Assembly: GCA_028278405.1 (NCBI GenBank)
Contig: JANQEK010000018.1
Span: 1 to 64,000, forward strand
From: Nitrospinaceae bacterium
GTDB lineage: Bacteria > Nitrospinota > Nitrospinia > Nitrospinales > Nitrospinaceae
DNA length: 64,000 nucleotides
Direction of reading: 5' to 3'
Each line of letters opens with the position of its first letter. Positions within the stretch are counted from its first letter, which is position 1. The notes beneath the pieces were generated by a model. That model saw only the letters and a list, made by a program, of their open reading frames with translations, searched no databases and was not told the origin of the DNA. A program made the translations under genes and the position numbers. Positions 1 through 64,000 of this stretch are shown one piece after another.

Positions 1-738
1 AGTAATGACATTGGCCCGTAAATTTTCGGCCAGCTCAAAAACCAGAGGATCGTCGGCGTTAACGATAGCAGTGCTTTCGTTACTCAGAGACTCAAACAAC
101 TCGCCTTTGGCCGCCTGAATGTCTTTCAGTGTTTTTAATTGGAGCATGTGGGCCTTCGAAATATTGGTGATGACACCGATTTTGGGTTTGGCAATTTCCG
201 CCAGACGCTTGATTTCTCCTGAGGCGCTCATTCCCATCTCCACCACCGCCGCTTCATGAGATTTTTTTAACCCCAGCAGAGTCAACGGCACGCCGATATG
301 GTTGTTCAGGTTGCCTTCCGTTTTAAGAGTTGGATATTGCATTTTCAGCACACTTGCGATCATTTCCTTGGTGGTCGATTTACCATTGGTGCCGGTGACG
401 CCGATCATGTGCACTTTAAATTGATCTCTGTGGTAACCCGCCAGCTCTTGCAGAGCATGCAAAGTGTCGGGTACGGCTACTGCAAACAGTCCGGCCTGTT
501 GAGCCAGAGATCCTTTTAATTTTTCCCGGTCGGAAACCACCACGCCCGCCGCCTGTTTTTCGACCACATCGTTTAGGAATTCGTGACCGTCGAACCGATC
601 TCCCTGAATACAGAAAAACAGCTCGCCGGATTTCAGGGTTCGTGAATTGATTGAAACCCCTTTAAATTTTTGGGAGGGTTCTCCCATCAAACGTTCTCCT
701 TGAGTGGCTTTGACCAAAGTCTTCAGATCGCTATCCAT
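1..738 (-). CDS. murF: MurF, UDP-MurNAc-tripeptide--D-Ala-D-Ala ligase (partial, 3' end outside window)
   Basis: Cytoplasmic ligase that adds D-Ala-D-Ala to UDP-MurNAc-tripeptide, the last soluble step of peptidoglycan precursor synthesis. The 246 visible codons hold the N-terminal substrate-binding domain and the start of the central ATPase domain. The P-loop GVTGTNGKSTTKEM and the following EGNLNNHIGVPLTLL stretch are typical of MurF. The ATG at 738 overlaps the end of murE by 8 bases, which indicates translational coupling in the dcw operon. The frame stays open to base 1, so the C-terminal half lies beyond the left edge. Identity is seen directly from the motifs and supported by position after murE. 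Confidence 0.95.
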   Translation of the reverse strand, partial: MDSDLKTLVKATQGERLMGEPSQKFKGVSINSRTLKSGELFFCIQGDRFDGHEFLNDVVEKQAAGVVVSDREKLKGSLAQQAGLFAVAVPDTLHALQELAGYHRDQFKVHMIGVTGTNGKSTTKEMIASVLKMQYPTLKTEGNLNNHIGVPLTLLGLKKSHEAAVVEMGMSASGEIKRLAEIAKPKIGVITNISKAHMLQLKTLKDIQAAKGELFESLSNESTAIVNADDPLVFELAENLRANVIT

Positions 739-2233
739 CAACACCAAGTCTTTCTTTAAGGGCTCGTTCCGCTTCTTCGCGATCATCAAAATGAATTTTT
801 CCGGTATTGAGGATCTGATAGTCTTCATGGCCTTTGCCGGCGATCAACACCAGATCACCGGTTTGCGCCCGGTTCACAGCAAAGTCAATCGCTTCCCGGC
901 GGTTGGGAAGGATTGTGTAATGCTCTTCTGGTTTCCGATTCGCGGGAATACCTTCACAAATGTTCCGGATAATCTGTTCCGGATCTTCAGTCCGGGGATT
1001 GTCGGAAGTGATAACAGTGAAATCGCTCATTTCCAACGCGACACGACCCATTTCCTTGCGCTTGCCCGGGTCCCGGTCCCCGCCGCAGCCGAATACGACG
1101 ATCACGCGTTTTTCAGAAATGGTTCGTGCGGCTTTCAGGGCGTTGGCCAATGCATCGTCGGTGTGCGCGTAATCGACAGCGACAATAAAGTCTTGCCCCT
1201 TTTGCACTTTCTCGAATCGTCCGGGAACACGTTCCAACGATTGAATTCCCTGTCCGATGTCGGCGAGGGAAATTCCCTGCGCTAACGCGACGGCAGAGGC
1301 AGAGAGCAGGTTGTGAACATTGTGCCGCCCAAGCAGAGGGGACAGAATTGCCTGGGTGCCAGAAGGGGATTTGAGTGTGAATCGAATACCGTCTTCGGAC
1401 AAAACACAATCCTCCGCCGTCACGTCTGCACGCGAGTCCAATCCGGTGGTCAGGGTTTCAAGGGAGTTCTCCTGGACGATTTCCCTTCCTACCGGATCAT
1501 CGATATTGATGACCTGTTTTCGAATGCTGCAATCCCGGAACAATATTTTTTTGCTGTTCTTATAGTGTTCGAACGTTTTGTGGTAATCGAGATGATCCCG
1601 CGTGATATTGGTGAACACCCCGACTGCAAATCGCAATTCCCGCGCCCGCTTGAGCGCCAGAGAATGGGAGGACACTTCGATGCAGCATTTTTCAACCTTT
1701 TGTTTCGCCATTTCCGAGAGCATGCGGTTGATCTCCAGCGCTTCCGGCGTGGTCATGGGAGCGGGATATTCCTTCCCGCCATAGCGGTAGTTGATGGAGC
1801 CGATGACTCCACAGGAATGTCCTGCGGTTTCAAAAATCCGTTCCAGTAGATAGGTCAACGTGGTTTTGCCGTTGGTTCCCGTGATGCCGATCAAATCCAG
1901 CTGATCCGAGGGGCGCCCGTAAAACCGGTCAGACACCCAGGCCAGCACATGGCGGGAATCATCCACATGGATGGCGGTAGCGCCTTTGTCCTGATAACCC
2001 GCTTCCGCAATCTGTTTCTGGGGCATTTCGGTAACGAAAGCCCCGACCTGTTTTTCGAGGGCCTGCCCGATAAACTGGCTTCCGTCGTGATGGTGTCCGG
2101 GCATGGCGACGAACAATCCCTCGGGTTCCACTTTGCGGGAATCGTAGGCGATGGATGAAATATCGCGGTCCAATGTTCCAATTACATCAGTCATGGGGTA
2201 ACCGTCGATCAGGTCTAAAAGTTTTTGACCCAT
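731..2233 (-). CDS. murE: MurE, UDP-MurNAc-dipeptide--meso-diaminopimelate ligase
   Basis: Cytoplasmic Mur ligase that adds the third stem-peptide residue. The 500 residues have the usual length. The P-loop GTNGKTT is at 119-125. The DNPRTEDP motif at 411-418 is the signature of enzymes that use meso-diaminopimelate rather than lysine, which fits a Gram-negative wall. Further Mur-family signatures are EVSSHSL near 186 and the FTNITRDHLDYH stretch near 207. It follows ftsI after a 64-bp gap and overlaps murF by 8 bp. Nothing looks damaged or displaced. Confidence 0.97.
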   Translation of the reverse strand: MGQKLLDLIDGYPMTDVIGTLDRDISSIAYDSRKVEPEGLFVAMPGHHHDGSQFIGQALEKQVGAFVTEMPQKQIAEAGYQDKGATAIHVDDSRHVLAWVSDRFYGRPSDQLDLIGITGTNGKTTLTYLLERIFETAGHSCGVIGSINYRYGGKEYPAPMTTPEALEINRMLSEMAKQKVEKCCIEVSSHSLALKRARELRFAVGVFTNITRDHLDYHKTFEHYKNSKKILFRDCSIRKQVINIDDPVGREIVQENSLETLTTGLDSRADVTAEDCVLSEDGIRFTLKSPSGTQAILSPLLGRHNVHNLLSASAVALAQGISLADIGQGIQSLERVPGRFEKVQKGQDFIVAVDYAHTDDALANALKAARTISEKRVIVVFGCGGDRDPGKRKEMGRVALEMSDFTVITSDNPRTEDPEQIIRNICEGIPANRKPEEHYTILPNRREAIDFAVNRAQTGDLVLIAGKGHEDYQILNTGKIHFDDREEAERALKERLGVDG

Positions 2234-2297
2234 AAGAACTCGAATGAAGGAGCAGTGTATGGCTTGGTAGCTACCTGCTTATCCTTCGGGACGTGCG

Positions 2298-4046
2298 TTA
2301 CACCCGGTCAAGCACAAATACCCGATCCAAGCTGGAAGGAATGTGCAGGTACTGCAAAGTTTTCCGGGCGATTTTTTGAAAAACCGGAGCGGCGACTTCA
2401 CCACCCCAATACGATTTTTGCGGCTCGTCGATCATCACCAGGATGACCAGCCGTGGCGCGTCCGCCGGAACGAAACCGATGAACGACGCGAGATATTTGG
2501 TTTTCGAATAACTTTGAGTTGCCGGATCGATTTTTTGGGCGGTGCCGGTTTTCCCGGCCACCTCGAAACCGGGTATTGCCGCTTTAGCACCGGTTCCGCC
2601 GGGTTTGACCACCGACTTGAGAATGTTGATCATCTGACGGCTGGTTTCTTCCGAGAGGACTGTCTCTATGGTCTCGGGCTCGAAGGGTTTTTCGACTTTC
2701 CCGTTTTTGAGAATGGCCTGCGTCATGCGCGGGCGGACAAGCGACCCGCCATTGGCGATAGCAGAGATCGCCGAAACCATCTGGATCGGAGTCACTGAAA
2801 TTTCATGACCGAAAGACATGGAAGCCAGGGACAATCCCGACCAATCGGTGAGCTTTCGCAGGGATCCCGAAGCTTCACCCGGCAGGTCAACTCCCAGCTT
2901 GCCGCCGAATCCGAACTTTTGCATGTAGTCAAAGAAACGGTTTTTACCCAGCTCCTGAGCAATTTTGATTGCTCCAATATTGCTCGACTTGGCAATAATG
3001 TTACGCAAGGTCAACCATCCAAACTGATGATTGGCCGCTTCCCCAATGCGCGACCGGCCCACCTTGAATGATCCGTTTTCACAGAAAAAGATGTCGTCCG
3101 GACCTGCCAGGCCTTCTTCCAGAGTGGACGCGGCTACGATTGGCTTGAAGATGGATCCCGGTTCGTAGGCGCTGGCCACTGCGTCGTTCCGCCAAAAATT
3201 CCTAGGATAGGCCGCATAGTTATTCGGGTTGAACTCGGGGGCAGAGGCCAGCGCGTATATGGCACCGGTAAACGGGTCCATGACGATAGCCAGCCCGCTT
3301 TTGGCCCGGTATTCCCGAACCTGGCGCTTGAGCTCCCGCTCTGCAATGAACTGAATCACTTCGTCCAGGGTCAGGACGATATCGCGTTTTCCCTTGTTGA
3401 TTTCCTGGGCGTAGGCGGTGGTCCATAAAAAACGCCCGCGTGCATCCTTTTCCAGGACGGACCGCTGCGGGTTTCCCTTTAAGACAGCGTGATGGAAATG
3501 CTCGACACCGGCAAGACCCTGGTTGTCCAGCCCCACAAAACCGAGCGTGCTGGCCGCGAGTTTGCGTTTCGGGTAATACCGCTTAGCCTCGGCGATGAAT
3601 CCGATTCCAGCGAGATCCAACTGCTTGAGTTTTTCGACGGCGTTCATTTCACTTTTGCGCTTAATCCAAATAAAATGTCGCTCGGACTTCAGCTTTTTAA
3701 GCACCGTTTGCGGATTCAGTTTCAGCGCCCGAGAGAGTATGCGGGCGGTGCGATCTTTATCGGTGACACTTATAGGGTCGGCGTAAACCGATTCGACTCG
3801 AATATTGGTAGCCAGTTGGTTCCGGTTACGGTCGTAGATGTTGCCCCGGGCGGAAGATATCTCCACGGTTCGCAGATACTGTTTGTCCGATTGAGCCGCA
3901 AGGTGATCGTGCTGGATGATTTGGAGATGCACGAGTCGACCGACCAGCACAAGGCCAAATGCGAACAGAAAAAGGGAAACCATGGTCAGTCTGCCTTTGA
4001 CTGACTTCGCGGAGGTATGGCTGGACTTTGATTTGTGATTTCGCAT
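2298..4046 (-). CDS. ftsI: FtsI / PBP3-type septal peptidoglycan transpeptidase
   Basis: Class B penicillin-binding protein that cross-links septal peptidoglycan. It has a short basic cytoplasmic N-terminus, one membrane anchor at about residues 22-42, a PBP dimerisation domain, and a C-terminal transpeptidase domain. The three active-site motifs are intact: S298-I-F-K301, S354-S-N356 and K499-T-G501. At 582 residues it has normal length and no PASTA repeats. It starts 4 bases after the ftsL stop codon, in the canonical dcw order, so a divisome role is likely. Confidence 0.96.
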   Translation of the reverse strand: MRNHKSKSSHTSAKSVKGRLTMVSLFLFAFGLVLVGRLVHLQIIQHDHLAAQSDKQYLRTVEISSARGNIYDRNRNQLATNIRVESVYADPISVTDKDRTARILSRALKLNPQTVLKKLKSERHFIWIKRKSEMNAVEKLKQLDLAGIGFIAEAKRYYPKRKLAASTLGFVGLDNQGLAGVEHFHHAVLKGNPQRSVLEKDARGRFLWTTAYAQEINKGKRDIVLTLDEVIQFIAERELKRQVREYRAKSGLAIVMDPFTGAIYALASAPEFNPNNYAAYPRNFWRNDAVASAYEPGSIFKPIVAASTLEEGLAGPDDIFFCENGSFKVGRSRIGEAANHQFGWLTLRNIIAKSSNIGAIKIAQELGKNRFFDYMQKFGFGGKLGVDLPGEASGSLRKLTDWSGLSLASMSFGHEISVTPIQMVSAISAIANGGSLVRPRMTQAILKNGKVEKPFEPETIETVLSEETSRQMINILKSVVKPGGTGAKAAIPGFEVAGKTGTAQKIDPATQSYSKTKYLASFIGFVPADAPRLVILVMIDEPQKSYWGGEVAAPVFQKIARKTLQYLHIPSSLDRVFVLDRV

Positions 4047-4050
4047 GGTG

Positions 4051-4368
4051 TTATTTCAAGAGAATGGTAACGACTTGTCCCGGCTGGGGCTCTTTCATGC
4101 CAATCTGGGTTTCCGCGAGATACTGAATGCGGTCCAGCGACATCAGACTGTCCCGCTCGAGTTTCAACAGGCTGTTTTCCTGAATCAGTTCCTGGTGCAG
4201 GCGTTTTTGCTCCTGGAATTCATATGCCAGGTTCACCATTTTGACGTTGGGCCAGACATAGACCAGGGCGCATACGAGAAAAAGAAATCCCACGAGAACC
4301 ACGACCCCAAACTCCCGGGGCGATACATGAAACCATTCGGTTACCAGTTTGCGGGCAATCTTAAGCAT
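4051..4368 (-). CDS. ftsL: FtsL-like divisome membrane protein
   Basis: Small bitopic membrane protein of 105 residues. It has a basic N-terminus, one membrane helix at about 21-40, and a periplasmic heptad coiled coil (about 45-80) of the FtsL/DivIC type, which would pair with FtsB and FtsQ. Sequence similarity in this family is always low, so the assignment leans on size, topology and position between rsmH and ftsI. It overlaps the 3' end of rsmH by 8 bases. Confidence 0.88.
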   Translation of the reverse strand: MLKIARKLVTEWFHVSPREFGVVVLVGFLFLVCALVYVWPNVKMVNLAYEFQEQKRLHQELIQENSLLKLERDSLMSLDRIQYLAETQIGMKEPQPGQVVTILLK

Positions 4369-5299
4369 AAACTCTTTCAGCCGCTCTCAGCTTGGAGCTG
4401 GAAGCGCGGGGGTTGGCTTTGACTTCTTCCGCGGAAGGTGTAACCACACGGCGGGTTACAACCTTCAGCCTGCTGGTTTTTCCGCAGATGCAAATCGGCG
4501 TTTTCGGAGGGCAGACGCACCCTTTCTCTTCATCGTGGAAAAACTGCTTCACAATACGGTCTTCCAGGGAATGAAAAGAGATCACCACCATTCGGGCGGC
4601 GGCGTTCAGGATTTGCAGGGAATCGGTAAGAGTGGTTCGGAGATGATCGAGTTCACGGTTGACCGCAATGCGCAGGGCTTGGAAGGTTCGGGTAGAAGGA
4701 TGAATTCTCGCGGGACGCGGTTGTTGAACCGCGCTGGAGAGGATTTTTGATAGCGAAGCGGTAGTACTTAGGGGGCCTTTGCCCTGCGCTTTGCGGATAA
4801 ACCGTACAATCTTTTTGTAGTGCCGTTCTTCTCCGTAATGTTTGATGATATCTTCGAGCTCTTTATCTGACAGCGTTTCGAGCAGGTCTGCCGCTGTCGT
4901 TGAATCCTCCCGATTCATTCTCATATCGAGAGGGCCGTCGTGTGTGAAGCTGAACCCGCGCTCCGGGGTGTCCAACTGCCGGGAGGAGACTCCGAGATCC
5001 AGGAGCAAACCGTCGATTTCCCGGATGTTCTTTTGAGCGAGGATGCTTTGGATTTCACTGTAATTCCCGTGCACCAAAATGATCCTTTCTCCAAAGGGAG
5101 CCAACCGCTTGCGGGCTCGGGCCAGGGCTTCGGCATCCCGGTCGATTCCCAGAACCCGGCATTGCGCTCCGGAATTCTGCAATATCGCTTCAGCATGCCC
5201 CCCATCGCCTAATGTTCCGTCGACGATGAGGTGTTTGTCCCCGGCGTTTAAATAATGGAGGACCTCCTCTCTCAGTACGGGTATGTGATAATCCACCAT
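4361..5299 (-). CDS. rsmH: RsmH, 16S rRNA (cytosine(1402)-N4)-methyltransferase
   Basis: SAM-dependent methyltransferase acting on C1402 of 16S rRNA in the ribosomal P site. Seen: IPVLREEVLHYLN at the N-terminus, the SAM-binding DGTLGDGGHAEAIL loop, LLLDLGVSSRQLD, and VVISFHSLEDRIVK near the C-terminus. An in-frame ATG at 5365 would overlap mraZ by 38 bases and add 22 unconserved residues. The ATG at 5299 matches the family N-terminus, has a G-rich ribosome binding site, and leaves a 28-bp gap after mraZ, so I chose it (312 residues). Confidence 0.95.
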   Translation of the reverse strand: MVDYHIPVLREEVLHYLNAGDKHLIVDGTLGDGGHAEAILQNSGAQCRVLGIDRDAEALARARKRLAPFGERIILVHGNYSEIQSILAQKNIREIDGLLLDLGVSSRQLDTPERGFSFTHDGPLDMRMNREDSTTAADLLETLSDKELEDIIKHYGEERHYKKIVRFIRKAQGKGPLSTTASLSKILSSAVQQPRPARIHPSTRTFQALRIAVNRELDHLRTTLTDSLQILNAAARMVVISFHSLEDRIVKQFFHDEEKGCVCPPKTPICICGKTSRLKVVTRRVVTPSAEEVKANPRASSSKLRAAERVYA

Positions 5300-5327
5300 G
5301 GCGGTTGCCCCCCCACGGTTTGGGCGG

Positions 5328-5711
5328 TCAGGATTTGTTCCATCGGTCCCCCGCCCAGATTTCAAACGATTTTGACATCCCGACTAGTACGACCTCCTTG
5401 TTTAATCCGGCAATTTCCCGCTGAAACTGGGGAATCAGAAGCTTTCCGGATTTCAACTCACACTCGCTGGCTCGGGAATAAAACTCCCTCATTTTTTGCC
5501 GATCTTCCCGTTCCAGCCCGGACAAACTGTTCAATTTCTCCTCGTTGATCTGCCATTCCTTTTGGGGAAAAGCGATCAGAAAGTTATCCATGACACAGAC
5601 CACCAAATTCGGATCGTAAAACCGCTCCATAATGGCCTTGAACTTGGAGGGGACGTTGAGACGCCCCTTTTCGTCCATATTTACGCTGTAAGTACCTAAA
5701 AAACCGTTCAT
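5328..5711 (-). CDS. mraZ: MraZ, transcriptional repressor of the dcw operon
   Basis: DNA-binding protein that usually represses its own division/cell-wall operon. The 127 residues contain two SpoVT/AbrB-like half domains. The first has the DEKGRLNVPSKF motif near residue 13. The second has a variant, ELKSGKLLIP, where DxxGRxxIP is usual. It is the first gene of mraZ-rsmH-ftsL-ftsI-murE-murF. Repeats matching MraZ operator boxes lie directly upstream (separate entry), which supports autoregulation. Confidence 0.95.
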   Translation of the reverse strand: MNGFLGTYSVNMDEKGRLNVPSKFKAIMERFYDPNLVVCVMDNFLIAFPQKEWQINEEKLNSLSGLEREDRQKMREFYSRASECELKSGKLLIPQFQREIAGLNKEVVLVGMSKSFEIWAGDRWNKS

Positions 5712-5752
5712 TGCTTCTCTGCCAGGAGATAGTGCCCGTCTGATGGTCTACT

Positions 5753-5805
5753 ACACTTTGTGACACATTAAGACACTATGCTAACACAGTGCGACATTCT
5801 GTCAA
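5753..5805 (-). promoter_or_regulatory. dcw promoter with four 10-11 bp spaced GTGT boxes (MraZ operator)
   Basis: On the minus strand a perfect -35 TTGACA (5805-5800) is followed after 16 bp by TAGCAT (5783-5778) as -10. Four GTGT cores occur at 5787-5784, 5776-5773, 5766-5763 and 5756-5753, spaced 11, 10 and 10 bp. The last reads AAAGTGT, which matches the MraZ box described in Mollicutes. They cover the -10 and the predicted start site, where a repressor would act. The boxes are seen; MraZ binding is inferred. Confidence 0.75.
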
Positions 5806-6003
5806 CCAAAAAAGTGAAAAATGTGCACCTTTACCCAGAGGGGGAGCGGGCTGACAATTCACGGCAAGCGATGGTCCTCGGGAGCAATTCCAAGGTGGGG
5901 GGCCACTTAGCTGGGAGGATCGGGGTGTTGAGAGGTTAGTTTTTCAAAATGTATTCATTTGTGCTCCGTTATTTTTCTTTGCGGACTAGAAGGGTAAATT
6001 GCT

Positions 6004-6031
6004 TTGACAGGGGTATTTTGGGAGTGATACT
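6004..6031 (+). promoter_or_regulatory. Probable sigma-70 promoter of the ccm operon
   Basis: Perfect TTGACA at 6004-6009, a 16-bp spacer, then GATACT at 6026-6031 (four of six consensus bases). The predicted start is about 65 bases before the ccmE ATG at 6103. No other promoter-like sequence is seen before ccmE. Confidence 0.6.
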
Positions 6032-6102
6032 ATGAGGCCAAAAGCGGGAAAATGGCATGTTTTTAAACCCTTTAACCCATTTTTGGGCAAGGCTGATAAA
6101 AA

Positions 6103-6594
6103 ATGAAACCTAAGCAGATCAAATTTGTCATTGGGAGTGTTTTGATTGTTTTGGCGGTCGGCTACCTGATCACCACCAGCATCAGCACCACGTCCAAGTT
6201 TTTCCTGACGGTGGACGAGTTGACGGTGGCCGCAGCCCAGTACCATGGCGCCGGGATCAAGGTAAAGGGCACTGTGGTCAACGGATCGATCAGCCGCGAC
6301 CCCAAAAATCACCTCGATGTTTCTTTCCGGATTGAAGAAAACAAAGCGACGTTACCTGTTTCCTATAAAGGGGTTACCCCCGATATGTTTGAAGACGGCC
6401 GGGAAGTGGTGGTGGAAGGCACTTTGGGAAGGGACGGGGTTTTCCATGCAAATACATTGATGACCAGTTGTCCTTCCAAGTATGAAGCGGAAAAGGAAGC
6501 GGGCAAAACCCATCCGGGGAACGTTCCTTATGGCAAGGACAAGCAGCCTGCTTTGGAATCACCTAAACTCCAGCCCGGAAAAACTACGATCTAA
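6103..6594 (+). CDS. ccmE: CcmE, periplasmic haem chaperone, Cys-type (CxxxY)
   Basis: Membrane-anchored OB-fold protein that carries haem covalently between CcmC and CcmF in System I cytochrome c maturation. One membrane anchor lies at about residues 7-27, then a beta-rich periplasmic domain to about 128. The haem-binding site, usually HxxxY, is here C123-P-S-K-Y127. The CxxxY form is known from some sulfate reducers and archaea. The 163-residue length is normal, with a polar Lys/Pro-rich C-terminal tail. It is the first gene of the operon and lies 85 bp before ccmF. Confidence 0.95.
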   Translation: MKPKQIKFVIGSVLIVLAVGYLITTSISTTSKFFLTVDELTVAAAQYHGAGIKVKGTVVNGSISRDPKNHLDVSFRIEENKATLPVSYKGVTPDMFEDGREVVVEGTLGRDGVFHANTLMTSCPSKYEAEKEAGKTHPGNVPYGKDKQPALESPKLQPGKTTI

Positions 6595-6679
6595 TTCCTG
6601 AGAGCTTTCGAGCGAATGCAGTGCCGGCTTCACCCGCAGCGGTTACCGCTTTATCGGAGGCGACAGGACTGAATTTCAT

Positions 6680-8737
6680 ATGAACGATATAGGAGAATTT
6701 GCATTATTGCTGGCGCTGGCGACGTCCCTTTACGGGGTTGTCTCCTATGTGATGGCCTTCAAGAGCAACCGGGTCGACGTCTATATGAGCGCCGACAAAA
6801 CTCCCGTCATCGTATGGGGTTGTGTGATGGTTTCTTCCATCGCACTGTGGAAGGCTTTTCTGGCTAACGATTTCAGCCTCCAATATGTCTGGGCCTATTC
6901 CAATATCGACCTCGATATTTTTTACAAGTTTTCCTCGTTCTGGGGTGGGCAAAAAGGATCGCTGCTTTTCTGGACTCTGATACTCACCACTTACATGATG
7001 GTGGTGCATATCCAGAACCGGAAACAGAACGTCCGGTTGGTACCCATTGCCCTGGCGGTGATGATGGTCATCGCAGTGTTTTTTCTGGTACTCCTCAACT
7101 TTTCGACCAACCCTTTTGAACGCCTTCCCGTACCACCGGAAGATGGGCGGGGCCTCAACCCGCTTCTCCAGAATTACTGGATGGTGATTCATCCGCCGAC
7201 CCTGTACCTGGGTTATGTCGGGTTTACCGTTCCCTTTGCTTTTGCGACGGCTGCATTGCTCACCAAAAATCTGGATGACGGCTGGATTCGCCTGACCCGG
7301 AAATGGACTCTTGTGTCGTGGTTTTTCCTGTGCATGGGGAATCTGTTTGGTGCCCAGTGGGCTTATGTCGAATTGGGTTGGGGCGGTTACTGGGCGTGGG
7401 ACCCGGTCGAGAACGCGGCGTTCATGCCGTTGATCGTTGCCACCGCGTATCTGCATTCGGTCATGATTCAGGAGAAAAAGGACATGATGAAGGTATGGAA
7501 CATGTCCCTGATTCTGCTGACCTTTGTGATGACCATTTTCGGTACATTCATTACCCGTAGCGGATTGATCCAGTCCGTGCACACGTTCGACGAAGCGACA
7601 CTCGGGTATTACTTCCTGGGATTCCTGGGAGTGATCATCGTATTTTCGGTAACGATGATATTGCTACGCCTGCCGCTGTTGAAAAGTAAAAATGAGCTCG
7701 ACTCGTTCCTTTCCCGCGAGAGCAGTTTTCTGCTCAACAACCTCGTGCTTCTGGGGATTGCGTTTTCTACGTTCTGGGGCACCATTTTCCCGATCGTATC
7801 CGAAGCCTTCCGTGGGGTGAAGATCACCGTGGGTCCACCCTTCTATAATCAGGTGAACGTTCCTATAGGAATGGTTCTGTTGGCGTTGATCGGCATTGGA
7901 CCCGTGATTGCCTGGCGCCGGTCCAGCTGGTCCAACCTGAAAAAGAATTTTACCAAACCGGTCCTGGCGGCAGCGATAGGAGGAGCGGTTTTGTTCCCCT
8001 TCGTTCCTCTTACCGACAAATCTGAAATCTTTACGTACATTACCTTTATTCTCTGCATTTTTGTGCTGACGTCCATGCTCATTGAATTCATGAAGGGCAC
8101 CGGCGCCCGTATAGAGGCGCATGGAGAATCTCCGGTCCGCGCCCTGTCCACGATGGTCTGGAAGAACAAAAGCCGGTATGGCGGCTATATCGTTCACCTG
8201 GGAGTGGTCCTGTTGTTTGCGGGAATCGCCGGGTCCCAGTCGTATAGCACCGACGTGGAAAAACAGCTTAAGGAAGGGGATCGTTTCCAACTGCGCGGGT
8301 ATGACATCACCTTTGAAAAACTTCTTTACATTCGATCAAACGACACCAAACAGCGGATCGTCGCTCAATTAGGAATTGAAAGAGAAGGCCGAAGGGTGTT
8401 TGTCGGCTACCCGGAAAAGGAAATATACGCGGGACAAAAACAACCGGTTACCGAAGTGGATTTATGGTCCACCTTTAAGGAAGACCTGTATATGATCCTG
8501 GCAAATTATGAAATCGATCAACTGGTTTCGAGGGATGATGGCAAAACGGGTTACTTTAAAGATGCCTCGGTTACCATCAAGGTATATGTCAAGCCGATGG
8601 TCAAATGGATGTGGCTGGGTGGCTGGGTGATCGCGTTTGGGACCATGATCGCCGTGTGGCCGGATCGGTTGGAAGCCCGTCGTCGGACGGAACGTTTGAA
8701 ACGTCAGGAAGCGATCTTCATGCCGGCGCAGGAGTGA
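6680..8737 (+). CDS. ccmF: CcmF, cytochrome c haem lyase subunit
   Basis: Large polytopic membrane protein (685 residues) that transfers haem from CcmE to apocytochrome c. The WWD-type periplasmic haem-handling loop is seen at about residues 226-250 (GWGGYWAWDPVENAAFMP). The conserved histidine in MVIHPPTLYLGY is at 171. A periplasmic domain of about 150 residues precedes the last membrane helix, as in the family. The length is slightly above the usual 630-660. It is followed 5 bases later by ccmH. Confidence 0.96.
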   Translation: MNDIGEFALLLALATSLYGVVSYVMAFKSNRVDVYMSADKTPVIVWGCVMVSSIALWKAFLANDFSLQYVWAYSNIDLDIFYKFSSFWGGQKGSLLFWTLILTTYMMVVHIQNRKQNVRLVPIALAVMMVIAVFFLVLLNFSTNPFERLPVPPEDGRGLNPLLQNYWMVIHPPTLYLGYVGFTVPFAFATAALLTKNLDDGWIRLTRKWTLVSWFFLCMGNLFGAQWAYVELGWGGYWAWDPVENAAFMPLIVATAYLHSVMIQEKKDMMKVWNMSLILLTFVMTIFGTFITRSGLIQSVHTFDEATLGYYFLGFLGVIIVFSVTMILLRLPLLKSKNELDSFLSRESSFLLNNLVLLGIAFSTFWGTIFPIVSEAFRGVKITVGPPFYNQVNVPIGMVLLALIGIGPVIAWRRSSWSNLKKNFTKPVLAAAIGGAVLFPFVPLTDKSEIFTYITFILCIFVLTSMLIEFMKGTGARIEAHGESPVRALSTMVWKNKSRYGGYIVHLGVVLLFAGIAGSQSYSTDVEKQLKEGDRFQLRGYDITFEKLLYIRSNDTKQRIVAQLGIEREGRRVFVGYPEKEIYAGQKQPVTEVDLWSTFKEDLYMILANYEIDQLVSRDDGKTGYFKDASVTIKVYVKPMVKWMWLGGWVIAFGTMIAVWPDRLEARRRTERLKRQEAIFMPAQE

Positions 8738-8742
8738 GAATT

Positions 8743-9237
8743 ATGAAAACAATTCGAATCTACATGACGATCCTGGCCGCACTGTTTGTGCTGGCAGGGC
8801 CTGCCACTGTTTGGGCTGCGTCGCAAATGGCCGATCTTGAAAACGCGCTGATGTGCAAATGCGACGATAAATGCGGTAAGGTGCTGATCAACTGCACTTG
8901 CGATACATCCAAGGAGACACGCAGAACTTTGATGTCGAAGCTGGAATCCGGGTTGACCGTGGACCAGATCATCAAACAATATGTCGACAAGTACGGTGAA
9001 ACGGTGCTGTCGGCACCGACCAAATCAGGCTTCAATCTGACAGCCTGGATTTTACCGTTTGCCGCTCTGGTGGCCGGCGGGTTTGGGGTGCGTAAGGTGA
9101 TCCATTCCTGGGTGCGCCCGGACTCCACTCAAAAGGAAACGGATGAGGGCGGGGAGGTATCGGCGTCCGGAGAGGAACCTCCTTCCGGGAAGTATTCCAA
9201 CAGGCTGAAAGACGAACTCGACCGGTTAGATTCCTGA
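8743..9237 (+). CDS. ccmH: CcmH-like thiol oxidoreductase with five-cysteine motif
   Basis: Exported, membrane-anchored protein (164 residues) expected to reduce apocytochrome CxxCH thiols before haem attachment. The signal peptide spans about 1-26 and the C-terminal membrane helix about 98-117. Canonical CcmH has LRCxxC. Here the same place reads MCKCDDKCGKVLINCTC, with cysteines at 38, 40, 44, 51 and 53. The following DTSKETRRTLMSKLESGLTV part still follows the family fold. The start is the ATG six bases past the ccmF stop; longer in-frame readings run through ccmF. The five-Cys variant recalls sequences in some deltaproteobacteria, from memory only. Confidence 0.85.
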   Translation: MKTIRIYMTILAALFVLAGPATVWAASQMADLENALMCKCDDKCGKVLINCTCDTSKETRRTLMSKLESGLTVDQIIKQYVDKYGETVLSAPTKSGFNLTAWILPFAALVAGGFGVRKVIHSWVRPDSTQKETDEGGEVSASGEEPPSGKYSNRLKDELDRLDS

Positions 9238-9241
9238 CACT

Positions 9242-9571
9242 ATGACCGGTCCGAATTTCCTAGAACTGATTCTGGTTATTGCGATTCTGGTGGCGGTCGG
9301 CATTCCTCTGTTTTCCAAGCTTCCCCCCAAGCGGTTGTTTGCGCCACTGGATCCCGCCGAAGAAGAGTATAAGCATCTTCTGGTCCGCAAAGAAGAGGTG
9401 CTGCTGGCTATTAAAGAGCTGGAATTGGATTTTAAGACTGACAAAATTTCCAAGCCGGATTTCGAATCGCTTCACCGTAAGTTGGAGGAGGAAGCGGTGA
9501 GCCTTCTGGAAACCATTGACGAGTTGGAAAAGAAGTTGAAGAAGAAAAAAAAGACCGCGGGTGCGGCTTGA
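9242..9571 (+). CDS. CcmI-like membrane protein (N-terminal domain only)
   Basis: This 109-residue protein has one N-terminal membrane helix (about 7-24), then a charged helical region. The segment EEYKHLLVRKEEVLLAIKEL and the following DFKTDKISKPDFESLHRKLEEEA match the cytoplasmic linker of CcmI/CycH. The TPR domain of full CcmI is missing. It ends in a run of Lys and Ala. It lies 4 bases after ccmH, so a role in the CcmF-CcmH complex is likely but inferred. Confidence 0.7.
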   Translation: MTGPNFLELILVIAILVAVGIPLFSKLPPKRLFAPLDPAEEEYKHLLVRKEEVLLAIKELELDFKTDKISKPDFESLHRKLEEEAVSLLETIDELEKKLKKKKKTAGAA

Positions 9572-9607
9572 TTCACCGATGAGTTGCCCCCAACTTCCCT
9601 GTCCCTC

Positions 9608-10354
9608 ATGATCGATTCCAAACCTTCACCGAATCCCGGCCATGCCATTCGGGTGCGAGGCATCCGAAAACATTTTGGGCATTTGGAAGCCTTGCGCGGT
9701 GTTGATTTCGAATTGAAGAAAGGTGAATTCCTGAGTCTGTTCGGTCCCAATGGTGCCGGTAAAACGACATTGATCCGTATTCTTTCGGCGTTGGCACGAC
9801 CTTCCTCCGGTACTGCCACCGTAGCGGGGTATGATGTCATGGAAGCGGACCCGGAAATGCGTCGTGAGATCGGGGTGATTTCCCACGCCAGTTTTTTGTA
9901 CGCCGATTTATCGCCGCTCGAGAACATCCGTTTTTATGCCACGATGTACGGCATCGAAAATGCGGAGACGCGAGCCGTTGAAGTGATCGACGAGGTCGGT
10001 TTGAAACCGAGAATGCATGACCGTGTGCGGACGTTCAGCCGGGGGATGTTACAGCGATTGTCCATCGCGCGGGCGATTGTGCACAATCCGTCGATCCTGT
10101 TTCTCGATGAGCCGTATACCGGGCTGGACCAGCACGCGTCGGAAATTCTCAAGGATCAATTACAGGCTTTGCATACGGACCAGCGTACCATTTTGATGAC
10201 CACCCACGATTTTTCCCGAGGGCTGGAAATGTGTGACCGTGTTGCGGTGATGGTTCGGGGCAAACTGGCTTTGTGGGAGTCGGCAGAGCAGGTTGACCCC
10301 GCCGGTTTCGAGCGGTTGTATCTCGAAACCGTAGAGCGGGAAGGGAAAAACTGA
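9608..10354 (+). CDS. ccmA: CcmA, ATPase of the CcmABCD haem-handling transporter
   Basis: ABC ATPase that powers release of holo-CcmE from CcmC. Seen: Walker A GPNGAGKTT, Q-loop region, a signature of the form FSRGMLQRLS, Walker B ILFLDEP and the switch histidine in TTHDFSRG. The ATG at 9608 gives 248 residues. An in-frame TTG at 9584 would add eight residues; neither has a clear ribosome binding site. The alternative of a generic drug exporter is made unlikely by ccmB, ccmD and ccmC directly downstream. Confidence 0.93.
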   Translation: MIDSKPSPNPGHAIRVRGIRKHFGHLEALRGVDFELKKGEFLSLFGPNGAGKTTLIRILSALARPSSGTATVAGYDVMEADPEMRREIGVISHASFLYADLSPLENIRFYATMYGIENAETRAVEVIDEVGLKPRMHDRVRTFSRGMLQRLSIARAIVHNPSILFLDEPYTGLDQHASEILKDQLQALHTDQRTILMTTHDFSRGLEMCDRVAVMVRGKLALWESAEQVDPAGFERLYLETVEREGKN

Positions 10355-10355
10355 G

Positions 10356-11036
10356 ATGAACCTTTATCTGTCTCAGGTGATGGCGATTATCCGGAAAGAT
10401 TTTGTCACGGAGTTCAAAACCCGCGAGCTGTTCAGTTCCATGTTTGTGTTCGCCGTGCTGGTGATGCTGATCTTTATTTTTTCGATCAACCTGAGTGTTG
10501 TGAAAGCCAACCAGGTCGGTCCGGGAGTGTTGTGGGTGGCCATCCTGTTCGCGGGAACCCTCGGGCTCAACCGTTCCTTTACGCTGGAAAAAGAAAACGG
10601 CTGCTTGCAGGGGTTGATGCTGGCACCGGTCGACCGTTCGGCGATTTTCTTCGGCAAAATGCTGAGCAATCTGGCCTTTCTGTTGATCATGGAAGCGTTT
10701 CTTTTGCCCGTGTTTATGATATTTTTCAATGTGGAACTGGGATCTCATTGGGCCCCGTTATTGGCGGTTATTCTGATGGGGACACTGGGTTTCAGCGCGT
10801 TGGGGACGCTCTTGTCGTCGCTGTCGTCTAATTTGAAAACACGGGAGATCATGCTTCCGATATTGCTGTATCCGCTGATGGTTCCGATAGCCATTGGTTC
10901 GGTCCGGTTGACCGGGCAAATTCTGGATGGTAAATCCCTTGCGGATATGATGAACTGGGTGGGATTGATCCTCTGTTTCGACATTATTTTTATCAGCGCA
11001 TCCATTATGACGATCGATCATATTTTAGAGGAGTGA
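10356..11036 (+). CDS. ccmB: CcmB, membrane subunit of the CcmABCD complex
   Basis: Integral membrane protein of 226 residues with six predicted membrane helices, the usual CcmB architecture. The N-terminal IIRKDFVTEFKTRELFSSM motif and LGLNRSFTLEKENGCLQGLML segment are characteristic and mark the coupling region to CcmA. It begins one base after the ccmA stop codon and is followed within 4 bases by ccmD. Confidence 0.94.
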   Translation: MNLYLSQVMAIIRKDFVTEFKTRELFSSMFVFAVLVMLIFIFSINLSVVKANQVGPGVLWVAILFAGTLGLNRSFTLEKENGCLQGLMLAPVDRSAIFFGKMLSNLAFLLIMEAFLLPVFMIFFNVELGSHWAPLLAVILMGTLGFSALGTLLSSLSSNLKTREIMLPILLYPLMVPIAIGSVRLTGQILDGKSLADMMNWVGLILCFDIIFISASIMTIDHILEE

Positions 11037-11040
11037 TTTG

Positions 11041-11193
11041 ATGGACAACCTGGGGTATTTATTCGCGGTCAATGTATTCGTCTGGGGCGGGATTTTTGTG
11101 TACGTATTTTCCCTGGTCCGGCGAAACCACTCCCTGAAAAAAGATTTGGATCTGCTCAAGGAAACCCTCAAAAAGGAATCGGGAAATGAGTGA
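11041..11193 (+). CDS. ccmD: CcmD-like small membrane protein
   Basis: A 50-residue protein too short for routine gene calling. It starts MDNLGYLFAVN, has one membrane helix (about 7-26) and a charged helical tail RRNHSLKKDLDLLKETLKKE. CcmD in System I organisms has just this size and topology and links CcmC to CcmAB. It sits between ccmB (4-bp gap) and ccmC, whose ATG overlaps its last 8 bases. The sequence GAGGAGTGATTTG before the ATG provides a ribosome binding site. Confidence 0.88.
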   Translation: MDNLGYLFAVNVFVWGGIFVYVFSLVRRNHSLKKDLDLLKETLKKESGNE

Positions 11194-11896
11194 CGCCTCT
11201 CAGGAAACAGACAGCCCTGGTTATGGCCTGATGGGTCTGGCCGGCGCGGGAATTCTGGCGGCTATGGGTGCGATTTTCATCTATGTTCCGACGGAAAAAA
11301 CGGAAGGGGTGGTCCAGCGTATCATGTATTTCCATGTGCCTTCGGCGTGGATCGCATTCTTTGCTTTTTTCATAGTCTTCCTGTGCAGTATTCTATACTT
11401 GTGGAAGAAGGAACGGGAATGGGATATATACGCCCATGCTTCGGCGGAGATAGGTATTGTCTTCTGTTCTCTGGTATTGATCACGGGTCCCCTGTGGGCC
11501 AAGCCGATCTGGGGAGTCTGGTGGGTCTGGGATGCACGGCTGACCTCGACTCTCGTATTATGGCTGATCTATGTCGCTTACCTGATGCTCCGCGGGCAGA
11601 GCGAGGCTGGTTCCACCCGGGCTAAGTACGCTGCGGTAATAGGAATTGTCGGATTTCTCGACATACCGTTGATCCACTTTTCGGTTCTTTGGTGGCGTAC
11701 GTTTCACCCGGACCCTAAATTTATTACGACACAGGGGCTTGGTACCGGCAACGATGCATCCATGAACATTACATTGCTCGTTGCCGTGGGGGCTTTTACC
11801 CTGTTGTATTTTCTTTTGATGAGCCTGCGGGTCAGGCTTGAACGGATGAAAGATGAAATCGACCGTATTAAAAAAGAGCGGCTTTACTCTCACTAA
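11186..11896 (+). CDS. ccmC: CcmC, haem-handling protein that loads CcmE
   Basis: Six-helix membrane protein (236 residues) that delivers haem to CcmE. The WWD loop is seen as WGVWWVWDARLTS near residue 112. The two flanking haem-ligand histidines are in YFHVPSAW (near 51) and DIPLIHFSVLWWR (near 162). It overlaps ccmD at its start and the thioredoxin gene at its end. Confidence 0.95.
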   Translation: MSDASQETDSPGYGLMGLAGAGILAAMGAIFIYVPTEKTEGVVQRIMYFHVPSAWIAFFAFFIVFLCSILYLWKKEREWDIYAHASAEIGIVFCSLVLITGPLWAKPIWGVWWVWDARLTSTLVLWLIYVAYLMLRGQSEAGSTRAKYAAVIGIVGFLDIPLIHFSVLWWRTFHPDPKFITTQGLGTGNDASMNITLLVAVGAFTLLYFLLMSLRVRLERMKDEIDRIKKERLYSH

Positions 11897-12458
11897 AAAG
11901 TACGCAGCCATTTACGCGGTGTTGTTTATCGTCGCTATTCTGATCATGGTCGATCATTACTATGAGACCCCGATGACACTGGCGGATGTCCAATTATCAT
12001 CCGGAGTAAATACCGAAAAGTCGGAGGTCGGTTTCAAAGCGCCGGCTTTTGCCGCGCGCAACCTGAAGGGTCATCGTGTACAGCTGGCGGATCACAAGGG
12101 CAAGGTGATTCTTCTCAACATGTGGGCCACCTGGTGTGGACCCTGCCGGGTGGAAATGCCGGGAATGGAGAATCTTTACCGCCGATACCGGTCCCAGGGC
12201 CTGGAAATCCTGGCGGTCAGCTTCGATAAGGGTTCTTCTGACAAGGTTCAGAAATTTGCTGATGAATATCGATTGTCCTTCCCGATACTGCTAGATTCAG
12301 ACGGAGAGGTGGAAAGCCAATACCATACTCTTACGATTCCCACCACCTTCGTGATTGATAAAAAAGGCATGGTTGTGGCCGAAGTTGAAGGCGCCAAACA
12401 CTGGGAATCGAAAGAAACGTTCGAAGCCATCGAATATTTGTTGAAAGCTCCGGGATAA
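11853..12458 (+). CDS. CcmG/ResA/TlpA-type membrane-anchored thioredoxin
   Basis: Thiol-disulfide oxidoreductase that would act in the periplasm to keep CcmH or apocytochrome thiols reduced. It has one N-terminal anchor (about 17-34), then a thioredoxin fold with the active site W94-C95-G-P-C98. The cis-proline loop is TIPTTFVID. The annotated ATG gives 201 residues and overlaps ccmC by 44 bases. That is long for coupling, but the anchor needs roughly this start. Family members include CcmG, ResA and TlpA, and the context at the end of the ccm operon favours a CcmG role. Confidence 0.85.
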   Translation: MKSTVLKKSGFTLTKKYAAIYAVLFIVAILIMVDHYYETPMTLADVQLSSGVNTEKSEVGFKAPAFAARNLKGHRVQLADHKGKVILLNMWATWCGPCRVEMPGMENLYRRYRSQGLEILAVSFDKGSSDKVQKFADEYRLSFPILLDSDGEVESQYHTLTIPTTFVIDKKGMVVAEVEGAKHWESKETFEAIEYLLKAPG

Positions 12459-12510
12459 AACCTTTTAATAGATAGATAGGCACAGTCACGTAGATACTCT
12501 TAAACCTCAG

Positions 12511-12936
12511 ATGGAAATGAAGCCGATAATGCAAACCGACCAGCAAATCTTATCCTCCAACCAGCACTTTTACGACGCGTTCAACAAGCAGGATCTGGAC
12601 ATGATGAAGAACGTGTGGCAGGACGATGTTTGCGCTCGTTGCATCCATCCCGGTTGGCCGGTGCTTAAGGGATATGGAGATATCATCAAAAGCTGGGAGG
12701 ATATTTTTCTCCACAACCAGCACATGGAAATCAAGGTGTCCGATGTGGATGTGATGATCCAGGATGATTTTGCCTGGGTGAGTTGCCAGGAGAACTTATT
12801 TTCCATCAAGATGACCGGAGTGCAGAGCTCCAAGGTGCATGCCACCAACCTGTTTCAGAAAGTGGGAGACGACTGGAAAATGATTCTCCATCATGCCGCC
12901 GCGCTGCCCACCGTCACCCAGGAAGAGACTTCCTGA
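12511..12936 (+). CDS. NTF2-like / SnoaL-type small domain protein
   Basis: Cytoplasmic 141-residue protein with an NTF2-like cone fold: helix with FYDAFNKQDLDMM, then IHPGWPVLKGYGDIIKSW, then strands ending in WKMILHHAAALP. The family includes many small-ligand binding or SnoaL-like proteins of unknown role. The histidines in MILHHA and the WP...G pattern are common to a conserved bacterial subfamily. The ATG at 12529 is an equally possible start because GGAAATGAAG precedes it. It may be read through from the ccm operon, 52 bp upstream. Substrate unknown. Confidence 0.7.
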   Translation: MEMKPIMQTDQQILSSNQHFYDAFNKQDLDMMKNVWQDDVCARCIHPGWPVLKGYGDIIKSWEDIFLHNQHMEIKVSDVDVMIQDDFAWVSCQENLFSIKMTGVQSSKVHATNLFQKVGDDWKMILHHAAALPTVTQEETS

Positions 12937-13055
12937 TTCTCCCTTTCCTCAATAAATATAAATAACCGAACATTCTTGAACCCGCGGGTGAATTGACTTA
13001 TTCTTTCCCCTTTTGGTATGGGCAGGAAAGTACATCCTCCAATAAAAGGGTCCTC

Positions 13056-13820
13056 ATGAATATTGTGAGCTGGAATGTCAACGGCATCCGCGCCGTGGTG
13101 AAAAAGGGGTTTCTGGAATGGGTGGACCGCGCCACTCCGGACGTGCTGTGTCTCCAGGAAGTCAAGGCGTATCCCGATCAAGTGCCCCCGCAGGTGGCTC
13201 AACTGGATGGTTACCATGCGACGTGGAATCCGGCCCAGCGCAAGGGATACAGCGGAGTCGTTACCTTTACAAAAAAGAAACCGAAAAGTGTTCATCTGGG
13301 AATGGGAATCGAGAGGTTTGATGTGGAGGGGCGTTACATCCGGCTCGAGTTCCCAAAGTTTGATCTGCTCAACATCTATTTTCCCAACGGCACCAGCGGG
13401 GACGAGCGCCTCCAGTACAAGCTGGACTTCTACGATGCCTTTCTCGAACATTGTGAAGCACTGCGGGCGGAAGGCAGGGAATTGGTCGTTTGTGGTGATG
13501 TCAATACAGCGCACAAGGCGATCGATTTGAAAAACCCCAAGCCTAATGAAAAAAACTCCGGATTCCTGCCCATCGAACGCGAATGGATGGACAAATTCGT
13601 CGAGCATGGTTATATCGACACCTTTCGTGAATTCAATCAGGAGCCCGACCAGTATTCCTGGTGGACCTATCGCGCCAATGCGCGCGAACGCAACATCGGG
13701 TGGCGGATAGACTACTTTTTTGTCACCAAGGGTCTCATGAAACGCGTTAAAAATTCGTATATTACCCCGGAGGTCATGGGCTCCGACCACTGCCCGGTGG
13801 GTCTCGAGATTACAGGATAG
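13056..13820 (+). CDS. xth: Exodeoxyribonuclease III (ExoA/XthA family AP endonuclease)
   Basis: Mg-dependent AP endonuclease and 3' exonuclease in base-excision repair. Seen: NIVSWNVNGIRA at the N-terminus, the LCLQEVKA catalytic glutamate motif, DVNTAHKAIDL, and the C-terminal GWRIDYFFV and GSDHCPVGLEI motifs. At 254 residues it is complete. The start at 13056 matches the family N-terminus exactly; an upstream TTG at 12993 would add 21 unconserved residues. Confidence 0.95.
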   Translation: MNIVSWNVNGIRAVVKKGFLEWVDRATPDVLCLQEVKAYPDQVPPQVAQLDGYHATWNPAQRKGYSGVVTFTKKKPKSVHLGMGIERFDVEGRYIRLEFPKFDLLNIYFPNGTSGDERLQYKLDFYDAFLEHCEALRAEGRELVVCGDVNTAHKAIDLKNPKPNEKNSGFLPIEREWMDKFVEHGYIDTFREFNQEPDQYSWWTYRANARERNIGWRIDYFFVTKGLMKRVKNSYITPEVMGSDHCPVGLEITG

Positions 13821-13919
13821 GGGTTTGACCCTGCTGTGTGATATTCTTGATCCGTTTCAAATCAACCTCAATCCCGCGAGGCTTCTACCGCGGATTTCTA
13901 TACCCGGAAAGGAACGTTC

Positions 13920-16847
13920 ATGAGTTTTGAAACTCAACAGACTTATCACGGTTTTAAATGTGTCCATCAGGAGAACATCAAGGAACTCAATTCCGTTGCT
14001 TTGCAGTTCGAGCACGAGAAAACAGGCGCTGAATTGTTAGTGATGGAGAATGACGACGATAACAAAGTATTCAGCGTCACCTTCCGCACTCCACCGACAA
14101 ACGACCGGGGTGTTGCCCATATTCTGGAACACAGTGTGTTATGCGGTTCCCGGAAATACCCGGTTAAGGAACCTTTCGTGGAACTCATGAAGAGCAGTCT
14201 GCAAACATTTCTCAACGCCATGACGTTTCCCGACAAAACCATGTACCCGGTGGCGAGTAGAAACAAGAAGGATTTATACAATCTCATGCATGTGTACCTC
14301 GATGCGGTGTTTCACCCGCGTATTACCGAGGAGACCTTCATGCAGGAGGGCTGGCATTATGAACTGGAAGACCCTGAAGGTCCGGTGTCTTACAAAGGTG
14401 TCGTCTTCAATGAAATGAAGGGGGTTTTTTCCAGTCCGGAAAGCGTGCTCGACCGTTACCTGGCGCATTCCCTGTTTCCGAAAACCACCTACGGTTACGA
14501 ATCCGGAGGAGATCCGCTCGCTATCCCTGAGCTGACGTATGAGGAATTCAAGGAGTTTCATCGCCGTTACTACCATCCCTCCAACAGCCGGTTATTTTTG
14601 TATGGTGACGGGAATACGGAGGAATATCTGAAGTTCATGCATGAGGAATACCTGAACGGATTCGACCGGCTGGAAGTGGACTCCCAGGTAGGGCTCCAAC
14701 GGTGTTTCAGCAAGCCCAAGTGGAAAGAGGTTCCTTATGCCGTGTCGAAAGATGAATCGCTGGAGAAAAAAGCCTTTGTCGTAGTAGGACTCAAGCTTGA
14801 TAAATCGACCGACTACGAGCACTGCCTGTTCATGGACATTCTGAGTCATATTTTGCTGGGGACTCCCGGCTCGCCTCTGCGTAAAGCGTTGTTGGAATCC
14901 AACCTGGGATCCGAGGTCATCGGCGGCGGGTTCGACGATAACCGTATTGAGACGATGTTTGCTGTAGGATTGAAGGGCGCGGAAAAGGAAGATGCGCAGA
15001 AGATCGTTGATCTCATCTTCAGTACTCTGGAAGATTTGGCTGAAAACGGTATCGATGAAAACCAGGTACTGGCCTCGGTCAATACCGTCGACTTCAAACT
15101 GCGCGAAGCCAATTTCGGGGGATTCCCGAAAGGTATTGTCTACAACATTCAGGCCCTCGGGTCCTGGTTGTACGATGCCGATCCGTTGAGCCATCTGAAA
15201 TACGATCGACTGCTGAAGAAGATTAAAAAGAAATCAAAAGAAGGATACTTCGAGAAACTTATTCGTAAATATCTACTGGAGAACAAACACCGCAGTGTGA
15301 TAACGCTTGTTCCCAAACCGGGCTTGGGAGAGAAAGAGGAAGCCAAGGTCCGGAAACAACTGCGGCAAATGAAAGCGTCTCTGTCGGAGCCGGAGATTCA
15401 GGGTCTGGTAAAAACCACTCAAACCCTTCAGGAACGGCAGATGGAGCCTGATTCGCCGGATGCACTGGCCTCCTTGCCCCGGTTAACGTTGGAGGATGTC
15501 AGTAAGGAAACACCGGAGTATCCCTGTGAAGTCAAGAAAGATCATGCGCCGAAAACTCTGTTCCACGATCTGTTTACTAACAAGATCGCTTACACTCAGA
15601 TGTGTTTCTCGACAGATAAAGTGCCTCAGGACAAGATTCAATACCTGTCGTTGCTGGGCCGGTTGGTGTTGAGCATGGGAACCAACAAGCGCGACTATGT
15701 GGAAATGGGACAGCAGATCGGAATTCGCACCGGTGGAATTTCCTCATCTGACTTTTCAACCGTCCCAATGCAGGACAGAAACCGAATTATTTCCTATCTC
15801 AACATCAATGGCACGGCCCTTGTGGAAAAGGTCGACGATCTGTTCGATCTCTATGAAGAGTTGTTGGGTGAGCGTAACTTCGATAACCACAAACGACTTG
15901 TGGAAATTATCCGTAGCGCCAAGGCCAACATGGAGGCTTCCATTGTTCCAAACGGCAACCAATATGTCTTGGCGCGTCTTCAGTCCTACCACTCCCGCCT
16001 CGGCCGTTATGACGAATTGCTGGAAGGAATCACTTACTTTCGTTTTCTCGAAGACCTGCTGAAACGTGTGGAGGAAAACCCTCAGGAGGTGGCGGACAGT
16101 TTTCGCGAAGTCGCTCAGTATGTTTTTACCAGGGACAACCTGCTGGCCAATATCACCTGCACAGGTAAAGATTATAAAAAAGTGGAGAAACGCCTGCAGG
16201 GAATTGTTGATGTGTTGCCGGATGTGACTTACCCCGATGCTGAGTTGGAGTTTGGGTCGGTAGATTCTAACGAAGCATTCTTGACGGCGAGCACCGTTCA
16301 ATATGTCGGAAAAGCCGCCAACCTCTATGATCATGGATTTAAGTTTTCAGGTAAGTTTGATGTTCTCAAAGCACTACTGCGCACCGTCTATCTGTGGGAT
16401 CGGGTACGTGTCAAGGGAGGTGCGTATGGCAGTTCGTTGAGCTTTGACCTGCATACTGGAGATCTTTCGCTGGTGTCCTACCGTGATCCCAACCTGGTTG
16501 AAACTTTGCAGGTGTACGATGATATTCCGAAATTCCTGAGTCAGTTGGAAATCCCGGACGAGGAGTTCGAGAAGATTATCATCGGTTGCGCAGGCAAGAT
16601 CGATCCTCCTCTTACCCCGGACCGCAAGGGGTCAGTCGCTAAAATCGAACACCTGAGCGGTATGACCCGGGAATTTAAGCAACAGCGCCTGGAAGAATTG
16701 CTATCCACTCGGCTGAGCGATGTCCGTGAGTATGCCGGGCTGTTCGAAAAAGTCCGTGATGAAGGAACCGTGTGCACGTTGGGCAACGAGGGCAAGATCA
16801 AGCAATCCTCTTCCCATTTTGAAAACCTGGTCAAAGTGTTCCATTGA
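13920..16847 (+). CDS. M16C family metallopeptidase (presequence protease / PreP-like)
   Basis: Zinc metallopeptidase of 975 residues, the full length of the PreP/Cym1/falcilysin clade rather than the half-length processing peptidases. The inverted zinc motif H67-I-L-E70-H71 is intact, and FNEMKGVFSSPESVLDR supplies the distal glutamate region. The second half carries the C-terminal arginine/tyrosine substrate clamp, including RVKGGAYG. No signal peptide is seen, so it is probably cytoplasmic and degrades short peptides. It is preceded by GGAAAGGAAC ahead of the ATG and stands alone between exonuclease III and the PAS protein. Confidence 0.92.
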   Translation: MSFETQQTYHGFKCVHQENIKELNSVALQFEHEKTGAELLVMENDDDNKVFSVTFRTPPTNDRGVAHILEHSVLCGSRKYPVKEPFVELMKSSLQTFLNAMTFPDKTMYPVASRNKKDLYNLMHVYLDAVFHPRITEETFMQEGWHYELEDPEGPVSYKGVVFNEMKGVFSSPESVLDRYLAHSLFPKTTYGYESGGDPLAIPELTYEEFKEFHRRYYHPSNSRLFLYGDGNTEEYLKFMHEEYLNGFDRLEVDSQVGLQRCFSKPKWKEVPYAVSKDESLEKKAFVVVGLKLDKSTDYEHCLFMDILSHILLGTPGSPLRKALLESNLGSEVIGGGFDDNRIETMFAVGLKGAEKEDAQKIVDLIFSTLEDLAENGIDENQVLASVNTVDFKLREANFGGFPKGIVYNIQALGSWLYDADPLSHLKYDRLLKKIKKKSKEGYFEKLIRKYLLENKHRSVITLVPKPGLGEKEEAKVRKQLRQMKASLSEPEIQGLVKTTQTLQERQMEPDSPDALASLPRLTLEDVSKETPEYPCEVKKDHAPKTLFHDLFTNKIAYTQMCFSTDKVPQDKIQYLSLLGRLVLSMGTNKRDYVEMGQQIGIRTGGISSSDFSTVPMQDRNRIISYLNINGTALVEKVDDLFDLYEELLGERNFDNHKRLVEIIRSAKANMEASIVPNGNQYVLARLQSYHSRLGRYDELLEGITYFRFLEDLLKRVEENPQEVADSFREVAQYVFTRDNLLANITCTGKDYKKVEKRLQGIVDVLPDVTYPDAELEFGSVDSNEAFLTASTVQYVGKAANLYDHGFKFSGKFDVLKALLRTVYLWDRVRVKGGAYGSSLSFDLHTGDLSLVSYRDPNLVETLQVYDDIPKFLSQLEIPDEEFEKIIIGCAGKIDPPLTPDRKGSVAKIEHLSGMTREFKQQRLEELLSTRLSDVREYAGLFEKVRDEGTVCTLGNEGKIKQSSSHFENLVKVFH

Positions 16848-16982
16848 TTCCACCGGGGTAAGGCCCTCATCTCTCGGGTTTCCCAAGAAATACTGGAATT
16901 TCCACCCGATAAATGGTAATCTGATGACTATCTAATCATGTGCAAAATTGCAGTTTTTTGAGGCCTTTGGTCAAGGCATCCT

Positions 16983-17660
16983 ATGAGTCCGGAAGACTTT
17001 AAAAACAAGATTTGGAAATATTTCGGCGCGACTCTGGTTCTGGTTCTGGTGTTGTCTCTGGTGTGGGAATTCGGGTTGAGAGGTTCGATCCAACTTACAC
17101 AGGGTATGGAAACCGGGGTACATATTCTTATTGTTGTTCTGGCGATGCTTTGCACCATTCCCGCATTGATGGGTGGCGTTCAGGAGACCAGCAAGAAAAC
17201 AGTCATCGAACTGGGTAAAACCGAACGACGCTACAAATCCATTGTCGAATCCACCAATGATCTCATCTTTCAATTGGATCAACACGGCATCGTTATTTTC
17301 GCCAATCCCGCTGCACGTTTGCTGGGATATGAAGATGGAGAAATGATCGGGAATTTTGTCGGCGATCTTCTGTACATGGACAACAAGGATGAGGTTCTTC
17401 CAAGGGTCATGACCAAACGCGTCGGACACCGGGCGACTTACCACCTTCCGGTGCAACTGAGGACCAGTCCCAACTCCGTCATATCCAATGAAATTCCAGC
17501 GATCGAGTTTGCCGTGGATGCTTGCGGTTTGTGGGAAGAAAGCGATGAACACGTACAAACGCGCGGCGTGGAAAAACACTTTATCGGAACGTTATGCATT
17601 GCCCGCCCAGTGGTCAAACCGGAAGATCTGGAGCCTCAAAAAGAAGCCGAAGCGGTATAG
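16983..17660 (+). CDS. Membrane-anchored PAS domain protein
   Basis: This 225-residue protein has two N-terminal membrane helices (about 15-32 and 45-64) with a short loop between them. A PAS domain follows at about 78-175 (ERRYKSIVESTNDLIFQLDQ). There is no kinase, GGDEF, EAL or methyl-accepting output domain, so it ends just after the sensor. It could be a sensory adaptor that works with another protein, but no partner is evident next to it. The ligand is unknown. Confidence 0.75.
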   Translation: MSPEDFKNKIWKYFGATLVLVLVLSLVWEFGLRGSIQLTQGMETGVHILIVVLAMLCTIPALMGGVQETSKKTVIELGKTERRYKSIVESTNDLIFQLDQHGIVIFANPAARLLGYEDGEMIGNFVGDLLYMDNKDEVLPRVMTKRVGHRATYHLPVQLRTSPNSVISNEIPAIEFAVDACGLWEESDEHVQTRGVEKHFIGTLCIARPVVKPEDLEPQKEAEAV

Positions 17661-17688
17661 CACTTTTTCTCCGAAACCATTCTCGTTT

Positions 17689-18267
17689 TTATAAAGATCC
17701 CGCCATTCGAAACGCTTTTTTCATGTCCGGCAGTTGTCCGAGGTCCGGTACAATTTCCAGGTAACGGATCACCCCTTCCTTATCCACAACCACGAGAGCC
17801 CGGGTCAGAAGACGGTTTTCCCGAATCATCAACCCGGTAGCCGCTCCAAATCCGCCGTCGCGGTAATCCGAAAGGAACAGGACATTGTGGATCTTCGCTT
17901 CCTTTGCGAAGCGTTTTTGCGCGAAAGGCAGGTCACGACTAACGGTCACCAGACGAACGGTCTTGTCCAGTCCTTCATTCTCTTCACTTAATATATGCGT
18001 TTGTTTTTCGCATACTTTGGTATCAATGGACGGCACGATACTGATGATCGTCACTTGCCCTTTGAAAGATTGAAGGCGGGTCATATTTAAACCGCTATCA
18101 GGAATCGCAATTTCAGGAAACGGTTTTCCTTCTTGTAAAGGAGTGCCCGTCAGGGTGAGCGGTTTTCCGTGAAGTGTCACCTGCGCTCTCTCGCCGGCGT
18201 GGGAAAGAAAAGCCAGTGCAAGTATTATCGTCAGGCTTGTAAATTTTATAAGTATCATTCGTTTCAT
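17689..18267 (-). CDS. tpx: Exported 1-Cys thiol peroxidase (Tpx family)
   Basis: Peroxiredoxin of the Tpx group that reduces hydroperoxides. The N-terminal signal peptide (about 1-24, SHAG cleavage region) points to the periplasm. The peroxidatic site PSIDTKVC has C86. The SRDLPFAQKRFAKEA segment aligns with the resolving-Cys helix of E. coli Tpx, but its cysteine is replaced by Ala121. C86 is the only cysteine in the protein, so recycling must use an external thiol. The length of 192 is the family core plus the signal. Confidence 0.9.
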   Translation of the reverse strand: MKRMILIKFTSLTIILALAFLSHAGERAQVTLHGKPLTLTGTPLQEGKPFPEIAIPDSGLNMTRLQSFKGQVTIISIVPSIDTKVCEKQTHILSEENEGLDKTVRLVTVSRDLPFAQKRFAKEAKIHNVLFLSDYRDGGFGAATGLMIRENRLLTRALVVVDKEGVIRYLEIVPDLGQLPDMKKAFRMAGSL

Positions 18268-18305
18268 ATTAAGGCCCTCACATAAACAGGGTTTGAGTAA
18301 ATATA

Positions 18306-20681
18306 TCAGAGTTCGACCACCGTCACGCCATCGCCGCCTTCATGTCGCTCGCCGGGGTGGTGGTTTTTGCCGATGCCGGATGCATCCAGCGTGTTCCGCA
18401 CCATCTGTTTCAGTTTACCCATGCCATGACCGTGGATGATAATCACTTTCCCCAGTTTGTTGACGACGGCGCGGCTGAGAAATACTTCCATTTCCTCTTT
18501 CGCTTCGTCCACGCTTTTTCCACGAAGGTCACAGGTGGTCTGCGAAGAGGCGTGAGCCTCTGTCCGGATTTGAACCTCCGGAGTTCCCTTGGGGTTTTCT
18601 GATGGAGCAGGAGTTCGACTTCCCTTGAGTGTTTGGATGTCTACGGTGGTTTCAAGATTCCCCAATTGAATACGCACCCGGGTTTTTCCTTCAGGGTCTT
18701 CCAGGAGGGTGCCGAAGGCATTGTAGTTTTCGACCCGGACCCGGTCTCCGGATTTGAGTTGACCGGCAGGTACATCCCAACCCGCTTCCTGCGGGGATAA
18801 CGCGGACAACGGGACTTGGCCCAGTTGATGAATCTGTTTTTCGGCTTTGCGTAGTTGCGATTTATCTTGGGAATCCCGCAGGTTTTCCATGAGCTGTTTG
18901 ATTTCGCGCTTGGAGTCGCGAACAAAAACCTGGACTTTTTTTGCCTTGGTTTTGACAAAGTCCCGCTCCTCTTCTTTCAGTTTCTCGGTAAGGGTTTTCT
19001 GTTCCTCCAGCAATTTTTGAGCTTCATCCATCTTTTGCTGGAGCGCCTCCTGGTCCTTGACCATTTCTCGCTTCTGGCGGTTCAGCGATTGCAAAAGCTG
19101 TTCGGCGCGGTGGTCTTTCTGGTCATAGATCGCACGGGCACGGTCGAGGGTGCTGGAATTGAGTCCGAGCCGCTGCGCTGTTTCCAGTGCGGCACTGTCT
19201 CCCGGCACGCCGAAGATCAGGCGGTACGTGGGACGGTGGGTTTGATCATCGAATTCGGTGCAGGCATTTAAAAATCCCTCTTCGGTTTGGGCCAGAGTTT
19301 TAAGCGCCAGGTAATGAGTGGAGACCAGAACCATCAAACCGCGCCGTTTCATCTCAATCAGAATCGATTCCGCCAGGGCAGCTCCTTCATGCGGGTCGGT
19401 GGCAATGCCCAGCTCATCCAACAGGATCAACGCCCCTTCGGAAGCGTTGTTCAGGATATGAATAATTTTTGCGAGATGTCCCGAGAAAGTGGATAGCTGC
19501 AGTTGAATGTTTTGTTCATCGCCAATGTCAGCGTACACTTCAGGAAAAAACCCCATCTCTGAATTGTCCGCAGCCGGCAGGAGCAGTCCGGCCCGCGCCA
19601 TCATGGACATCAGTCCGATGGTTTTCAGGGTCACTGTTTTGCCGCCGGTATTGGGACCGGAAATGATGATTACCCGTGTTGCGGCGTCCCATTGGATATC
19701 GTTGGGCACGACCTCCTGTTCGTTCAAGACCAGCTCCGGATTGCGTGCCCGGCGCAAGTTGACCAGACCATCGTCCCGAAGTAAAAACCGACGTGCCTCC
19801 ATTGTGTCTGCCAACCGGGCGCGTGCGTAAATCGCATCCAATGCAATCATTTGATCCTGATTGTGTTCCAGGGTTTCGCGGTGTTCCAATAAACCGCGTG
19901 CCAGCATCTGCAGGATTTTAATTTTTTCCTGTTCCACAGTCATTCGAGCGATTTTAACTTTGTTGTTCAGTGGAATAATGGAGGCGGGTTCAATAAACAG
20001 GGTTTGACCGCTGCCCGAGCTGTCATGCACGATGCCTTCCAATTGGGATTTGGCCTCGGCTTTGACCGGCAGGACCAGACGGCCTTCTCGCTCTGTAAAG
20101 TAACTGTCCTGAAGCGCTTCTTTCGATCCGGTTTTAGCCATGATCTTCTTGAGAGACGATTCCAGGCTTTGCCGGGCTGTGGCGGCATTGCGCACAGCCT
20201 GTTTCAGTTCCGGCGATGCGTTTTCCTTGATTTCGCCGTCCGCATCCAGGCATCGTTCAATTTCCTTCAACAACTGTGGAATGGGATCCAGGGAGTCGCT
20301 GATTTTTTTGAGAAGAGGGGTGAGGTCCTGCTTTTTAAAATATTTTTTGAGATCGCGTGCCAGCCGCAGGTGATGGGCGGCCTGCAGACAGGAGGAGGGT
20401 TCCACAAAAGCGTTTTCCTCCACCAGCTGAAGAGTCGAACGCAGATCGTCAAATGACTGGAGAGGGAAGGGGTCCACTCCTGACAATACGGAAACCATTT
20501 CAGAAGTTTCTTCCAGAAGATGCTGTGCCAGCTCGAAGTTCGATTCGGGTTGCAGGGTAGCGCAGAGTTCGCGTGTTAGTGGAGATTGGGCCAGCCCGGA
20601 TAGTTTGCCTTGAATGGTGGACCATCCGATTTGCGCCATACTGTTCTGCTGCGTTTTTTTCGGGGAAGAAGGATCGTTCAT
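18306..20681 (-). CDS. mutS2: MutS2, ribosome-rescue / anti-recombination ATPase
   Basis: MutS-family ATPase with a C-terminal Smr nuclease-like domain; family members split collided ribosomes or restrict recombination. Walker A GPNTGGKT is at 342-349 and the LLDELGIATDP Walker B follows. A long coiled coil spans about 510-610. The Smr domain near the C-terminus shows CDLRGKSVDEA and IIHGHGMGKLK. At 791 residues it has full length. Its ATG overlaps the stop of the upstream esterase gene (ATGA), so the two are co-translated. Confidence 0.95.
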   Translation of the reverse strand: MNDPSSPKKTQQNSMAQIGWSTIQGKLSGLAQSPLTRELCATLQPESNFELAQHLLEETSEMVSVLSGVDPFPLQSFDDLRSTLQLVEENAFVEPSSCLQAAHHLRLARDLKKYFKKQDLTPLLKKISDSLDPIPQLLKEIERCLDADGEIKENASPELKQAVRNAATARQSLESSLKKIMAKTGSKEALQDSYFTEREGRLVLPVKAEAKSQLEGIVHDSSGSGQTLFIEPASIIPLNNKVKIARMTVEQEKIKILQMLARGLLEHRETLEHNQDQMIALDAIYARARLADTMEARRFLLRDDGLVNLRRARNPELVLNEQEVVPNDIQWDAATRVIIISGPNTGGKTVTLKTIGLMSMMARAGLLLPAADNSEMGFFPEVYADIGDEQNIQLQLSTFSGHLAKIIHILNNASEGALILLDELGIATDPHEGAALAESILIEMKRRGLMVLVSTHYLALKTLAQTEEGFLNACTEFDDQTHRPTYRLIFGVPGDSAALETAQRLGLNSSTLDRARAIYDQKDHRAEQLLQSLNRQKREMVKDQEALQQKMDEAQKLLEEQKTLTEKLKEEERDFVKTKAKKVQVFVRDSKREIKQLMENLRDSQDKSQLRKAEKQIHQLGQVPLSALSPQEAGWDVPAGQLKSGDRVRVENYNAFGTLLEDPEGKTRVRIQLGNLETTVDIQTLKGSRTPAPSENPKGTPEVQIRTEAHASSQTTCDLRGKSVDEAKEEMEVFLSRAVVNKLGKVIIIHGHGMGKLKQMVRNTLDASGIGKNHHPGERHEGGDGVTVVEL

Positions 20682-22018
20682 GGTTTCATGGCAAATTGGG
20701 ATCCTTCTTCCAGGACCACCGTAATTTTTGCATCGTACAATTGTTCCGGGTCTCGGCGTAGTTTAAACTCCCGAAGGAGCAGCTCTGTATCGCGGCTTAC
20801 TTTTCCGTGATACTTCACCAGTTTTTGCCCGGTGATGACTTTTCCGTTCAGTTCTTTCATTTCCTGAAATGTCACCATGACCGGTTGTTCAAAGTTGACC
20901 CGATCGGCATCCAGATAGAGTTCCATTTCCAGCAGGTTTTTTCCAACGAGCTCGAAAAGGTTGGGTTCCTTGTGAACGGCAATCAGAGTGGTGGCTTTAC
21001 CGTCCTTGATATTCATGGATTCCGGCAGGGGTCCGGGGATCTGCAAGGCGGCCATATTCAATCCACGAGTTACGCGAGCCCATTGAATGCGGTCCAGATG
21101 ATTGCTCTCGCGAACCATGCGTATCGTCGTTGAATACGGTTCTCGTCGTTGCTCCTTCAGCCATTCGAGAAGCGGTGAAACTTCGGCATCCGGCAGAAAA
21201 TGTCCGCCATGCGCCGAACCTTTTTCGGTATGTTCCCGGTAGGTTAAAGGATATTTCATATCGTTCAGAATTTTGTTGATGCGATGACTGAATTGAATAG
21301 GAAAGATCGGATCATACAGCCCCTGGATGCTATAGACCGGAGTGTTGGTAAGGTTGATCAGGAAATGCAGATAATGCGGTTCCGAAATTGCTCCGGCGAT
21401 GGGGACAACACCTGCAAAGTAATCGGGATAAAATGCTCCAACCATATAAGCTCCCAGAGCGCCGTTGGAAAGTCCTGCCAGAAAAATCCGGTTGGGATCG
21501 ACGGGGACGCGCATTTTGGTTTCGTGGATCAGTTGCAGAATCAATTCTTCCGCCGACAAGGTCCACCAGGCACCGATGGGATAGGAAGGGCAGAGGATGA
21601 CAAATTCATCATTCAACCGCTTTCGCCAGCTCTGGAGAGTCAAATCACCTCTCCCGCCCATCCCGTGCAGAACGACAATCATGGGTAAGGGTTGGCCTTT
21701 GCGAGCTGATTCGGGAACATATAAGGAATAAGTCAATTCCTTACCCATATGTTTGACAGGTATCCTGAAAAATATACCGGTTGGTCCGCCTTGAGCAACA
21801 GCAGTGGCACGCAAGTGAGTTTTGATCGTGTCATGGGAAGCCTTGGCTTCCTTCAACCGTTTCAGGATTTCGAGTTCCTCGGCGGGATCCTCGGTGGATA
21901 AGTATCGATCGATATCCGAAGCAGGATCGTAAGCGGTTGCAGCCTCTTCCAATGTAGGAGGCCCGGCACATGCGCTTCCTAAAAGAAACATTAAAATAAT
22001 CGACATCAAATTTCGCAT
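20678..22018 (-). CDS. Exported alpha/beta-hydrolase, esterase or PHB-depolymerase-like
   Basis: This 446-residue protein has an N-terminal export signal ending in GSAC17. The residue at -3 is Gly, so it is a weak lipobox. The alpha/beta-hydrolase core has the oxyanion segment VVLHGMGGRGD, the nucleophile elbow GLSNG, an acid region GLYDPIFP and a HGGHF histidine. A C-terminal region of about 170 residues has no known fold that I recognise. The esterase family of PHB depolymerases and feruloyl esterases is the best match. It precedes mutS2 with a 4-base overlap. Substrate unknown. Confidence 0.75.
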   Translation of the reverse strand: MRNLMSIILMFLLGSACAGPPTLEEAATAYDPASDIDRYLSTEDPAEELEILKRLKEAKASHDTIKTHLRATAVAQGGPTGIFFRIPVKHMGKELTYSLYVPESARKGQPLPMIVVLHGMGGRGDLTLQSWRKRLNDEFVILCPSYPIGAWWTLSAEELILQLIHETKMRVPVDPNRIFLAGLSNGALGAYMVGAFYPDYFAGVVPIAGAISEPHYLHFLINLTNTPVYSIQGLYDPIFPIQFSHRINKILNDMKYPLTYREHTEKGSAHGGHFLPDAEVSPLLEWLKEQRREPYSTTIRMVRESNHLDRIQWARVTRGLNMAALQIPGPLPESMNIKDGKATTLIAVHKEPNLFELVGKNLLEMELYLDADRVNFEQPVMVTFQEMKELNGKVITGQKLVKYHGKVSRDTELLLREFKLRRDPEQLYDAKITVVLEEGSQFAMKP

Positions 22019-22172
22019 AGATCAATCATTACACGAATTCCCAGGCAAGTAAAGACGGTGGGGCATATGCAAAAAAGGAATTGAATTTGCACTATTCAAG
22101 AGTGTAAAATCATAGGGTTGAGTTTTAACGCCTCATGCATTTTCTCAGTTATCTTCCTGAAAGTGAGTTTCC

Positions 22173-22937
22173 ATGCCAGCTCTAAAAAAGCAAGCCGTTA
22201 ATCCCGGTACGATTATCCTCGGGGTTCCCAGTGCGTTCGCATCGGCTGAAAACGTATTCAAGAACATATTCCGGTGCCGCAAAAAGGGTCTGGAATTTTT
22301 GGGGCAGGTGAGTATTGATTCCAGTGCTCAACGAGTCAAGTGGGAGGTGTTCAACGAAGGATACTATGATTTGTTTCCATGCGAGACATCGGACGTGCAG
22401 GAATCTCTTCAGAATCGTTTGCTCGGCCAGGTAGCACAGTTGGAACACTTACCGGAGTCACACCGCACATTGGTGCGAAACTTTCTCAAGGAATGCCGGG
22501 CTCAAGCTCGAAAAGCGAAACGGGAAATCGAAGAATCACCGCCTGTGGATGCGCGTGACCTGCAGGCGATTTTCGATCGCTTGAACGGAGAATATTTCAA
22601 TGGCAAGCTGGAAGCTGAGATCGAGTGGGGAAAAAATGTCAAAATTCCCAACCGCCGTTCTTTCAGCTTCGGTTCCTATGATTCAAAAAATAAGTTGATC
22701 CGCATTCACCCGCGGCTGAAGCAGGATTTTGTTCCAGTGAATGTGCTGGAGTTGACGGTCTACCATGAAATGTGTCACCAGGCGGTTCCTCCGGTGCGGC
22801 GTGACGGCCAATGGCAGACGCACCATAAAGATTTTAAAGCCAAGGAAAGAGAGTTTTACCAGTATCGGGAAGCCATGCAGTGGGAGAAAAAACATTGGAT
22901 CAAACTGATGGCTCCCGCACCCGAGCAATCTTTATAA
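22173..22937 (+). CDS. SprT-like zinc metalloprotease domain protein
   Basis: A 254-residue protein whose C-terminal half is a SprT-like (WLM/Spartan-type) metallopeptidase. The zinc motif is H198-E199-M-C-H202 with a further His pair at 217-218 (HHKDF). The N-terminal 125 residues, rich in Lys/Arg near 110-118, have no recognised domain. Bacterial SprT-like proteins are poorly characterised; the eukaryotic relative Spartan cleaves DNA-protein cross-links. The C-terminal zinc ribbon of SprT proper is absent. Confidence 0.85.
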   Translation: MPALKKQAVNPGTIILGVPSAFASAENVFKNIFRCRKKGLEFLGQVSIDSSAQRVKWEVFNEGYYDLFPCETSDVQESLQNRLLGQVAQLEHLPESHRTLVRNFLKECRAQARKAKREIEESPPVDARDLQAIFDRLNGEYFNGKLEAEIEWGKNVKIPNRRSFSFGSYDSKNKLIRIHPRLKQDFVPVNVLELTVYHEMCHQAVPPVRRDGQWQTHHKDFKAKEREFYQYREAMQWEKKHWIKLMAPAPEQSL

Positions 22938-22953
22938 GTTGTTTCCATTTATT

Positions 22954-25368
22954 TCATTTCCCATTGACGGGAAATGAAATCACAAACGTCGTTCCCTCCC
23001 CCGGTTCGGATTCAATTTTTATATCTCCTCCATTTTGTTTCACGACACGGTGAACGATGTTGAGTCCCAGTCCCGTGCCTTCGCCCTGTTGTTTGGTGGT
23101 GAAGAAAGGATCAAACACTTTGGAAATATATTCCGGTGGAATTCCCGGGCCTGTATCCTGGATATGAACAACGATGAAGTCGTTGTTCTCTTCGGAGGAG
23201 AGAGTCAATTTGCCTTTGCCCTCCATCGCCTGGACCGCATTGCTTATGATATTGAGGAACACTTGTTGGATTTCCTCCGGTTTGGCCTGAATGCTTGAAA
23301 CCGGATTGAATTTTTTTTCCAAATCAATGCCGTCGGTGTAAGAAGCCATCAAGGCCATTTCCGTGGCCGCTTCGAGCCGCTCGTTGACATCAACCTCCTT
23401 CATGCCATCCTTGTCATTACTGCGAACGTAGCCCGACAGGTTCAGGATGACCGATGCCATGTGTTTGGAACGGTCAAGCACTTTTTGCGCGAGGGACTGG
23501 ATTTTTGAAATTTGTTTTTCCTCCATGATGGCTTCGGTAAAACCCATGATGGAATACAGGGGGTTGTTCATTTCGTGGGCGATCCCTGCCGCGAGGGTTC
23601 CCAGCCCCGAGAGTTTGTCGGCCTGGGTCAACTGGTCCAGCAATCTCTTTTCTTCAGTGATGTTCTTCATAATCATTCCGATGCGCCGGCCTTTTTCTTC
23701 TTCCAATACCACGTCAAAAAATTTGTAGGCGAACACCTGACTTCCAAGAGTGACGGTGGTTTGAGATTCTTTGGAAGAATTTTCTCCAGAGGGTGCCAGG
23801 GGGTCCTTGGCCTGGTAAGGGGTGTTGTCCGCCGATTGAACAGGTTTTCTTTCAATTCCCCATTGATATTTGGTCAACTCCTTGGTCAGCAGATCCCAGG
23901 CTTCGCGATATTCCGAAGGCGCGTCGTTAAGGCCATGTCCCAGGTATTCCGAGGATTTCCAATGTGTCAAATGTCCGAAAGCGGCATTGGCGTATTCAAT
24001 TTCCAATTCGGAATTGAATATCAAAATAACCTCCGGGACACTCATCAATATACTGTCGGTATATTTCTTGAGGTAAATCACTTCCTGAGTTTTGGCTTCC
24101 ACCTGGCTCTCCAATCCCGAAAACGTCTTTTGAAGAAGTCCGCTCATGGTATTGATTTCTTCAGCAAGGGATTCGATTTCGTCTCCGGTTTTGATATCCA
24201 GAGGTTCCACCGTGTCACCGCGGCCGATCGATTGGGCGGCACTTTGGACCTGGCGTATCGGACGCACAATCTTGTTGGCTGCCAGGGAACCCATAATGAC
24301 GATCAGAAAAACAGAAAACAGTCCTGCACCCAGAACCCAGGACAGCAAACTTTCCGTCGGAGCAAACAGTTCATCGGAAGCTTGCCAGGCAAAGGTGAAC
24401 CACCGTTGATTGGTGGATGCCAAAGTGTACTGACTTGTTTTTTCAAGCGGCGAATAACCGATAATGGAAATATCCTCACTACCATGACCGTCTCCCTGAG
24501 TCTCCGCCCAGGCGGTTGAGGGGACAGTAACGGCTTTAACCAGTTCGGCATCGGCCAGTTGATGTCCGGTGGGCAATATCGGGCAGGTCAAAACGACTCC
24601 ATTGGAGTCAATCAACATAACATGACCGGTCTCGCCAAAGGTGATGGTTTCAAGAGCATTGATGAAAAAATCTTTGGCGATATAAATGCGATGCAACACG
24701 CCGGCCACCTGGCCTTCATGATTCAAAATGGGCACCGCCAACTCGAAAGTGAATCGTTCTGTTTTCTTATTCCGCACCAGAGGACCGATATAGGTTTTCA
24801 GTTCTCCGGTCATGATCTTTTTCCAGGAAGTTAACTGGGTATTTGTATAGCTGGGATGAAAATTGACGCTGGATACCAGCAACCCTTTGGTGTTGGTGAT
24901 GAACAATGCCAGTGTGTTTTCCGAAGCAAAAGGATCGGTCTTCAGAAAACCTTTCAATACTTGACTGGCCCTGTTGGCAATAGGCGAAAGCGGTTGAGAA
25001 CTCCGATCGTTCCATGCCTGGGATTGTTTACGAATTTCCTGGTCGATTTCAGAAACAGGAATCTGTTCAAGATATTTATTTTGTTGTGTGACCCATAGCA
25101 CCAGCGTGGGGTGACTCGTCAGGTGGGTGATTTCGTGAATTTCCTCCTTCATCAGGAGGTCGATTTTAGTGGATGTTTCGTAGGCCAGGGCCTGAAAGCT
25201 GGCGCCGATCACCTGGGTCAGCGATTTGTTGCCCTGAACGTAGGAGAAGATCATGGCCAGAATCAGCGGCACCGTTCCGACCCCGATCACGATGGCAATC
25301 AACTTGTTTTTTAACCCCATACGCAAAAAAGAAAAAAAACTGCGTTGGGATTTTGCTTCCTCGGTCAT
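22954..25368 (-). CDS. Membrane sensor histidine kinase (Cache-HAMP-PAS-HisKA-HATPase)
   Basis: Class of NtrB-like sensor kinases. Two membrane helices (about 23-43 and 343-364) flank a periplasmic dCache-type domain. Then come HAMP (about 365-418), PAS (about 432-570), HisKA with phospho-His598 in AAGIAHEMNNPLYS, and HATPase_c with N, G1 and G2 boxes (LNIISNAVQAM, DTGPGIPPE, GTGLGLNIV). The 804 residues are complete. It is divergent from the receiver gene at 25622, the likely cognate partner. The ligand is unknown, though Cache domains often bind amino acids or organic acids. Confidence 0.93.
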   Translation of the reverse strand: MTEEAKSQRSFFSFLRMGLKNKLIAIVIGVGTVPLILAMIFSYVQGNKSLTQVIGASFQALAYETSTKIDLLMKEEIHEITHLTSHPTLVLWVTQQNKYLEQIPVSEIDQEIRKQSQAWNDRSSQPLSPIANRASQVLKGFLKTDPFASENTLALFITNTKGLLVSSVNFHPSYTNTQLTSWKKIMTGELKTYIGPLVRNKKTERFTFELAVPILNHEGQVAGVLHRIYIAKDFFINALETITFGETGHVMLIDSNGVVLTCPILPTGHQLADAELVKAVTVPSTAWAETQGDGHGSEDISIIGYSPLEKTSQYTLASTNQRWFTFAWQASDELFAPTESLLSWVLGAGLFSVFLIVIMGSLAANKIVRPIRQVQSAAQSIGRGDTVEPLDIKTGDEIESLAEEINTMSGLLQKTFSGLESQVEAKTQEVIYLKKYTDSILMSVPEVILIFNSELEIEYANAAFGHLTHWKSSEYLGHGLNDAPSEYREAWDLLTKELTKYQWGIERKPVQSADNTPYQAKDPLAPSGENSSKESQTTVTLGSQVFAYKFFDVVLEEEKGRRIGMIMKNITEEKRLLDQLTQADKLSGLGTLAAGIAHEMNNPLYSIMGFTEAIMEEKQISKIQSLAQKVLDRSKHMASVILNLSGYVRSNDKDGMKEVDVNERLEAATEMALMASYTDGIDLEKKFNPVSSIQAKPEEIQQVFLNIISNAVQAMEGKGKLTLSSEENNDFIVVHIQDTGPGIPPEYISKVFDPFFTTKQQGEGTGLGLNIVHRVVKQNGGDIKIESEPGEGTTFVISFPVNGK

Positions 25369-25510
25369 GGGCCACCCTGTTAGAGTGAGATGGAATCTAT
25401 CAGATACCCACCACAGCCAATATACGCCCGCGGCCTTTAAATTTCATGCTTTTTGCAAAAAAAGTGGCGCGTTTTCTAAAGACGACCTATTTTTAAAAAA
25501 AGATTAGTGA

Positions 25511-25597
25511 GCCCCGTTTAAGGGGAAGCCGAAAATAGGCATCGGGTTGTCTACCGATGCAAGACAGACTTCATCACACTAATTCTAATACCATTAG
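25511..25597 (+). promoter_or_regulatory. Structured leader with three stacked short hairpins and an inverted repeat
   Basis: Between the divergent kinase and receiver genes the plus strand holds three hairpins in a row. These are GCCCC/GGGG (25511-25525), GCC/GGC (about 25528-25540) and GCATCGG/CCGATGC (25539-25545 with 25554-25560). A CTAAT-ACC-ATTAG inverted repeat at 25585-25597 follows. The receiver gene starts at 25622 behind an excellent ribosome binding site. No named riboswitch class fits; the structure is seen, and its function is not known. Confidence 0.4.
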
Positions 25598-25621
25598 TAA
25601 CCTTTTTAAGGAGGTTGACGT

Positions 25622-26017
25622 ATGGGTAAGGGAAAAATTTTAGTCGTGGATGATGAAAATGACGTTCGAGATGTAATCCGACTTCAATTAGAGCAGAAAG
25701 GGTTCAATGTACTGGAGGCGATGGATGGCCAAAAAGCCATTGATATCCTGCAGTCCGGCGACAATATGGTAAATGTGGGGTTGATCCTTTGCGACATACG
25801 GATGCCCAAGGTAAACGGGGTGGAAGCCATCGAATTCCTAAAAAAGGAGGCCCCGGGAATTCCCATCGTTGTCATCACCGGTTATCCGGACACAGAATTA
25901 GCGACCGGTTTGCTGAAAAAAGGAGTTAAAGATTATCTGGTCAAACCCGTCGAAAAGGAAAAATTATTGGCAGTGGTGGACGAGCTGATAGCTGCCGGAA
26001 AGGACATCGATTTTTAA
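25622..26017 (+). CDS. Stand-alone response regulator receiver (CheY-like)
   Basis: Single receiver domain of 131 residues with no output domain. All key residues are present: acidic pair D10-D11, phospho-acceptor D58, T86 and K108 in the KP motif. It starts with a strong ribosome binding site (AAGGAGG, 7 bases before ATG). It probably takes phosphate from the divergent histidine kinase at 22954-25368 and acts through protein contacts. A terminator ends the unit at 26049. Confidence 0.93.
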   Translation: MGKGKILVVDDENDVRDVIRLQLEQKGFNVLEAMDGQKAIDILQSGDNMVNVGLILCDIRMPKVNGVEAIEFLKKEAPGIPIVVITGYPDTELATGLLKKGVKDYLVKPVEKEKLLAVVDELIAAGKDIDF

Positions 26018-26048
26018 CCGATAAGAAGCTCCGGATCGGGGGAGAAGA

Positions 26049-26085
26049 GGCTTTGCAATCTGTATGGTTGCAAAGCCTTTTTTTT
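26049..26085 (+). terminator. Rho-independent terminator after the receiver gene
   Basis: A perfect 10-bp stem, GGCTTTGCAA (26049-26058) with TTGCAAAGCC (26068-26077), has a 9-base loop and is followed by eight T residues. It ends the receiver transcript 31 bases after the stop codon and separates it from the P-II gene. Confidence 0.92.
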
Positions 26086-26107
26086 TCGTCTAAATTGGTT
26101 TTTCCTT

Positions 26108-26455
26108 ATGAAGATGATCAAATGTTACATGCGGTTCGAAAAACTGGACGCGATCAGGGAAAAGCTGTTTGCCCTGGGGGTTCCCGGTATGTCCGTGTCC
26201 GAAGTCAAGGGCATCGGCAAACCTCTGAGTCAGATGCAGTCTGATCCCGATCCTGAAAAAAGCAAGGTCCCTCAATTTCACCAGCGGATCGAGATTACGA
26301 TTGTCCTAGAGGATGAAAGTGTCGATGAGGTGGTCGAAACAATGGTGTCCACATTGCGTACCGGTAATCTGGGGGATGGCAAAATTTTCGTCCTGCCGGT
26401 TGAAGAGGCCATCCGCGTGCGTACCGGTGAGAAGGGTACACAGGCGCTGTATTGA
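26108..26455 (+). CDS. P-II family nitrogen-regulatory-type protein
   Basis: Trimeric signal transducer of 115 residues with the P-II fold. It starts with MKMIKCYMRFEKLDAIREKL and keeps the signature TGNLGDGKIFVLPVEEAIRVRTGE. The T-loop between about residues 37 and 57 (GIGKPLSQMQSDPDPEKSKV) has no tyrosine at the usual uridylylation site, so GlnD-type control is not expected. No amtB or glnA is adjacent, so the target is unknown. It follows the terminator by 22 bp, so it must have its own promoter or rely on read-through. Confidence 0.88.
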   Translation: MKMIKCYMRFEKLDAIREKLFALGVPGMSVSEVKGIGKPLSQMQSDPDPEKSKVPQFHQRIEITIVLEDESVDEVVETMVSTLRTGNLGDGKIFVLPVEEAIRVRTGEKGTQALY

Positions 26456-26524
26456 ATTTGATTTCAGGTAGGAGTTATCGGTTTTAATCATGCATATGTT
26501 TGATCTCGACACGGGTTCCTGTTC

Positions 26525-27223
26525 ATGTCCCTGATTGCCGATAACCTTGCTATTGTCAAAGAACGGATGACCCAAGCCGCTCGCAAATCCGGTCGCGATC
26601 CGAATGCGGTTCGTCTGGTGGCAGTCACTAAAACCGTCCCCATCGAACGCATCGCGGAGGCGGGTGAGGTGGACGGATTCGTATTCGGGGAGAACAAGAT
26701 TCAGGAAGCCCAGGACAAAATTGCAGCCCTGGGGACGGAATCCTATCACTGGCATTTCATTGGGCATTTGCAGAGGAATAAAGTAAAGTATATCCCCGGT
26801 CTGTTCGAATTGATTCATTCGGTGGACAACTCGGAACTGGCCGAGGATATTCATCGACACAGCCTGAAACACGATCTGGTCACACCGGTGTTGATTCAAG
26901 TCAATGTGTCGGGAGAAGCCAGCAAGTCCGGAGTGGCGCCCAGTGATTTGGAAGAATTGCTGGAAATGCTGGTTTCTTTGAGCGGAATTTCGGTCCGGGG
27001 GCTGATGACCATTCCGCCGTTCGATCCGGACCCTGAAAAGTCACGCAGGCATTTTGCCGCGCTACGAAAGTTGCGTGATCGGATGCAGTCAGTGAATATA
27101 GAAAATATTACCATGGACGAATTGTCCATGGGCATGTCGAACGATTTTGAAGTGGCCATTGAAGAAGGCGCCACCTGGGTGCGGGTGGGTACGGCTATTT
27201 TTGGGGCACGGGATGCCCACTGA
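26525..27223 (+). CDS. yggS: YggS family pyridoxal-phosphate homeostasis protein
   Basis: Cytosolic PLP-binding protein (232 residues) with an alanine-racemase-like TIM barrel but no racemase domain. Seen: the PLP-lysine region VRLVAVTKTVPIERI, FGENKIQEAQDK, WHFIGHLQRNK, RGLMTIPP and the phosphate-binding LSMGMSNDFEVAIEEGATWV. It lies 20 bp before proC, the conserved yggS-proC pairing, which fits its role in vitamin B6 and amino-acid homeostasis. Confidence 0.95.
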   Translation: MSLIADNLAIVKERMTQAARKSGRDPNAVRLVAVTKTVPIERIAEAGEVDGFVFGENKIQEAQDKIAALGTESYHWHFIGHLQRNKVKYIPGLFELIHSVDNSELAEDIHRHSLKHDLVTPVLIQVNVSGEASKSGVAPSDLEELLEMLVSLSGISVRGLMTIPPFDPDPEKSRRHFAALRKLRDRMQSVNIENITMDELSMGMSNDFEVAIEEGATWVRVGTAIFGARDAH

Positions 27224-27243
27224 AGTGATATGGAGATGCCATT

Positions 27244-28098
27244 GTGTTGAAAAGTAAAAAAATAGGATTCATCGGAGGCGGCAACATGGCCGAGGCTTTA
27301 ATTAAAGGCCTCCTGTCGGCTTCCTTTATCGAAGCCAAAAACCTGATGGTCGCTGACATCTGTCCGGTACGGCATGAATGGCTACGCCAGGAATACCACG
27401 TCAAAGTCACTGACAACAGCTGCGAACTGGCAAAAAAGTGCGACATCATTCTGCTGGCAGTCAAACCCCAGGCCATGAAGGAAGTGCTGGAGAGCATCGC
27501 CGAGTGTGTTGACGATAAAAAACTGATCATCTCCATCGCTGCCGGCATTCCCATCAAAACCATTGCGGAATGTTTGAGTCCCGACGGCAAGAAAAAGCTG
27601 GGAGTGGTGCGTACCATGCCCAATACGCCGGCTCTTGTACATGAAGGAGTAACCGCGCTGACGGCCAGCCATAAAGTATCCGCCGGTGACCTCAAGGTGG
27701 CGCACCGGATTTTTGAAGCGGTCGGAAAAACCGTCGATGTGAGCGAAGCTGCACTCGACGCCGTGACCGGGCTGAGCGGCAGTGGACCGGCCTATATCTT
27801 TATGGTGATCGAAGCGTTGTCCGACGCAGGGGTAAAGATGGGACTATCACGCGACGTGGCTAATATTCTTACCCTGCAAACTGTGCTGGGTTCCGCCAAA
27901 CTCGCCTTGGAAAGCGGCAAGCATCCCGGCGAGTTGAAAGACCAGGTCACTTCCCCCGGTGGCACCACCATCTCCGGTCTGCATACGCTGGAAGAAGGCG
28001 GGCTCCGCACCACACTGATGAACGCTGTCGAAGCCGCCACCAAGCGGTCGCAGTGGCTCGGCCAGAACTCCCAGAACAACAACACACCTAAAAAATAA
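27244..28098 (+). CDS. proC: ProC, pyrroline-5-carboxylate reductase
   Basis: NAD(P)H-dependent reductase for the last step of proline synthesis. The Rossmann motif GFIGGGNMAEALIKG is at the N-terminus, and the C-terminal dimer domain has GLSGSGPAYIFM and the TSPGGTTISGLHTLE signature. At 284 residues it is complete. It starts with GTG behind GGAG, 8 bases upstream. YggT and DivIVA-type genes, often next in this cluster, are instead at the far right of the window. Confidence 0.96.
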   Translation: MLKSKKIGFIGGGNMAEALIKGLLSASFIEAKNLMVADICPVRHEWLRQEYHVKVTDNSCELAKKCDIILLAVKPQAMKEVLESIAECVDDKKLIISIAAGIPIKTIAECLSPDGKKKLGVVRTMPNTPALVHEGVTALTASHKVSAGDLKVAHRIFEAVGKTVDVSEAALDAVTGLSGSGPAYIFMVIEALSDAGVKMGLSRDVANILTLQTVLGSAKLALESGKHPGELKDQVTSPGGTTISGLHTLEEGGLRTTLMNAVEAATKRSQWLGQNSQNNNTPKK

Positions 28099-28194
28099 AT
28101 CCGATTTCCTTGGCTCAAGTATTGGCGGAATATTGACAGAGACTGGGGGTAGGGCCATATTAGTTATGGGAGAAGGCCATGGGGTCGTTTCCTG

Positions 28195-28319
28195 TTATAG
28201 CCGAAAAGGAGTGGGGCTGAATCGAAGGGTAGTAAGGACAATCGGCTATAAGGTTGTTGGGGTTGCCTCCGAAGTTGGCGGCAGTGGATAGGGGGCAACC
28301 CCGGCCAGCGTGACGCTGG
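28195..28319. repeat. Three consecutive perfect hairpins downstream of proC
   Basis: This lies in the gene-free stretch 28099-28403. Hairpin 1 pairs TTATAGCCG (28195-28203) with CGGCTATAA (28243-28251). Hairpin 2 pairs GGGGTTGCC (28259-28267) with GGCAACCCC (28294-28302). Hairpin 3 is CCAGCG-TGA-CGCTGG (28305-28319). The last one, extended to 17 bp, recurs exactly at 35452-35468. The stack could be a structured RNA or a REP-like intergenic repeat; there is no coding potential. Confidence 0.5.
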
Positions 28320-28345
28320 ACTCAGAATAAAGCCCCCCTTGAGAG

Positions 28346-28389
28346 AGCGTGTCTTGAGCATGACGAATGACTCAGGATGACGCTTTTTT
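28346..28389 (+). terminator. Probable Rho-independent terminator downstream of proC
   Basis: Outer stem AGCGT (28346-28350) with ACGCT (28380-28384), inner stem CTTGAG with CTCAGG, closed by CAT/ATG, then six T residues. It acts in plus orientation. The stem contains an inverted copy of GTCATCCTGAG, the core of a short repeat seen again at 35602-35612. Confidence 0.65.
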
Positions 28390-28403
28390 ATTCTGTGTGC
28401 AGT

Positions 28404-28646
28404 CTATAGACTGCCTTTACCCTTGTATTTCTGGAATTCGCCCCATCCGCACAATCCAAGGCCGATGAACAATATCCAGGTGGGTTTCAGCACGTTGACC
28501 GGGTCCTGGAAAAACAGGATCAGCATTAGACCCACACCAGCCATGGCGATGATCAGTCCCCAGTAGACTTTGTCCATTCCCTTTTCGAAGAGGTCCGGAT
28601 TTTTCAGTTGTTTGCGGAACTCGGGTTTCAGTTTATATTGAAACAT
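28404..28646 (-). CDS. Small two-helix membrane protein of unknown function
   Basis: An 80-residue protein with a basic N-terminus (FQYKLKPEFRKQLKNP) and two membrane helices (about 28-46 and 52-68), ending in a GEFQKYKGKGSL tail. It starts one base after the larE stop on the same strand, so it shares a transcript with larE. I do not recognise a family. Its size and topology suggest an accessory membrane protein, and no function is proposed. Confidence 0.7.
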   Translation of the reverse strand: MFQYKLKPEFRKQLKNPDLFEKGMDKVYWGLIIAMAGVGLMLILFFQDPVNVLKPTWILFIGLGLCGWGEFQKYKGKGSL

Positions 28647-28647
28647 T

Positions 28648-29472
28648 TTATTTTCCTTCGCTGGCAGACGCCACCACTTCGTTCAAACGGCCGGAGCGGA
28701 ATCCTTCCGGATTCACCGTTACCTGCTGGAAGCCGATTTCCAGAAATCGTTCACGGACCGGTTCGAATAGGCTTTCCTTATAAAAACGCGGCAGGTCCTC
28801 TTTCGGCAGTTCGATGCGTGCCGACTCACCGTAATGTCGTACCCGCAGTTGCGTGAAGCCGAGGGCGATCAGGTAATCTTCCGCTTGCTCGATCATCGCC
28901 AGTTTTTCCGGAGTGACGGGTTGCTCGTAGGGAATGCGCGAGGACAGGCAGGGCATGGCCGGTTTGTCCCAAACGGGAAGTTCCAACTGCCGTGCGAGAT
29001 TGCGCACATCCTGTTTGGTGAATCCCGCTTCGCACAAGGGACTGCGCACGTTCGCTTCACGGGCCGACTCGAGACCGGGACGGTAGTCTCCCAGATCATC
29101 CACGTTGGTGCCGTTGACGATATATTTTAAATTGTGTTGGTCGGCGACCGCACGTAACTTGGAATATAACTCCGATTTGCAGTAGTAGCATCGGTTGACC
29201 GGATTTGCGGCATAGTGAGGGGAAGCGACTTCCTCCGTGTCAATGATGCGATGTTCGACACCGAGCGTCATCGCAAATTCGATGGCTGCTTTCCGTTCGC
29301 GTTGCGCCAGGCTGGCGGAATTTCCGGTGACGGCGAGGGTGCTGCCGTTCAACACCGAATGCGCCACCGCCAACACGAGAGCACTGTCGACTCCTCCGGA
29401 AAAAGCGACGGCAACACTGTCCATTTCACGGAACAGGGATTTTAATTTTTCGTGTTTTTCTTGAAGTGTCAT
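28648..29472 (-). CDS. larE: LarE, ATP-dependent sulfur transferase for nickel-pincer cofactor
   Basis: PP-loop ATP pyrophosphatase of 274 residues that inserts sulfur into the nickel-pincer nucleotide precursor. The PP-loop is FSGGVDS at 24-30. Cysteines C95 and C98 (NRCYYCKSELY) and C175 (MPCLSSRIPY) are present. In the Lactobacillus-type enzyme one such Cys is sacrificed as sulfur donor, while three-Cys homologues bind an iron-sulfur cluster and act catalytically, from memory. larB, larC and a LarA-type racemase are not in this window. The small membrane protein follows directly. Confidence 0.9.
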   Translation of the reverse strand: MTLQEKHEKLKSLFREMDSVAVAFSGGVDSALVLAVAHSVLNGSTLAVTGNSASLAQRERKAAIEFAMTLGVEHRIIDTEEVASPHYAANPVNRCYYCKSELYSKLRAVADQHNLKYIVNGTNVDDLGDYRPGLESAREANVRSPLCEAGFTKQDVRNLARQLELPVWDKPAMPCLSSRIPYEQPVTPEKLAMIEQAEDYLIALGFTQLRVRHYGESARIELPKEDLPRFYKESLFEPVRERFLEIGFQQVTVNPEGFRSGRLNEVVASASEGK

Positions 29473-29530
29473 GTGGAGATTCGCGCCGGCTGGTTCAACA
29501 GTGGTATTAAACTAACACAAACCGGAAGGC

Positions 29531-29624
29531 AAAAAAATATCCGGGAGCAGAAGACTCTGCTCCCGGACTTCTAAAGAGGAGGTAAATAGGTAAAAGAAAC
29601 TACCGATTTATTGAAATCAGTATA
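29531..29624 (-). ncRNA. Candidate small RNA with its own promoter and terminator
   Basis: In the 325-bp gene-free stretch 29473-29797, the minus strand has an extended -10, TGGTATACT, with TATACT at 29624-29619. About 45 bases past the predicted start is a perfect 10-bp hairpin, CCGGGAGCAG with CTGCTCCCGG (29566-29541), then a T tract (seven A on the plus strand, 29531-29537). The predicted RNA is about 80 nt. Its unpaired 5' half contains ACCTCCTC, complementary to Shine-Dalgarno sequences. The hairpin could instead simply terminate moaA. No small open frame with a start codon fits. Confidence 0.4.
29541..29566 (-). terminator. Rho-independent terminator, minus strand
   Basis: A perfect 10-bp G/C-rich stem with a 6-base loop, followed on the minus strand by ATATTTTTTT. 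It ends either the moaA transcript (stop at 29798) or the candidate small RNA starting near 29612, and it insulates larE, which begins at 29472. Confidence 0.85.
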
Positions 29625-29797
29625 CCACTACTTTTCCCGAAAACCAGACTTTCTGTAAACCTGCGGCAAGATAGATTAACCCCAAATGGGGTATCTTATA
29701 CGGTAAAGGAAGCAATTTAAACGAAATTAAAAACAATAAGTTAACAGGATAGATGATCTAGTAATGATTTTAAATTGCGCGGAGGGGGTGTCAACGG

Positions 29798-30811
29798 TCA
29801 GCCGCCGATGGCATGCATGGCGCGAACCGGCCGCTCAAAACTGTCGAGATTGATCTTGTGGCCGGGTTCCTTGGTGACGAGGGCGGCGCGGATTCTCTGC
29901 TCGATATCCGAGTCGGTGGCACCGGAGCGGATCAGTTCCTTGAGATTGTGCTCATTGGTGGAAAACAGACATGTCCGCAGTTTGCCGTCGGCGGTCATGC
30001 GGATGCGGTTGCAGTAGTCGCAGAACGGGTTGCTGACGGCGGTGATGATGCCGATTTTACCTCTGCCGTCGGAAAACGAATACTCGCTGGCCGGACCGAT
30101 TTCCAGTGAATCCTTAATCGGCACCAATTCGTATTTCTGGTTGATGATGTCCAGAATCTCGTGGCCGAACAATACCTTGTCACGTTCCCAGACTTGGTCG
30201 GCATCCAGCGGCATGAACTCGATGAAGCGGATTTCGAGATCCTGCTCCCGGCCCATGTCCACCAGTTTCAGAATTTCCTCTTCTGAGAAATTTTTGACGG
30301 CGACAGCATTGATTTTAATCGATTCGAAGCCCACTTTCCGGGATTCGGCAATGCCATCCAGCACCTGTTGCAGGCAATCGCGCCGGTTGACATGCGTGAA
30401 TTTTTCCTTATCCAAAGCGTCAAGGCTGATGTTGAGGCGTTTCAGTCCTGCATTTTTGAGAGCCGCCGCCTGCTCGGTCAGGAAAAAAGCGTTGGTCGTC
30501 AGAGCGATATCCTCAATGCCCTGCACTTCGTCCAGCATTTTGACAAGAGTGGACAGGTTTTTCCGGAGGAGCGGTTCACCGCCCGTCAGTCGCAGGCGGT
30601 AAATTCCCATGCCGGAGACCACGCGGGCCACCCGGGTGATTTCCTCAAAAGACAGCAACTCGCCGCGATCCATGAACTCAACGTTGTCGGCCGGCATGCA
30701 ATAGGTACAGCGGAAGTTACAACGATCCGTGACCGAAATGCGGAGGTTGACGATCTTTCGGCCCATGCCGTCGATCAGTATCGGCCGTTCCTTGTGAGTG
30801 GCTTCGCTCAT
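29798..30811 (-). CDS. moaA: MoaA, GTP 3',8-cyclase (molybdenum cofactor synthesis)
   Basis: Radical SAM enzyme that starts molybdopterin synthesis from GTP. The N-terminal cluster ligands are C31, C35 and C38 (DRCNFRCTYCMP). The C-terminal cluster ligands are C264, C267 and C281 (CDYCNRIRMTADGKLRTCL). The protein ends in the conserved GlyGly tail (AIGG). At 337 residues it is complete. It stands alone; moaC and other moa genes are not in this window. Confidence 0.97.
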   Translation of the reverse strand: MSEATHKERPILIDGMGRKIVNLRISVTDRCNFRCTYCMPADNVEFMDRGELLSFEEITRVARVVSGMGIYRLRLTGGEPLLRKNLSTLVKMLDEVQGIEDIALTTNAFFLTEQAAALKNAGLKRLNISLDALDKEKFTHVNRRDCLQQVLDGIAESRKVGFESIKINAVAVKNFSEEEILKLVDMGREQDLEIRFIEFMPLDADQVWERDKVLFGHEILDIINQKYELVPIKDSLEIGPASEYSFSDGRGKIGIITAVSNPFCDYCNRIRMTADGKLRTCLFSTNEHNLKELIRSGATDSDIEQRIRAALVTKEPGHKINLDSFERPVRAMHAIGG

Positions 30812-31013
30812 AACCTTATCTTTCGCCTATTCTTTATGCCGGGGAGACGCTCCGCCGGGCCAGCACGTGCGGTTTAAGTACCTATCGGATAAGTTGAGGA
30901 AATTATACTCTTTTTTTTCGGGCGGGTGCACCAAAATAGTGAATTTTCCGCTTCTTCCACTTTGCTTTAAAAAGGCGCGCCAAAAGTTGGAGCTTACAGA
31001 TTTGCATGACACT

Positions 31014-31047
31014 AAAAATCCCGAAGGGGGGAGATCCTCCGGGATTT
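31014..31047 (-). terminator. Probable terminator after the 47-residue membrane protein gene
   Basis: AAATCCCG (31016-31023) pairs with CGGGATTT (31040-31047), with inner G-rich/C-rich pairing. On the minus strand the stem is followed by TTTTTAG. A second small hairpin, AAAGCT-TTAC-AGCTTT, lies at 31065-31080 between it and the stop codon at 31088. Confidence 0.65.
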
Positions 31048-31087
31048 ATTAAACCTTTCAAGACAAAGCTTTACAGCTTTATCTCAT

Positions 31088-31231
31088 TTATAGATAAGTC
31101 AGAACGAGGGCGACAATCCCTGACAGAAGTGCCACCCCGAATCCGACGTGAATGAAAATGTTCAGCCATCGCGGCTCATTGTTGTAGCTCAAATATTTAA
31201 AAAAGCCTTTATTCTCTGTCATGGTACTCAT
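31088..31231 (-). CDS. 47-residue single-helix membrane protein
   Basis: A complete short gene: ATG at 31231, TAA at 31088-31090. A textbook ribosome binding site (AAGGAGG) sits 5-6 bases before the ATG. The N-terminal half is polar (MSTMTENKGFFKYLSYNNEP), and a membrane helix of about 22 residues fills the C-terminal half (IFIHVGFGVALLSGIVALVL). It follows the GYPW-repeat gene by 101 bp on the same strand and ends before a hairpin terminator. I do not recognise a family. Strong translation signals and proper transcription ends argue it is real. Confidence 0.75.
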   Translation of the reverse strand: MSTMTENKGFFKYLSYNNEPRWLNIFIHVGFGVALLSGIVALVLTYL

Positions 31232-31271
31232 GGCGTTCCTCCTTTCTATAGTATTTTAATGTGCCGGGTGA

Positions 31272-31292
31272 GGCGGGGAAGTCTTCCCCGCC
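31272..31292. repeat. Perfect inverted repeat between the GYPW-repeat gene and the small membrane gene
   Basis: GGCGGGGAAG (31272-31281), a central T, then CTTCCCCGCC (31283-31292). It has no T tract on either strand, so it is more likely an RNA-stabilising or processing hairpin between two genes of one transcript than a terminator. It could also be a DNA operator. Confidence 0.55.
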
Positions 31293-31332
31293 CGATCCAA
31301 ATTCTCCACGATCAAACTCTTGTGACCACGGG

Positions 31333-31692
31333 TCACTGGACCATTGTTTTGTGCTGCGTGGAAGTCGGGTGGTCATCCTTGGTATCGGCATGCCAGGGGT
31401 AACCCGAATCTCCCTCTACAGTACGAGGATGTGACTTGAAGATTGTGACCGGCTTCGTAATTGATTCATCATCTTCTTTAATGTCAGCAAACCAGGGATA
31501 ACCTGTATCTTCCCCGGACGGCACAACAGGAGCGACTACAATATTGCTGGACTGCGGAACGGTTTGATGGGTTTCCTTCGGGAGGTCCCCATACCAGGGA
31601 TATCCGGTATCCTGTTCTATAGCCCAGGCGGGTGTGATTGCCAGGAGAAATGCCGTTGCTACCAGTGCTTGGAAAAGTTTCGTCGTTTTCAT
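31333..31692 (-). CDS. Secreted protein with three D(T/S)GYPW repeats
   Basis: A 119-residue exported protein. The signal peptide spans about 1-24 (cleavage near PAWA). The mature 95 residues carry three copies of D-(T/S)-G-Y-P-W-(Y/F/H)-(G/A)-D at residues 28-36, 62-70 and 95-103, spaced 34 and 33 residues. Each copy is followed by an acidic, Thr/Ser-rich linker. There are no cysteines. I know no family with this repeat. The ribosome binding site (AAAGGAAA before ATG) is good. A LysR regulator is divergent 232 bp away, a common regulator-target arrangement. Confidence 0.8.
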   Translation of the reverse strand: MKTTKLFQALVATAFLLAITPAWAIEQDTGYPWYGDLPKETHQTVPQSSNIVVAPVVPSGEDTGYPWFADIKEDDESITKPVTIFKSHPRTVEGDSGYPWHADTKDDHPTSTQHKTMVQ

Positions 31693-31924
31693 GGTGATTT
31701 CCTTTTTGTTTATAAGTTTTATTTGTAAGAGTTAAATTTAGGTTTAATTCCGGTTCAGCCAACTCATCCCAATTTTCCGGATACAACTCATAAAATTCTG
31801 GGACCTTCTCCGGGGCCAATCCTTTCGCCCCATATCGTTTTGTTAGTTTAGAAGCAGATTAATAAATTAAGATATATGAATATTTTTATGATATTATTTA
31901 ATATAATTAAACTATTGGAATCTT

Positions 31925-32869
31925 ATGATCTTTTTGAATTATCAGCATTTACGCTACTTCCAAGTCGTTGCACAGGAAGGAAGTATTGCCCGGGCTTCGG
32001 AAAAATTGAACCTGGGTCCACCTGCGATAAGTATCCAGATCAAGCAGTTGGAGGATCAATTAGGGCACGCTTTGTTTGAGCGCCGGAATCGGGGCCTTGT
32101 TTTAACGCAAGCGGGTCAGGTAACTCTGGAGTACGCGAACCAGATATTCAGCCTGGGAGATGAGTTGAAGGAAGTGTTGCAGGCAGGTTCTTTTGCCAGA
32201 AAGGTTCATTTGCAACTGGGTGTCCTGGACAGCATACCCAAAACGGTCATTCGGTACCTGACCGATTCGGCGCGAGCGTGGGGACCCTGTACGGTGACCG
32301 TTCTGGAGGGTACCGGCGATTTTCTGTATCGGGAATTACTCTCTCACCGGATCGATCTCGTAGTTGCGGACTATCAGCCGGATGTGGGCGATATGCGCCG
32401 ATTTGTGATCCGTTCCCTGGGCCGCCATCCTCTTTCGGTTTTTGGGACTCGAAAGTTCAAGGGGCTCGCAAAAAATTTTCCCGAATCTCTCCAGGGTCAG
32501 CCTTTTTTGTTGCCCACGTTGCACAGTAAGCGGAGGCACGATCTGGACCATTTTTTCCAGATCAATCAATTGAATGTGGAAGTGGTGATGGAGACCCAGG
32601 ATACCAGCGTCCAGAAACTAATGGCCACACGGGGACTGGGGCTGGTTTCGATTCCTGATTTTGCGGGACAGGCTCTGGTTCAGGAAAAAAAACTTTTGAA
32701 GCTGGGAACACTGGAAGGTGTTTTCGAAGAGATTTTTCTGGTGTCCTCGCCGCGCACGATCGCAAACCCGGTGTCCGATTTTCTCATCAAGGAATTTGAT
32801 CTGGGAATTTTAGACGAAAACACGAACAAGACTTCGCGGAAGGCTTCTCCCACTGAGAGCCATTGGTAA
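31925..32869 (+). CDS. LysR family transcriptional regulator, NhaR-like
   Basis: The N-terminal winged helix-turn-helix (about residues 4-63) reads YFQVVAQEGSIARASEKL and LFERRNRGLVLTQAG, closest in my memory to NhaR, which controls Na+/H+ antiport. A periplasmic-binding-like effector domain follows at about 90-295. The 314 residues are normal. The promoter region is very A+T-rich (about 31855-31920). It is divergent from the GYPW-repeat gene, its likeliest target. An antiporter gene is not nearby, so a sodium role is unproven. A TTG at 31934 is an alternative start. Confidence 0.88.
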   Translation: MIFLNYQHLRYFQVVAQEGSIARASEKLNLGPPAISIQIKQLEDQLGHALFERRNRGLVLTQAGQVTLEYANQIFSLGDELKEVLQAGSFARKVHLQLGVLDSIPKTVIRYLTDSARAWGPCTVTVLEGTGDFLYRELLSHRIDLVVADYQPDVGDMRRFVIRSLGRHPLSVFGTRKFKGLAKNFPESLQGQPFLLPTLHSKRRHDLDHFFQINQLNVEVVMETQDTSVQKLMATRGLGLVSIPDFAGQALVQEKKLLKLGTLEGVFEEIFLVSSPRTIANPVSDFLIKEFDLGILDENTNKTSRKASPTESHW

Positions 32870-33199
32870 GGGTGAGAACTTACGAGCTCTTTCGCTTTTC
32901 AGGAAACCGCCTAATTAATTAAAAGAAAGCAGATAATTCCCTCCTTTTATTGAATTTCCCCTTGTACAAATGGTGTTTGCAGGGTGGTCACTTGACCTGA
33001 AAAACGCGATTTTCATTGAATTTATAAGACCTTTCGCCTCTGAGCCGCATCTAATGTTCAATTGCTATCGGCCGATAATTGATTTATTATTCACGCTATT
33101 CTCCGAATTTTGATATAAAATGAAGTCTAAACCTGTAGGAGTCCGGGATAAGGTCCTTTTTTTCTGGTCATTTAGGCGCTTCCCGGTGATGAAATATAG
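32870..33199 (+). promoter_or_regulatory. Leader and promoter region of the suf cluster, with a 12-bp palindrome
   Basis: This 330-bp gene-free stretch precedes the NifU-like gene. It contains the perfect palindrome TATCGGCCGATA (33066-33077) and, 37 bp further on, a -10-like TATAAA (33114-33119) with a weak -35 at about 33090. In the predicted leader, AGGA (33137-33140) can pair with TCCT (33154-33157), followed by seven T residues, a weak attenuator-like shape. The palindrome could be an operator for an iron or cluster sensor. No such regulator gene is in the window. Confidence 0.45.
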
Positions 33200-33958
33200 A
33201 TGTCAGTAACTGAAGAGAAATTTTCCGAAAAATTCGAAGCCGCCGCCAAGAGTCCGAAGCATCGAGGTGCCTATTACCAGGAAGAGGCCACCGAAAAGGG
33301 CATGGCCCTGGTCGAAGCCAAGTTCAAGGACATGAAGCTCTACTGGCTGGTGGATGTTGCGGAAGACCGGGTTTACAGTGCCAAGTTTTTTGCTTATGGC
33401 GGCAAAGTGTCGGTAGCCATTGGCGAAACGCTGTCCACCATGGTTCAGAACCTCACACTGGACGAGGCTTGTTCTCTGTTGGGCGCGGATATCGAGCGTG
33501 CATTGAGGGATGATCCTGATGAGCCCGCCGTTCCGGAATCGAAAAAGCTGGCGTTCGGCAATGTGCCGGAACTTTTAAAACTGATCAAGGAAAACTATCC
33601 CTCAGCCAAGGCTGTTGCCCTTGCGGCTGCAGGGATTAATAAAGAAGAAGGCAAGCCTGCCGGGATCAAGGAATTGACCATGCAGGAGCAGGCTTGGATG
33701 GGGCTGAACGAGGAAGAACAGATTCAGCAGATCAATATTGTGCTGGACGCCAAAGTTCGTCCGGCGCTTATGAACGACGGCGGCAACGTACAGGTACAGG
33801 AAGTGGTGGATGGTGAAAAGGTTATCATCCAATACCAGGGTGCCTGCGGCAGTTGCGCAACGTCAATGGGTGGTACGCTGTCGTTTATCGAGCAGACCCT
33901 GCGAAGGGAGATTTACAAAGACCTCCAGGTGACGCCAAACATGGATATGACATTCTGA
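33200..33958 (+). CDS. NifU-like protein: cysteine-less IscU-like domain fused to Nfu domain
   Basis: A 252-residue protein at the head of the suf cluster. The N-terminal part (about 10-130) follows the IscU/NifU-N pattern (SPKHRGAYYQ, AKFFAYGGKVSVAIGETLSTMV), but the three cluster-binding cysteines are absent: the YGCG loop reads YGGK. The C-terminal NifU (Nfu) domain (about 172-250) keeps the cluster motif C216-G-S-C219. It is likely an iron-sulfur carrier that delivers clusters from SufBCD, with the first domain kept for protein contacts. It lies 29 bp before sufB. Confidence 0.85.
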   Translation: MSVTEEKFSEKFEAAAKSPKHRGAYYQEEATEKGMALVEAKFKDMKLYWLVDVAEDRVYSAKFFAYGGKVSVAIGETLSTMVQNLTLDEACSLLGADIERALRDDPDEPAVPESKKLAFGNVPELLKLIKENYPSAKAVALAAAGINKEEGKPAGIKELTMQEQAWMGLNEEEQIQQINIVLDAKVRPALMNDGGNVQVQEVVDGEKVIIQYQGACGSCATSMGGTLSFIEQTLRREIYKDLQVTPNMDMTF

Positions 33959-33987
33959 TTCCCTTGAGGAATTGAGGAGTACTTATA

Positions 33988-35451
33988 ATGACAGATGAAG
34001 CGAATTCGAAAACCGCCAGTGTTGATGAGGTATTGGATAAAGGCGAATACAAGTATGGGTTCACCACGGATATCGATACCGAAACCCTGCCGAAGGGTTT
34101 GAATGAAGACGTTATCCGCGCCATTTCCAAAAAGAAAAAAGAGCCGCAGTTCATGCTGGATTTCCGGCTCAAGGCCTATCGAAAATGGTTGACCATGAAG
34201 GAACCGGCCTGGCCGAATGTGCATTACCCGAAAATTGATTTCCAGGACATCTCTTACTATTCCGCTCCAAAACCAAAGAAAAAACTCCAGAGTCTCGACG
34301 AGGTGGATCCGGAGCTGCTCCGTACTTTCGAAAAGCTGGGCATTCCGCTGGAGGAGCAGAAACGATTGTCCAACGTCGCGGTCGACGCCGTGTTCGACAG
34401 TGTCAGTGTCGCCACCACCCACAAGCAGAAACTGATGGAAGTGGGTATTATTTTCTGTTCCATTTCTGAAGCTTTGCAGGAATACCCTGAACTGGTCGAG
34501 CAGTATCTCGGTACGGTCGTGCCGATCGGCGATAATTTTTACGCCGCACTCAACAGCGCCGTCTTCACTGACGGTTCGTTCGTCTATATTCCGCCGGACA
34601 CGATTTCACCGATGGAGTTGTCGACTTACTTCCGCATCAACACGGAGGAAACCGGACAGTTCGAGCGGACCCTGATCGTGTGTGCCGAAAACAGTTACGT
34701 GTCTTATCTCGAAGGTTGTACGGCACCGCAGTTTGATACCAATCAACTGCACGCAGCCGTGGTGGAACTGGTGACGCTCGACAACGCGGAGATCAAATAC
34801 AGCACCGTTCAAAACTGGTACGCCGGCGATCCGGAAACGGGTAAAGGCGGTATCTACAATTTTGTCACCAAGCGCGGCAAATGCGCCGGAGACAACTCCA
34901 AGATTTCGTGGACGCAGGTGGAAACCGGTTCCGCTATTACCTGGAAATATCCCAGCTGTATTCTGCAGGGCGATAATACCCAGGGTGAGTTTTACTCGGT
35001 GGCACTGACTAACGGATACATGCAGGCCGATACCGGCACCAAGATGATCCACATTGGAAAAAATACCAAGTCCAGTATTATCTCCAAGGGGATTTCCGCC
35101 GATCAATCCAGCAATAGTTATCGGGGGTTGGTCAAGGTAGGGAAGGGAGCCGCCAATGCCCGCAACTACACCCAGTGTGACAGCATGCTGGTAGGGGATC
35201 AGTGCAGTGCGCATACCTTTCCCTATATTGAGACGGCCAATAACTCGGTCCAACTGGAGCACGAGGCATCGACTTCCAAAATCAGTGAAGAGCAGTTGTT
35301 CTATTTTGAGCAACGGGGAATTTCCAGGGAGAATGCGATTACCGCTGTGATCAACGGATTCTGTAAGGAAGTGTTCAAGCAGTTGCCCATGGAGTTTGCG
35401 GTGGAAGCGCAGAAATTGTTGACCCTCAAGCTCGAAAACAGCGTCGGCTAA
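33988..35451 (+). CDS. sufB: SufB, Fe-S cluster scaffold subunit of SufBCD
   Basis: Core scaffold protein of 487 residues, full length for the family. Typical SufB stretches are seen: [54 protein letters not shown] and, at the end, [17 protein letters not shown]. It forms the beta-helix core with SufD and receives sulfur from SufS-SufU. A 223-bp spacer with hairpins separates it from sufC, unusual in a suf operon. Confidence 0.97.
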
Positions 35452-35674
35452 CCAGCGTGACGCTGGACCCAATTTGGCTGAGGCGTAAACAAGAAATTGA
35501 TACTTTGTTTTCGCCATCCCGGGTTTTAAAATTACCCGTGGCGGTTTGCCACCCGGGTAAGGCCCGGAGCTAAATTTGAACCACCGATGATTATCTCCGA
35601 TGTCATCCTGAGCTTGTCGAAGGGTGGCTTTTTTTATCGATAGTATTTAAATTTGTACGAAGGCAAAATACATT
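35452..35674 (+). repeat. Hairpin-rich spacer inside the suf operon, with repeat copies
   Basis: The 17-bp sequence CCAGCGTGACGCTGGAC begins right after the sufB stop (35452-35468) and is identical to 28305-28321. A second hairpin pairs TTACCC...GTGGC (35532-35542) with GCCACCCGGGTAA (35548-35560). A third structure, CATCCT (35604-35609) with AGGGTG (35621-35626), is followed by seven T residues (35629-35635) and looks like a weak terminator. It contains GTCATCCTGAG, also present inverted at 28372-28382. sufC starts 39 bp past the T tract. Confidence 0.6.
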
Positions 35675-36430
35675 ATGTCATTACTTGAAATCAAAGATTT
35701 ACACGCGGGGTTTGAAGGGACTGAAATTGTCAAAGGTTTTTCGTTGACGGTTAATGCCGGAGAAGTCCACGCCATCATGGGCCCCAACGGATCCGGTAAG
35801 AGTACCCTGGCAAAAGTGCTGGCGGGTCACCCTTCTTATGAGGTTTCCCAGGGAAGCATCACCTATAACGGTCAGGATCTTCTGGAGATGGACGCAGAAG
35901 AAAGAGCGCTGGCCGGCATCTTTCTCGGGTTCCAGTATCCGGTGGAGATTCCCGGCGTCAACAATGCCGAGTTTCTTCGCATGGCCTACAACGCCAAGCT
36001 GATAAAGGAAGGTCAGGATGAAGTCGATCCTCTGGATTTTGATGAGATTCTCGATGAAAAAATGAAAATGGTCGGCATGGATAAAAAATACAAGGACCGA
36101 TTTTTAAACGAGGGTTTCTCCGGCGGCGAGAAAAAGAAAAATGAAATTCTGCAGATGGCCGTACTCGGTCCCAGATTATCTGTTTTGGATGAAACCGACT
36201 CTGGTCTTGACATCGATGCGTTGAAGGTGGTGGCGGAGGGCGTCAACAAGCTCAGCAACAAAGACAACGCGTTAATTCTGATCACTCATTACCAGCGGCT
36301 GCTCAATTATATCGAGCCGCATTTCGTGCATGTGTTCAGCGGCGGAAGAATTGTCAAATCCGGCGGCAAAGAGTTGGCCCTCGAGTTGGAAGAGCAGGGT
36401 TACGACTGGGTCACCGCTCCGGCGAAATAA
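35675..36430 (+). CDS. sufC: SufC, ABC-type ATPase of the SufBCD complex
   Basis: ATPase subunit (251 residues) that drives conformational change in SufBCD. Walker A GPNGSGKST is at 36-44. The signature reads FSGGEKKKNEI and Walker B LSVLDETDSGLD, all typical of SufC. There is no membrane partner, as expected. It lies 9 bp before sufD. Confidence 0.97.
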   Translation: MSLLEIKDLHAGFEGTEIVKGFSLTVNAGEVHAIMGPNGSGKSTLAKVLAGHPSYEVSQGSITYNGQDLLEMDAEERALAGIFLGFQYPVEIPGVNNAEFLRMAYNAKLIKEGQDEVDPLDFDEILDEKMKMVGMDKKYKDRFLNEGFSGGEKKKNEILQMAVLGPRLSVLDETDSGLDIDALKVVAEGVNKLSNKDNALILITHYQRLLNYIEPHFVHVFSGGRIVKSGGKELALELEEQGYDWVTAPAK

Positions 36431-36439
36431 GAGAATATT

Positions 36440-37765
36440 ATGTCAGGATCCGCAATGGAAAAAATGGAAGCTCCGGAATCTGCAGTGCTTGCACTCCATG
36501 ACAAGTTTATGGGGGAGGAGCAAGCCAAACCCTCGCTGCGCTCCGTCAACCAGGCAGGGATCGAACGGTTTTCCTTATTGAAGTTTCCCCACAAAAAACA
36601 CGAGATGTATACCTTTGTCAACACCCACGACCTGGCTGGTACGGTGTTTGAACTGGCCGCGGATAGTCCAGTGGATGCCGCCTGGGTGCAGAGTAAAATT
36701 TATCCGGCCTGCAAGAACAGTGTGATGGTATTTGTCAACGGGGCGTACCAGGAAAACCTTTCGGATCTATCCGGCCTCGGCGATGCGTTCAAACTGCAAT
36801 GCCTGTCCGATGCTATAGCCGACGATGAAATCAAGCAGACTCTTCTGGATTCACTGGAAAATGAAAACGATGTTTTCGCTGCCATCAACAGCGCGTTCGT
36901 GCATCATGGTGTGTGGGTTGATATTCTCGCCAATGCCACGTTTGCGAATCCCGTGCAGCTTCTTTATGTTTCCACCGGTTCGGGATCGACCCCCGTGGTC
37001 TCCCATCCCCGTCTGGTCGTGCGCTTGGGAGAAACAGCGGAGCTCAAGATAGTAGTCACGTATGCCGGAACCCGCGAAAACTATTTTGTCAACGCGGTCA
37101 ATGACTTCATTGTCAAAGATGGCGCGGGTGTTACTTACACACAGATGCAGAAAGACCATGCCGAATCCTGGCATTGTTCGAAAACGCGGGTGCAGTTGCA
37201 CCGCGATGCACGCTTCTTCGGCAGAAACGGTTCTTCGGGTAACCGCTTGACGCGGCACCATTACGAAGCCCGCCTGAAAGAGGAAGGCGCCGAGTTGCAC
37301 CTGAGTGGAGCCTCGGTGTTAGTGGACCAGGAGCAAGTGCATAATTTCGTCCGGGTTCATCACGAAGCGCCGCATTGCACCAGCAACCAGTTGTTCAAGA
37401 ATGTTGTCAACGATAAGGGACGGTCCAGTTTCGATGGAACCGTGATTGTCGATAAGGGTGCTCAGTTGACCAACTCGGATCAGTTGATCAACAACCTCAT
37501 GTTGTCGGACGAAGCGCATGCGGACAACAAGCCGAATTTGATGATTTTCGCAGATGACGTCAAATGCACCCACGGGACGACGGTGGGGCAAATTGACGAA
37601 GATCAATTGTTCTACCTGAAGACTCGCGGCTTGTCCCAGGAATTGGCCAAGTCTCTGCTCACCACCAGTTTCGTGGATAGTTTGATTCAGACGATTCCGT
37701 TTCCGGACGTGGTCGCGGATCTGAATGAGGTCCTTTTAAAAAAATTGGAGGCGAAACATGCCTGA
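36440..37765 (+). CDS. sufD: SufD, Fe-S cluster assembly scaffold partner
   Basis: Beta-helix partner of SufB (441 residues). The conserved SufBD core is seen: HHYEARLKEEGAELHLSGAS, FVRVHHEAPHCTSNQLFKNV, SDEAHADNKPNLMIFADDVK and CTHGTTVGQIDEDQLFYLKTRGL. The N-terminal 130 residues are the more divergent SufD-specific part. It overlaps sufS by 8 bases. Confidence 0.96.
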   Translation: MSGSAMEKMEAPESAVLALHDKFMGEEQAKPSLRSVNQAGIERFSLLKFPHKKHEMYTFVNTHDLAGTVFELAADSPVDAAWVQSKIYPACKNSVMVFVNGAYQENLSDLSGLGDAFKLQCLSDAIADDEIKQTLLDSLENENDVFAAINSAFVHHGVWVDILANATFANPVQLLYVSTGSGSTPVVSHPRLVVRLGETAELKIVVTYAGTRENYFVNAVNDFIVKDGAGVTYTQMQKDHAESWHCSKTRVQLHRDARFFGRNGSSGNRLTRHHYEARLKEEGAELHLSGASVLVDQEQVHNFVRVHHEAPHCTSNQLFKNVVNDKGRSSFDGTVIVDKGAQLTNSDQLINNLMLSDEAHADNKPNLMIFADDVKCTHGTTVGQIDEDQLFYLKTRGLSQELAKSLLTTSFVDSLIQTIPFPDVVADLNEVLLKKLEAKHA

Positions 37766-39011
37766 TACCGATATAGTCACTACCATCAAACCTCCTTTCG
37801 ATGTCGACAAAATCCGGGAGGATTTCCCTATACTATCGCGAACGGTGCACGGCAAACCGCTGGTGTACCTTGATAATGCAGCCACGACACAGAAACCGCA
37901 GCGCGTGATCGAAAAAGTCCGCCAGTTCGACTCGGTGGAGTACGGCACGGTCCGGCGGGGGGCGTATAAATTGTGCGAACACGCCACGCAGATGTTCGAA
38001 GACGTCCGGCAGAAGATAGCCGGGCTGTTCAACGCGGCGAATAAAAATGAAATCATTTTTACCAGTGGCACGACCCAGGCCATCAACCTCGTGGCGTACA
38101 GCTTCGGCAAGGCATTTGTGAAAGAGGGCGATGAGATCATCATCTCCAATATCGAGCACCATGCGAACACCGTGCCGTGGCAGGTATTGTGCGAGGACAG
38201 GGGTGCGCACCTCAAAGTCATCCCGGTTAATGACCGGGGTGAACTCATAATGGAGGAATATCAGAAACTCCTGTCGCCCAAAACGAGAATGGTGTCGGTC
38301 AACCACGTATCCAACGCTCTCGGCACGGTTAACCCCGTCAAAGAGATCGCCCGGCTCGCGCACGAAGCGGGCGCCAAGGTGTTGATAGACGGAGCGCAAA
38401 GCACGCCGCACATGAAAATTGATGTGCAGGATCTGGATTGCGACTTCTATACCTTTTCCGGGCACAAAATGTATGCGCCCAGCGGTGTCGGAGGACTCTA
38501 CGGAAAGTATGAACTATTGAAAGAGATGCCTCCCTACGTTACCGGCGGTGACATGATCCGCCAGGTCACCATAGAAAAAACCCTGTACGCCGATCCCCCC
38601 GCCCGGTTTGAGGCGGGAACCCCGGCCATTTCGCAGGTGATCGGTCTCGGTGAAGCGGTCGATTATCTTCAGGAAATCGGTCTCGACAAAATTGCAGAAT
38701 ACGAGCACGCCCTGCTGGAATACGGTACCCGGGTGTTATCCGAAATTGACGGGTTACACATCATCGGTACGGCAGAGCATAAGGCGAGTATTTTGTCTTT
38801 TTATATCGATGTGATTCATCCGCACGATGTGGTCACTTTGCTGGACCAGGACGGCGTCGCGGTTCGAGGCGGGCATCATTGCGCGCAACCGACCATGCAG
38901 CGTTTCGGCGTGCCGGCGACTTCTCGCGCATCTGCCTCGTTTTACAATAAATTCGAGGAACTCGATGTCCTGGCAGCCAGCGTGCGTCGGGCGATCAAGC
39001 TGTTCTCCTGA
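37758..39011 (+). CDS. sufS: SufS, cysteine desulfurase
   Basis: PLP-dependent class II cysteine desulfurase (417 residues) that supplies sulfur for cluster assembly. The PLP lysine is in FSGHKMYAPSGVGGLYG, and the active-site cysteine is C375 in RGGHHCAQPTM. The N-terminal VYLDNAATTQKP is typical. Its start overlaps the end of sufD. With SufU just downstream, the system is the SufS-SufU type rather than SufS-SufE. Confidence 0.97.
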   Translation: MPDTDIVTTIKPPFDVDKIREDFPILSRTVHGKPLVYLDNAATTQKPQRVIEKVRQFDSVEYGTVRRGAYKLCEHATQMFEDVRQKIAGLFNAANKNEIIFTSGTTQAINLVAYSFGKAFVKEGDEIIISNIEHHANTVPWQVLCEDRGAHLKVIPVNDRGELIMEEYQKLLSPKTRMVSVNHVSNALGTVNPVKEIARLAHEAGAKVLIDGAQSTPHMKIDVQDLDCDFYTFSGHKMYAPSGVGGLYGKYELLKEMPPYVTGGDMIRQVTIEKTLYADPPARFEAGTPAISQVIGLGEAVDYLQEIGLDKIAEYEHALLEYGTRVLSEIDGLHIIGTAEHKASILSFYIDVIHPHDVVTLLDQDGVAVRGGHHCAQPTMQRFGVPATSRASASFYNKFEELDVLAASVRRAIKLFS

Positions 39012-39099
39012 CGTTCAGCATCAATCGGGTTGTATATCCTTCCGTTGCCTTTTATTCTAGTGAAGGCGGGACTATATTAGAGATAAAGGAAATTTTTGA

Positions 39100-39552
39100 A
39101 TGTCATACGATAACGAACTGTACCAACAGGTGATCTTGGACCACAATAAAAAGCCGCGGAATTTCCGGGAAATGCCGGAAGCCACGCATTTCTGTCACGG
39201 ATTCAACCCGTTGTGCGGGGACGATTATACGGTGTATTTGAAGATCAACGCAGAGGATACCATCGAAGATGTCAGCTTTATGGGATCGGGTTGCGCTATT
39301 TCCAAAGCCAGTTCTTCTTTGATGACCGGTTTCTTAAAAGGCAAGAAAGTCGACGAGTCCAAAGAGATCTTTGAAGAATTTCATAAAATGGTCCTCGGGG
39401 AACTGGACCCGGACCAGCAGGAACATCACCTGGGCAAACTCGCCCTGTTTAAAGGGATCCGGGAGTTCCCCTCGCGGATCAAATGCGCGAGCTTATCCTG
39501 GCATTCCATGATTGGTGCCCTGGAAAAAAGCGAAGACGTAACGACCGAATAG
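39100..39552 (+). CDS. sufU: SufU, zinc-dependent sulfurtransferase partner of SufS
   Basis: IscU-fold protein of 150 residues with the zinc ligands C39 (NPLCGDD), C65 (GSGCAIS) and C129 (IKCASLSW), and the extra segment near 95-115 that marks SufU. It accepts persulfide from SufS. It lies 88 bp after sufS, preceded by AAAGGAAA. Its intact cysteines contrast with the cysteine-less IscU-like domain at the head of the same cluster. Confidence 0.93.
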   Translation: MSYDNELYQQVILDHNKKPRNFREMPEATHFCHGFNPLCGDDYTVYLKINAEDTIEDVSFMGSGCAISKASSSLMTGFLKGKKVDESKEIFEEFHKMVLGELDPDQQEHHLGKLALFKGIREFPSRIKCASLSWHSMIGALEKSEDVTTE

Positions 39553-39610
39553 ATTTGGTCAAAAGCCTCTCCCGTTTTCGTTAAGTCAGAAGAGGGCAAG
39601 GAGGTGGGTT

Positions 39611-40669
39611 ATGACACCCACAGCTCAAACATTGCTGGATGACAACACCCGCCCCGGTGATCTGTTTATTCCCCATGAGAACAATTCCCTGATTTGTACC
39701 GCTTGCGGTCACCGTTGCCAATTACGCCCTGGCCAACGGGGTGTTTGCAAGGTGCGTTACAGCGATTCCGATGGTGTTTTAAAAGTTCCTTTCAACTACG
39801 CCGCCGGCATCCACAACGATCCCATCGAAAAAAAACCGTTTTTTCATGCCCTGCCAGGAACCCGGGCGATGAGTTTCGGGATGCTGGGATGCGATTTCCG
39901 TTGCGCCTACTGCCAGAACTGGTTCACTTCCCAGACGCTTCGCGATGATGCCGCCACGCTTCAGTTTGATACCATCACTGCCCAAGGCTTATGCGATCTT
40001 GCCGAACAGCAAGGTTCCTCAACCATTGTTTCCACGTATAACGAGCCTTTGATCACCTCGGAATGGGCGGTCGAAGTGTTCAAGGAAGCCAAAGGCAGGG
40101 GATTGGTTACCGGATATGTCTCCAACGGGCACGGCACACCGGAAGTGTTGGAGTACGTGCAACCGTGGCTGGATCTGTTTAAGATCGACCTCAAATGTTT
40201 TGAACGAAAAAAATATTTGAAACTGGGTGGGAACTTCGAAGAGGTTCTGGAAACCATCCGGCAGGTGTATTCGCTGGGCTTTTGGACTGAGATCGTAACG
40301 TTGGTAGTTCCGGATTACAATGATTCGGATGAAGAATTGACTCAGATGGCGGAGTTTGTCGCTTCGGTTTCCGAAGACATTCCGTGGCATGTCACTGGAT
40401 TTTACCCGCAATATAAGATGAACGATCGAGACAGCACCCCGGCAGAGACTCTATTGCGGGCTCGTGCGATAGGTGTCAAGGCGGGTCTCAATTTTGTTTA
40501 TTCCGGCAACCGGCCCGGAAGAGTTGACCATACCGAAAATACTTTATGCCCCCAATGCGGGAAAACCCTGATCAAGCGTCATGGATTTGGGGTCCTCTCC
40601 AACGACCTGGTAGACGGGGCCTGTCCCGATTGCCAAAAACCCATCCCCGGTAAGTGGAACATCAACTGA
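39611..40669 (+). CDS. amrS: AmmeMemoRadiSam-type radical SAM enzyme (AmrS)
   Basis: Radical SAM protein of 352 residues related to pyruvate-formate-lyase activases. The cluster motif is C94-DFR-C98-AY-C101. An N-terminal zinc-type site uses C29, C32, C36 and C46 (CTACGHRC), and a C-terminal zinc ribbon has two CxxC pairs near 308-345. This layout is that of AmrS. The partner AmmeMemo proteins (Memo-like and AMMECR1) are not within this window. The reaction is unknown. It follows sufU by 58 bp on the same strand. Confidence 0.85.
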   Translation: MTPTAQTLLDDNTRPGDLFIPHENNSLICTACGHRCQLRPGQRGVCKVRYSDSDGVLKVPFNYAAGIHNDPIEKKPFFHALPGTRAMSFGMLGCDFRCAYCQNWFTSQTLRDDAATLQFDTITAQGLCDLAEQQGSSTIVSTYNEPLITSEWAVEVFKEAKGRGLVTGYVSNGHGTPEVLEYVQPWLDLFKIDLKCFERKKYLKLGGNFEEVLETIRQVYSLGFWTEIVTLVVPDYNDSDEELTQMAEFVASVSEDIPWHVTGFYPQYKMNDRDSTPAETLLRARAIGVKAGLNFVYSGNRPGRVDHTENTLCPQCGKTLIKRHGFGVLSNDLVDGACPDCQKPIPGKWNIN

Positions 40670-40778
40670 CCCTTTTGGGTGGGGCGCAACTCGTCCTTTC
40701 TTAATAGAAAAATCATGCCCAGATCGGTTAATTTTCTGGAAAACAGAGTCTCTAATAGCATCCTCTATCTAAATGATA

Positions 40779-40794
40779 TATAATGAGTTACTCA
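40779..40794 (+). promoter_or_regulatory. Promoter of the two-partner secretion locus with overlapping palindrome
   Basis: Perfect -10 TATAAT at 40779-40784; no good -35 at 17 bp. The palindrome TGAGT-T-ACTCA (40784-40794) begins in the last base of the -10 and covers the predicted start, the classic place for a repressor. The tpsB ATG is about 100 bp downstream. Confidence 0.45.
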
Positions 40795-40892
40795 CTAAAT
40801 AGGGAATTGCCGGACGAGTGACAACGGTTTTGGGGGGGTTCGGCGGATGATCCCATCGGCGTTCCAAGCGTCGACTCAAAACCGTAAACTGA

Positions 40893-42644
40893 ATGACTCA
40901 ATCGAACAGGACGTCTCTCAAACTCCGCTTGCTCTTCATTGCTCTTGTTACCTTTGGGAATGCGGCAGTATTTCCGTTATACTTGCATGCCCAGGTTTCG
41001 GTGCCTCCTGCAGGCGAGTCCGGCGTAGGGCAAAAGGCATTGGAGCAATCCCGCCCAGAATTCCAACCTCCCAAAGAAGAACTCCACCCTCTCTCTATTG
41101 AAGACAGCCGCTCCGTGGTTGACCCGGGAGCGGGTCCCAGGTTTGTTATTAAAAAAATCAAAGTCATCGGCAATACCCTGATTGATGACGCCTCCCTCGC
41201 TCCTGTTCTGGATGTGGGAGACGGAATGGAAGTAACTCTGGGTATCCTCCATCTCATTGCTGAAGAAATCACTTCCCTGTATGGAATGAGGGGATACATC
41301 CTGACTCGCGCCTATGTTCCCGAACAGGAAATTGAAAACGGAGTGGTGACTATTCAAGTGGTTGAGGGCAGGCTGGGCAAATTTGAAGTCAATGGTAATG
41401 AGAAATTTAAAACTGAGGATATCCAGAAACGGTTGCAGCCCTTGCAGGATGATCCGGCCCTCAAGGAAAGCACTCTTGAAAAATATCTCCTGGGGTTGAA
41501 CGCTATCCGGGGATTGAAAGTAAAAGCTATCCTGAAACCCGGCGAAGTATTCGGCACATCGGACCTGGCGCTACAGACCGAGGAATCCCGTACTTACCGC
41601 GTTGCTTTTGACGCGGATAACTTTGGTTCCCGCTTCACCGGCGAACAACGGTACGGCTTGACGGGAGAAACCGGAAGCCTGTTCGTGATGGGCGATCGTT
41701 TGGCCGTCCGCGGGGTCAAATCCGACGAAGACCAGGTTTTCATCAATCCATCCTTTTCAGTACCCATCGGTCCCTACGGCACGACTGCCACTTTGTCTTA
41801 CACGTTTACCGACTTCAATTTGGGGGGTAATCTAGTCGCATTGAACGCCGGCGGAAGGGCCAACATATTCACTATAGATTTGACCCATTCCCTGATCCGG
41901 ACCCGTAGTTCCGAGTTTCACCTGAGTTTGGGAGGGGAGATTCGTAATTTCGAAAACGGGTTGGCGGGAGCGCCTTCCAGTGATGACAAGCTTCGCGACA
42001 TCTATCTTGAGGCGGGGGGATTCTTCAAAGATTTTCTTCGCGCCCATTCCTTTTACAGCCTGCGTCTGCAGCACGGTTTCAGCGAAAGCGACGTCACCGA
42101 CCCGCTTAATTCCAGGTTTCAGGGACGAGGCGATGCCCTGGTCTCCAGCTTCGATTTCACCCGTTACCAGTCTGCTTACGTTGGAAAAACTTATCTGATC
42201 TTTAAGGCTAGAGGACAGGTTGTCTCCAAACGGGTTCTCTCTCCCGATCAGTTTGCGATAGGGGGGTTCGGGTCGGTCCGCGGCTACCCGCTGGCGGAAG
42301 CGGCAGGAGACAATGGGTACTTCATTTCCACAGAACTGGTTGTTCCTTTTCCCTTCAAAGTGCCAGTGATCAAAAACCCCCGTACGGTACAGTTGGACGA
42401 GATAATCTCCCTGTTCGCTTTTCTGGAGCACGGTCAGGTGTTTATCAAAAACCGGCAACCTGGAGAAAATGACCAGGATTTGAGCGGTGCGGGCCTGGGT
42501 CTACGGTTGAACATGCCTCCACTGGGGACCAATTATCCCGCCGTCAGCTTTGCGTTTGCCTATGGATTCCCCGTTTTCGGAGGACCGGACCCTTCGGATG
42601 GGTCCTCCAGCACCCTTTACCTCAATGGCTTGGTTTCCTTCTAG
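40893..42644 (+). CDS. TpsB, ShlB/FhaC-type two-partner secretion pore
   Basis: Outer-membrane Omp85-superfamily transporter of 583 residues. The signal peptide spans about 1-33. A POTRA domain follows at about 84-157 (FVIKKIKVIGNTLIDD), with a second POTRA-like part to about 235, then a 16-strand type beta barrel. The L6 motif is SVRGYPLAE, the family signature. It ends in the expected aromatic residue (GLVSF). It contains no cysteine. It would export the TpsA protein encoded at 43691. Confidence 0.93.
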   Translation: MTQSNRTSLKLRLLFIALVTFGNAAVFPLYLHAQVSVPPAGESGVGQKALEQSRPEFQPPKEELHPLSIEDSRSVVDPGAGPRFVIKKIKVIGNTLIDDASLAPVLDVGDGMEVTLGILHLIAEEITSLYGMRGYILTRAYVPEQEIENGVVTIQVVEGRLGKFEVNGNEKFKTEDIQKRLQPLQDDPALKESTLEKYLLGLNAIRGLKVKAILKPGEVFGTSDLALQTEESRTYRVAFDADNFGSRFTGEQRYGLTGETGSLFVMGDRLAVRGVKSDEDQVFINPSFSVPIGPYGTTATLSYTFTDFNLGGNLVALNAGGRANIFTIDLTHSLIRTRSSEFHLSLGGEIRNFENGLAGAPSSDDKLRDIYLEAGGFFKDFLRAHSFYSLRLQHGFSESDVTDPLNSRFQGRGDALVSSFDFTRYQSAYVGKTYLIFKARGQVVSKRVLSPDQFAIGGFGSVRGYPLAEAAGDNGYFISTELVVPFPFKVPVIKNPRTVQLDEIISLFAFLEHGQVFIKNRQPGENDQDLSGAGLGLRLNMPPLGTNYPAVSFAFAYGFPVFGGPDPSDGSSSTLYLNGLVSF

Positions 42645-42751
42645 TCCCGGTTTCGGGCCCTTTTGTAAATCTTTGTTCAAGTCCTTCCCTAATTTGCCCG
42701 AAATATCTAAAAACCTCTAAATTTTTATTGGCTCTACAGACCCAAATATCA

Positions 42752-42820
42752 ACCCCTTTTGGGGTATTTTGATAGATTTCCCATATTTATCGCCACTTTA
42801 TTTACATTTACGCCTATAAT
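42752..42820 (+). promoter_or_regulatory. Promoter of the fecR-tpsA-cyclase unit with ACCCC-N4-GGGGT palindrome
   Basis: Perfect -10 TATAAT at 42815-42820, 44 bp before the fecR ATG. Upstream, at 42752-42765, lies ACCCC-TTTT-GGGGT, centred near -68 from the predicted start. The same palindrome, ACCCC-AAAT-GGGGT, lies at 29679-29692, at a similar distance upstream of the candidate small RNA promoter. The position fits a class I activator site. The 220-bp stretch after tpsB holds nothing else clear. Confidence 0.5.
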
Positions 42821-42864
42821 GTTTCCATCAAGTCAATCAAATTGAAATCTGCAGGAGTAGTGGG

Positions 42865-43671
42865 ATGACCCATTTTTTTGGAAGAGGACTGGCTCTGCTG
42901 GCAGTAGTATTTCTGGTTTTTCCGGCAAATGCGTGGGCGGAGAAGAAGCCGGTGGGAAGAATTATCGCCATTATTGGAAATGCGGAATATACTCCCGGTG
43001 GCGAGGAATCGGTTGCCAGCGCCCGGCCCGGTGAGGTTGTTCCCGTCTCTTTGACCCCCTGGCAGAAGGTGCAGCCCAAGCAGGTGGTGTATGCCAGTGA
43101 CGAGTTTCGGACCGGCCGCAAGAGCCGACTGCGTATATTGTTCGAGGATTCCAGCCTGATGGCCCTGGGTCCCAATTCCAGGATGAAAATCTCGTCCTAT
43201 CTGTTTGATGCCAAGGAGAAGCTTCGGCAGGGCGTCATCAGTATCGGCCACGGCATTTCCATGTACATTGTCAATAAGGAGCAGAAGCATCCCAAGTCCC
43301 ATTTCAAAATTCTTTCTCCCACCGCGAATGTGGCGGCACGTGGCACTCAGGGATACCTGAGCGTATCGAAACTTAAGACTTTGGTTGCCAATCAAGCGGG
43401 TATTGTCCGGGCGCTCAATGCAGATCCCAGCGTCATTGGAGATGTGATGGTGGGACCGATGATGAAAACGGTCGTGGAAGAGGGCAAGCCTCCGACGGAA
43501 CCCGAAGCTCTGAGTGGTCCGGAACGGAAAATGATCCAGCAGGTGATTATGGGCTGGGTGGGTTCGCGTTACCGAGAGAAGCCCCGCAAGGGTTCGGATA
43601 TTAAAGAAGCCGTACAAGAAGAATACGATTTATTCGAAGAAGATTCGTCAGACCCCTGTACCTCGGGCTAA
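42865..43671 (+). CDS. FecR-domain periplasmic protein
   Basis: Exported protein of 268 residues: signal peptide about 1-25 (ANAWA), then a FecR domain at about 70-175 (ASDEFRTGRKSRLRILFEDSS, with ARGTQGYLSV). There is no membrane segment and no sigma factor gene nearby, so it is not a classical FecI-FecR pair. FecR-domain proteins next to secreted repeat proteins and CHASE2 cyclases occur in several phyla. Its only cysteine is C265 in the tail DPCTSG. It lies 19 bp before tpsA, preceded by AGGAG. Confidence 0.85.
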   Translation: MTHFFGRGLALLAVVFLVFPANAWAEKKPVGRIIAIIGNAEYTPGGEESVASARPGEVVPVSLTPWQKVQPKQVVYASDEFRTGRKSRLRILFEDSSLMALGPNSRMKISSYLFDAKEKLRQGVISIGHGISMYIVNKEQKHPKSHFKILSPTANVAARGTQGYLSVSKLKTLVANQAGIVRALNADPSVIGDVMVGPMMKTVVEEGKPPTEPEALSGPERKMIQQVIMGWVGSRYREKPRKGSDIKEAVQEEYDLFEEDSSDPCTSG

Positions 43672-43690
43672 GTCGGAATCGAGAGGAAAT

Positions 43691-45358
43691 ATGAGTATGT
43701 ACAAGACCGAATCGAAAGGAAATCGCAGGTTGTACCGGCTAGTTGTTGGCTTTGGGATAATCCTGTGGGTTATGACACCCGGATGGGTGATTGCTCTTCC
43801 CAAGGGCGGCGACATTGTTTCCGGAACGGGTAGTATTCAACAACCGTCCAGACAAAACCTGGTGATTGAACAGAAAAGCCAACATTTGATCACTAACTGG
43901 AAGAAATTCAGCATCGGCTCGGCGGAATCGGTTACCTTCAATCAACCCGGTCCCAGCGCGGTGGCGCTTAATCGGGTGATTGGTGTGAACCCCAGCATCA
44001 TTCTCGGAAAACTCTCAGCTAACGGTCAGGTATTTTTGAGCAACCCGTCCGGAGTCGTATTCGGAAAAAATGCCAAGGTCGATGTGCATGGTCTTTTGGC
44101 AACAACGCTCAACATCTCGAATGAAAATTTTCTAAGGGGCAATTATCAGTTTTCAGAAGGTAAGTACCGACCTTTAGCCGCAATCATTAATCTTGGAGAA
44201 ATCAATGCAGCACGCTATGTCGGCCTGGCTGCTCCGGTGGTGGTCAATACCGGTTCCATTGTGGTGGCAGATATGGGATCCGTCGCGCTGGCTTCTGGAA
44301 CAACGGCGACTTTGGATTTCAATGGTGACGGCCTGATTAATTTCGCAGTGTCCGATGATCGACCTTATAAAAAGAGACTCATCAAAGGCCGGATTCACAA
44401 CAGTGGGCTCATTCGTGCAAACGGTGGACAAGTTATGTTAACCGCCAGCTCTGCCGGACACGTGATTGGCAGCGTGGTCAATCACTCCGGCGTCATCGAA
44501 GCCCAAACCGTTCAGGCGAAAGACGGAAAAATCATATTATCCGGCGGAAGTCAGGGCAATGTTCAGATTTCCGGAACATTGGACGCTTCAAATGTGCTTG
44601 TCAAAGCCGATGAAGTAACTGTGGGCGCTCGCAAGTTCTCATGGGTCAATTATTACGATCGGGATCCTCGAAAAGTGGAAGCCAAGTCATTGTCGACCAA
44701 CAATGGAGACATCCATATTGTGGCCAATGATCTGAACATTAGAGGCGATCTGGACAGCGGCACGGGCGATGTTTCCTTTACTCTCGCGAATGGCCGCGAT
44801 CTGAATCTCGCACCCGGCAATCCCCGTACAGGGTTGGGAGGAGATGATCTCAGCCGCATTTATGCGGAGAACCTGGTACTCAAGACGAAAGGTGATATTA
44901 ACGTCGATGGTATTACCGAGAAACATACGGGTGGGATTAAAGACTCCGTAATCCTGAAGTCCACCGGCGGGGACATTAATTTTGAAGGTGAGGCTTCTTC
45001 TTTCCCGGCTTTAAAAGCGTCTGCGACCAACGATATTAACGTGATGACGAATGTCACGACCACTCAGGGCGATTTTATAGGGGTGGCAGACAGCGATGAC
45101 GACGGCAAGGGTGATTTCAATGTGGACCCGGGTGTGGTCATTGCTTCGGCACGGGATATTGATGTGAGTGCTCCCACGATCAATGCCGATAATGATGAGT
45201 CATTCGATGAAACCCGTGACTTGATTCTGAACGGTAAAGTGGAAAACGGCGATGATCTTCCTCCTGTCGCTTCCATTGAGACCGAAGCTATTCAACAAGG
45301 ATCTCTGGGTAGTTTCCTCACTGAATTTTTCGAGAACGGTGGTCCCAGCGGTTGTTGA
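43691..45358 (+). CDS. TpsA-type secreted protein with haemagglutinin secretion domain
   Basis: Exported beta-helix protein of 555 residues. An extended signal peptide (about 1-36) precedes the filamentous-haemagglutinin N-terminal secretion domain (about 37-280). This holds DIVSGTGSIQQ, NQPGPSAVALNRV and the NPSGVVFG motif typical of TpsA. The rest is short beta-helix repeats with Asp-rich turns, such as DFNGDG and DSDDDGKGD, that may bind calcium. It is short for a TpsA adhesin. Its only cysteine is the final residue (GGPSGC). The cognate pore is probably TpsB at 40893. Confidence 0.88.
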   Translation: MSMYKTESKGNRRLYRLVVGFGIILWVMTPGWVIALPKGGDIVSGTGSIQQPSRQNLVIEQKSQHLITNWKKFSIGSAESVTFNQPGPSAVALNRVIGVNPSIILGKLSANGQVFLSNPSGVVFGKNAKVDVHGLLATTLNISNENFLRGNYQFSEGKYRPLAAIINLGEINAARYVGLAAPVVVNTGSIVVADMGSVALASGTTATLDFNGDGLINFAVSDDRPYKKRLIKGRIHNSGLIRANGGQVMLTASSAGHVIGSVVNHSGVIEAQTVQAKDGKIILSGGSQGNVQISGTLDASNVLVKADEVTVGARKFSWVNYYDRDPRKVEAKSLSTNNGDIHIVANDLNIRGDLDSGTGDVSFTLANGRDLNLAPGNPRTGLGGDDLSRIYAENLVLKTKGDINVDGITEKHTGGIKDSVILKSTGGDINFEGEASSFPALKASATNDINVMTNVTTTQGDFIGVADSDDDGKGDFNVDPGVVIASARDIDVSAPTINADNDESFDETRDLILNGKVENGDDLPPVASIETEAIQQGSLGSFLTEFFENGGPSGC

Positions 45359-45411
45359 TACAAGAGTATCCAATTCCTTTGCCGGGTTCTTTCCTGTGTT
45401 AAAATCTTTAC

Positions 45412-47643
45412 ATGAAAATTCGCTGGCGGAATGCCTTTACAGTATCCATCCTGATCACTCTGCTTTCCCTTTACATTTATTCCCTCAACCTTTCTTTTTT
45501 TAAACTTCTCGAGCTTAAAGCGTACGATTTTAAAATGTCCCTGCGAGGGTCGCGCCCGATTTCCGACCAGGTGGTGATCGTTGCAATAGACGAGCCCAGT
45601 TTGAAGCGATTGGGACGTTGGCCCTGGCCGCGCACCCGGTTGGCTCAATTGGTCGATAAATTATCGGAGTCCGGTGCGGCGGTGATCGGTTTCGACTTTT
45701 TGTTTCCCGAAAGAGAGGCTCATGTTTCCCTCGACAAAGTCAAAGACAATATTGCGAAAAGAAACCTGACTGGCATGAATCGGGAGAAATTGATGACTTG
45801 GTTGAAGGAAGTGGGCGATTCGGATTTCCGGCTCGCCGAGTCGATTCGCCGGTCGAAACGAACCGTACTGGGCTATTTCGTGTATGCGACTGCGGAGCAG
45901 GCAGCAGAGGATTCCGCCGCAATGATGGGGCAAAAGGAGTTTCAACTACTGGATTTCTCCCAGTATTCCATGGTCCAGTCCAGCGACCAATCGATCACTC
46001 CCGATTTCCTGCAACCCATTTATGCCGTAGGTCTCAGCCTCCCTTCTTTGATGGATGCCGCCAACAGCGCCGGTTACGTTTCATTTGTGCCGGAGCGCGA
46101 CGGGGTCATCCGCTTCATGCCCATGGTGCGGGTTCACAAGGAGGCGGCCTTTCCTCCATTCAGCCTGCAAATGTTGCGGGAAGCGACTCAGTTGAGTTCT
46201 GTCGTCCGGATTTATCCTCACCGGGTGGGAGAAGTTCGATTGGGGGATTCTCCAATCCCAGTAACCGAGAACGGGGATTTGCTGGTGAATTATTATGGAC
46301 CCATGCAGACGTTCACCTATCTGTCCGCTTCCAATGTACTGGATGGAACGGTAAAACCCATACAACTGAAAAATAAAATCGTCCTGATCGGTGGTACGGC
46401 TGCTGCTCTTCACGACCTGCACACCACACCTTATGGGCCTCTTTATCCTGGGGTCGAGGTGCATGCCAATGTCATCGAAAACATCATTCAGCAGGATTTT
46501 CTTGAACTTCCCCCATGGGTCCCGCTTCTGGATGTGGCAATAATTATCGTGACCGGAATTTTGTTGGGTCTGGTGGCTCTTTATTTCAAAGCCGTCGGTA
46601 CTGCAGTCTTACTGGTGGTTGGAGTGGCAGGGTACCTGTTTTTCGATTACATGTTGTTCACCCAGCAGGGCTTGTGGGTTCATACGGTGTTTCCGGTATT
46701 TTCCCAGTTCCTGGTTTACTTCGGAATCACTTTGTATCGTTTCACCTTTGAAGAAAAAGAAAAACGGTTTATCAAGAGCGCATTCAGCCAGTACCTCGCA
46801 CCGGCGGTGGTGGAGCAGCTGGTGGAAAATCCCAAACTGTTGAATCTGGGTGGAGAGGATAAGGTACTAACGGCTTTTTTCTCAGATGTGGCGGGCTTCT
46901 CTTCTATTTCAGAGCAGTTGACCGCACACGAATTAGTCATTTTATTGAATGAATATTTAACGGAGATGACCGATATTGTCATGCAATACGAAGGCACGGT
47001 CGACAAGTTTGAAGGCGACGCCATCATTGCTTTTTTTGGTGCACCCATCGATTTTAAAGATCATGCGACCCGGACCTGCTACGCAGCGCTGGATATGCAG
47101 AAGCGATTGGCCCAGTTGCGGAAAATCTGGAAAAAGAAAGGCCGGCACGAGTTGTTCATGCGTATCGGAATCAATACCGGAGAAGTGACGGTCGGAAACA
47201 TGGGCTCCGAAAACCGGTTTGATTACACCATGATCGGCGACCCCGTGAACGTAGCTGCACGGCTGGAGGGCGCCAACAAGCAATACCATACGCACACCAT
47301 GCTGAGCGAATTTACTTACGAGTTGGCAAAGAATGACATTGAAGCGCGTGAGCTGGACTCCATCCGTGTAGTCGGTAAGAAAGAGCCGATCAAGATTTAC
47401 GAATTGCTCGGACGCAAGGGAGAGATGGAAGATCATATCCGACTCATCCTTCCTCATTTTCAGGAAGGTCTCGAGCATTATAAAAACCAGCGGTGGGAGG
47501 AGGGCATCACCTGCTTTGAAAGCGCACTGAATTTGTACGAAGATGACGGCCCTTCGTTGACTTATTTTGAACGATGTATCACGTTTCAGTATCACCCGCC
47601 ACCCCCGGATTGGGACGGTGTTTTTGCCATGCGGACCAAATAG
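45412..47643 (+). CDS. CHASE2-domain adenylate cyclase
   Basis: Membrane sensor enzyme of 743 residues. One N-terminal helix leads to a periplasmic CHASE2 domain (about 35-330). Three helices follow (about 350-440), then a class III cyclase domain (about 470-650). The metal site is in FFSDVAGFSS and the second Asp in FEGDAIIAFFG. The Lys of VDKFEGDA and the Asp of FDYTMIGDP are the pair that selects ATP over GTP, so cAMP is the likely product. A TPR-like tail ends the protein. It starts 53 bp after tpsA. Confidence 0.92.
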   Translation: MKIRWRNAFTVSILITLLSLYIYSLNLSFFKLLELKAYDFKMSLRGSRPISDQVVIVAIDEPSLKRLGRWPWPRTRLAQLVDKLSESGAAVIGFDFLFPEREAHVSLDKVKDNIAKRNLTGMNREKLMTWLKEVGDSDFRLAESIRRSKRTVLGYFVYATAEQAAEDSAAMMGQKEFQLLDFSQYSMVQSSDQSITPDFLQPIYAVGLSLPSLMDAANSAGYVSFVPERDGVIRFMPMVRVHKEAAFPPFSLQMLREATQLSSVVRIYPHRVGEVRLGDSPIPVTENGDLLVNYYGPMQTFTYLSASNVLDGTVKPIQLKNKIVLIGGTAAALHDLHTTPYGPLYPGVEVHANVIENIIQQDFLELPPWVPLLDVAIIIVTGILLGLVALYFKAVGTAVLLVVGVAGYLFFDYMLFTQQGLWVHTVFPVFSQFLVYFGITLYRFTFEEKEKRFIKSAFSQYLAPAVVEQLVENPKLLNLGGEDKVLTAFFSDVAGFSSISEQLTAHELVILLNEYLTEMTDIVMQYEGTVDKFEGDAIIAFFGAPIDFKDHATRTCYAALDMQKRLAQLRKIWKKKGRHELFMRIGINTGEVTVGNMGSENRFDYTMIGDPVNVAARLEGANKQYHTHTMLSEFTYELAKNDIEARELDSIRVVGKKEPIKIYELLGRKGEMEDHIRLILPHFQEGLEHYKNQRWEEGITCFESALNLYEDDGPSLTYFERCITFQYHPPPPDWDGVFAMRTK

Positions 47644-47658
47644 AAAGGAAGTTTGGCT

Positions 47659-48024
47659 GTGATTTTTGGGGAGTATCTGGTAGAGCAGAGCATTATCCGG
47701 CAGGAAGACTTGGATCGGGCTTTGGAAATCCAAAAAACCGATCGGGTACCGCTCGGACAATTGGCAATGCAAAAAGGATTGATCAACAACAAACAACTGT
47801 TCCGGATTCTGTCCCGCCAGCGGAAACCTGACGAAAAAAGCAAAAGCTTCGGTAAACTGGCGGTGGAAATGGAATACCTGGATCAGGGGCAAGTGGAGAC
47901 GTTGTTGGAGCGGCAAACACACACCAACCGTCTGCTTGGGGAGATTCTGGTATCCCAGGGCCTCGTTTCCCAGATGGAGTTGATCAAGGCTTTGAAGAAA
48001 TTCAGGTCTCAAGACAAGAAATAA
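47659..48024 (+). CDS. Stand-alone MshEN / GspE-N-like repeat protein
   Basis: A 121-residue helical protein made of four similar units at about 3-25, 32-54, 64-86 and 93-115. Each follows (F/L)G-x2-(L/I)-(A/V/L)...L-x2-(A/I/L)-L-x2-Q. This matches the tandem motif of MshEN, the N-terminal domain of type II/IV secretion ATPases that binds cyclic di-GMP. The arginine usually before LG is missing in all four. No ATPase is attached. The GTG at 47659 sits 7 bases after AAGGAAG; a TTG at 47653 is too close to that site. It lies 15 bp after the cyclase gene. Confidence 0.75.
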   Translation: MIFGEYLVEQSIIRQEDLDRALEIQKTDRVPLGQLAMQKGLINNKQLFRILSRQRKPDEKSKSFGKLAVEMEYLDQGQVETLLERQTHTNRLLGEILVSQGLVSQMELIKALKKFRSQDKK

Positions 48025-48071
48025 TTAGGCTTTGACGTAAAGGAAGGGAAGTTTCCCAAGTCGGTTTTGGG

Positions 48072-48077
48072 TATAAT
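48072..48077 (+). promoter_or_regulatory. -10 box before the flavin reductase gene
   Basis: A perfect TATAAT lies 45 bp before the TTG start of the flavin reductase gene. No clear -35 is found at 16-18 bp. Confidence 0.4.
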
Positions 48078-48122
48078 AAACATTTTTTATGAACTGGATC
48101 TAAGGATTTTGAGGAGAGGACC

Positions 48123-48599
48123 TTGAAAAACAAAAAAGAGGTAGGCAAAGCCCTGGGTCGCGTTCCCAGCGGCCTTTTTGTCGTTACGGCAAAACATAAA
48201 GATTCAGAAGACGCGGTGTTGGCCAGTTGGGTCAACCAATGTTCGTTCGATCCTCCTGCGCTGACCGTGGCGCTCGGAGTAGCCCGACAGGCGCGGCTCC
48301 TTGTCGAAGCGTCCCAGGCATTTATTGTGAATGTATTGGGTAAGGAATCCAACGACCTGATGAAACATTTTTTCAAAGCTCCCGAGCCCGGCGTTTCGGT
48401 GTTCGATGGGTTAAAGGTGAGCAAGGGATTTCACGATATCAAAGTGCTGAATGATGCCATCGCTTATGTGGAATGCGAATTGCGTGAACAGACGGCTTTC
48501 GGAGATCATCTGGTGTACGTAGGAGAAATTGTCAGCGGTAAAATGTTGAAGGGGGGGGATCCCTACTTTCATGTTCGGGACAATGGATTCAATTACTGA
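48123..48599 (+). CDS. Flavin reductase-like FMN-binding protein
   Basis: Split-barrel flavoprotein of 158 residues: ALGRVPSGLFVVTAKH and ASWVNQCSFDPPALTVAL are the FMN-binding signature of flavin reductase-like proteins. It ends YFHVRDNGFNY. The start is TTG, chosen because GAGGAGAGG lies 4-12 bases upstream and the family N-terminus begins here. The electron partner is unknown. Convergent with the minus-strand operon ending at 48612. Confidence 0.88.
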   Translation: MKNKKEVGKALGRVPSGLFVVTAKHKDSEDAVLASWVNQCSFDPPALTVALGVARQARLLVEASQAFIVNVLGKESNDLMKHFFKAPEPGVSVFDGLKVSKGFHDIKVLNDAIAYVECELREQTAFGDHLVYVGEIVSGKMLKGGDPYFHVRDNGFNY

Positions 48600-48611
48600 G
48601 GTCGTGATGCG

Positions 48612-48878
48612 TTATTGCAGTCCGATCATTTTAAGTATGTCGGTCCGGGTCAGCGCCCAGTAGATCCCCACGGCAACGAAAATAAAGGCACCCACCCCTC
48701 CGGCCACGAGGAGGACCAGCCGTTTCGGATCTTTCTTATAGAAATCTTTGACGTCCACCGCAAAGCTTTCCACCACGCCTTCATCCGCGTGTTTCTTGAA
48801 CGTTTTATCGATGGCGTCCCGGCCGTAGATGATGCCGAAAATAATCGCTATGATCAGTATTTCGATAGCGCCGATCAT
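48612..48878 (-). CDS. Small two-helix membrane protein of unknown function
   Basis: An 88-residue protein with helices at about 5-20 and 56-76 and a charged loop between them (GRDAIDKTFKKHADEGVVES). The ATG at 48878 overlaps the stop codon of the SUMF1-fusion gene (ATGA); longer readings would run inside that gene. It is the last gene of the DUF58-BatA-SUMF1 operon. No family recognised. Confidence 0.75.
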   Translation of the reverse strand: MIGAIEILIIAIIFGIIYGRDAIDKTFKKHADEGVVESFAVDVKDFYKKDPKRLVLLVAGGVGAFIFVAVGIYWALTRTDILKMIGLQ

Positions 48879-51394
48879 GGGTTGAGTCCTGAGCCTTCCT
48901 GAACCACTTGTTCCAATCGTGTCGGAATGAATAAATGCTCCAGAGAGGTCAGCCGCTTGGGTGCAGAACTTTCCGATTCGTTCTGAGCGCACCGGAATCC
49001 GTAATCATCCAGCGCCGTATTCGGATAGCTGTTGTTCCGGAAAGAGGCGTAAACAAAGGATCTAAGGTCTCTCCAGGATCCGCCTTTGAGGACCTTGAAT
49101 TCCCCCCCGATCTGTCCCTTTGGATTTAGATTGTGATTTTCTTCCTTATAATACTCTCGATCATACCAGTCGTCCACCCATTCTTTGACGTTGCCCAGCA
49201 TGTGAAATAGTCCAAATTGGCTTTTCCCTTCCGGCATGGAATTGACCGGAACCATGACGCGGTGAGCGATCTCCTCGGTCCAGCTTTGCCGGTACCGTGC
49301 TTTTTGAGGGGTGATGGGATCGTTTCCCCAGGGAAAGAAATTTCCCACAGTTCCACGAGCCGCTTTTTCCCATTCCGCTTCGGTGGGCAGGCGTTTGTGT
49401 TTCCATTTGCAGAAAGCCGCTGCCCCGAACCAGGTCACGTTGTTGATGGGATAGGATTCCAAACCCTTTCGGGGCCTGAATTTTTTTTCAAGCACCAGCA
49501 TGCCGAATTTGCTGTCTTTATAAAATTTTTTGTAGGTTTTAACATCGTTTAAAAATTCGGCGAATTCGGATGCTGTCACTTCATATTTGTCGATGTAAAA
49601 GGCATCGAGATAAACTTTATGCTCCGGAGCTTCGTCATCGCCGTGCCCGTTGGCTCCCATGATGAACTGCCCTTTGGGAATCAGGATCATATGCTTTGGA
49701 GCTGAAAGGGAAACTTTGCTTAGAAGATTCCGTGCTTTCTCGGCGAAAAGGCCTTTGGGGCTTTGAGCCAGGTAACGGTCGAGCCATTGCCGGGCTTTAT
49801 CCTTCTGATTACCTTGAAATAAAATCCATCCCCCGAAAAAATTTATCTCAGGAATATTCGAATAATTTCCGAGAGCTTCGTTCAAATCCTTGATCATCGC
49901 ATCAACGGATTTTGAATCTTCAGCGTCGAGCACTTGCTGGTACCATTTTTCGGCGGCATCGAATTTTTTTTCAAGCACATGATAAAGCCCCAGATTCATA
50001 TGGGCCAGAGTGGTGAGTCGGTTTTTCTGTGAACTAATCTGAAGACCCTGTCGGGTAATGTCGATCGCCTTGGAAACGTTCCCCGTCTGATAATGAATCC
50101 AACCCAGTTGAATATAATTTTCGATGAATCGGGGAGCGCGATCGATGACGAACTCATATTGGACAATTGCTTTTTGGTATTCCTTTTGCCGGTAGTAAGC
50201 TTCTGCCATGCGTTGATTGATTTCGATGGCCTGCGGAAAGCGGGCTTGTAAACCTTCCAGGTATTTCAGGGCCAGATCCGCCTGTCCCATTTCCAGAATC
50301 ACGGTTCCAATGTTCAATTCAGTGAGCAACTGTCCCGGTTGCAGACGTTTCAAAATTTTCAAATGGAGCAACGCGCTCGCGAATTTTTTCTGTTTCAGGT
50401 ATATCCGCGTCAACATTTCATGCGCTCGGTAAAACCGGGGGTTGATCTGGGTTGCCTGCAATAGTATTGCTTCGGCTTTTTCAAAAGCCTTCGTTTCCAT
50501 GTAGGCCAGGCTCAGGTTAAACAACGTGGAAAAATTTCCGGGATCCGCTTTCAAGGCTCGTTCATAAGCATCGATGGACTGGTCGTGTTGTTTTAACTCC
50601 GAGTAAATGTTGCCCAAATTATTGAGTGCATCAATGGATTGGGGATTGATGCTTGCAGACTGCTCCAGATAAAAAATAGCGGCCTCGGGTTTGGCGGCGC
50701 GATACATCACCAGTCCGACGTTGGAAAAGTACGCTCCCAGGGTTTGCCTCTTGCCAAGGTTGTTCAAAAAATATTTGGAATCCTTTGTCACTCCAAACCG
50801 TTGCTCGTAGAATGAATCGGGAAATGCAACGCCACCTTCTGTGGCTTCGATGTTTACCCGGTATTCCTGGGAATCGTAGCGTACGAAAAAATGATTCGGC
50901 AGCGGCACCCCGAACAACGGTAGGTTCAACCGTTCGCCGAGAATAAGATACAGAAGAGACAGGTTCATACAATAACCCCGACGGGTTTGCAGTAAACCGT
51001 GCAGAAATAACTCGGCTGGATTGACTGGCATGCCCGCCGGGTCGAGCGCGTCGGTGTAACGGTATTTCCCTTCCTCATGAATGACCTTGCGCAGGATTTC
51101 AACAGTTTGTTTGGGAGAGGGATTGTCTTTGAGTTGATTGCGCGCCGACTCGGTCAACCGGTCCAGGGTTCGCTTGAGAGGGGCTGTGTTCAACTTTGGA
51201 TCCCAATGACGCGAGATCAAAAGGAGCGTTTCAGCCAGATCGATTTTATCTTCCGGGAGCGCCAGAGTGGTTACCAACTCTTCGGTTACCGAAATCTGGG
51301 CCGCCGCGACTTGAAGGGGTATCCCCCCGGTCAGGGCAAGAAAGAAAGCCAGGGCCCGGATCAGTTTGGGAATGCGTGGCGGTCGAAAAGTCAT
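48875..51394 (-). CDS. SirB1-like / TPR / SUMF1 fusion protein, exported
   Basis: Large exported protein. From the ATG at 51394 it has a signal peptide (about 1-32). A SirB1-type transglutaminase-like domain follows, with the Cys motif RRGYCMNLSLLYL and the His motif PNHFFVRY. Then come about eight TPR repeats over some 330 residues. A C-terminal SUMF1/formylglycine-generating-enzyme-like domain covers about the last 270 residues (IPKGQFIMGANG, LPTEAEWEKAARG, LGNVKEWVDDWY, FRCA). The ATG at 51442 is possible but spoils the signal. It overlaps the next gene by 4 bases. The fusion order is unusual; the function is unknown. Confidence 0.8.
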   Translation of the reverse strand: MTFRPPRIPKLIRALAFFLALTGGIPLQVAAAQISVTEELVTTLALPEDKIDLAETLLLISRHWDPKLNTAPLKRTLDRLTESARNQLKDNPSPKQTVEILRKVIHEEGKYRYTDALDPAGMPVNPAELFLHGLLQTRRGYCMNLSLLYLILGERLNLPLFGVPLPNHFFVRYDSQEYRVNIEATEGGVAFPDSFYEQRFGVTKDSKYFLNNLGKRQTLGAYFSNVGLVMYRAAKPEAAIFYLEQSASINPQSIDALNNLGNIYSELKQHDQSIDAYERALKADPGNFSTLFNLSLAYMETKAFEKAEAILLQATQINPRFYRAHEMLTRIYLKQKKFASALLHLKILKRLQPGQLLTELNIGTVILEMGQADLALKYLEGLQARFPQAIEINQRMAEAYYRQKEYQKAIVQYEFVIDRAPRFIENYIQLGWIHYQTGNVSKAIDITRQGLQISSQKNRLTTLAHMNLGLYHVLEKKFDAAEKWYQQVLDAEDSKSVDAMIKDLNEALGNYSNIPEINFFGGWILFQGNQKDKARQWLDRYLAQSPKGLFAEKARNLLSKVSLSAPKHMILIPKGQFIMGANGHGDDEAPEHKVYLDAFYIDKYEVTASEFAEFLNDVKTYKKFYKDSKFGMLVLEKKFRPRKGLESYPINNVTWFGAAAFCKWKHKRLPTEAEWEKAARGTVGNFFPWGNDPITPQKARYRQSWTEEIAHRVMVPVNSMPEGKSQFGLFHMLGNVKEWVDDWYDREYYKEENHNLNPKGQIGGEFKVLKGGSWRDLRSFVYASFRNNSYPNTALDDYGFRCAQNESESSAPKRLTSLEHLFIPTRLEQVVQEGSGLNP

Positions 51395-51483
51395 TGAAAA
51401 CTCAATAGTTATTTGGGTCGATGCGTCAAGGGTTGAAATCATTATATCAGAATGGGTTTCGCAAACCTACGGGGGGAATCGGT

Positions 51484-53637
51484 TTACTCCTTGCGGACAA
51501 CCCAGCCTTCCCAGAACATCATGACGGCTAACATCAGGAATAGTAGGGTGGTCAGAGGCACTCCAGCACCGACTGAAGCTGCGTTCAGCGCCTGCTCGGC
51601 CGGGGAATAGCTCACTTGTGTTCCAGGAAAATATTGTGACAGTTCCTTTTCGGAAACTTTACCGGGGGAGGATTCCGCTGGATCGATATTGACGGTAAAA
51701 CTTCCAACTCGTTTGGCATCACCAGGGAGTTGTTTCGGCGTGGGTGAGGGGGAGTCTTCTACGTCGGAGCCGGAGAGGTTCATCCATTGATACAATTCAT
51801 AAACCCCCGGACGATGGGTGTCTTCAAACACCGGAGGCGATTTAGGATTTTTTCTGGCGATGGAAACTTTACCCCCAGGTGCCACGACCAGCGGCGGACG
51901 TTCCATTTCCTCCAACACCAGAGGCGCTCCCACCGCCACGTCGTAGCGGGAAATGTTTTCGAGGCTCTGGGCAGAGTATTTCACCCACCGTTGAATCCAG
52001 GGAAGAAAAGTGGGATGGATGGGAAAGCGGTTCCAGTCCCTGTCCAATGAAGAGACATACAGGATGACTTTGCCTTCGCCGAATTCCGATTCGATCACTG
52101 CGGGAAACTGGTTGCTGAAACGCATGGGTTCCTTAAAGTCTCTATCGCGCCGGGGCTCGACGCTATAGAGAGTCCGGAAAGGGATGCGCTCCATTTCCTT
52201 GAGCATATTTCCGGTAAACACTCTCAAGACCGGATGACTGCTGGGTCGTGCCAGAAGGTGGAATGGTTTGTCCTCGATCCTTACCTGATTGATGGATTTC
52301 AAAACAACCGGAAGGAGCATGCCTAATTTCTCATTATAGTATTTGGGGTCCACCTGATCCCCAAGGCCGATGAACAAAGCGCCTCCCCGTAGCACGAATT
52401 TTTCCAGCTCTTGCTCTAGGCCGATCGCTAGGTCCCGGACATTGCATAAAATGATCACAGAATATTGGTTCAAATCCCGTTCCGAAAATTCCGAAAGCGT
52501 CGACACGGTCGGTTCGATATCGGCCATAGGAGAAGAAAACGGATTGAGGGCCTTTTCGACATAAAACGAGTCATGCTGATGTGCCACACCGCGTGGGTCA
52601 CCGTCCACCACCAGTGCCTTGATCTTATGATCGGGTTGATAAACGAATAGACGACGATTGTCCACCGTCATCGCATCCTCCGGGATTTCTACGTAACCTG
52701 ATACCGGATCGTTATTCAACAAAGGAAATGAGAACTCATGAGTTGCCTCGCCCTTTGCCGGCAGGTCGATCGTACTTTCGCTCTGACGCTTGCCGTTGAC
52801 GAACAGGGTGATCGGGAGTTGCTTGATCGCTCGGTCCGGCAGCACATTGGCGATCGTGGCCTGTACCCGAATGATCCGGCGGTTTGTCAGGAATTCCTGG
52901 CCGAGTTTAACTTTCTTTACGAGAGCCCGGTTGAGCCCTTTCTGGAATCCTGAGAAATCGATGACATTGATCTGGATTCGTGAATCTTCCGTCAACGCTG
53001 CGGGGAACTCATCCCGGTTCCATCCGTTCTGGTCCATGTCGGTCAGGATAAAAATTTGTTTGTTTTCCTGTGGGGCGGTGTTTAACAGATCGACCGCTGC
53101 GGTCACAGCTTTGCCGATGCTGGTGGTGCGGTGGGAGGGACGGGCTGCTTTCAGCCATTTCAGCGTTTTGCCCGGATCTTCCGTCCAGTCCTGTATCATA
53201 CGGGCGGGATTGGATGCCAGCACCAGGCTGAAGGAATGGTTCCCTGGAATTTTTTCGATCAGTTCGTTCAGTGTCTGCGTAGCGTGATGGAACAAAGTTC
53301 CTTGATCGCTCGATGCAGACATACTGTAGGAATCGTCCAGAATAAATACATGGGCGGAGGGGCGCGACATCAGCGTGTTCTGCAATTCCCCGGACGATAG
53401 AATCGGGTTGGCCAGTGCCAGGCATAGAAAACCGATCGCCAGACAACGCAAAAGCAAGAGCAGCAGTTTGTTGGGGCGGGACTTGCGCACCGATCGTTTC
53501 TGCGCCTGTTGCAGCAGGTAAACTGCAGAAAACTTCAGGCGGGTCTGCTGGCGGCGGGTCAGCAAGTGAATCAGGATCGGAAGTGCCAATCCCAGCAATC
53601 CCAACAGGTACCACGGAGATGTGAAACTGAAATTCAT
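51484..53637 (-). CDS. BatA-like membrane protein with von Willebrand A domain
   Basis: A 717-residue protein. The N-terminal BatA segment (FTSPWYLLGLLGLALPILIHLLTRR) has two helices (about 8-26 and 59-78). A VWA domain follows (about 92-250) with the MIDAS motif DDSYS. A large periplasmic region and a C-terminal helix (about 692-711) complete it. Such proteins pair with DUF58 and MoxR ATPases in envelope-stress or chaperone systems. DUF58 is directly upstream with a 4-base overlap. The moxR gene is missing here. Confidence 0.85.
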   Translation of the reverse strand: MNFSFTSPWYLLGLLGLALPILIHLLTRRQQTRLKFSAVYLLQQAQKRSVRKSRPNKLLLLLLRCLAIGFLCLALANPILSSGELQNTLMSRPSAHVFILDDSYSMSASSDQGTLFHHATQTLNELIEKIPGNHSFSLVLASNPARMIQDWTEDPGKTLKWLKAARPSHRTTSIGKAVTAAVDLLNTAPQENKQIFILTDMDQNGWNRDEFPAALTEDSRIQINVIDFSGFQKGLNRALVKKVKLGQEFLTNRRIIRVQATIANVLPDRAIKQLPITLFVNGKRQSESTIDLPAKGEATHEFSFPLLNNDPVSGYVEIPEDAMTVDNRRLFVYQPDHKIKALVVDGDPRGVAHQHDSFYVEKALNPFSSPMADIEPTVSTLSEFSERDLNQYSVIILCNVRDLAIGLEQELEKFVLRGGALFIGLGDQVDPKYYNEKLGMLLPVVLKSINQVRIEDKPFHLLARPSSHPVLRVFTGNMLKEMERIPFRTLYSVEPRRDRDFKEPMRFSNQFPAVIESEFGEGKVILYVSSLDRDWNRFPIHPTFLPWIQRWVKYSAQSLENISRYDVAVGAPLVLEEMERPPLVVAPGGKVSIARKNPKSPPVFEDTHRPGVYELYQWMNLSGSDVEDSPSPTPKQLPGDAKRVGSFTVNIDPAESSPGKVSEKELSQYFPGTQVSYSPAEQALNAASVGAGVPLTTLLFLMLAVMMFWEGWVVRKE

Positions 53638-54551
53638 ATTTTTCGCAAACTTTTTCGGCGGAGAAGATAATACCGTAACACCTGTTCCAAAGGCGTGGTG
53701 GTTTCCAAAAACAGATAATCGATGCCCAAAGTCGGACAGTTCTTTTTATAGAACTCAATCTGCTCCTGAATGGCTTTCTGGTATTGTTGACGTACGTCGA
53801 ACGGGTCCAGTCCCAAGTCCGGATCATCCTCCAAGGATTCAAAAACCAGGTCTCCTTCAAAGGGCAGGGTAACTTCGTCCGGGTGCAGAATGTGAAACAG
53901 GATGACTTCCAGTCCACGTGAGTTCAGCATTTTGAGAGTTTTGAATATATCGTCTTCCCGCGTCAGCAGATCGGAAACTAAAATCAGCATGCCGCGTCCC
54001 GGCAGGCGTTCGATCAAATTGCCCACCACTTCTTCCACCCGGGTAATTCCTTTGAACTCCATATCCTGTAGCCCGTGCAGAATATTCTGGAAGTGTGAAG
54101 GTTTGGACCGTGGAGGAAGGTGCGACACGACTTCATCGTTGAATAGAGTCAACCCTACGGCATCAAATTGCTTGAGCAGCAGATACCCCATCGCTGCGAC
54201 CAGCGTGCGGGCATAATCCCTTTTATCCATGCCGGGAGATTTGGAATCGGGTGAGCGGTAGGCCATGGACCCGCTAGCATCGAGCAAAAGGGTGCATTTT
54301 AGATTGGTCGATTGTTCGAACTGCTTGACATGGTATTTGTCTGTTTTGCCCACTACCTTCCAGTCAATATGGCGAATATCGTCCCCCGGCGAATAGTCCT
54401 TATACTCCGCAAATTCAACGCTGGAGCCCTTGTGCGGGCTCCTGTGATGACCCGACAACAGGCCTTCGACCAGTTGAATCGCGCGGATGCTGAGCGAGGA
54501 AATTTCAGATAGGGTTTCCGGTGCGTAACTGAATTGGGTGTTTTCCGCCAC
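53634..54551 (-). CDS. DUF58 domain protein (VWA-like)
   Basis: A 305-residue DUF58 protein. Seen: the N-terminal LLSGHHRSPHKGSSVEFAEYKDYSPGDDIRHIDWKV signature region and a VWA-like fold with MIDAS motif LDASGSM. There are no membrane segments. It heads a minus-strand operon with the BatA-like gene. In most genomes a MoxR AAA+ ATPase precedes it; here the 286 bp upstream (54552-54837) contain no gene. Confidence 0.92.
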   Translation of the reverse strand: MAENTQFSYAPETLSEISSLSIRAIQLVEGLLSGHHRSPHKGSSVEFAEYKDYSPGDDIRHIDWKVVGKTDKYHVKQFEQSTNLKCTLLLDASGSMAYRSPDSKSPGMDKRDYARTLVAAMGYLLLKQFDAVGLTLFNDEVVSHLPPRSKPSHFQNILHGLQDMEFKGITRVEEVVGNLIERLPGRGMLILVSDLLTREDDIFKTLKMLNSRGLEVILFHILHPDEVTLPFEGDLVFESLEDDPDLGLDPFDVRQQYQKAIQEQIEFYKKNCPTLGIDYLFLETTTPLEQVLRYYLLRRKSLRKI

Positions 54552-54837
54552 AAGTTTCTCCGATGGATATCATACGACCTTGAAGATATTATGTTGCTTT
54601 CCCGGGAATACATCAAGCTACGATTGAATGAGGGGCTGGGGCTGGAAGGGGAGGTGGGCACCTCAAGGAAGCTGGAACCGGGAAATGGTTTCTTTTCCTT
54701 TGCCTGAATAGAACATCACTAAGGGCAACTATTTGATTTTTTGGCCTTATTAAATCCGGTGTATCCATGTTTTGATTTTTCGTGTTACACTGAAAAACCA
54801 ATCCATAAAGGGTATACAGGAGAGAATTGGAATCGCC

Positions 54838-55410
54838 ATGAGCAAGCCATTTAATGATGAACCGGTGGAGCAGCTGATCCCCAAATTGCTGTCCAAAGAT
54901 GGCAAAACGCTGGATCTTCGGCTCAAATATATCGGGGATGACGGCTTGAAAACAGTGGCTGAAACCGAGGCTCTCCAGGGGTTGGAAGTGTTGAATCTGG
55001 AGCGCAACAATATCGGTCCGGAGGGAATCCGGGCGTTAGCCGACTCCCAGGTGATTGCCGGGCTCACCGAGCTTCATCTGGAGCGGAACGATCTTGGAGA
55101 TGAGGGGACCCGCATCATTGCGGAATCCGCTAATTTCTCCAATTTGAAATACTTGAATTTGTGGAAAAACAAAGTGGGAGCCGAAGGGGTGAAGGCTCTC
55201 GCCCAGTCGTTATATCTTTCCCGCCTGGTGAGGTTGGATGTAGCGCAGAATAACATCGGTGATGAAGGGGCTCGTGCCTTTTCAGAATCACTGACACTTT
55301 CTGACCTGAAATACCTGGATGTTTTTGGCAATGGCATCAGTGAGGAAGGTCAGGAGTTATTGAAAAATGCTGAGGGGTTGGGCAAAGTTCAAGACATGAT
55401 TTTGGCCTGA
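54838..55410 (+). CDS. Ribonuclease-inhibitor-type leucine-rich repeat protein
   Basis: A cytoplasmic-looking 190-residue protein without signal peptide, built of five LRRs of about 28 residues from 26 to 172 (LEVLNLERNNIGPEGIRALADS and its relatives). The RI-like repeat with N-x-I-G-x-E-G is common in eukaryotes and scattered in bacteria. The ATG at 54838 is chosen; an upstream ATG at 54772 adds 22 residues of low complexity. The following small membrane protein gene begins 29 bp later. Function unknown; such proteins bind other proteins. Confidence 0.8.
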   Translation: MSKPFNDEPVEQLIPKLLSKDGKTLDLRLKYIGDDGLKTVAETEALQGLEVLNLERNNIGPEGIRALADSQVIAGLTELHLERNDLGDEGTRIIAESANFSNLKYLNLWKNKVGAEGVKALAQSLYLSRLVRLDVAQNNIGDEGARAFSESLTLSDLKYLDVFGNGISEEGQELLKNAEGLGKVQDMILA

Positions 55411-55439
55411 TCTTCACAATATTAATTTTGGAGGAGGAA

Positions 55440-55838
55440 ATGAATTTGTTTACGCAATGGAGAAAAGGCGGAGCACTTGTGCTGGGTTTGTTGTCGGTCA
55501 TTATATTTACACTTACCACAAATGTACTTTTTGAGCCCGCCACTGTTTGGGCGGAAACTTCCGAGATGTCAGAGGAAGCCACTGACGAGGCGGCTGACAC
55601 TTCTACCGGTTTTTTCAGCACTATCATCAATTGGATCAAGAGCGTCACTGGTGCGGTGAACAAAATGTGGGGAATGGAAAACGGCAGTGGAGTGGCGATG
55701 GTGGTGAACGGAGTTTTTTACCTGCTTCTTATTGCGGGCACTTTATTTGCCGGGAAACTGGTTTTCAATATTATCAATGAAACGTTAAATCGTAAAGTTG
55801 ATGAGAAATATGAAAAGCCTTCTTTTCGAAAAAAATAA
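55440..55838 (+). CDS. Small exported membrane protein of unknown function
   Basis: A 132-residue protein with a signal sequence or first helix (about 12-37, ending PATVWAE), an acidic Glu/Asp/Thr stretch, and a second helix (about 86-110). A charged tail ends in KPSFRKK. The ATG at 55440 sits right behind GGAGGAGG. The in-frame TTG at 55428 would be part of that ribosome site. It is downstream of the LRR gene and likely co-transcribed. No family recognised. Confidence 0.75.
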   Translation: MNLFTQWRKGGALVLGLLSVIIFTLTTNVLFEPATVWAETSEMSEEATDEAADTSTGFFSTIINWIKSVTGAVNKMWGMENGSGVAMVVNGVFYLLLIAGTLFAGKLVFNIINETLNRKVDEKYEKPSFRKK

Positions 55839-55879
55839 TTCCCTGCCTCCTCGTGGGCTGAGTGCAGTGTGGAAAAGTC

Positions 55880-58495
55880 TTACTCCCAGCCCGAATCGGA
55901 CAAATGAATAAAAGGCCCCTCGCGGCCTTCGAGGAAAATTCGCGTTTGTTCGAGTCCCGCCCGATAATTCTTCCGGGCAAAAGCTTCTGCTCCAGGTCCC
56001 AGGTACCTCTGGGAAAAAATTGAAATTCTCTGTGCGGTCCGTACTTCATAATTCCTTTTTAAGCTAATCAGTTCTTCCGGCTCAATTCTCTTCGCGGGAG
56101 GAAATTGCCCGATTCTGTGCTGCAATAGATTTACAAACGATTCATCGGTTTCCCGTTTCAACGGCGGAACCAGGGTTGCCGGAGAGTGTTCCAACAAAGG
56201 GTGGTTGTCGGTAATCATTGAAGCGTGCTTCAGCCAGGGAGCCAACGGTTTTCCGTCGGTCAGATAAAAATCCATCATATCCAGAAAACTGAAGATTCCA
56301 ATTTGCTGTGCCATCCCCCGCAGTCCTTCATTTTTCATCAAACCCTTGAAACGAACCCTATCGAGTACTTGAGGTTCGTCCGATCCCACCAGAAGAACGA
56401 TACGTGTCAGGTAACTGTTCCACACGCTGGTATGGGGAAATACGGCTTGAAAGGTTTTTATAATAGCCTGAGCGTCCGCTGATCCCACCAGGTGCAGGGG
56501 AAGCCATTGCATCATCAATCCTCCGGGGTTCAACCGGGCGCGGGACTGCTCGTAAAATTCCCTGGAATACAGGTTGTTGACTCCCGCTTGTACCGGCGAC
56601 ATCGGCTCCAGGGTGATCACATCATACCGCTCATCGGTCCAGCGGATGAATCCGCGTGCGTCCTGATAAGTCAAATGCACATTGTTGCGGTTGATGGCGT
56701 CGTGATTCCACTGCGAAAACCAATGCGCCATGGAAACGACGTTGCGATCAATTTCCACACCGTCAACCGCAACTCCCGGAAAACGCGCTACGGTTCCCAG
56801 TGTGTTGCCGGTGCCGAAGCACATGACCAGGGCACGTTTCGGATCGGGATGCAGGATCATCGGCACGAATCCCATGGCCTGCATATAGGCGCTTCCGCCG
56901 ACCGAGTGGGAGACGGTTGCCGTACTGAACCCATCTACGTATAAAGTCCGCGCACCGGATTCCTGATCCTCCACCACACTCAGAGTCGAGAAATTGCCCT
57001 CTTTGTAGTCGAGCAGTTTCAAGTTTTCAGGTTGCGAGTTGATTTCCACGCGGGACAAATTGTTTTCACCCAGCCGTTGTCCCGACATCTTTGGCGTGAA
57101 CACGGTATAACCGCCGAAAACAATCAAACTGCCCACGACCAGCGCCATTCCCCATTGCCCGGGACGGTTGCCCCGGTACCAGGCCAAACCCGCCAGGCTC
57201 AACAGGATCAGTGCGGCATATAAGATGAAAAGGGATTGTTGTATTCCCCACAGAGGCACTAATAGAAAGGGAGTGAGCAGGGTTCCCAGAATACCGCCGA
57301 GGGTGTTGATGGCATAGCTGTTGCCCAACGTGCCGGTCACATTGCCGAAGAAATTGAAATGGATATGATTGGCCAAGGGATACACCAGGCCGAATCCCAA
57401 GGTAGGAAGAATCATCAAAGCGAAGGCGGCCAGCGATCGTATCATTAGAGTACGTCCGGGGGTATTGTCAACCGAGTAAAATAGTTGGTCGATTTTCAGC
57501 GTCCATTCTGTAAGATTGTCCAATACGGGAAACATCAACAAGCAGAGCAGGCCAATGCTCAATTCCACCGCGAGGAATTTGAGAATCCACCGGGACCGGC
57601 CCAGCAGTTTTTCAGCCACCAGGCTTCCCAGTGCGATACCGAATAAAAACGTGGCCAGAATAATGGCGAAAGAATAGAGCGAACTTCCCAGTGGGAACAC
57701 CAGCACACGTGTCCACAATATTTCACTCGCCAAAGCCACCAATCCTGAAAAACCAAATATCACCAGAAGAAGTAAGCCCAGTCCGTGCGAAGGGACATCT
57801 TCCTCTATTGCAGATTTCTGCCGGTGCGAAGAAGTTGTTTCCTGGGCTCTCTCCGGTTTCCAAAGCCAGCAGAGAACGAAGACCACGGCGTTTAGGATCA
57901 CCGCACTCAGATTGGTCCCTTGAATTCCCAGAAACTGCATTCCCAAAAACTGGGTGTACAAAACCCCGGCAACTGCGCCGAAGGTGTTGATCGCATAAAG
58001 GAGCGACAGGTCGGAAAAAATTTTCGAGTTTTCAGAACCGATGGACCAGCTTCCGATTACCGGCAGGGTGGCTCCCATCAGGAATGTGGCGGGAAGCATC
58101 AGCAACGCACTGAGAATGAATTCGATAAAGTGCCGGGAAAATCCCGATCCGACAACCGGATCGATCAGATGGGGATAGATAAATGACAAAGCCTTCAGCA
58201 ACCAGGGGAACATCAGGGCATAGAGTCCGATGCCCGCTTCCAGAAAGCCGTACAGCCGAACGAGATGGGTCTTCTCCCGTCCCGGCCTCTGCAGGTATTT
58301 CGAAATGCCCCACGCACCCAGGGCCAATCCCATCATAAACGCGCATAGAACCGCGCTGATGGCGTACAGGGTGCCGCCAAACACCAGCCGCAACTGCTTG
58401 ATCCAGATCAGCTCATAGGTGAGGCTGGTCAGGCCGGAAAGAAACAGGCAAAAATACGGAATAAATTTGGAAGAGAAGGGACGGGCCAAAGGCAT
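55880..58495 (-). CDS. Fused MFS-like membrane / spermidine-synthase-like protein
   Basis: A membrane protein of 871 residues. The N-terminal part carries about a dozen helices (LTYELIWIKQLRLVFGGTLY opening), and the C-terminal half is a spermidine-synthase-like methyltransferase fold (ALVMCFGTGNTLG, VDGVEIDRNVV, YDVITLEPMSP). The Asp of the usual catalytic pair is Glu in the LEPMSP motif, so polyamine synthesis is doubtful. The ATG at 58495 begins the conserved part; an ATG at 58567 adds 24 residues. Reaction unknown for this fused family. Confidence 0.85.
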   Translation of the reverse strand: MPLARPFSSKFIPYFCLFLSGLTSLTYELIWIKQLRLVFGGTLYAISAVLCAFMMGLALGAWGISKYLQRPGREKTHLVRLYGFLEAGIGLYALMFPWLLKALSFIYPHLIDPVVGSGFSRHFIEFILSALLMLPATFLMGATLPVIGSWSIGSENSKIFSDLSLLYAINTFGAVAGVLYTQFLGMQFLGIQGTNLSAVILNAVVFVLCWLWKPERAQETTSSHRQKSAIEEDVPSHGLGLLLLVIFGFSGLVALASEILWTRVLVFPLGSSLYSFAIILATFLFGIALGSLVAEKLLGRSRWILKFLAVELSIGLLCLLMFPVLDNLTEWTLKIDQLFYSVDNTPGRTLMIRSLAAFALMILPTLGFGLVYPLANHIHFNFFGNVTGTLGNSYAINTLGGILGTLLTPFLLVPLWGIQQSLFILYAALILLSLAGLAWYRGNRPGQWGMALVVGSLIVFGGYTVFTPKMSGQRLGENNLSRVEINSQPENLKLLDYKEGNFSTLSVVEDQESGARTLYVDGFSTATVSHSVGGSAYMQAMGFVPMILHPDPKRALVMCFGTGNTLGTVARFPGVAVDGVEIDRNVVSMAHWFSQWNHDAINRNNVHLTYQDARGFIRWTDERYDVITLEPMSPVQAGVNNLYSREFYEQSRARLNPGGLMMQWLPLHLVGSADAQAIIKTFQAVFPHTSVWNSYLTRIVLLVGSDEPQVLDRVRFKGLMKNEGLRGMAQQIGIFSFLDMMDFYLTDGKPLAPWLKHASMITDNHPLLEHSPATLVPPLKRETDESFVNLLQHRIGQFPPAKRIEPEELISLKRNYEVRTAQRISIFSQRYLGPGAEAFARKNYRAGLEQTRIFLEGREGPFIHLSDSGWE

Positions 58496-58755
58496 GGTAG
58501 AGCGCCGGGAAAAGGTTTTCGGGATTGTCACACATGCTGAAAGGGGAGTCAACTTGCCCCGTTGCAACCCGATCTAAACGATGGTAGCCTTGGGGAACTT
58601 TCACAATTCGTTCAAAACGGTGGGTTGCCTCAAGGGTATCACCGTTAATGGTTGTCAAAAATTCAGGGGAAATTCTCCGCTTGCGCCCCAAGGTCATCGA
58701 TTGCGGTTGAGTGTCAGCCAATTCCCCCCTCCGGGCAGGAGGTCGAATTTCCGCT

Positions 58756-59160
58756 ATGAAATTGAACCAAAGAGTGATATGTTCCCTGCTTTTCTTTTTG
58801 GGATGGTCCGTACCCTCGCTCCTGTTCGCCGATCCGGGTAAGGCTCTGTTCAAGGAAAAGCATTGCGCCCTATGCCACAATGTTAACAATCCGGGAACGG
58901 TATTTGCTCCTGCATGCCCCGGATTGAAGGGCGTGCGCCACCGGCACAGCAAGGAATGGGTCCGCAAATGGTTGAAAGACCCTTCTGCAGTCTGGGCCGG
59001 GAATGATGCGGATGTACGGGACATCAACGCCCGTTACTTTCGCTATCGGGGAAGCCGTCCCAAACCGCGGGAAAGCTTTATGGCTACGATCATCGGCAAG
59101 AAAGTCGTGCTGACGGATGAAGAGATCGAAGTATTGATTGACTATCTATGGAAACTATAA
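58756..59160 (+). CDS. Periplasmic c-type cytochrome (monohaem)
   Basis: A 134-residue exported cytochrome c. Signal peptide about 1-25; haem motif C37-A-L-C40-H41; probable distal ligand M109 in SFMATIIGKK. The rest has the class I fold ending in EIEVLIDYLWKL. An extra cysteine lies at about 54. The ATG at 58756 is chosen over an upstream in-frame start, which spoils the signal. It depends on the ccm genes at 6-12 kb for maturation. The electron partner is unknown. Confidence 0.92.
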   Translation: MKLNQRVICSLLFFLGWSVPSLLFADPGKALFKEKHCALCHNVNNPGTVFAPACPGLKGVRHRHSKEWVRKWLKDPSAVWAGNDADVRDINARYFRYRGSRPKPRESFMATIIGKKVVLTDEEIEVLIDYLWKL

Positions 59161-59212
59161 GAAGGGCCGAGTACGCGCCGTTCCCACTTTTAATACCTTT
59201 GGAGCCACACGC

Positions 59213-60259
59213 ATGTTAAAGCCATCAGGTTGGATAATTGGAATCGTTTTATTGATCAGTTTTGTGTTGACCGCACCCCTCCGGGCCGTAGAACCCCTGG
59301 GCGGCCAGGACCTCACAGCGGACATGAATATTCCCGGGGTCGTTGCCAAGGTCAATGACGTGGAACTGCGTTCCGACTACATCCGCTTCCGGTTGAATCT
59401 CGATATGCGCCGCATCGGTCAGAACCTGAACGCCCAGCAGAAGGCCAAGCTGGCACAGACCATCATCGAAAAGGAAATCGTGCGTGAGCTCATGTATCAG
59501 GAAGGTCAGGCCAAAGGGAGTGGAGTATCTTCTGAGACGATTGAAAAGGAAATGCAGGAATTCAAAAAGTCCTATGGAACGAATGAAGAATTTCAGAAAG
59601 CTTTAAAACAACGCGGGATCACCGAGGACGAACTCAAAAAAGGTATCGAAGTCGATCTGATCGCCAAAAATCTACTCGACGACCGGGTCAAAGGTAAGGT
59701 GCATATCACGGACACTCAGGTCAAAAAGTTTTATGAAGACAAGAAAGAAAGTTTCCATCGTCCCGAATCCTTCCGGGCGCGCCATATTTTCGTTGCCTAT
59801 GTTCCTTTCGAAGTGGTGCAGAACACCCCGCCTGAGGAATTGAAAGAAAAAGCTGATGGATATCGTGCAGCGTCTAAAAAGAAAATCGACGAGGTCTATG
59901 GAAAAGTCAAGTCGGGGGGGAATTTTGAAGAGCTGGCCAAGAAATACTCGGAAGACGCAGGCAGCGCTAGTAAGGGAGGCGACCTCGACTTCATATACAA
60001 GGGAGTGTTTGATCCCATGTTTGACAAGGCTGTTGCCAAATTGAAAATCGGCGAGACCAGCGATATTGTCGAAACCGAGTACGGCTACCACATCATTCAA
60101 TTGATGGAAACCAAACCTTCTGACTATGCGCCTTTCAAAGAGGTGGAGGAATCCATTCAAAAACATCTATTTATGACCGAAGCCCAGAAACTGGTCGGAC
60201 GCTATATCGAGGCGCTTCGAAAAAAAGCCGCTATTATTGTTTATTATCGTGGGCAATAA
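59213..60259 (+). CDS. Exported parvulin-type peptidyl-prolyl isomerase
   Basis: A 348-residue periplasmic folding factor of the SurA/PpiD/PrsA kind. Signal peptide about 1-25. An N-terminal SurA-like chaperone domain follows (about 40-190), with a PpiC parvulin domain (about 190-315) including RARHIFVAY, FEELAKKYSEDAGSASKGGDLDF and EYGYHIIQL. The start at 59213 follows GGAG by 8 bases. It lies 52 bp after the cytochrome gene and probably shares its transcript. Confidence 0.92.
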   Translation: MLKPSGWIIGIVLLISFVLTAPLRAVEPLGGQDLTADMNIPGVVAKVNDVELRSDYIRFRLNLDMRRIGQNLNAQQKAKLAQTIIEKEIVRELMYQEGQAKGSGVSSETIEKEMQEFKKSYGTNEEFQKALKQRGITEDELKKGIEVDLIAKNLLDDRVKGKVHITDTQVKKFYEDKKESFHRPESFRARHIFVAYVPFEVVQNTPPEELKEKADGYRAASKKKIDEVYGKVKSGGNFEELAKKYSEDAGSASKGGDLDFIYKGVFDPMFDKAVAKLKIGETSDIVETEYGYHIIQLMETKPSDYAPFKEVEESIQKHLFMTEAQKLVGRYIEALRKKAAIIVYYRGQ

Positions 60260-60278
60260 GAACCCTCGACCTCCTCTG

Positions 60279-60287
60279 TGATACAAT
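60279..60287 (+). promoter_or_regulatory. Extended -10 promoter before the DUF3386 gene
   Basis: TG-A-TACAAT (60279-60287), an extended -10 with five of six consensus bases; no -35 is needed. It lies about 90 bp before the ATG at 60385, which itself follows GAGGAG. Confidence 0.5.
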
Positions 60288-60384
60288 AACCGCTTCCAGA
60301 AAAAGCTGGCTGGTCGACTCAGTTCGTTCCGGTCATTTGAAGATCCACACAAACAACCTTTACATATATTGAGGAGTTCGTTTA

Positions 60385-61062
60385 ATGGCTACCTATACCA
60401 AAGAACAGGACGTCGCTACCACGCAGGAGGACGATCCGAAGGCACGTGAAGCCCTGCGCGAAGTGTTCGGTAATACCGCTCGATGGAATGCCGACTTCAA
60501 AGGGTTCACCGCAGATATCAATGTGAACATCAACGGCAAGGAAGAAACCGGAACGGTCACCGTCAAAGGTCCCAAAGAAATCGAAACGACGATCCAGGAA
60601 GAGGCGGCGAAGGAATTTGCCACGGAAAACCTGGCGTCCATCGCCATGCACCGCGGACCCCGTTCATTCGATGAATCCGACGGCAAATACAAACTGGCAT
60701 TCGGGGACGACGGCACGCATCCGCTGGGACGCAGTATTGTCATGGGCGGCGACGGCATGGGATCGTTTTACCGGGTGAAAGACGGCCGTATCCAGCAGAT
60801 TAACCGCAAGTCTCCACGTTTCTCGTTTTCCATCAATATCGAGGAAAGCGTGAAGAATCCCGAAGACAAGTTCCTGACCAGAAAGTATTCGGTATATTAT
60901 TTTAATCCGGAAAACAACGCGCTGAAAAACGTTGAAAGTTACACCGACCATTATGCGCGCGTCGATGCGTATGACCTGCCGGAACAGCGGCGCATCATCG
61001 ATTGTCAGGAAGGAAACGTCGTGGTCAACACCATGACCCTCAGCAATCACAAAATGCTTTAA
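60385..61062 (+). CDS. DUF3386 family protein
   Basis: A 225-residue cytoplasmic protein. It matches what I recall of DUF3386: AREALREVFGNTARWNADFKGFTADI, the AIHR/IAMHRGPRSFDES stretch, and an MGGDGMGSFYRV-type segment. The family is found mainly in cyanobacteria, with plant and a few bacterial members. No enzyme motifs are known. It ends at a bidirectional terminator and starts from its own promoter. Confidence 0.8.
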   Translation: MATYTKEQDVATTQEDDPKAREALREVFGNTARWNADFKGFTADINVNINGKEETGTVTVKGPKEIETTIQEEAAKEFATENLASIAMHRGPRSFDESDGKYKLAFGDDGTHPLGRSIVMGGDGMGSFYRVKDGRIQQINRKSPRFSFSINIEESVKNPEDKFLTRKYSVYYFNPENNALKNVESYTDHYARVDAYDLPEQRRIIDCQEGNVVVNTMTLSNHKML

Positions 61063-61082
61063 GCATTTATTCGTTTTAGTAG

Positions 61083-61114
61083 AAACCCCGCTTGTTTTTC
61101 GAGTGGGGTTTTTT
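61083..61114. terminator. Terminator between convergent DUF3386 and nucleotidyltransferase genes
   Basis: AAACCCCGCT (61083-61092) pairs with AGTGGGGTTT (61102-61111), a 10-bp stem with one G-T pair, followed by T residues. The reverse strand also has A/T flanks, and the stop of the minus-strand gene lies in the T tract, so it may serve both genes. Confidence 0.85.
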
Positions 61115-62111
61115 ATTGGGCCAGAGTTTTGTTGGCGAGAGTGGTTTTTTCTTCAATCGCTACGCCATTTCCTAAAACGGATTGTTGGGTGTGGCTGTTT
61201 TTGCCCAGGGTAACACCCTCCCAGCAGATGGCGTGTTCGATGACAGCGTGGTCGCTCACGGTGCAGTTGTCTCCCAGCACGGCGTAGGGGCCGATATTTG
61301 CAGTATCGGCTATTGTGCAATTTTTCCCTATCAATACCGGCTGAGTGATATGTCCGTCTGAGGAGTTACTATTATCGATGGGAAGTCCGCCTTCCATTCT
61401 TCCGTCCAACAAATCTTTATGCACGTCCAGGTAGCTTTGAATGGTGCCGATATCCTTCCAGTAGCCATTGTGCCAGTACACAAACATAGGCAAACCATCC
61501 TTCAGCATTTCAGGGAACACATCGGTCGTCGTGCCGTAAAACTTGTTTTCCGGGATGCGGTCGAAGATCTCCGGTTCCATCACCTGAATGCCTGTGAATA
61601 ATACACGGGTGGTGTCATCCGGCATGTTCATGGATGACGCACCGACCATGTGCACGATGCGGTCGTTGTCATCCACTTCAATCGGGTCGCATTGCTCGGG
61701 CGAGTCTCCTTCGCGCACCACCAGAGTTAACGCCGAACCCTGGGATTTATGAAAGGAGATAACCTTGGTGAGGTCGATGTCCACCACGACGTCGCTGTTG
61801 ATCACCAGAAACGATTCACCATCCAGAAAGGGTTGTGCCTTCTTGATTCCCCCCGCGGTTCCCAGAATTTCCGGCTCGTTGGACCAGTGCAGTTGCACTC
61901 CGAAACTCTTACCGTCGCGAAAATGATCTGTGATCTGTTCCGGTAGATGGTGCAGGTTGACGATGATGTCACGTATGCCGTGCGTGCGCAGCAGGTGAAT
62001 CGTGTGTTCGAGAATGGGCCGGTTCATGATCGGCACCATCGGTTTGGGAACTTTGTGGGTGAGGGGTTGGAGGCGCGTGCCAAAGCCCGCCGCCAGGATC
62101 ATGGCTTTCAT
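61113..62111 (-). CDS. Sugar-1-phosphate nucleotidyltransferase (mannose-1-phosphate guanylyltransferase-like)
   Basis: A 332-residue NTP-transferase that would make a nucleotide sugar for envelope glycans. Seen: the N-terminal LAAGFGTRLQPLT signature, LGTAGGIKKAQPFL, and FLVINSDVVVDID for metal binding. A short left-handed beta-helix at the C-terminus (about 245-332) has IGKNCTIADTANIGPYAVLG. GDP-mannose-type enzymes are the closest; the sugar is not certain. It overlaps mtnA by 4 bases. Confidence 0.88.
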   Translation of the reverse strand: MKAMILAAGFGTRLQPLTHKVPKPMVPIMNRPILEHTIHLLRTHGIRDIIVNLHHLPEQITDHFRDGKSFGVQLHWSNEPEILGTAGGIKKAQPFLDGESFLVINSDVVVDIDLTKVISFHKSQGSALTLVVREGDSPEQCDPIEVDDNDRIVHMVGASSMNMPDDTTRVLFTGIQVMEPEIFDRIPENKFYGTTTDVFPEMLKDGLPMFVYWHNGYWKDIGTIQSYLDVHKDLLDGRMEGGLPIDNSNSSDGHITQPVLIGKNCTIADTANIGPYAVLGDNCTVSDHAVIEHAICWEGVTLGKNSHTQQSVLGNGVAIEEKTTLANKTLAQ

Positions 62112-63148
62112 TTCTGGCCTGCGAGTTGTTTCAGGCTTGTGGTGTAGGGCGGTTTCGCGATTCCGCGTTCGGTGATGATGGAAGTAACCAATTCGTTGGG
62201 GGTGATGTCAAACGCCGGGTGTGCGACGTCGATGTTCTCCGGAGCGATGCGTTTGTTATTAAGTGTCACCACCTCCTCAGTACTCCGCTCTTCGATGGGG
62301 ATGTCGTCCCCGGAAGCCAGCGAAAGATCGAGCGTTGATACCGGTGCGGCGACATAAAACGGAATATTGTGCTTCTGTGCCAACACCGCCACCATGTAAG
62401 TGCCGATCTTGTTGGCGACATCACCGTTACCGGCAATGCGGTCGGCTCCCACGACGACGGCATCGACTTCCCCCTTGCGCATGAAGAACCCGCACATGTT
62501 GTCGGTAATCAGTTTAACCGGTATGTTCTCCTCCTGAAGCTCCCAGGCGGTCAGCCTCGCTCCTTGTAGAAACGGCCGGGTTTCGTTGGCCAGCACGTTG
62601 ACATCTTTGCCGGCGTTGACCGCAGCACGGATGACTCCCAACGCAGTGCCGAAACCGGCGGTGGCCAATGCTCCTGCGTTGCAGTGGGTGAGCACGGTTT
62701 GCCCGTTGGAGATCAAGGTTTGGCCATGGTTACCCATGGCTTCATTGGCGGAGATGTCTTCTTCGCAGATTGACAGGGCTTCCTGCTTCAGGCGCACCTT
62801 GATCTCGGATACGCTCATTTCCCGGCTTTCTTGTGCGACGCGTTTCATGCGCTCGATCGCCCAGGCCAGGTTGACGGCGGTGGGCCGGGATTTTCCCAGA
62901 GCATCGCATTTGGCTTCCAGTTCTTCGAAAAATGAATCGAAATCCGGCGCATCGATCGCGTCCGCTGCCAGGCTGATGCCCATCGCCGCTGCGACTCCGA
63001 TGGCCGGCGCGCCTCGGATGACCATGGTTTTTATGGCATGGCCGACGTCCTCAACCGTTGTGCAGTCGACAAATATTTTTTCATTAGGAAGGCGGGTCTG
63101 ATCGATCATCCGCACCACGCCGTCAATGTACTCAATTGTTTTAACCAT
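62108..63148 (-). CDS. mtnA: MtnA, S-methyl-5-thioribose-1-phosphate isomerase
   Basis: Isomerase of the methionine salvage pathway, 346 residues from the chosen start. Seen: RGAPAIGVAAAMGI, the catalytic Cys in LTHCNAGALATAGFGTALG, the Asp in VVGADRIAGNGDVANKIGT, and the FYVAAPVSTLDLS motif. The ATG at 63148 follows AGGAA; an ATG at 63181 is in-frame but not needed. No other mtn gene is in this window. Confidence 0.95.
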   Translation of the reverse strand: MVKTIEYIDGVVRMIDQTRLPNEKIFVDCTTVEDVGHAIKTMVIRGAPAIGVAAAMGISLAADAIDAPDFDSFFEELEAKCDALGKSRPTAVNLAWAIERMKRVAQESREMSVSEIKVRLKQEALSICEEDISANEAMGNHGQTLISNGQTVLTHCNAGALATAGFGTALGVIRAAVNAGKDVNVLANETRPFLQGARLTAWELQEENIPVKLITDNMCGFFMRKGEVDAVVVGADRIAGNGDVANKIGTYMVAVLAQKHNIPFYVAAPVSTLDLSLASGDDIPIEERSTEEVVTLNNKRIAPENIDVAHPAFDITPNELVTSIITERGIAKPPYTTSLKQLAGQK

Positions 63149-63164
63149 GGGTTCCTCTATAGGA

Positions 63165-63473
63165 TTAACCGGCCTCAGCAATCAGGGGAGTGAGCGTGTT
63201 CATAAAAACTTTGGGATCCATTCCCTCGAGTTGGATGGTTTTGTTTCTACTGGTTTCGCCTTTGACGATGGAAAGCCGTGCGGGGCTGACACCGAATGCC
63301 TTTGCCAGAAACTTGATGCAGGCCTGGTTGGCCGCGCCATCTACCGGCGGAGAGGTCAACTTGATTTTCAAGGCATGGTTGTGGATTCCTAGAATCTGGT
63401 TCTGTGACGCCCGTGGCTGAATCGCCGCTGCAAACCGGATACCTGACTTGTAGGATTTGATTTCAAGGGTCAT
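63165..63473 (-). CDS. DUF167 (YggU) family protein
   Basis: A small cytoplasmic protein of 102 residues of the DUF167/YggU family. Seen: IRFAAAIQPRASQNQILGIHN, IKLTSPPVDGAANQACIKFLA and LSIVKGETSRNKTIQLEG. Role unknown. Typically encoded beside yggT and divIVA-type genes, as here. Confidence 0.93.
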   Translation of the reverse strand: MTLEIKSYKSGIRFAAAIQPRASQNQILGIHNHALKIKLTSPPVDGAANQACIKFLAKAFGVSPARLSIVKGETSRNKTIQLEGMDPKVFMNTLTPLIAEAG

Positions 63474-63493
63474 GAATCCGACCGGCTGGGCCT

Positions 63494-63922
63494 CTATTTG
63501 TTTTGCGAGTTTGTGAACGACTTGGTGGCAGCCTTGAGGTTGTCGATCAAATGTTGACGCTCTGCCTTCAGGCGGCGGATGTCTCCCCTTAGATGATTGA
63601 CTTCGGCTTCCACTTTTTGCCGGTGCCGGTCCGCCTCATCGCGGGCCTGATTCACAAACTTCCGCGCTTTTTCCTGAAGAGACGCGCGAAAGTTTTCAAA
63701 GTTGGACATCGGCTGGGATTTCCCGGCGGCCAGAGCCTGGTCCAAGTCGCGAACCTGCCGATCCTTCAAGTTCAATTCCTCCCGCAAGCGGACGAGATCC
63801 TGTTTCATTTCCTTGAAATCCTTCGCCACAATCTTGAGAAAGTCCTCAACTTCCTCCTTGCTGTATCCACGCAGGGATTTCTTAAAAGTCTGTTGAATGA
63901 TGGTTTCGTAATCCAGTCTCAT
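63494..63922 (-). CDS. DivIVA-domain coiled-coil protein
   Basis: A 142-residue protein. The N-terminal DivIVA domain (about 1-55, TFKKSLRGYSKEEVEDFLKIV) recognises curved membrane, and a coiled coil follows to about 135 with a break near 70-80. It is a Gram-negative DivIVA-like protein of unknown localisation. It lies 20 bp before the DUF167 gene and just after a partial gene that may be yggT, the widely conserved order. Confidence 0.9.
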   Translation of the reverse strand: MRLDYETIIQQTFKKSLRGYSKEEVEDFLKIVAKDFKEMKQDLVRLREELNLKDRQVRDLDQALAAGKSQPMSNFENFRASLQEKARKFVNQARDEADRHRQKVEAEVNHLRGDIRRLKAERQHLIDNLKAATKSFTNSQNK

Positions 63923-63925
63923 AAG

Positions 63926-64000
63926 TCAGCGCAGGCTTAAAGCCGCGGTCTCCAGTGTCGGTACCAAAGAAATTCTAAGAAAATAAATCACAAAAATCAC
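63926..64000 (-). CDS. 3' end of a membrane-type protein gene, possibly yggT (partial)
   Basis: A frame open from the right edge to a TGA at 63926-63928, encoding 24 residues with a hydrophobic start (VIFVIYFLRISLVPTL). It stops 3 bases before the divIVA-like ATG. YggT usually precedes divIVA and DUF167, which makes it the likely identity, but the visible part is too short to prove it. Confidence 0.35.
   Translation of the reverse strand: MIFVIYFLRISLVPTLETAALSLR

What the first reader, a model, noticed from the sequence alone, without database searches (positions are those of the whole stretch)
40893..48024. Two-partner secretion locus fused to cAMP and MshEN-type signalling genes
Five collinear genes: TpsB pore, FecR-domain protein, short TpsA exoprotein, CHASE2-adenylate cyclase and a stand-alone MshEN-like repeat protein, all on one strand with tight spacing (19, 53 and 15 bp after fecR, tpsA and the cyclase). 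Sequence shows the domains. Established: TpsB exports TpsA, FecR proteins signal across envelopes, CHASE2 is a periplasmic sensor, and MshEN binds cyclic di-GMP. Inference: export or surface state of TpsA is sensed in the periplasm through FecR and CHASE2 and converted to cAMP, with the MshEN-like protein as a cytoplasmic reader. I know of FecR-CHASE2 neighbourhoods but not of this five-gene unit.
Basis: partly seen in the sequence, partly recalled or inferred. Interest (0 to 1): 0.65.

Follow-up and report, generated by a model that had tools for sequence, protein, structure and literature searches.

The report
Cysteine-tailed FecR–TpsA surface-sensing operon
A Nitrospinota bacterium has a conserved operon that exports a surface protein, pairs it with a periplasmic FecR protein through what looks like a matching pair of tail cysteines, and sits next to a CHASE2 cAMP-making enzyme, which suggests a new way of reading the state of an exported protein from inside the cell.

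Summary
The five genes are real and correctly placed: TpsB, FecR, TpsA, CHASE2–adenylate cyclase and a tandem MshEN protein. The genome is Nitrospinota. In 77 Nitrospinota genomes, FecR lies next to TPS 24 times (0.4 expected), TPS next to CHASE2 12 times (0.8 expected) and FecR next to CHASE2 47 times (0.9 expected). The unit is modular: FecR–TpsA occurs without the cyclase, cyclase–MshEN without tps, and tps–cyclase without MshEN.

The new finding is in the tails. Every TPS-linked FecR seen (26/26) carries a Cys 2–7 residues from its C-terminus. Every readable TpsA C-terminus of these operons (24/24) ends in Cys. None of 31 full-length TpsA without FecR does. In the window these are the only cysteines in the three envelope-exported proteins.

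Best explanation: FecR is a periplasmic partner that disulfide-locks the TpsA tail, a split version of the HMW1/HxuA/CdrA cysteine anchor; CHASE2 reads FecR and makes cAMP. The genome's cNMP-binding proteins include three cNMP–GGDEF–EAL enzymes and no Crp regulator, so cAMP probably feeds c-di-GMP and MshEN. Disulfide and signal flow are inferred, not shown.

The parts
40893..42644 (+). TpsB (ShlB/FhaC-type Omp85 transporter, POTRA_2 + barrel), 583 aa, no Cys
42752..42765 (.). palindrome ACCCCTTTTGGGGT in the tpsB-fecR gap, largely conserved in six loci of the genus (terminator- or operator-like)
42815..42820 (+). TATAAT in a conserved TTTATTTACATTTACGC-TATAATG block, putative promoter of fecR-tpsA-cyclase-MshEN
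   Evidence: conservation; a promoter is inferred, the simple scan lists none here
42865..43671 (+). periplasmic FecR-domain protein, 268 aa, signal peptide, no cytoplasmic anti-sigma part
   Evidence: model matches FecR-type cell-surface-signalling domains 4m0n and 6ovk
43657..43659 (+). codon of Cys265, the only Cys of FecR, 4th from the C-terminus, in a disordered tail (232-268)
43691..45358 (+). TpsA exoprotein, 555 aa: TPS domain 48-292, beta-solenoid about 334-518, disordered tail
45290..45355 (+). TpsA C-terminal tail IQQGSLGSFLTEFFENGGPSGC ending in the only Cys (Cys555, codon 45353-45355)
   Evidence: same kind of tail in 24/24 TpsA C-termini of FecR operons
45412..47643 (+). CHASE2-class III adenylate cyclase, 743 aa (CHASE2 residues 19-383, cyclase 486-665)
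47653..48024 (+). tandem MshEN protein, two 53-residue units (residues 5-57 and 66-118); motif-start Arg absent, Gln and hydrophobics mostly kept
48123..48599 (+). flavin reductase-like protein, conserved next gene after MshEN in several families; probably context, not part of the mechanism

Best explanation
This is a type Vb (two-partner) secretion operon whose exoprotein is coupled to a periplasmic FecR partner and, in many loci, to a CHASE2 cAMP sensor. Shown: gene order, its conservation, the domain content and the co-conserved single cysteines at the two C-termini. Inferred: TpsB exports TpsA from the N-terminus, and its C-terminal motif stays in the periplasm. Its last residue, Cys555, forms a disulfide with FecR Cys265. 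FecR then acts as the plug that HMW1 and HxuA make with an intramolecular disulfide loop, and it reports whether TpsA is held, cut off or pulled. The FecR domain contacts the periplasmic CHASE2 domain and so tunes the cyclase. cAMP is read by cNMP-binding proteins, of which three carry GGDEF-EAL. The resulting c-di-GMP change may be read by the MshEN protein encoded in the same operon.
For: Tails: TPS-linked FecR 26/26 with a Cys 2-7 residues from the end, the only Cys beyond the first ~40 residues in 25 of 26. TpsA C-termini 24/24 with Cys in the last two residues, mostly behind a shared motif, in proteins of 122 to 3785 aa. TpsA without FecR 0/31. FecR proteins not linked to TPS, inside and outside the phylum, lack a single terminal Cys. 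In the window TpsB has 0 Cys, FecR 1, TpsA 1, and CHASE2-cyclase Cys lie only at 556, 701 and 722, in or after the cytoplasmic cyclase domain. Clustering. FecR model fits the PupR-type cell-surface-signalling fold, tail disordered. TpsA tail is a disordered linker with a short helix. DsbA-family proteins are in the genome. cNMP-GGDEF-EAL proteins are present, one divergent from a CHASE2 cyclase, and no Crp-type regulator was found.
Against: FecR-linked TpsA fall essentially in one clade of the TPS tree. Only two independent contrasts exist, both concordant, so the 19/19 versus 0/31 split is not 50 independent events. No disulfide, contact or retention has been measured. Each Cys could make homodimers or meet another partner. 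G022 keeps the FecR-TpsA pair without any CHASE2 match in the genome, so cyclase coupling is optional. MshEN is absent from several loci, and its motif-start arginines are lost. VKOR was not found and DsbB was not searched.
Confidence: 0.45

Rival explanations
1. One reading: FecR and CHASE2 sense TpsA export or surface state non-covalently, cAMP is the output and the MshEN protein is the direct cytoplasmic reader in one fixed five-gene circuit.
For: Tight collinearity in the genus and full units in G000, G014, G018, G019 and G036; FecR-CHASE2 clustering.
Against: Modules occur apart (L040, L060-L062, L037, L073). The co-conserved tail cysteines are unexplained. MshEN is described as specific for c-di-GMP (PMC5013675), so it is unlikely to read the cyclase product directly.
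Confidence: 0.15
2. FecR and TpsA only form a cysteine anchor (retention plug); the CHASE2 cyclase is a neighbouring, separately acting sensor that regulates the same adhesion lifestyle, without direct contact.
For: FecR-TpsA with Cys tails exist without CHASE2, e.g. G022 has no CHASE2 match at all; CHASE2-MshEN exists without tps (L040).
Against: FecR-CHASE2 adjacency is very strong in the phylum and also seen outside it; 12 of 12 TPS-CHASE2 pairs are same strand; in G020 TpsB, the TpsA passenger and the cyclase are all missing from the locus.
Confidence: 0.2
3. The tail cysteines make homodimers (TpsA-TpsA and FecR-FecR) or attach each protein to another envelope component; co-conservation reflects one inherited operon type.
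For: Essentially a single clade on the TPS tree; a lone Cys can dimerise.
Against: Both tails are kept together over large divergence in passenger length and FecR linker; in L136 both FecR and the TpsA Cys are absent; FecR proteins outside TPS operons do not keep the Cys.
Confidence: 0.15
4. Ordinary operon of a TPS adhesin plus generic signalling genes with no mechanistic link; conservation reflects synteny of a stable SUF / radical SAM / flavin reductase neighbourhood.
For: The flanks are syntenic across families.
Against: TPS-CHASE2 and FecR-TPS pairs also occur outside that neighbourhood (L036, L037, L060-L062, L071, L072, L114, L118); tail conservation is position-specific.
Confidence: 0.05

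Closest known systems
HMW1/HxuA-type cell-anchored two-partner secretion (type Vb)
   Same: TpsA kept at the cell by a C-terminal periplasmic disulfide element in the TpsB pore (PMC5422565)
   Different: There the disulfide closes a loop inside TpsA; here TpsA has one terminal Cys and the possible partner Cys is at the end of a separate FecR protein
CdrA-CdrB with LapG/LapD (Pseudomonas aeruginosa)
   Same: TPS adhesin with a proposed cysteine hook and control by c-di-GMP (PMC11898600, PMC4694147)
   Different: Control there is by LapG proteolysis; here no protease is in the operon and the partner is FecR plus a CHASE2 cyclase
FecR/PupR cell-surface signalling, including PUMA3 VreA-VreI-VreR
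   Same: FecR-type periplasmic signalling domain fold (6ovk, 4m0n); PUMA3 links a sigma-factor regulator of this kind with a TPS system (PMC2729926)
   Different: No ECF sigma factor, no TonB-dependent receptor and no cytoplasmic anti-sigma part; output is a cyclase
FecR plus CHASE2 sensor pairs (BiofilmReg operon of Burkholderia; CHASE2 cyclases such as CyaD1 of Sinorhizobium)
   Same: FecR-domain periplasmic protein encoded next to a CHASE2 sensor (PMC5192318); CHASE2 cyclase making cAMP (PMC5498481)
   Different: Those have no TPS exoprotein in the unit; BiofilmReg uses a histidine kinase output

Membership tests
Two-partner secretion (type Vb) | TpsA with TPS domain next to a POTRA/ShlB-type TpsB | tested here: met
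HMW1/HxuA-type disulfide-anchored TpsA | two C-terminal cysteines inside TpsA forming a loop | tested here: not met
   one Cys only, last residue, in the window TpsA
HMW1/HxuA-type disulfide-anchored TpsA | exoprotein stays attached to the cell | not testable with these tools
   needs fractionation
FecR-type cell-surface signalling regulator | FecR periplasmic domain fold | tested here: met
FecR-type cell-surface signalling regulator | cytoplasmic anti-sigma segment with cognate ECF sigma factor next to it | tested here: not met
   N-terminus is a signal peptide; no sigma factor gene among the annotated neighbours
CHASE2 adenylate cyclase | CHASE2 domain plus class III cyclase with metal-binding Asp, Lys and Asn/Arg residues | tested here: met
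   D492, D536, K532, N613, R617 invariant in 17 sequences; cAMP specificity inferred, best solved relative is CyaB 3r5g
MshEN c-di-GMP receptor | family profile match over the 53-residue domain | tested here: met
   NF053729 87.8 bits against cut-off 38, two stretches
MshEN c-di-GMP receptor | RLGxx...LxxxLxxQ motif including Arg | tested here: inconclusive
   Arg absent at the motif starts, Gly/Leu/Gln mostly kept; PMC5013675 reports up to fivefold loss for Arg9/Asp12/Gln32 changes and over tenfold for hydrophobic ones
Pycsar anti-phage cyclase | PycC cyclase with a Pycsar effector | tested here: not met
   only the generic cyclase domain matches; no Pycsar effector next door

The most novel reading that the evidence does not exclude
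The exported TpsA works as a covalently tethered antenna. Its C-terminal Cys is bound to periplasmic FecR, which directly controls a CHASE2 cyclase, so loss of or tension on a surface protein is turned into cAMP and then c-di-GMP. This would be a new class of trans-envelope signalling with a type Vb exoprotein as receptor.
Probability: 0.27. Interest if true: 0.82.

Novelty: new variant of a known kind. Interest (0 to 1): 0.62.

Why it matters
How cells know whether a secreted adhesin is in place is poorly understood, and what CHASE2, a widespread periplasmic sensor domain, recognises is unknown (PMC5192318 states this). If FecR is the CHASE2 partner and is itself locked to an exoprotein tail, both questions become testable with two cysteine substitutions and a cAMP assay. 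Nitrospinota include abundant marine nitrite oxidisers (own knowledge), and the library searched holds no paper naming both Nitrospina and two-partner secretion.

Tried and rejected
Homology of the unit on plasmids: FecR gave no match, and TpsA matched over at most 68% of its length, mainly the TPS domain. An Ensifer plasmid has FecR-TPR divergent from a CHASE2 cyclase with a TPS pair about 15 kb away, a resemblance only. Phages: no TpsA match. Anti-phage Pycsar: rejected, cyclase domain only.

Search for Cys-tailed FecR-TPS outside Nitrospinota: 214 genomes of other phyla, 98 of one phylum (empty) and 247 of a larger unnamed phylum. None of the FecR relatives read had a single terminal Cys, and no TPS gene lay in the short flanks held (about 1.5 kb). 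Only the best-hit loci were read, so absence elsewhere is not proven. The pattern scan of GTDB contigs with the FecR alignment returned 24 loci, all mapping to Nitrospinota genomes or titled as such apart from two MAGs labelled Nitrospirae/Nitrospirota that are the same records as G014 and G020; its reach is limited.

AlphaFold of TpsA with 9 sequences is weak (pLDDT 57), so only the solenoid 334-518 and the disordered tail are used. VKOR not found. No complex of FecR with TpsA or CHASE2 could be modelled, since the tool folds single chains only.

Full report
1. What is there. The window holds five collinear + strand genes at the stated coordinates: TpsB, a secreted FecR-domain protein, TpsA, a CHASE2-class III cyclase and a tandem MshEN protein. 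A flavin reductase-like gene follows 98 bp later. That gap is conserved in six loci of the genus, with a CCCCTTTTGGGG palindrome and a TATAAT block upstream of fecR. In other families tpsB and fecR nearly touch. So in this genus four genes probably form one transcript with their own promoter (inference).

2. Where it is from. Relatives fetched with names are Nitrospinota (Nitrospinaceae, Nitrospina). The genome has 3.16 Mb and three CHASE2 cyclases.

3. Conservation. Over 77 Nitrospinota genomes I counted co-located pairs against random placement. FecR-TPS: 24 within 2.5 kb, all same strand, 0.4 expected. TPS-CHASE2: 12 within 6 kb, all same strand, 0.8 expected. FecR-CHASE2: 47 within 5 kb, only 12 same strand, 0.9 expected. 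Expectation uses a mean genome size and ignores contig breaks and relatedness. Full TpsB-FecR-TpsA-CHASE2-MshEN units occur in the genus and in G036 of another family; G037 and G038 show the TpsA tail directly upstream of the cyclase and MshEN.

4. Modularity. G010-G012 and G005 have TpsB-FecR-TpsA-CHASE2 with MshEN elsewhere or absent. G009 has CHASE2-MshEN-flavin reductase without tps. G009, G026 and G022 have FecR-TpsA without CHASE2 in the stretch held, and G022 has no CHASE2 match in its genome. FecR-CHASE2 pairs without TPS are common, also outside the phylum (L202, L230, L231, L233; Ensifer plasmid). The pairs are the units; the five-gene set is an assembly of them.

5. The tails. All FecR proteins next to TPS carry a Cys 2-7 residues from the C-terminus: 25 of 25 in the linked list, plus L071:17153-18250, which lies 501 bp upstream of the TpsA in L125, so 26 of 26. 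It is the only Cys beyond the first ~40 residues in 25 of 26 (exception L111). The tail between the FecR domain and the Cys is otherwise variable in length and sequence. All 24 TpsA C-termini of these operons that could be read have Cys as last or second-last residue, mostly behind a G[ST]xxSFLxxF-like motif, in proteins of 122 to 3785 aa. Of full-length TpsA genes on the tree, 19 of 19 with FecR and 0 of 31 without FecR have it. FecR proteins not next to TPS have no single terminal Cys; two have a pair near the end (L005, L166), and one outside the phylum (L229) has Cys 32 and 5 from its end. In the window TpsB has no Cys, FecR has Cys265 of 268, TpsA has Cys555 of 555, and the cyclase's three cysteines lie in or after its cytoplasmic catalytic domain.

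6. Caution. On the TPS tree the FecR-linked TpsA are essentially one clade. The tree gives only two independent contrasts, both concordant, one of them L136, which lacks both FecR and Cys. The Fisher value (3e-14) therefore overstates independence. What speaks for function is retention of the Cys at the very end despite large changes in both proteins.

7. Structure. The FecR model (pLDDT 75) matches the periplasmic signalling domains of a Parabacteroides anti-sigma protein (4m0n) and PupR (6ovk), E about 1e-7; its last 37 residues are disordered. The TpsA model is weak overall but has a confident solenoid (334-518) and a disordered tail with a short helix before the Cys.

8. Mechanism. Known type Vb adhesins HMW1 and HxuA are held by a disulfide-closed C-terminal loop in the TpsB pore (PMC5422565), and CdrA by a proposed cysteine hook (PMC11898600). 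I propose that here the hook is split: TpsA brings one Cys and FecR the other. FecR also has the fold of a periplasmic signalling domain and is a frequent neighbour of CHASE2, so it is a natural link from TpsA to the cyclase. All contacts are inferred.

9. Output. Catalytic residues D492, D536, K532, N613 and R617 are invariant in 17 homologues (their roles from established knowledge of class III cyclases). The genome has 11 cNMP-binding domain hits: three cNMP-PAS-GGDEF-EAL proteins, a double-cNMP HATPase protein, a metallo-beta-lactamase/cNMP protein and four stand-alone domains, with no Crp-type regulator among them. One cNMP-PAS-GGDEF-EAL gene lies divergently next to the C20 CHASE2 cyclase. 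So cAMP probably changes c-di-GMP, which would give a role to an MshEN protein in a cAMP operon. The MshEN motifs lack the Arg that stacks on guanine; PMC5013675 reports at most fivefold loss for that residue and more than tenfold for the hydrophobic ones, which are mostly kept.

10. A natural deletion. In G020 the radical SAM gene is followed by fecR with no tpsB, tpsA is an in-frame 122 aa remnant that keeps signal region and Cys tail, and the cyclase is missing, while MshEN and flavin reductase remain. The genome is a 70% complete MAG and the region spans two contigs, so this is suggestive only.

11. Literature. No held paper joins CHASE2, FecR and two-partner secretion, and none joins Nitrospina and two-partner secretion. 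FecR with CHASE2 is described for Burkholderia (PMC5192318); a FecR-like regulator with a TPS system for PUMA3 (PMC2729926). The library is open-access only, so this is not proof of absence.

12. Verdict. Observation confirmed, interpretation partly supported, new variant of a known kind, with one specific and cheaply testable new idea: an intermolecular FecR-TpsA disulfide.

Noticed in passing
L005:6538-13149 (G000 contig C20): A third CHASE2 cyclase of the same genome lies divergently next to a cNMP-PAS-GGDEF-EAL gene, followed by a FecR protein with two Cys near its C-terminus: a possible direct cAMP to c-di-GMP circuit.
   Followed up: partly
L004:6264-12600 (G000 contig C34): A close paralogue of the window's cyclase (68-80% identical by domain) is divergent from a 1135 aa FecR-TPR-outer membrane barrel-like fusion.
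   Followed up: partly
L039:2-1717 and L088:2005-3722 (G020): Natural deletion: tpsB and cyclase missing, TpsA reduced to signal region plus Cys tail (122 aa), FecR and MshEN kept; could be a MAG artefact.
   Followed up: partly
L118:5068-16645 and L071:1718-8601 (G009): Tandem tpsA genes behind one fecR; both copies end in Cys.
   Followed up: yes
window:42645-42864: Conserved 220 bp gap between tpsB and fecR with a TATAAT block and a CCCCTTTTGGGG palindrome in the genus members compared; in other genera the genes nearly touch.
   Followed up: partly
window:48875-51442 (- strand): Convergent neighbour of 855 aa combining transglutaminase-like, TPR and sulfatase-modifying-factor (FGE) domains, syntenic with the unit in several families.
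   Followed up: no
window:39611-40669: AmmeMemoRadiSam-type radical SAM gene next to SUF genes, conserved upstream neighbour of the unit in several genera.
   Followed up: no
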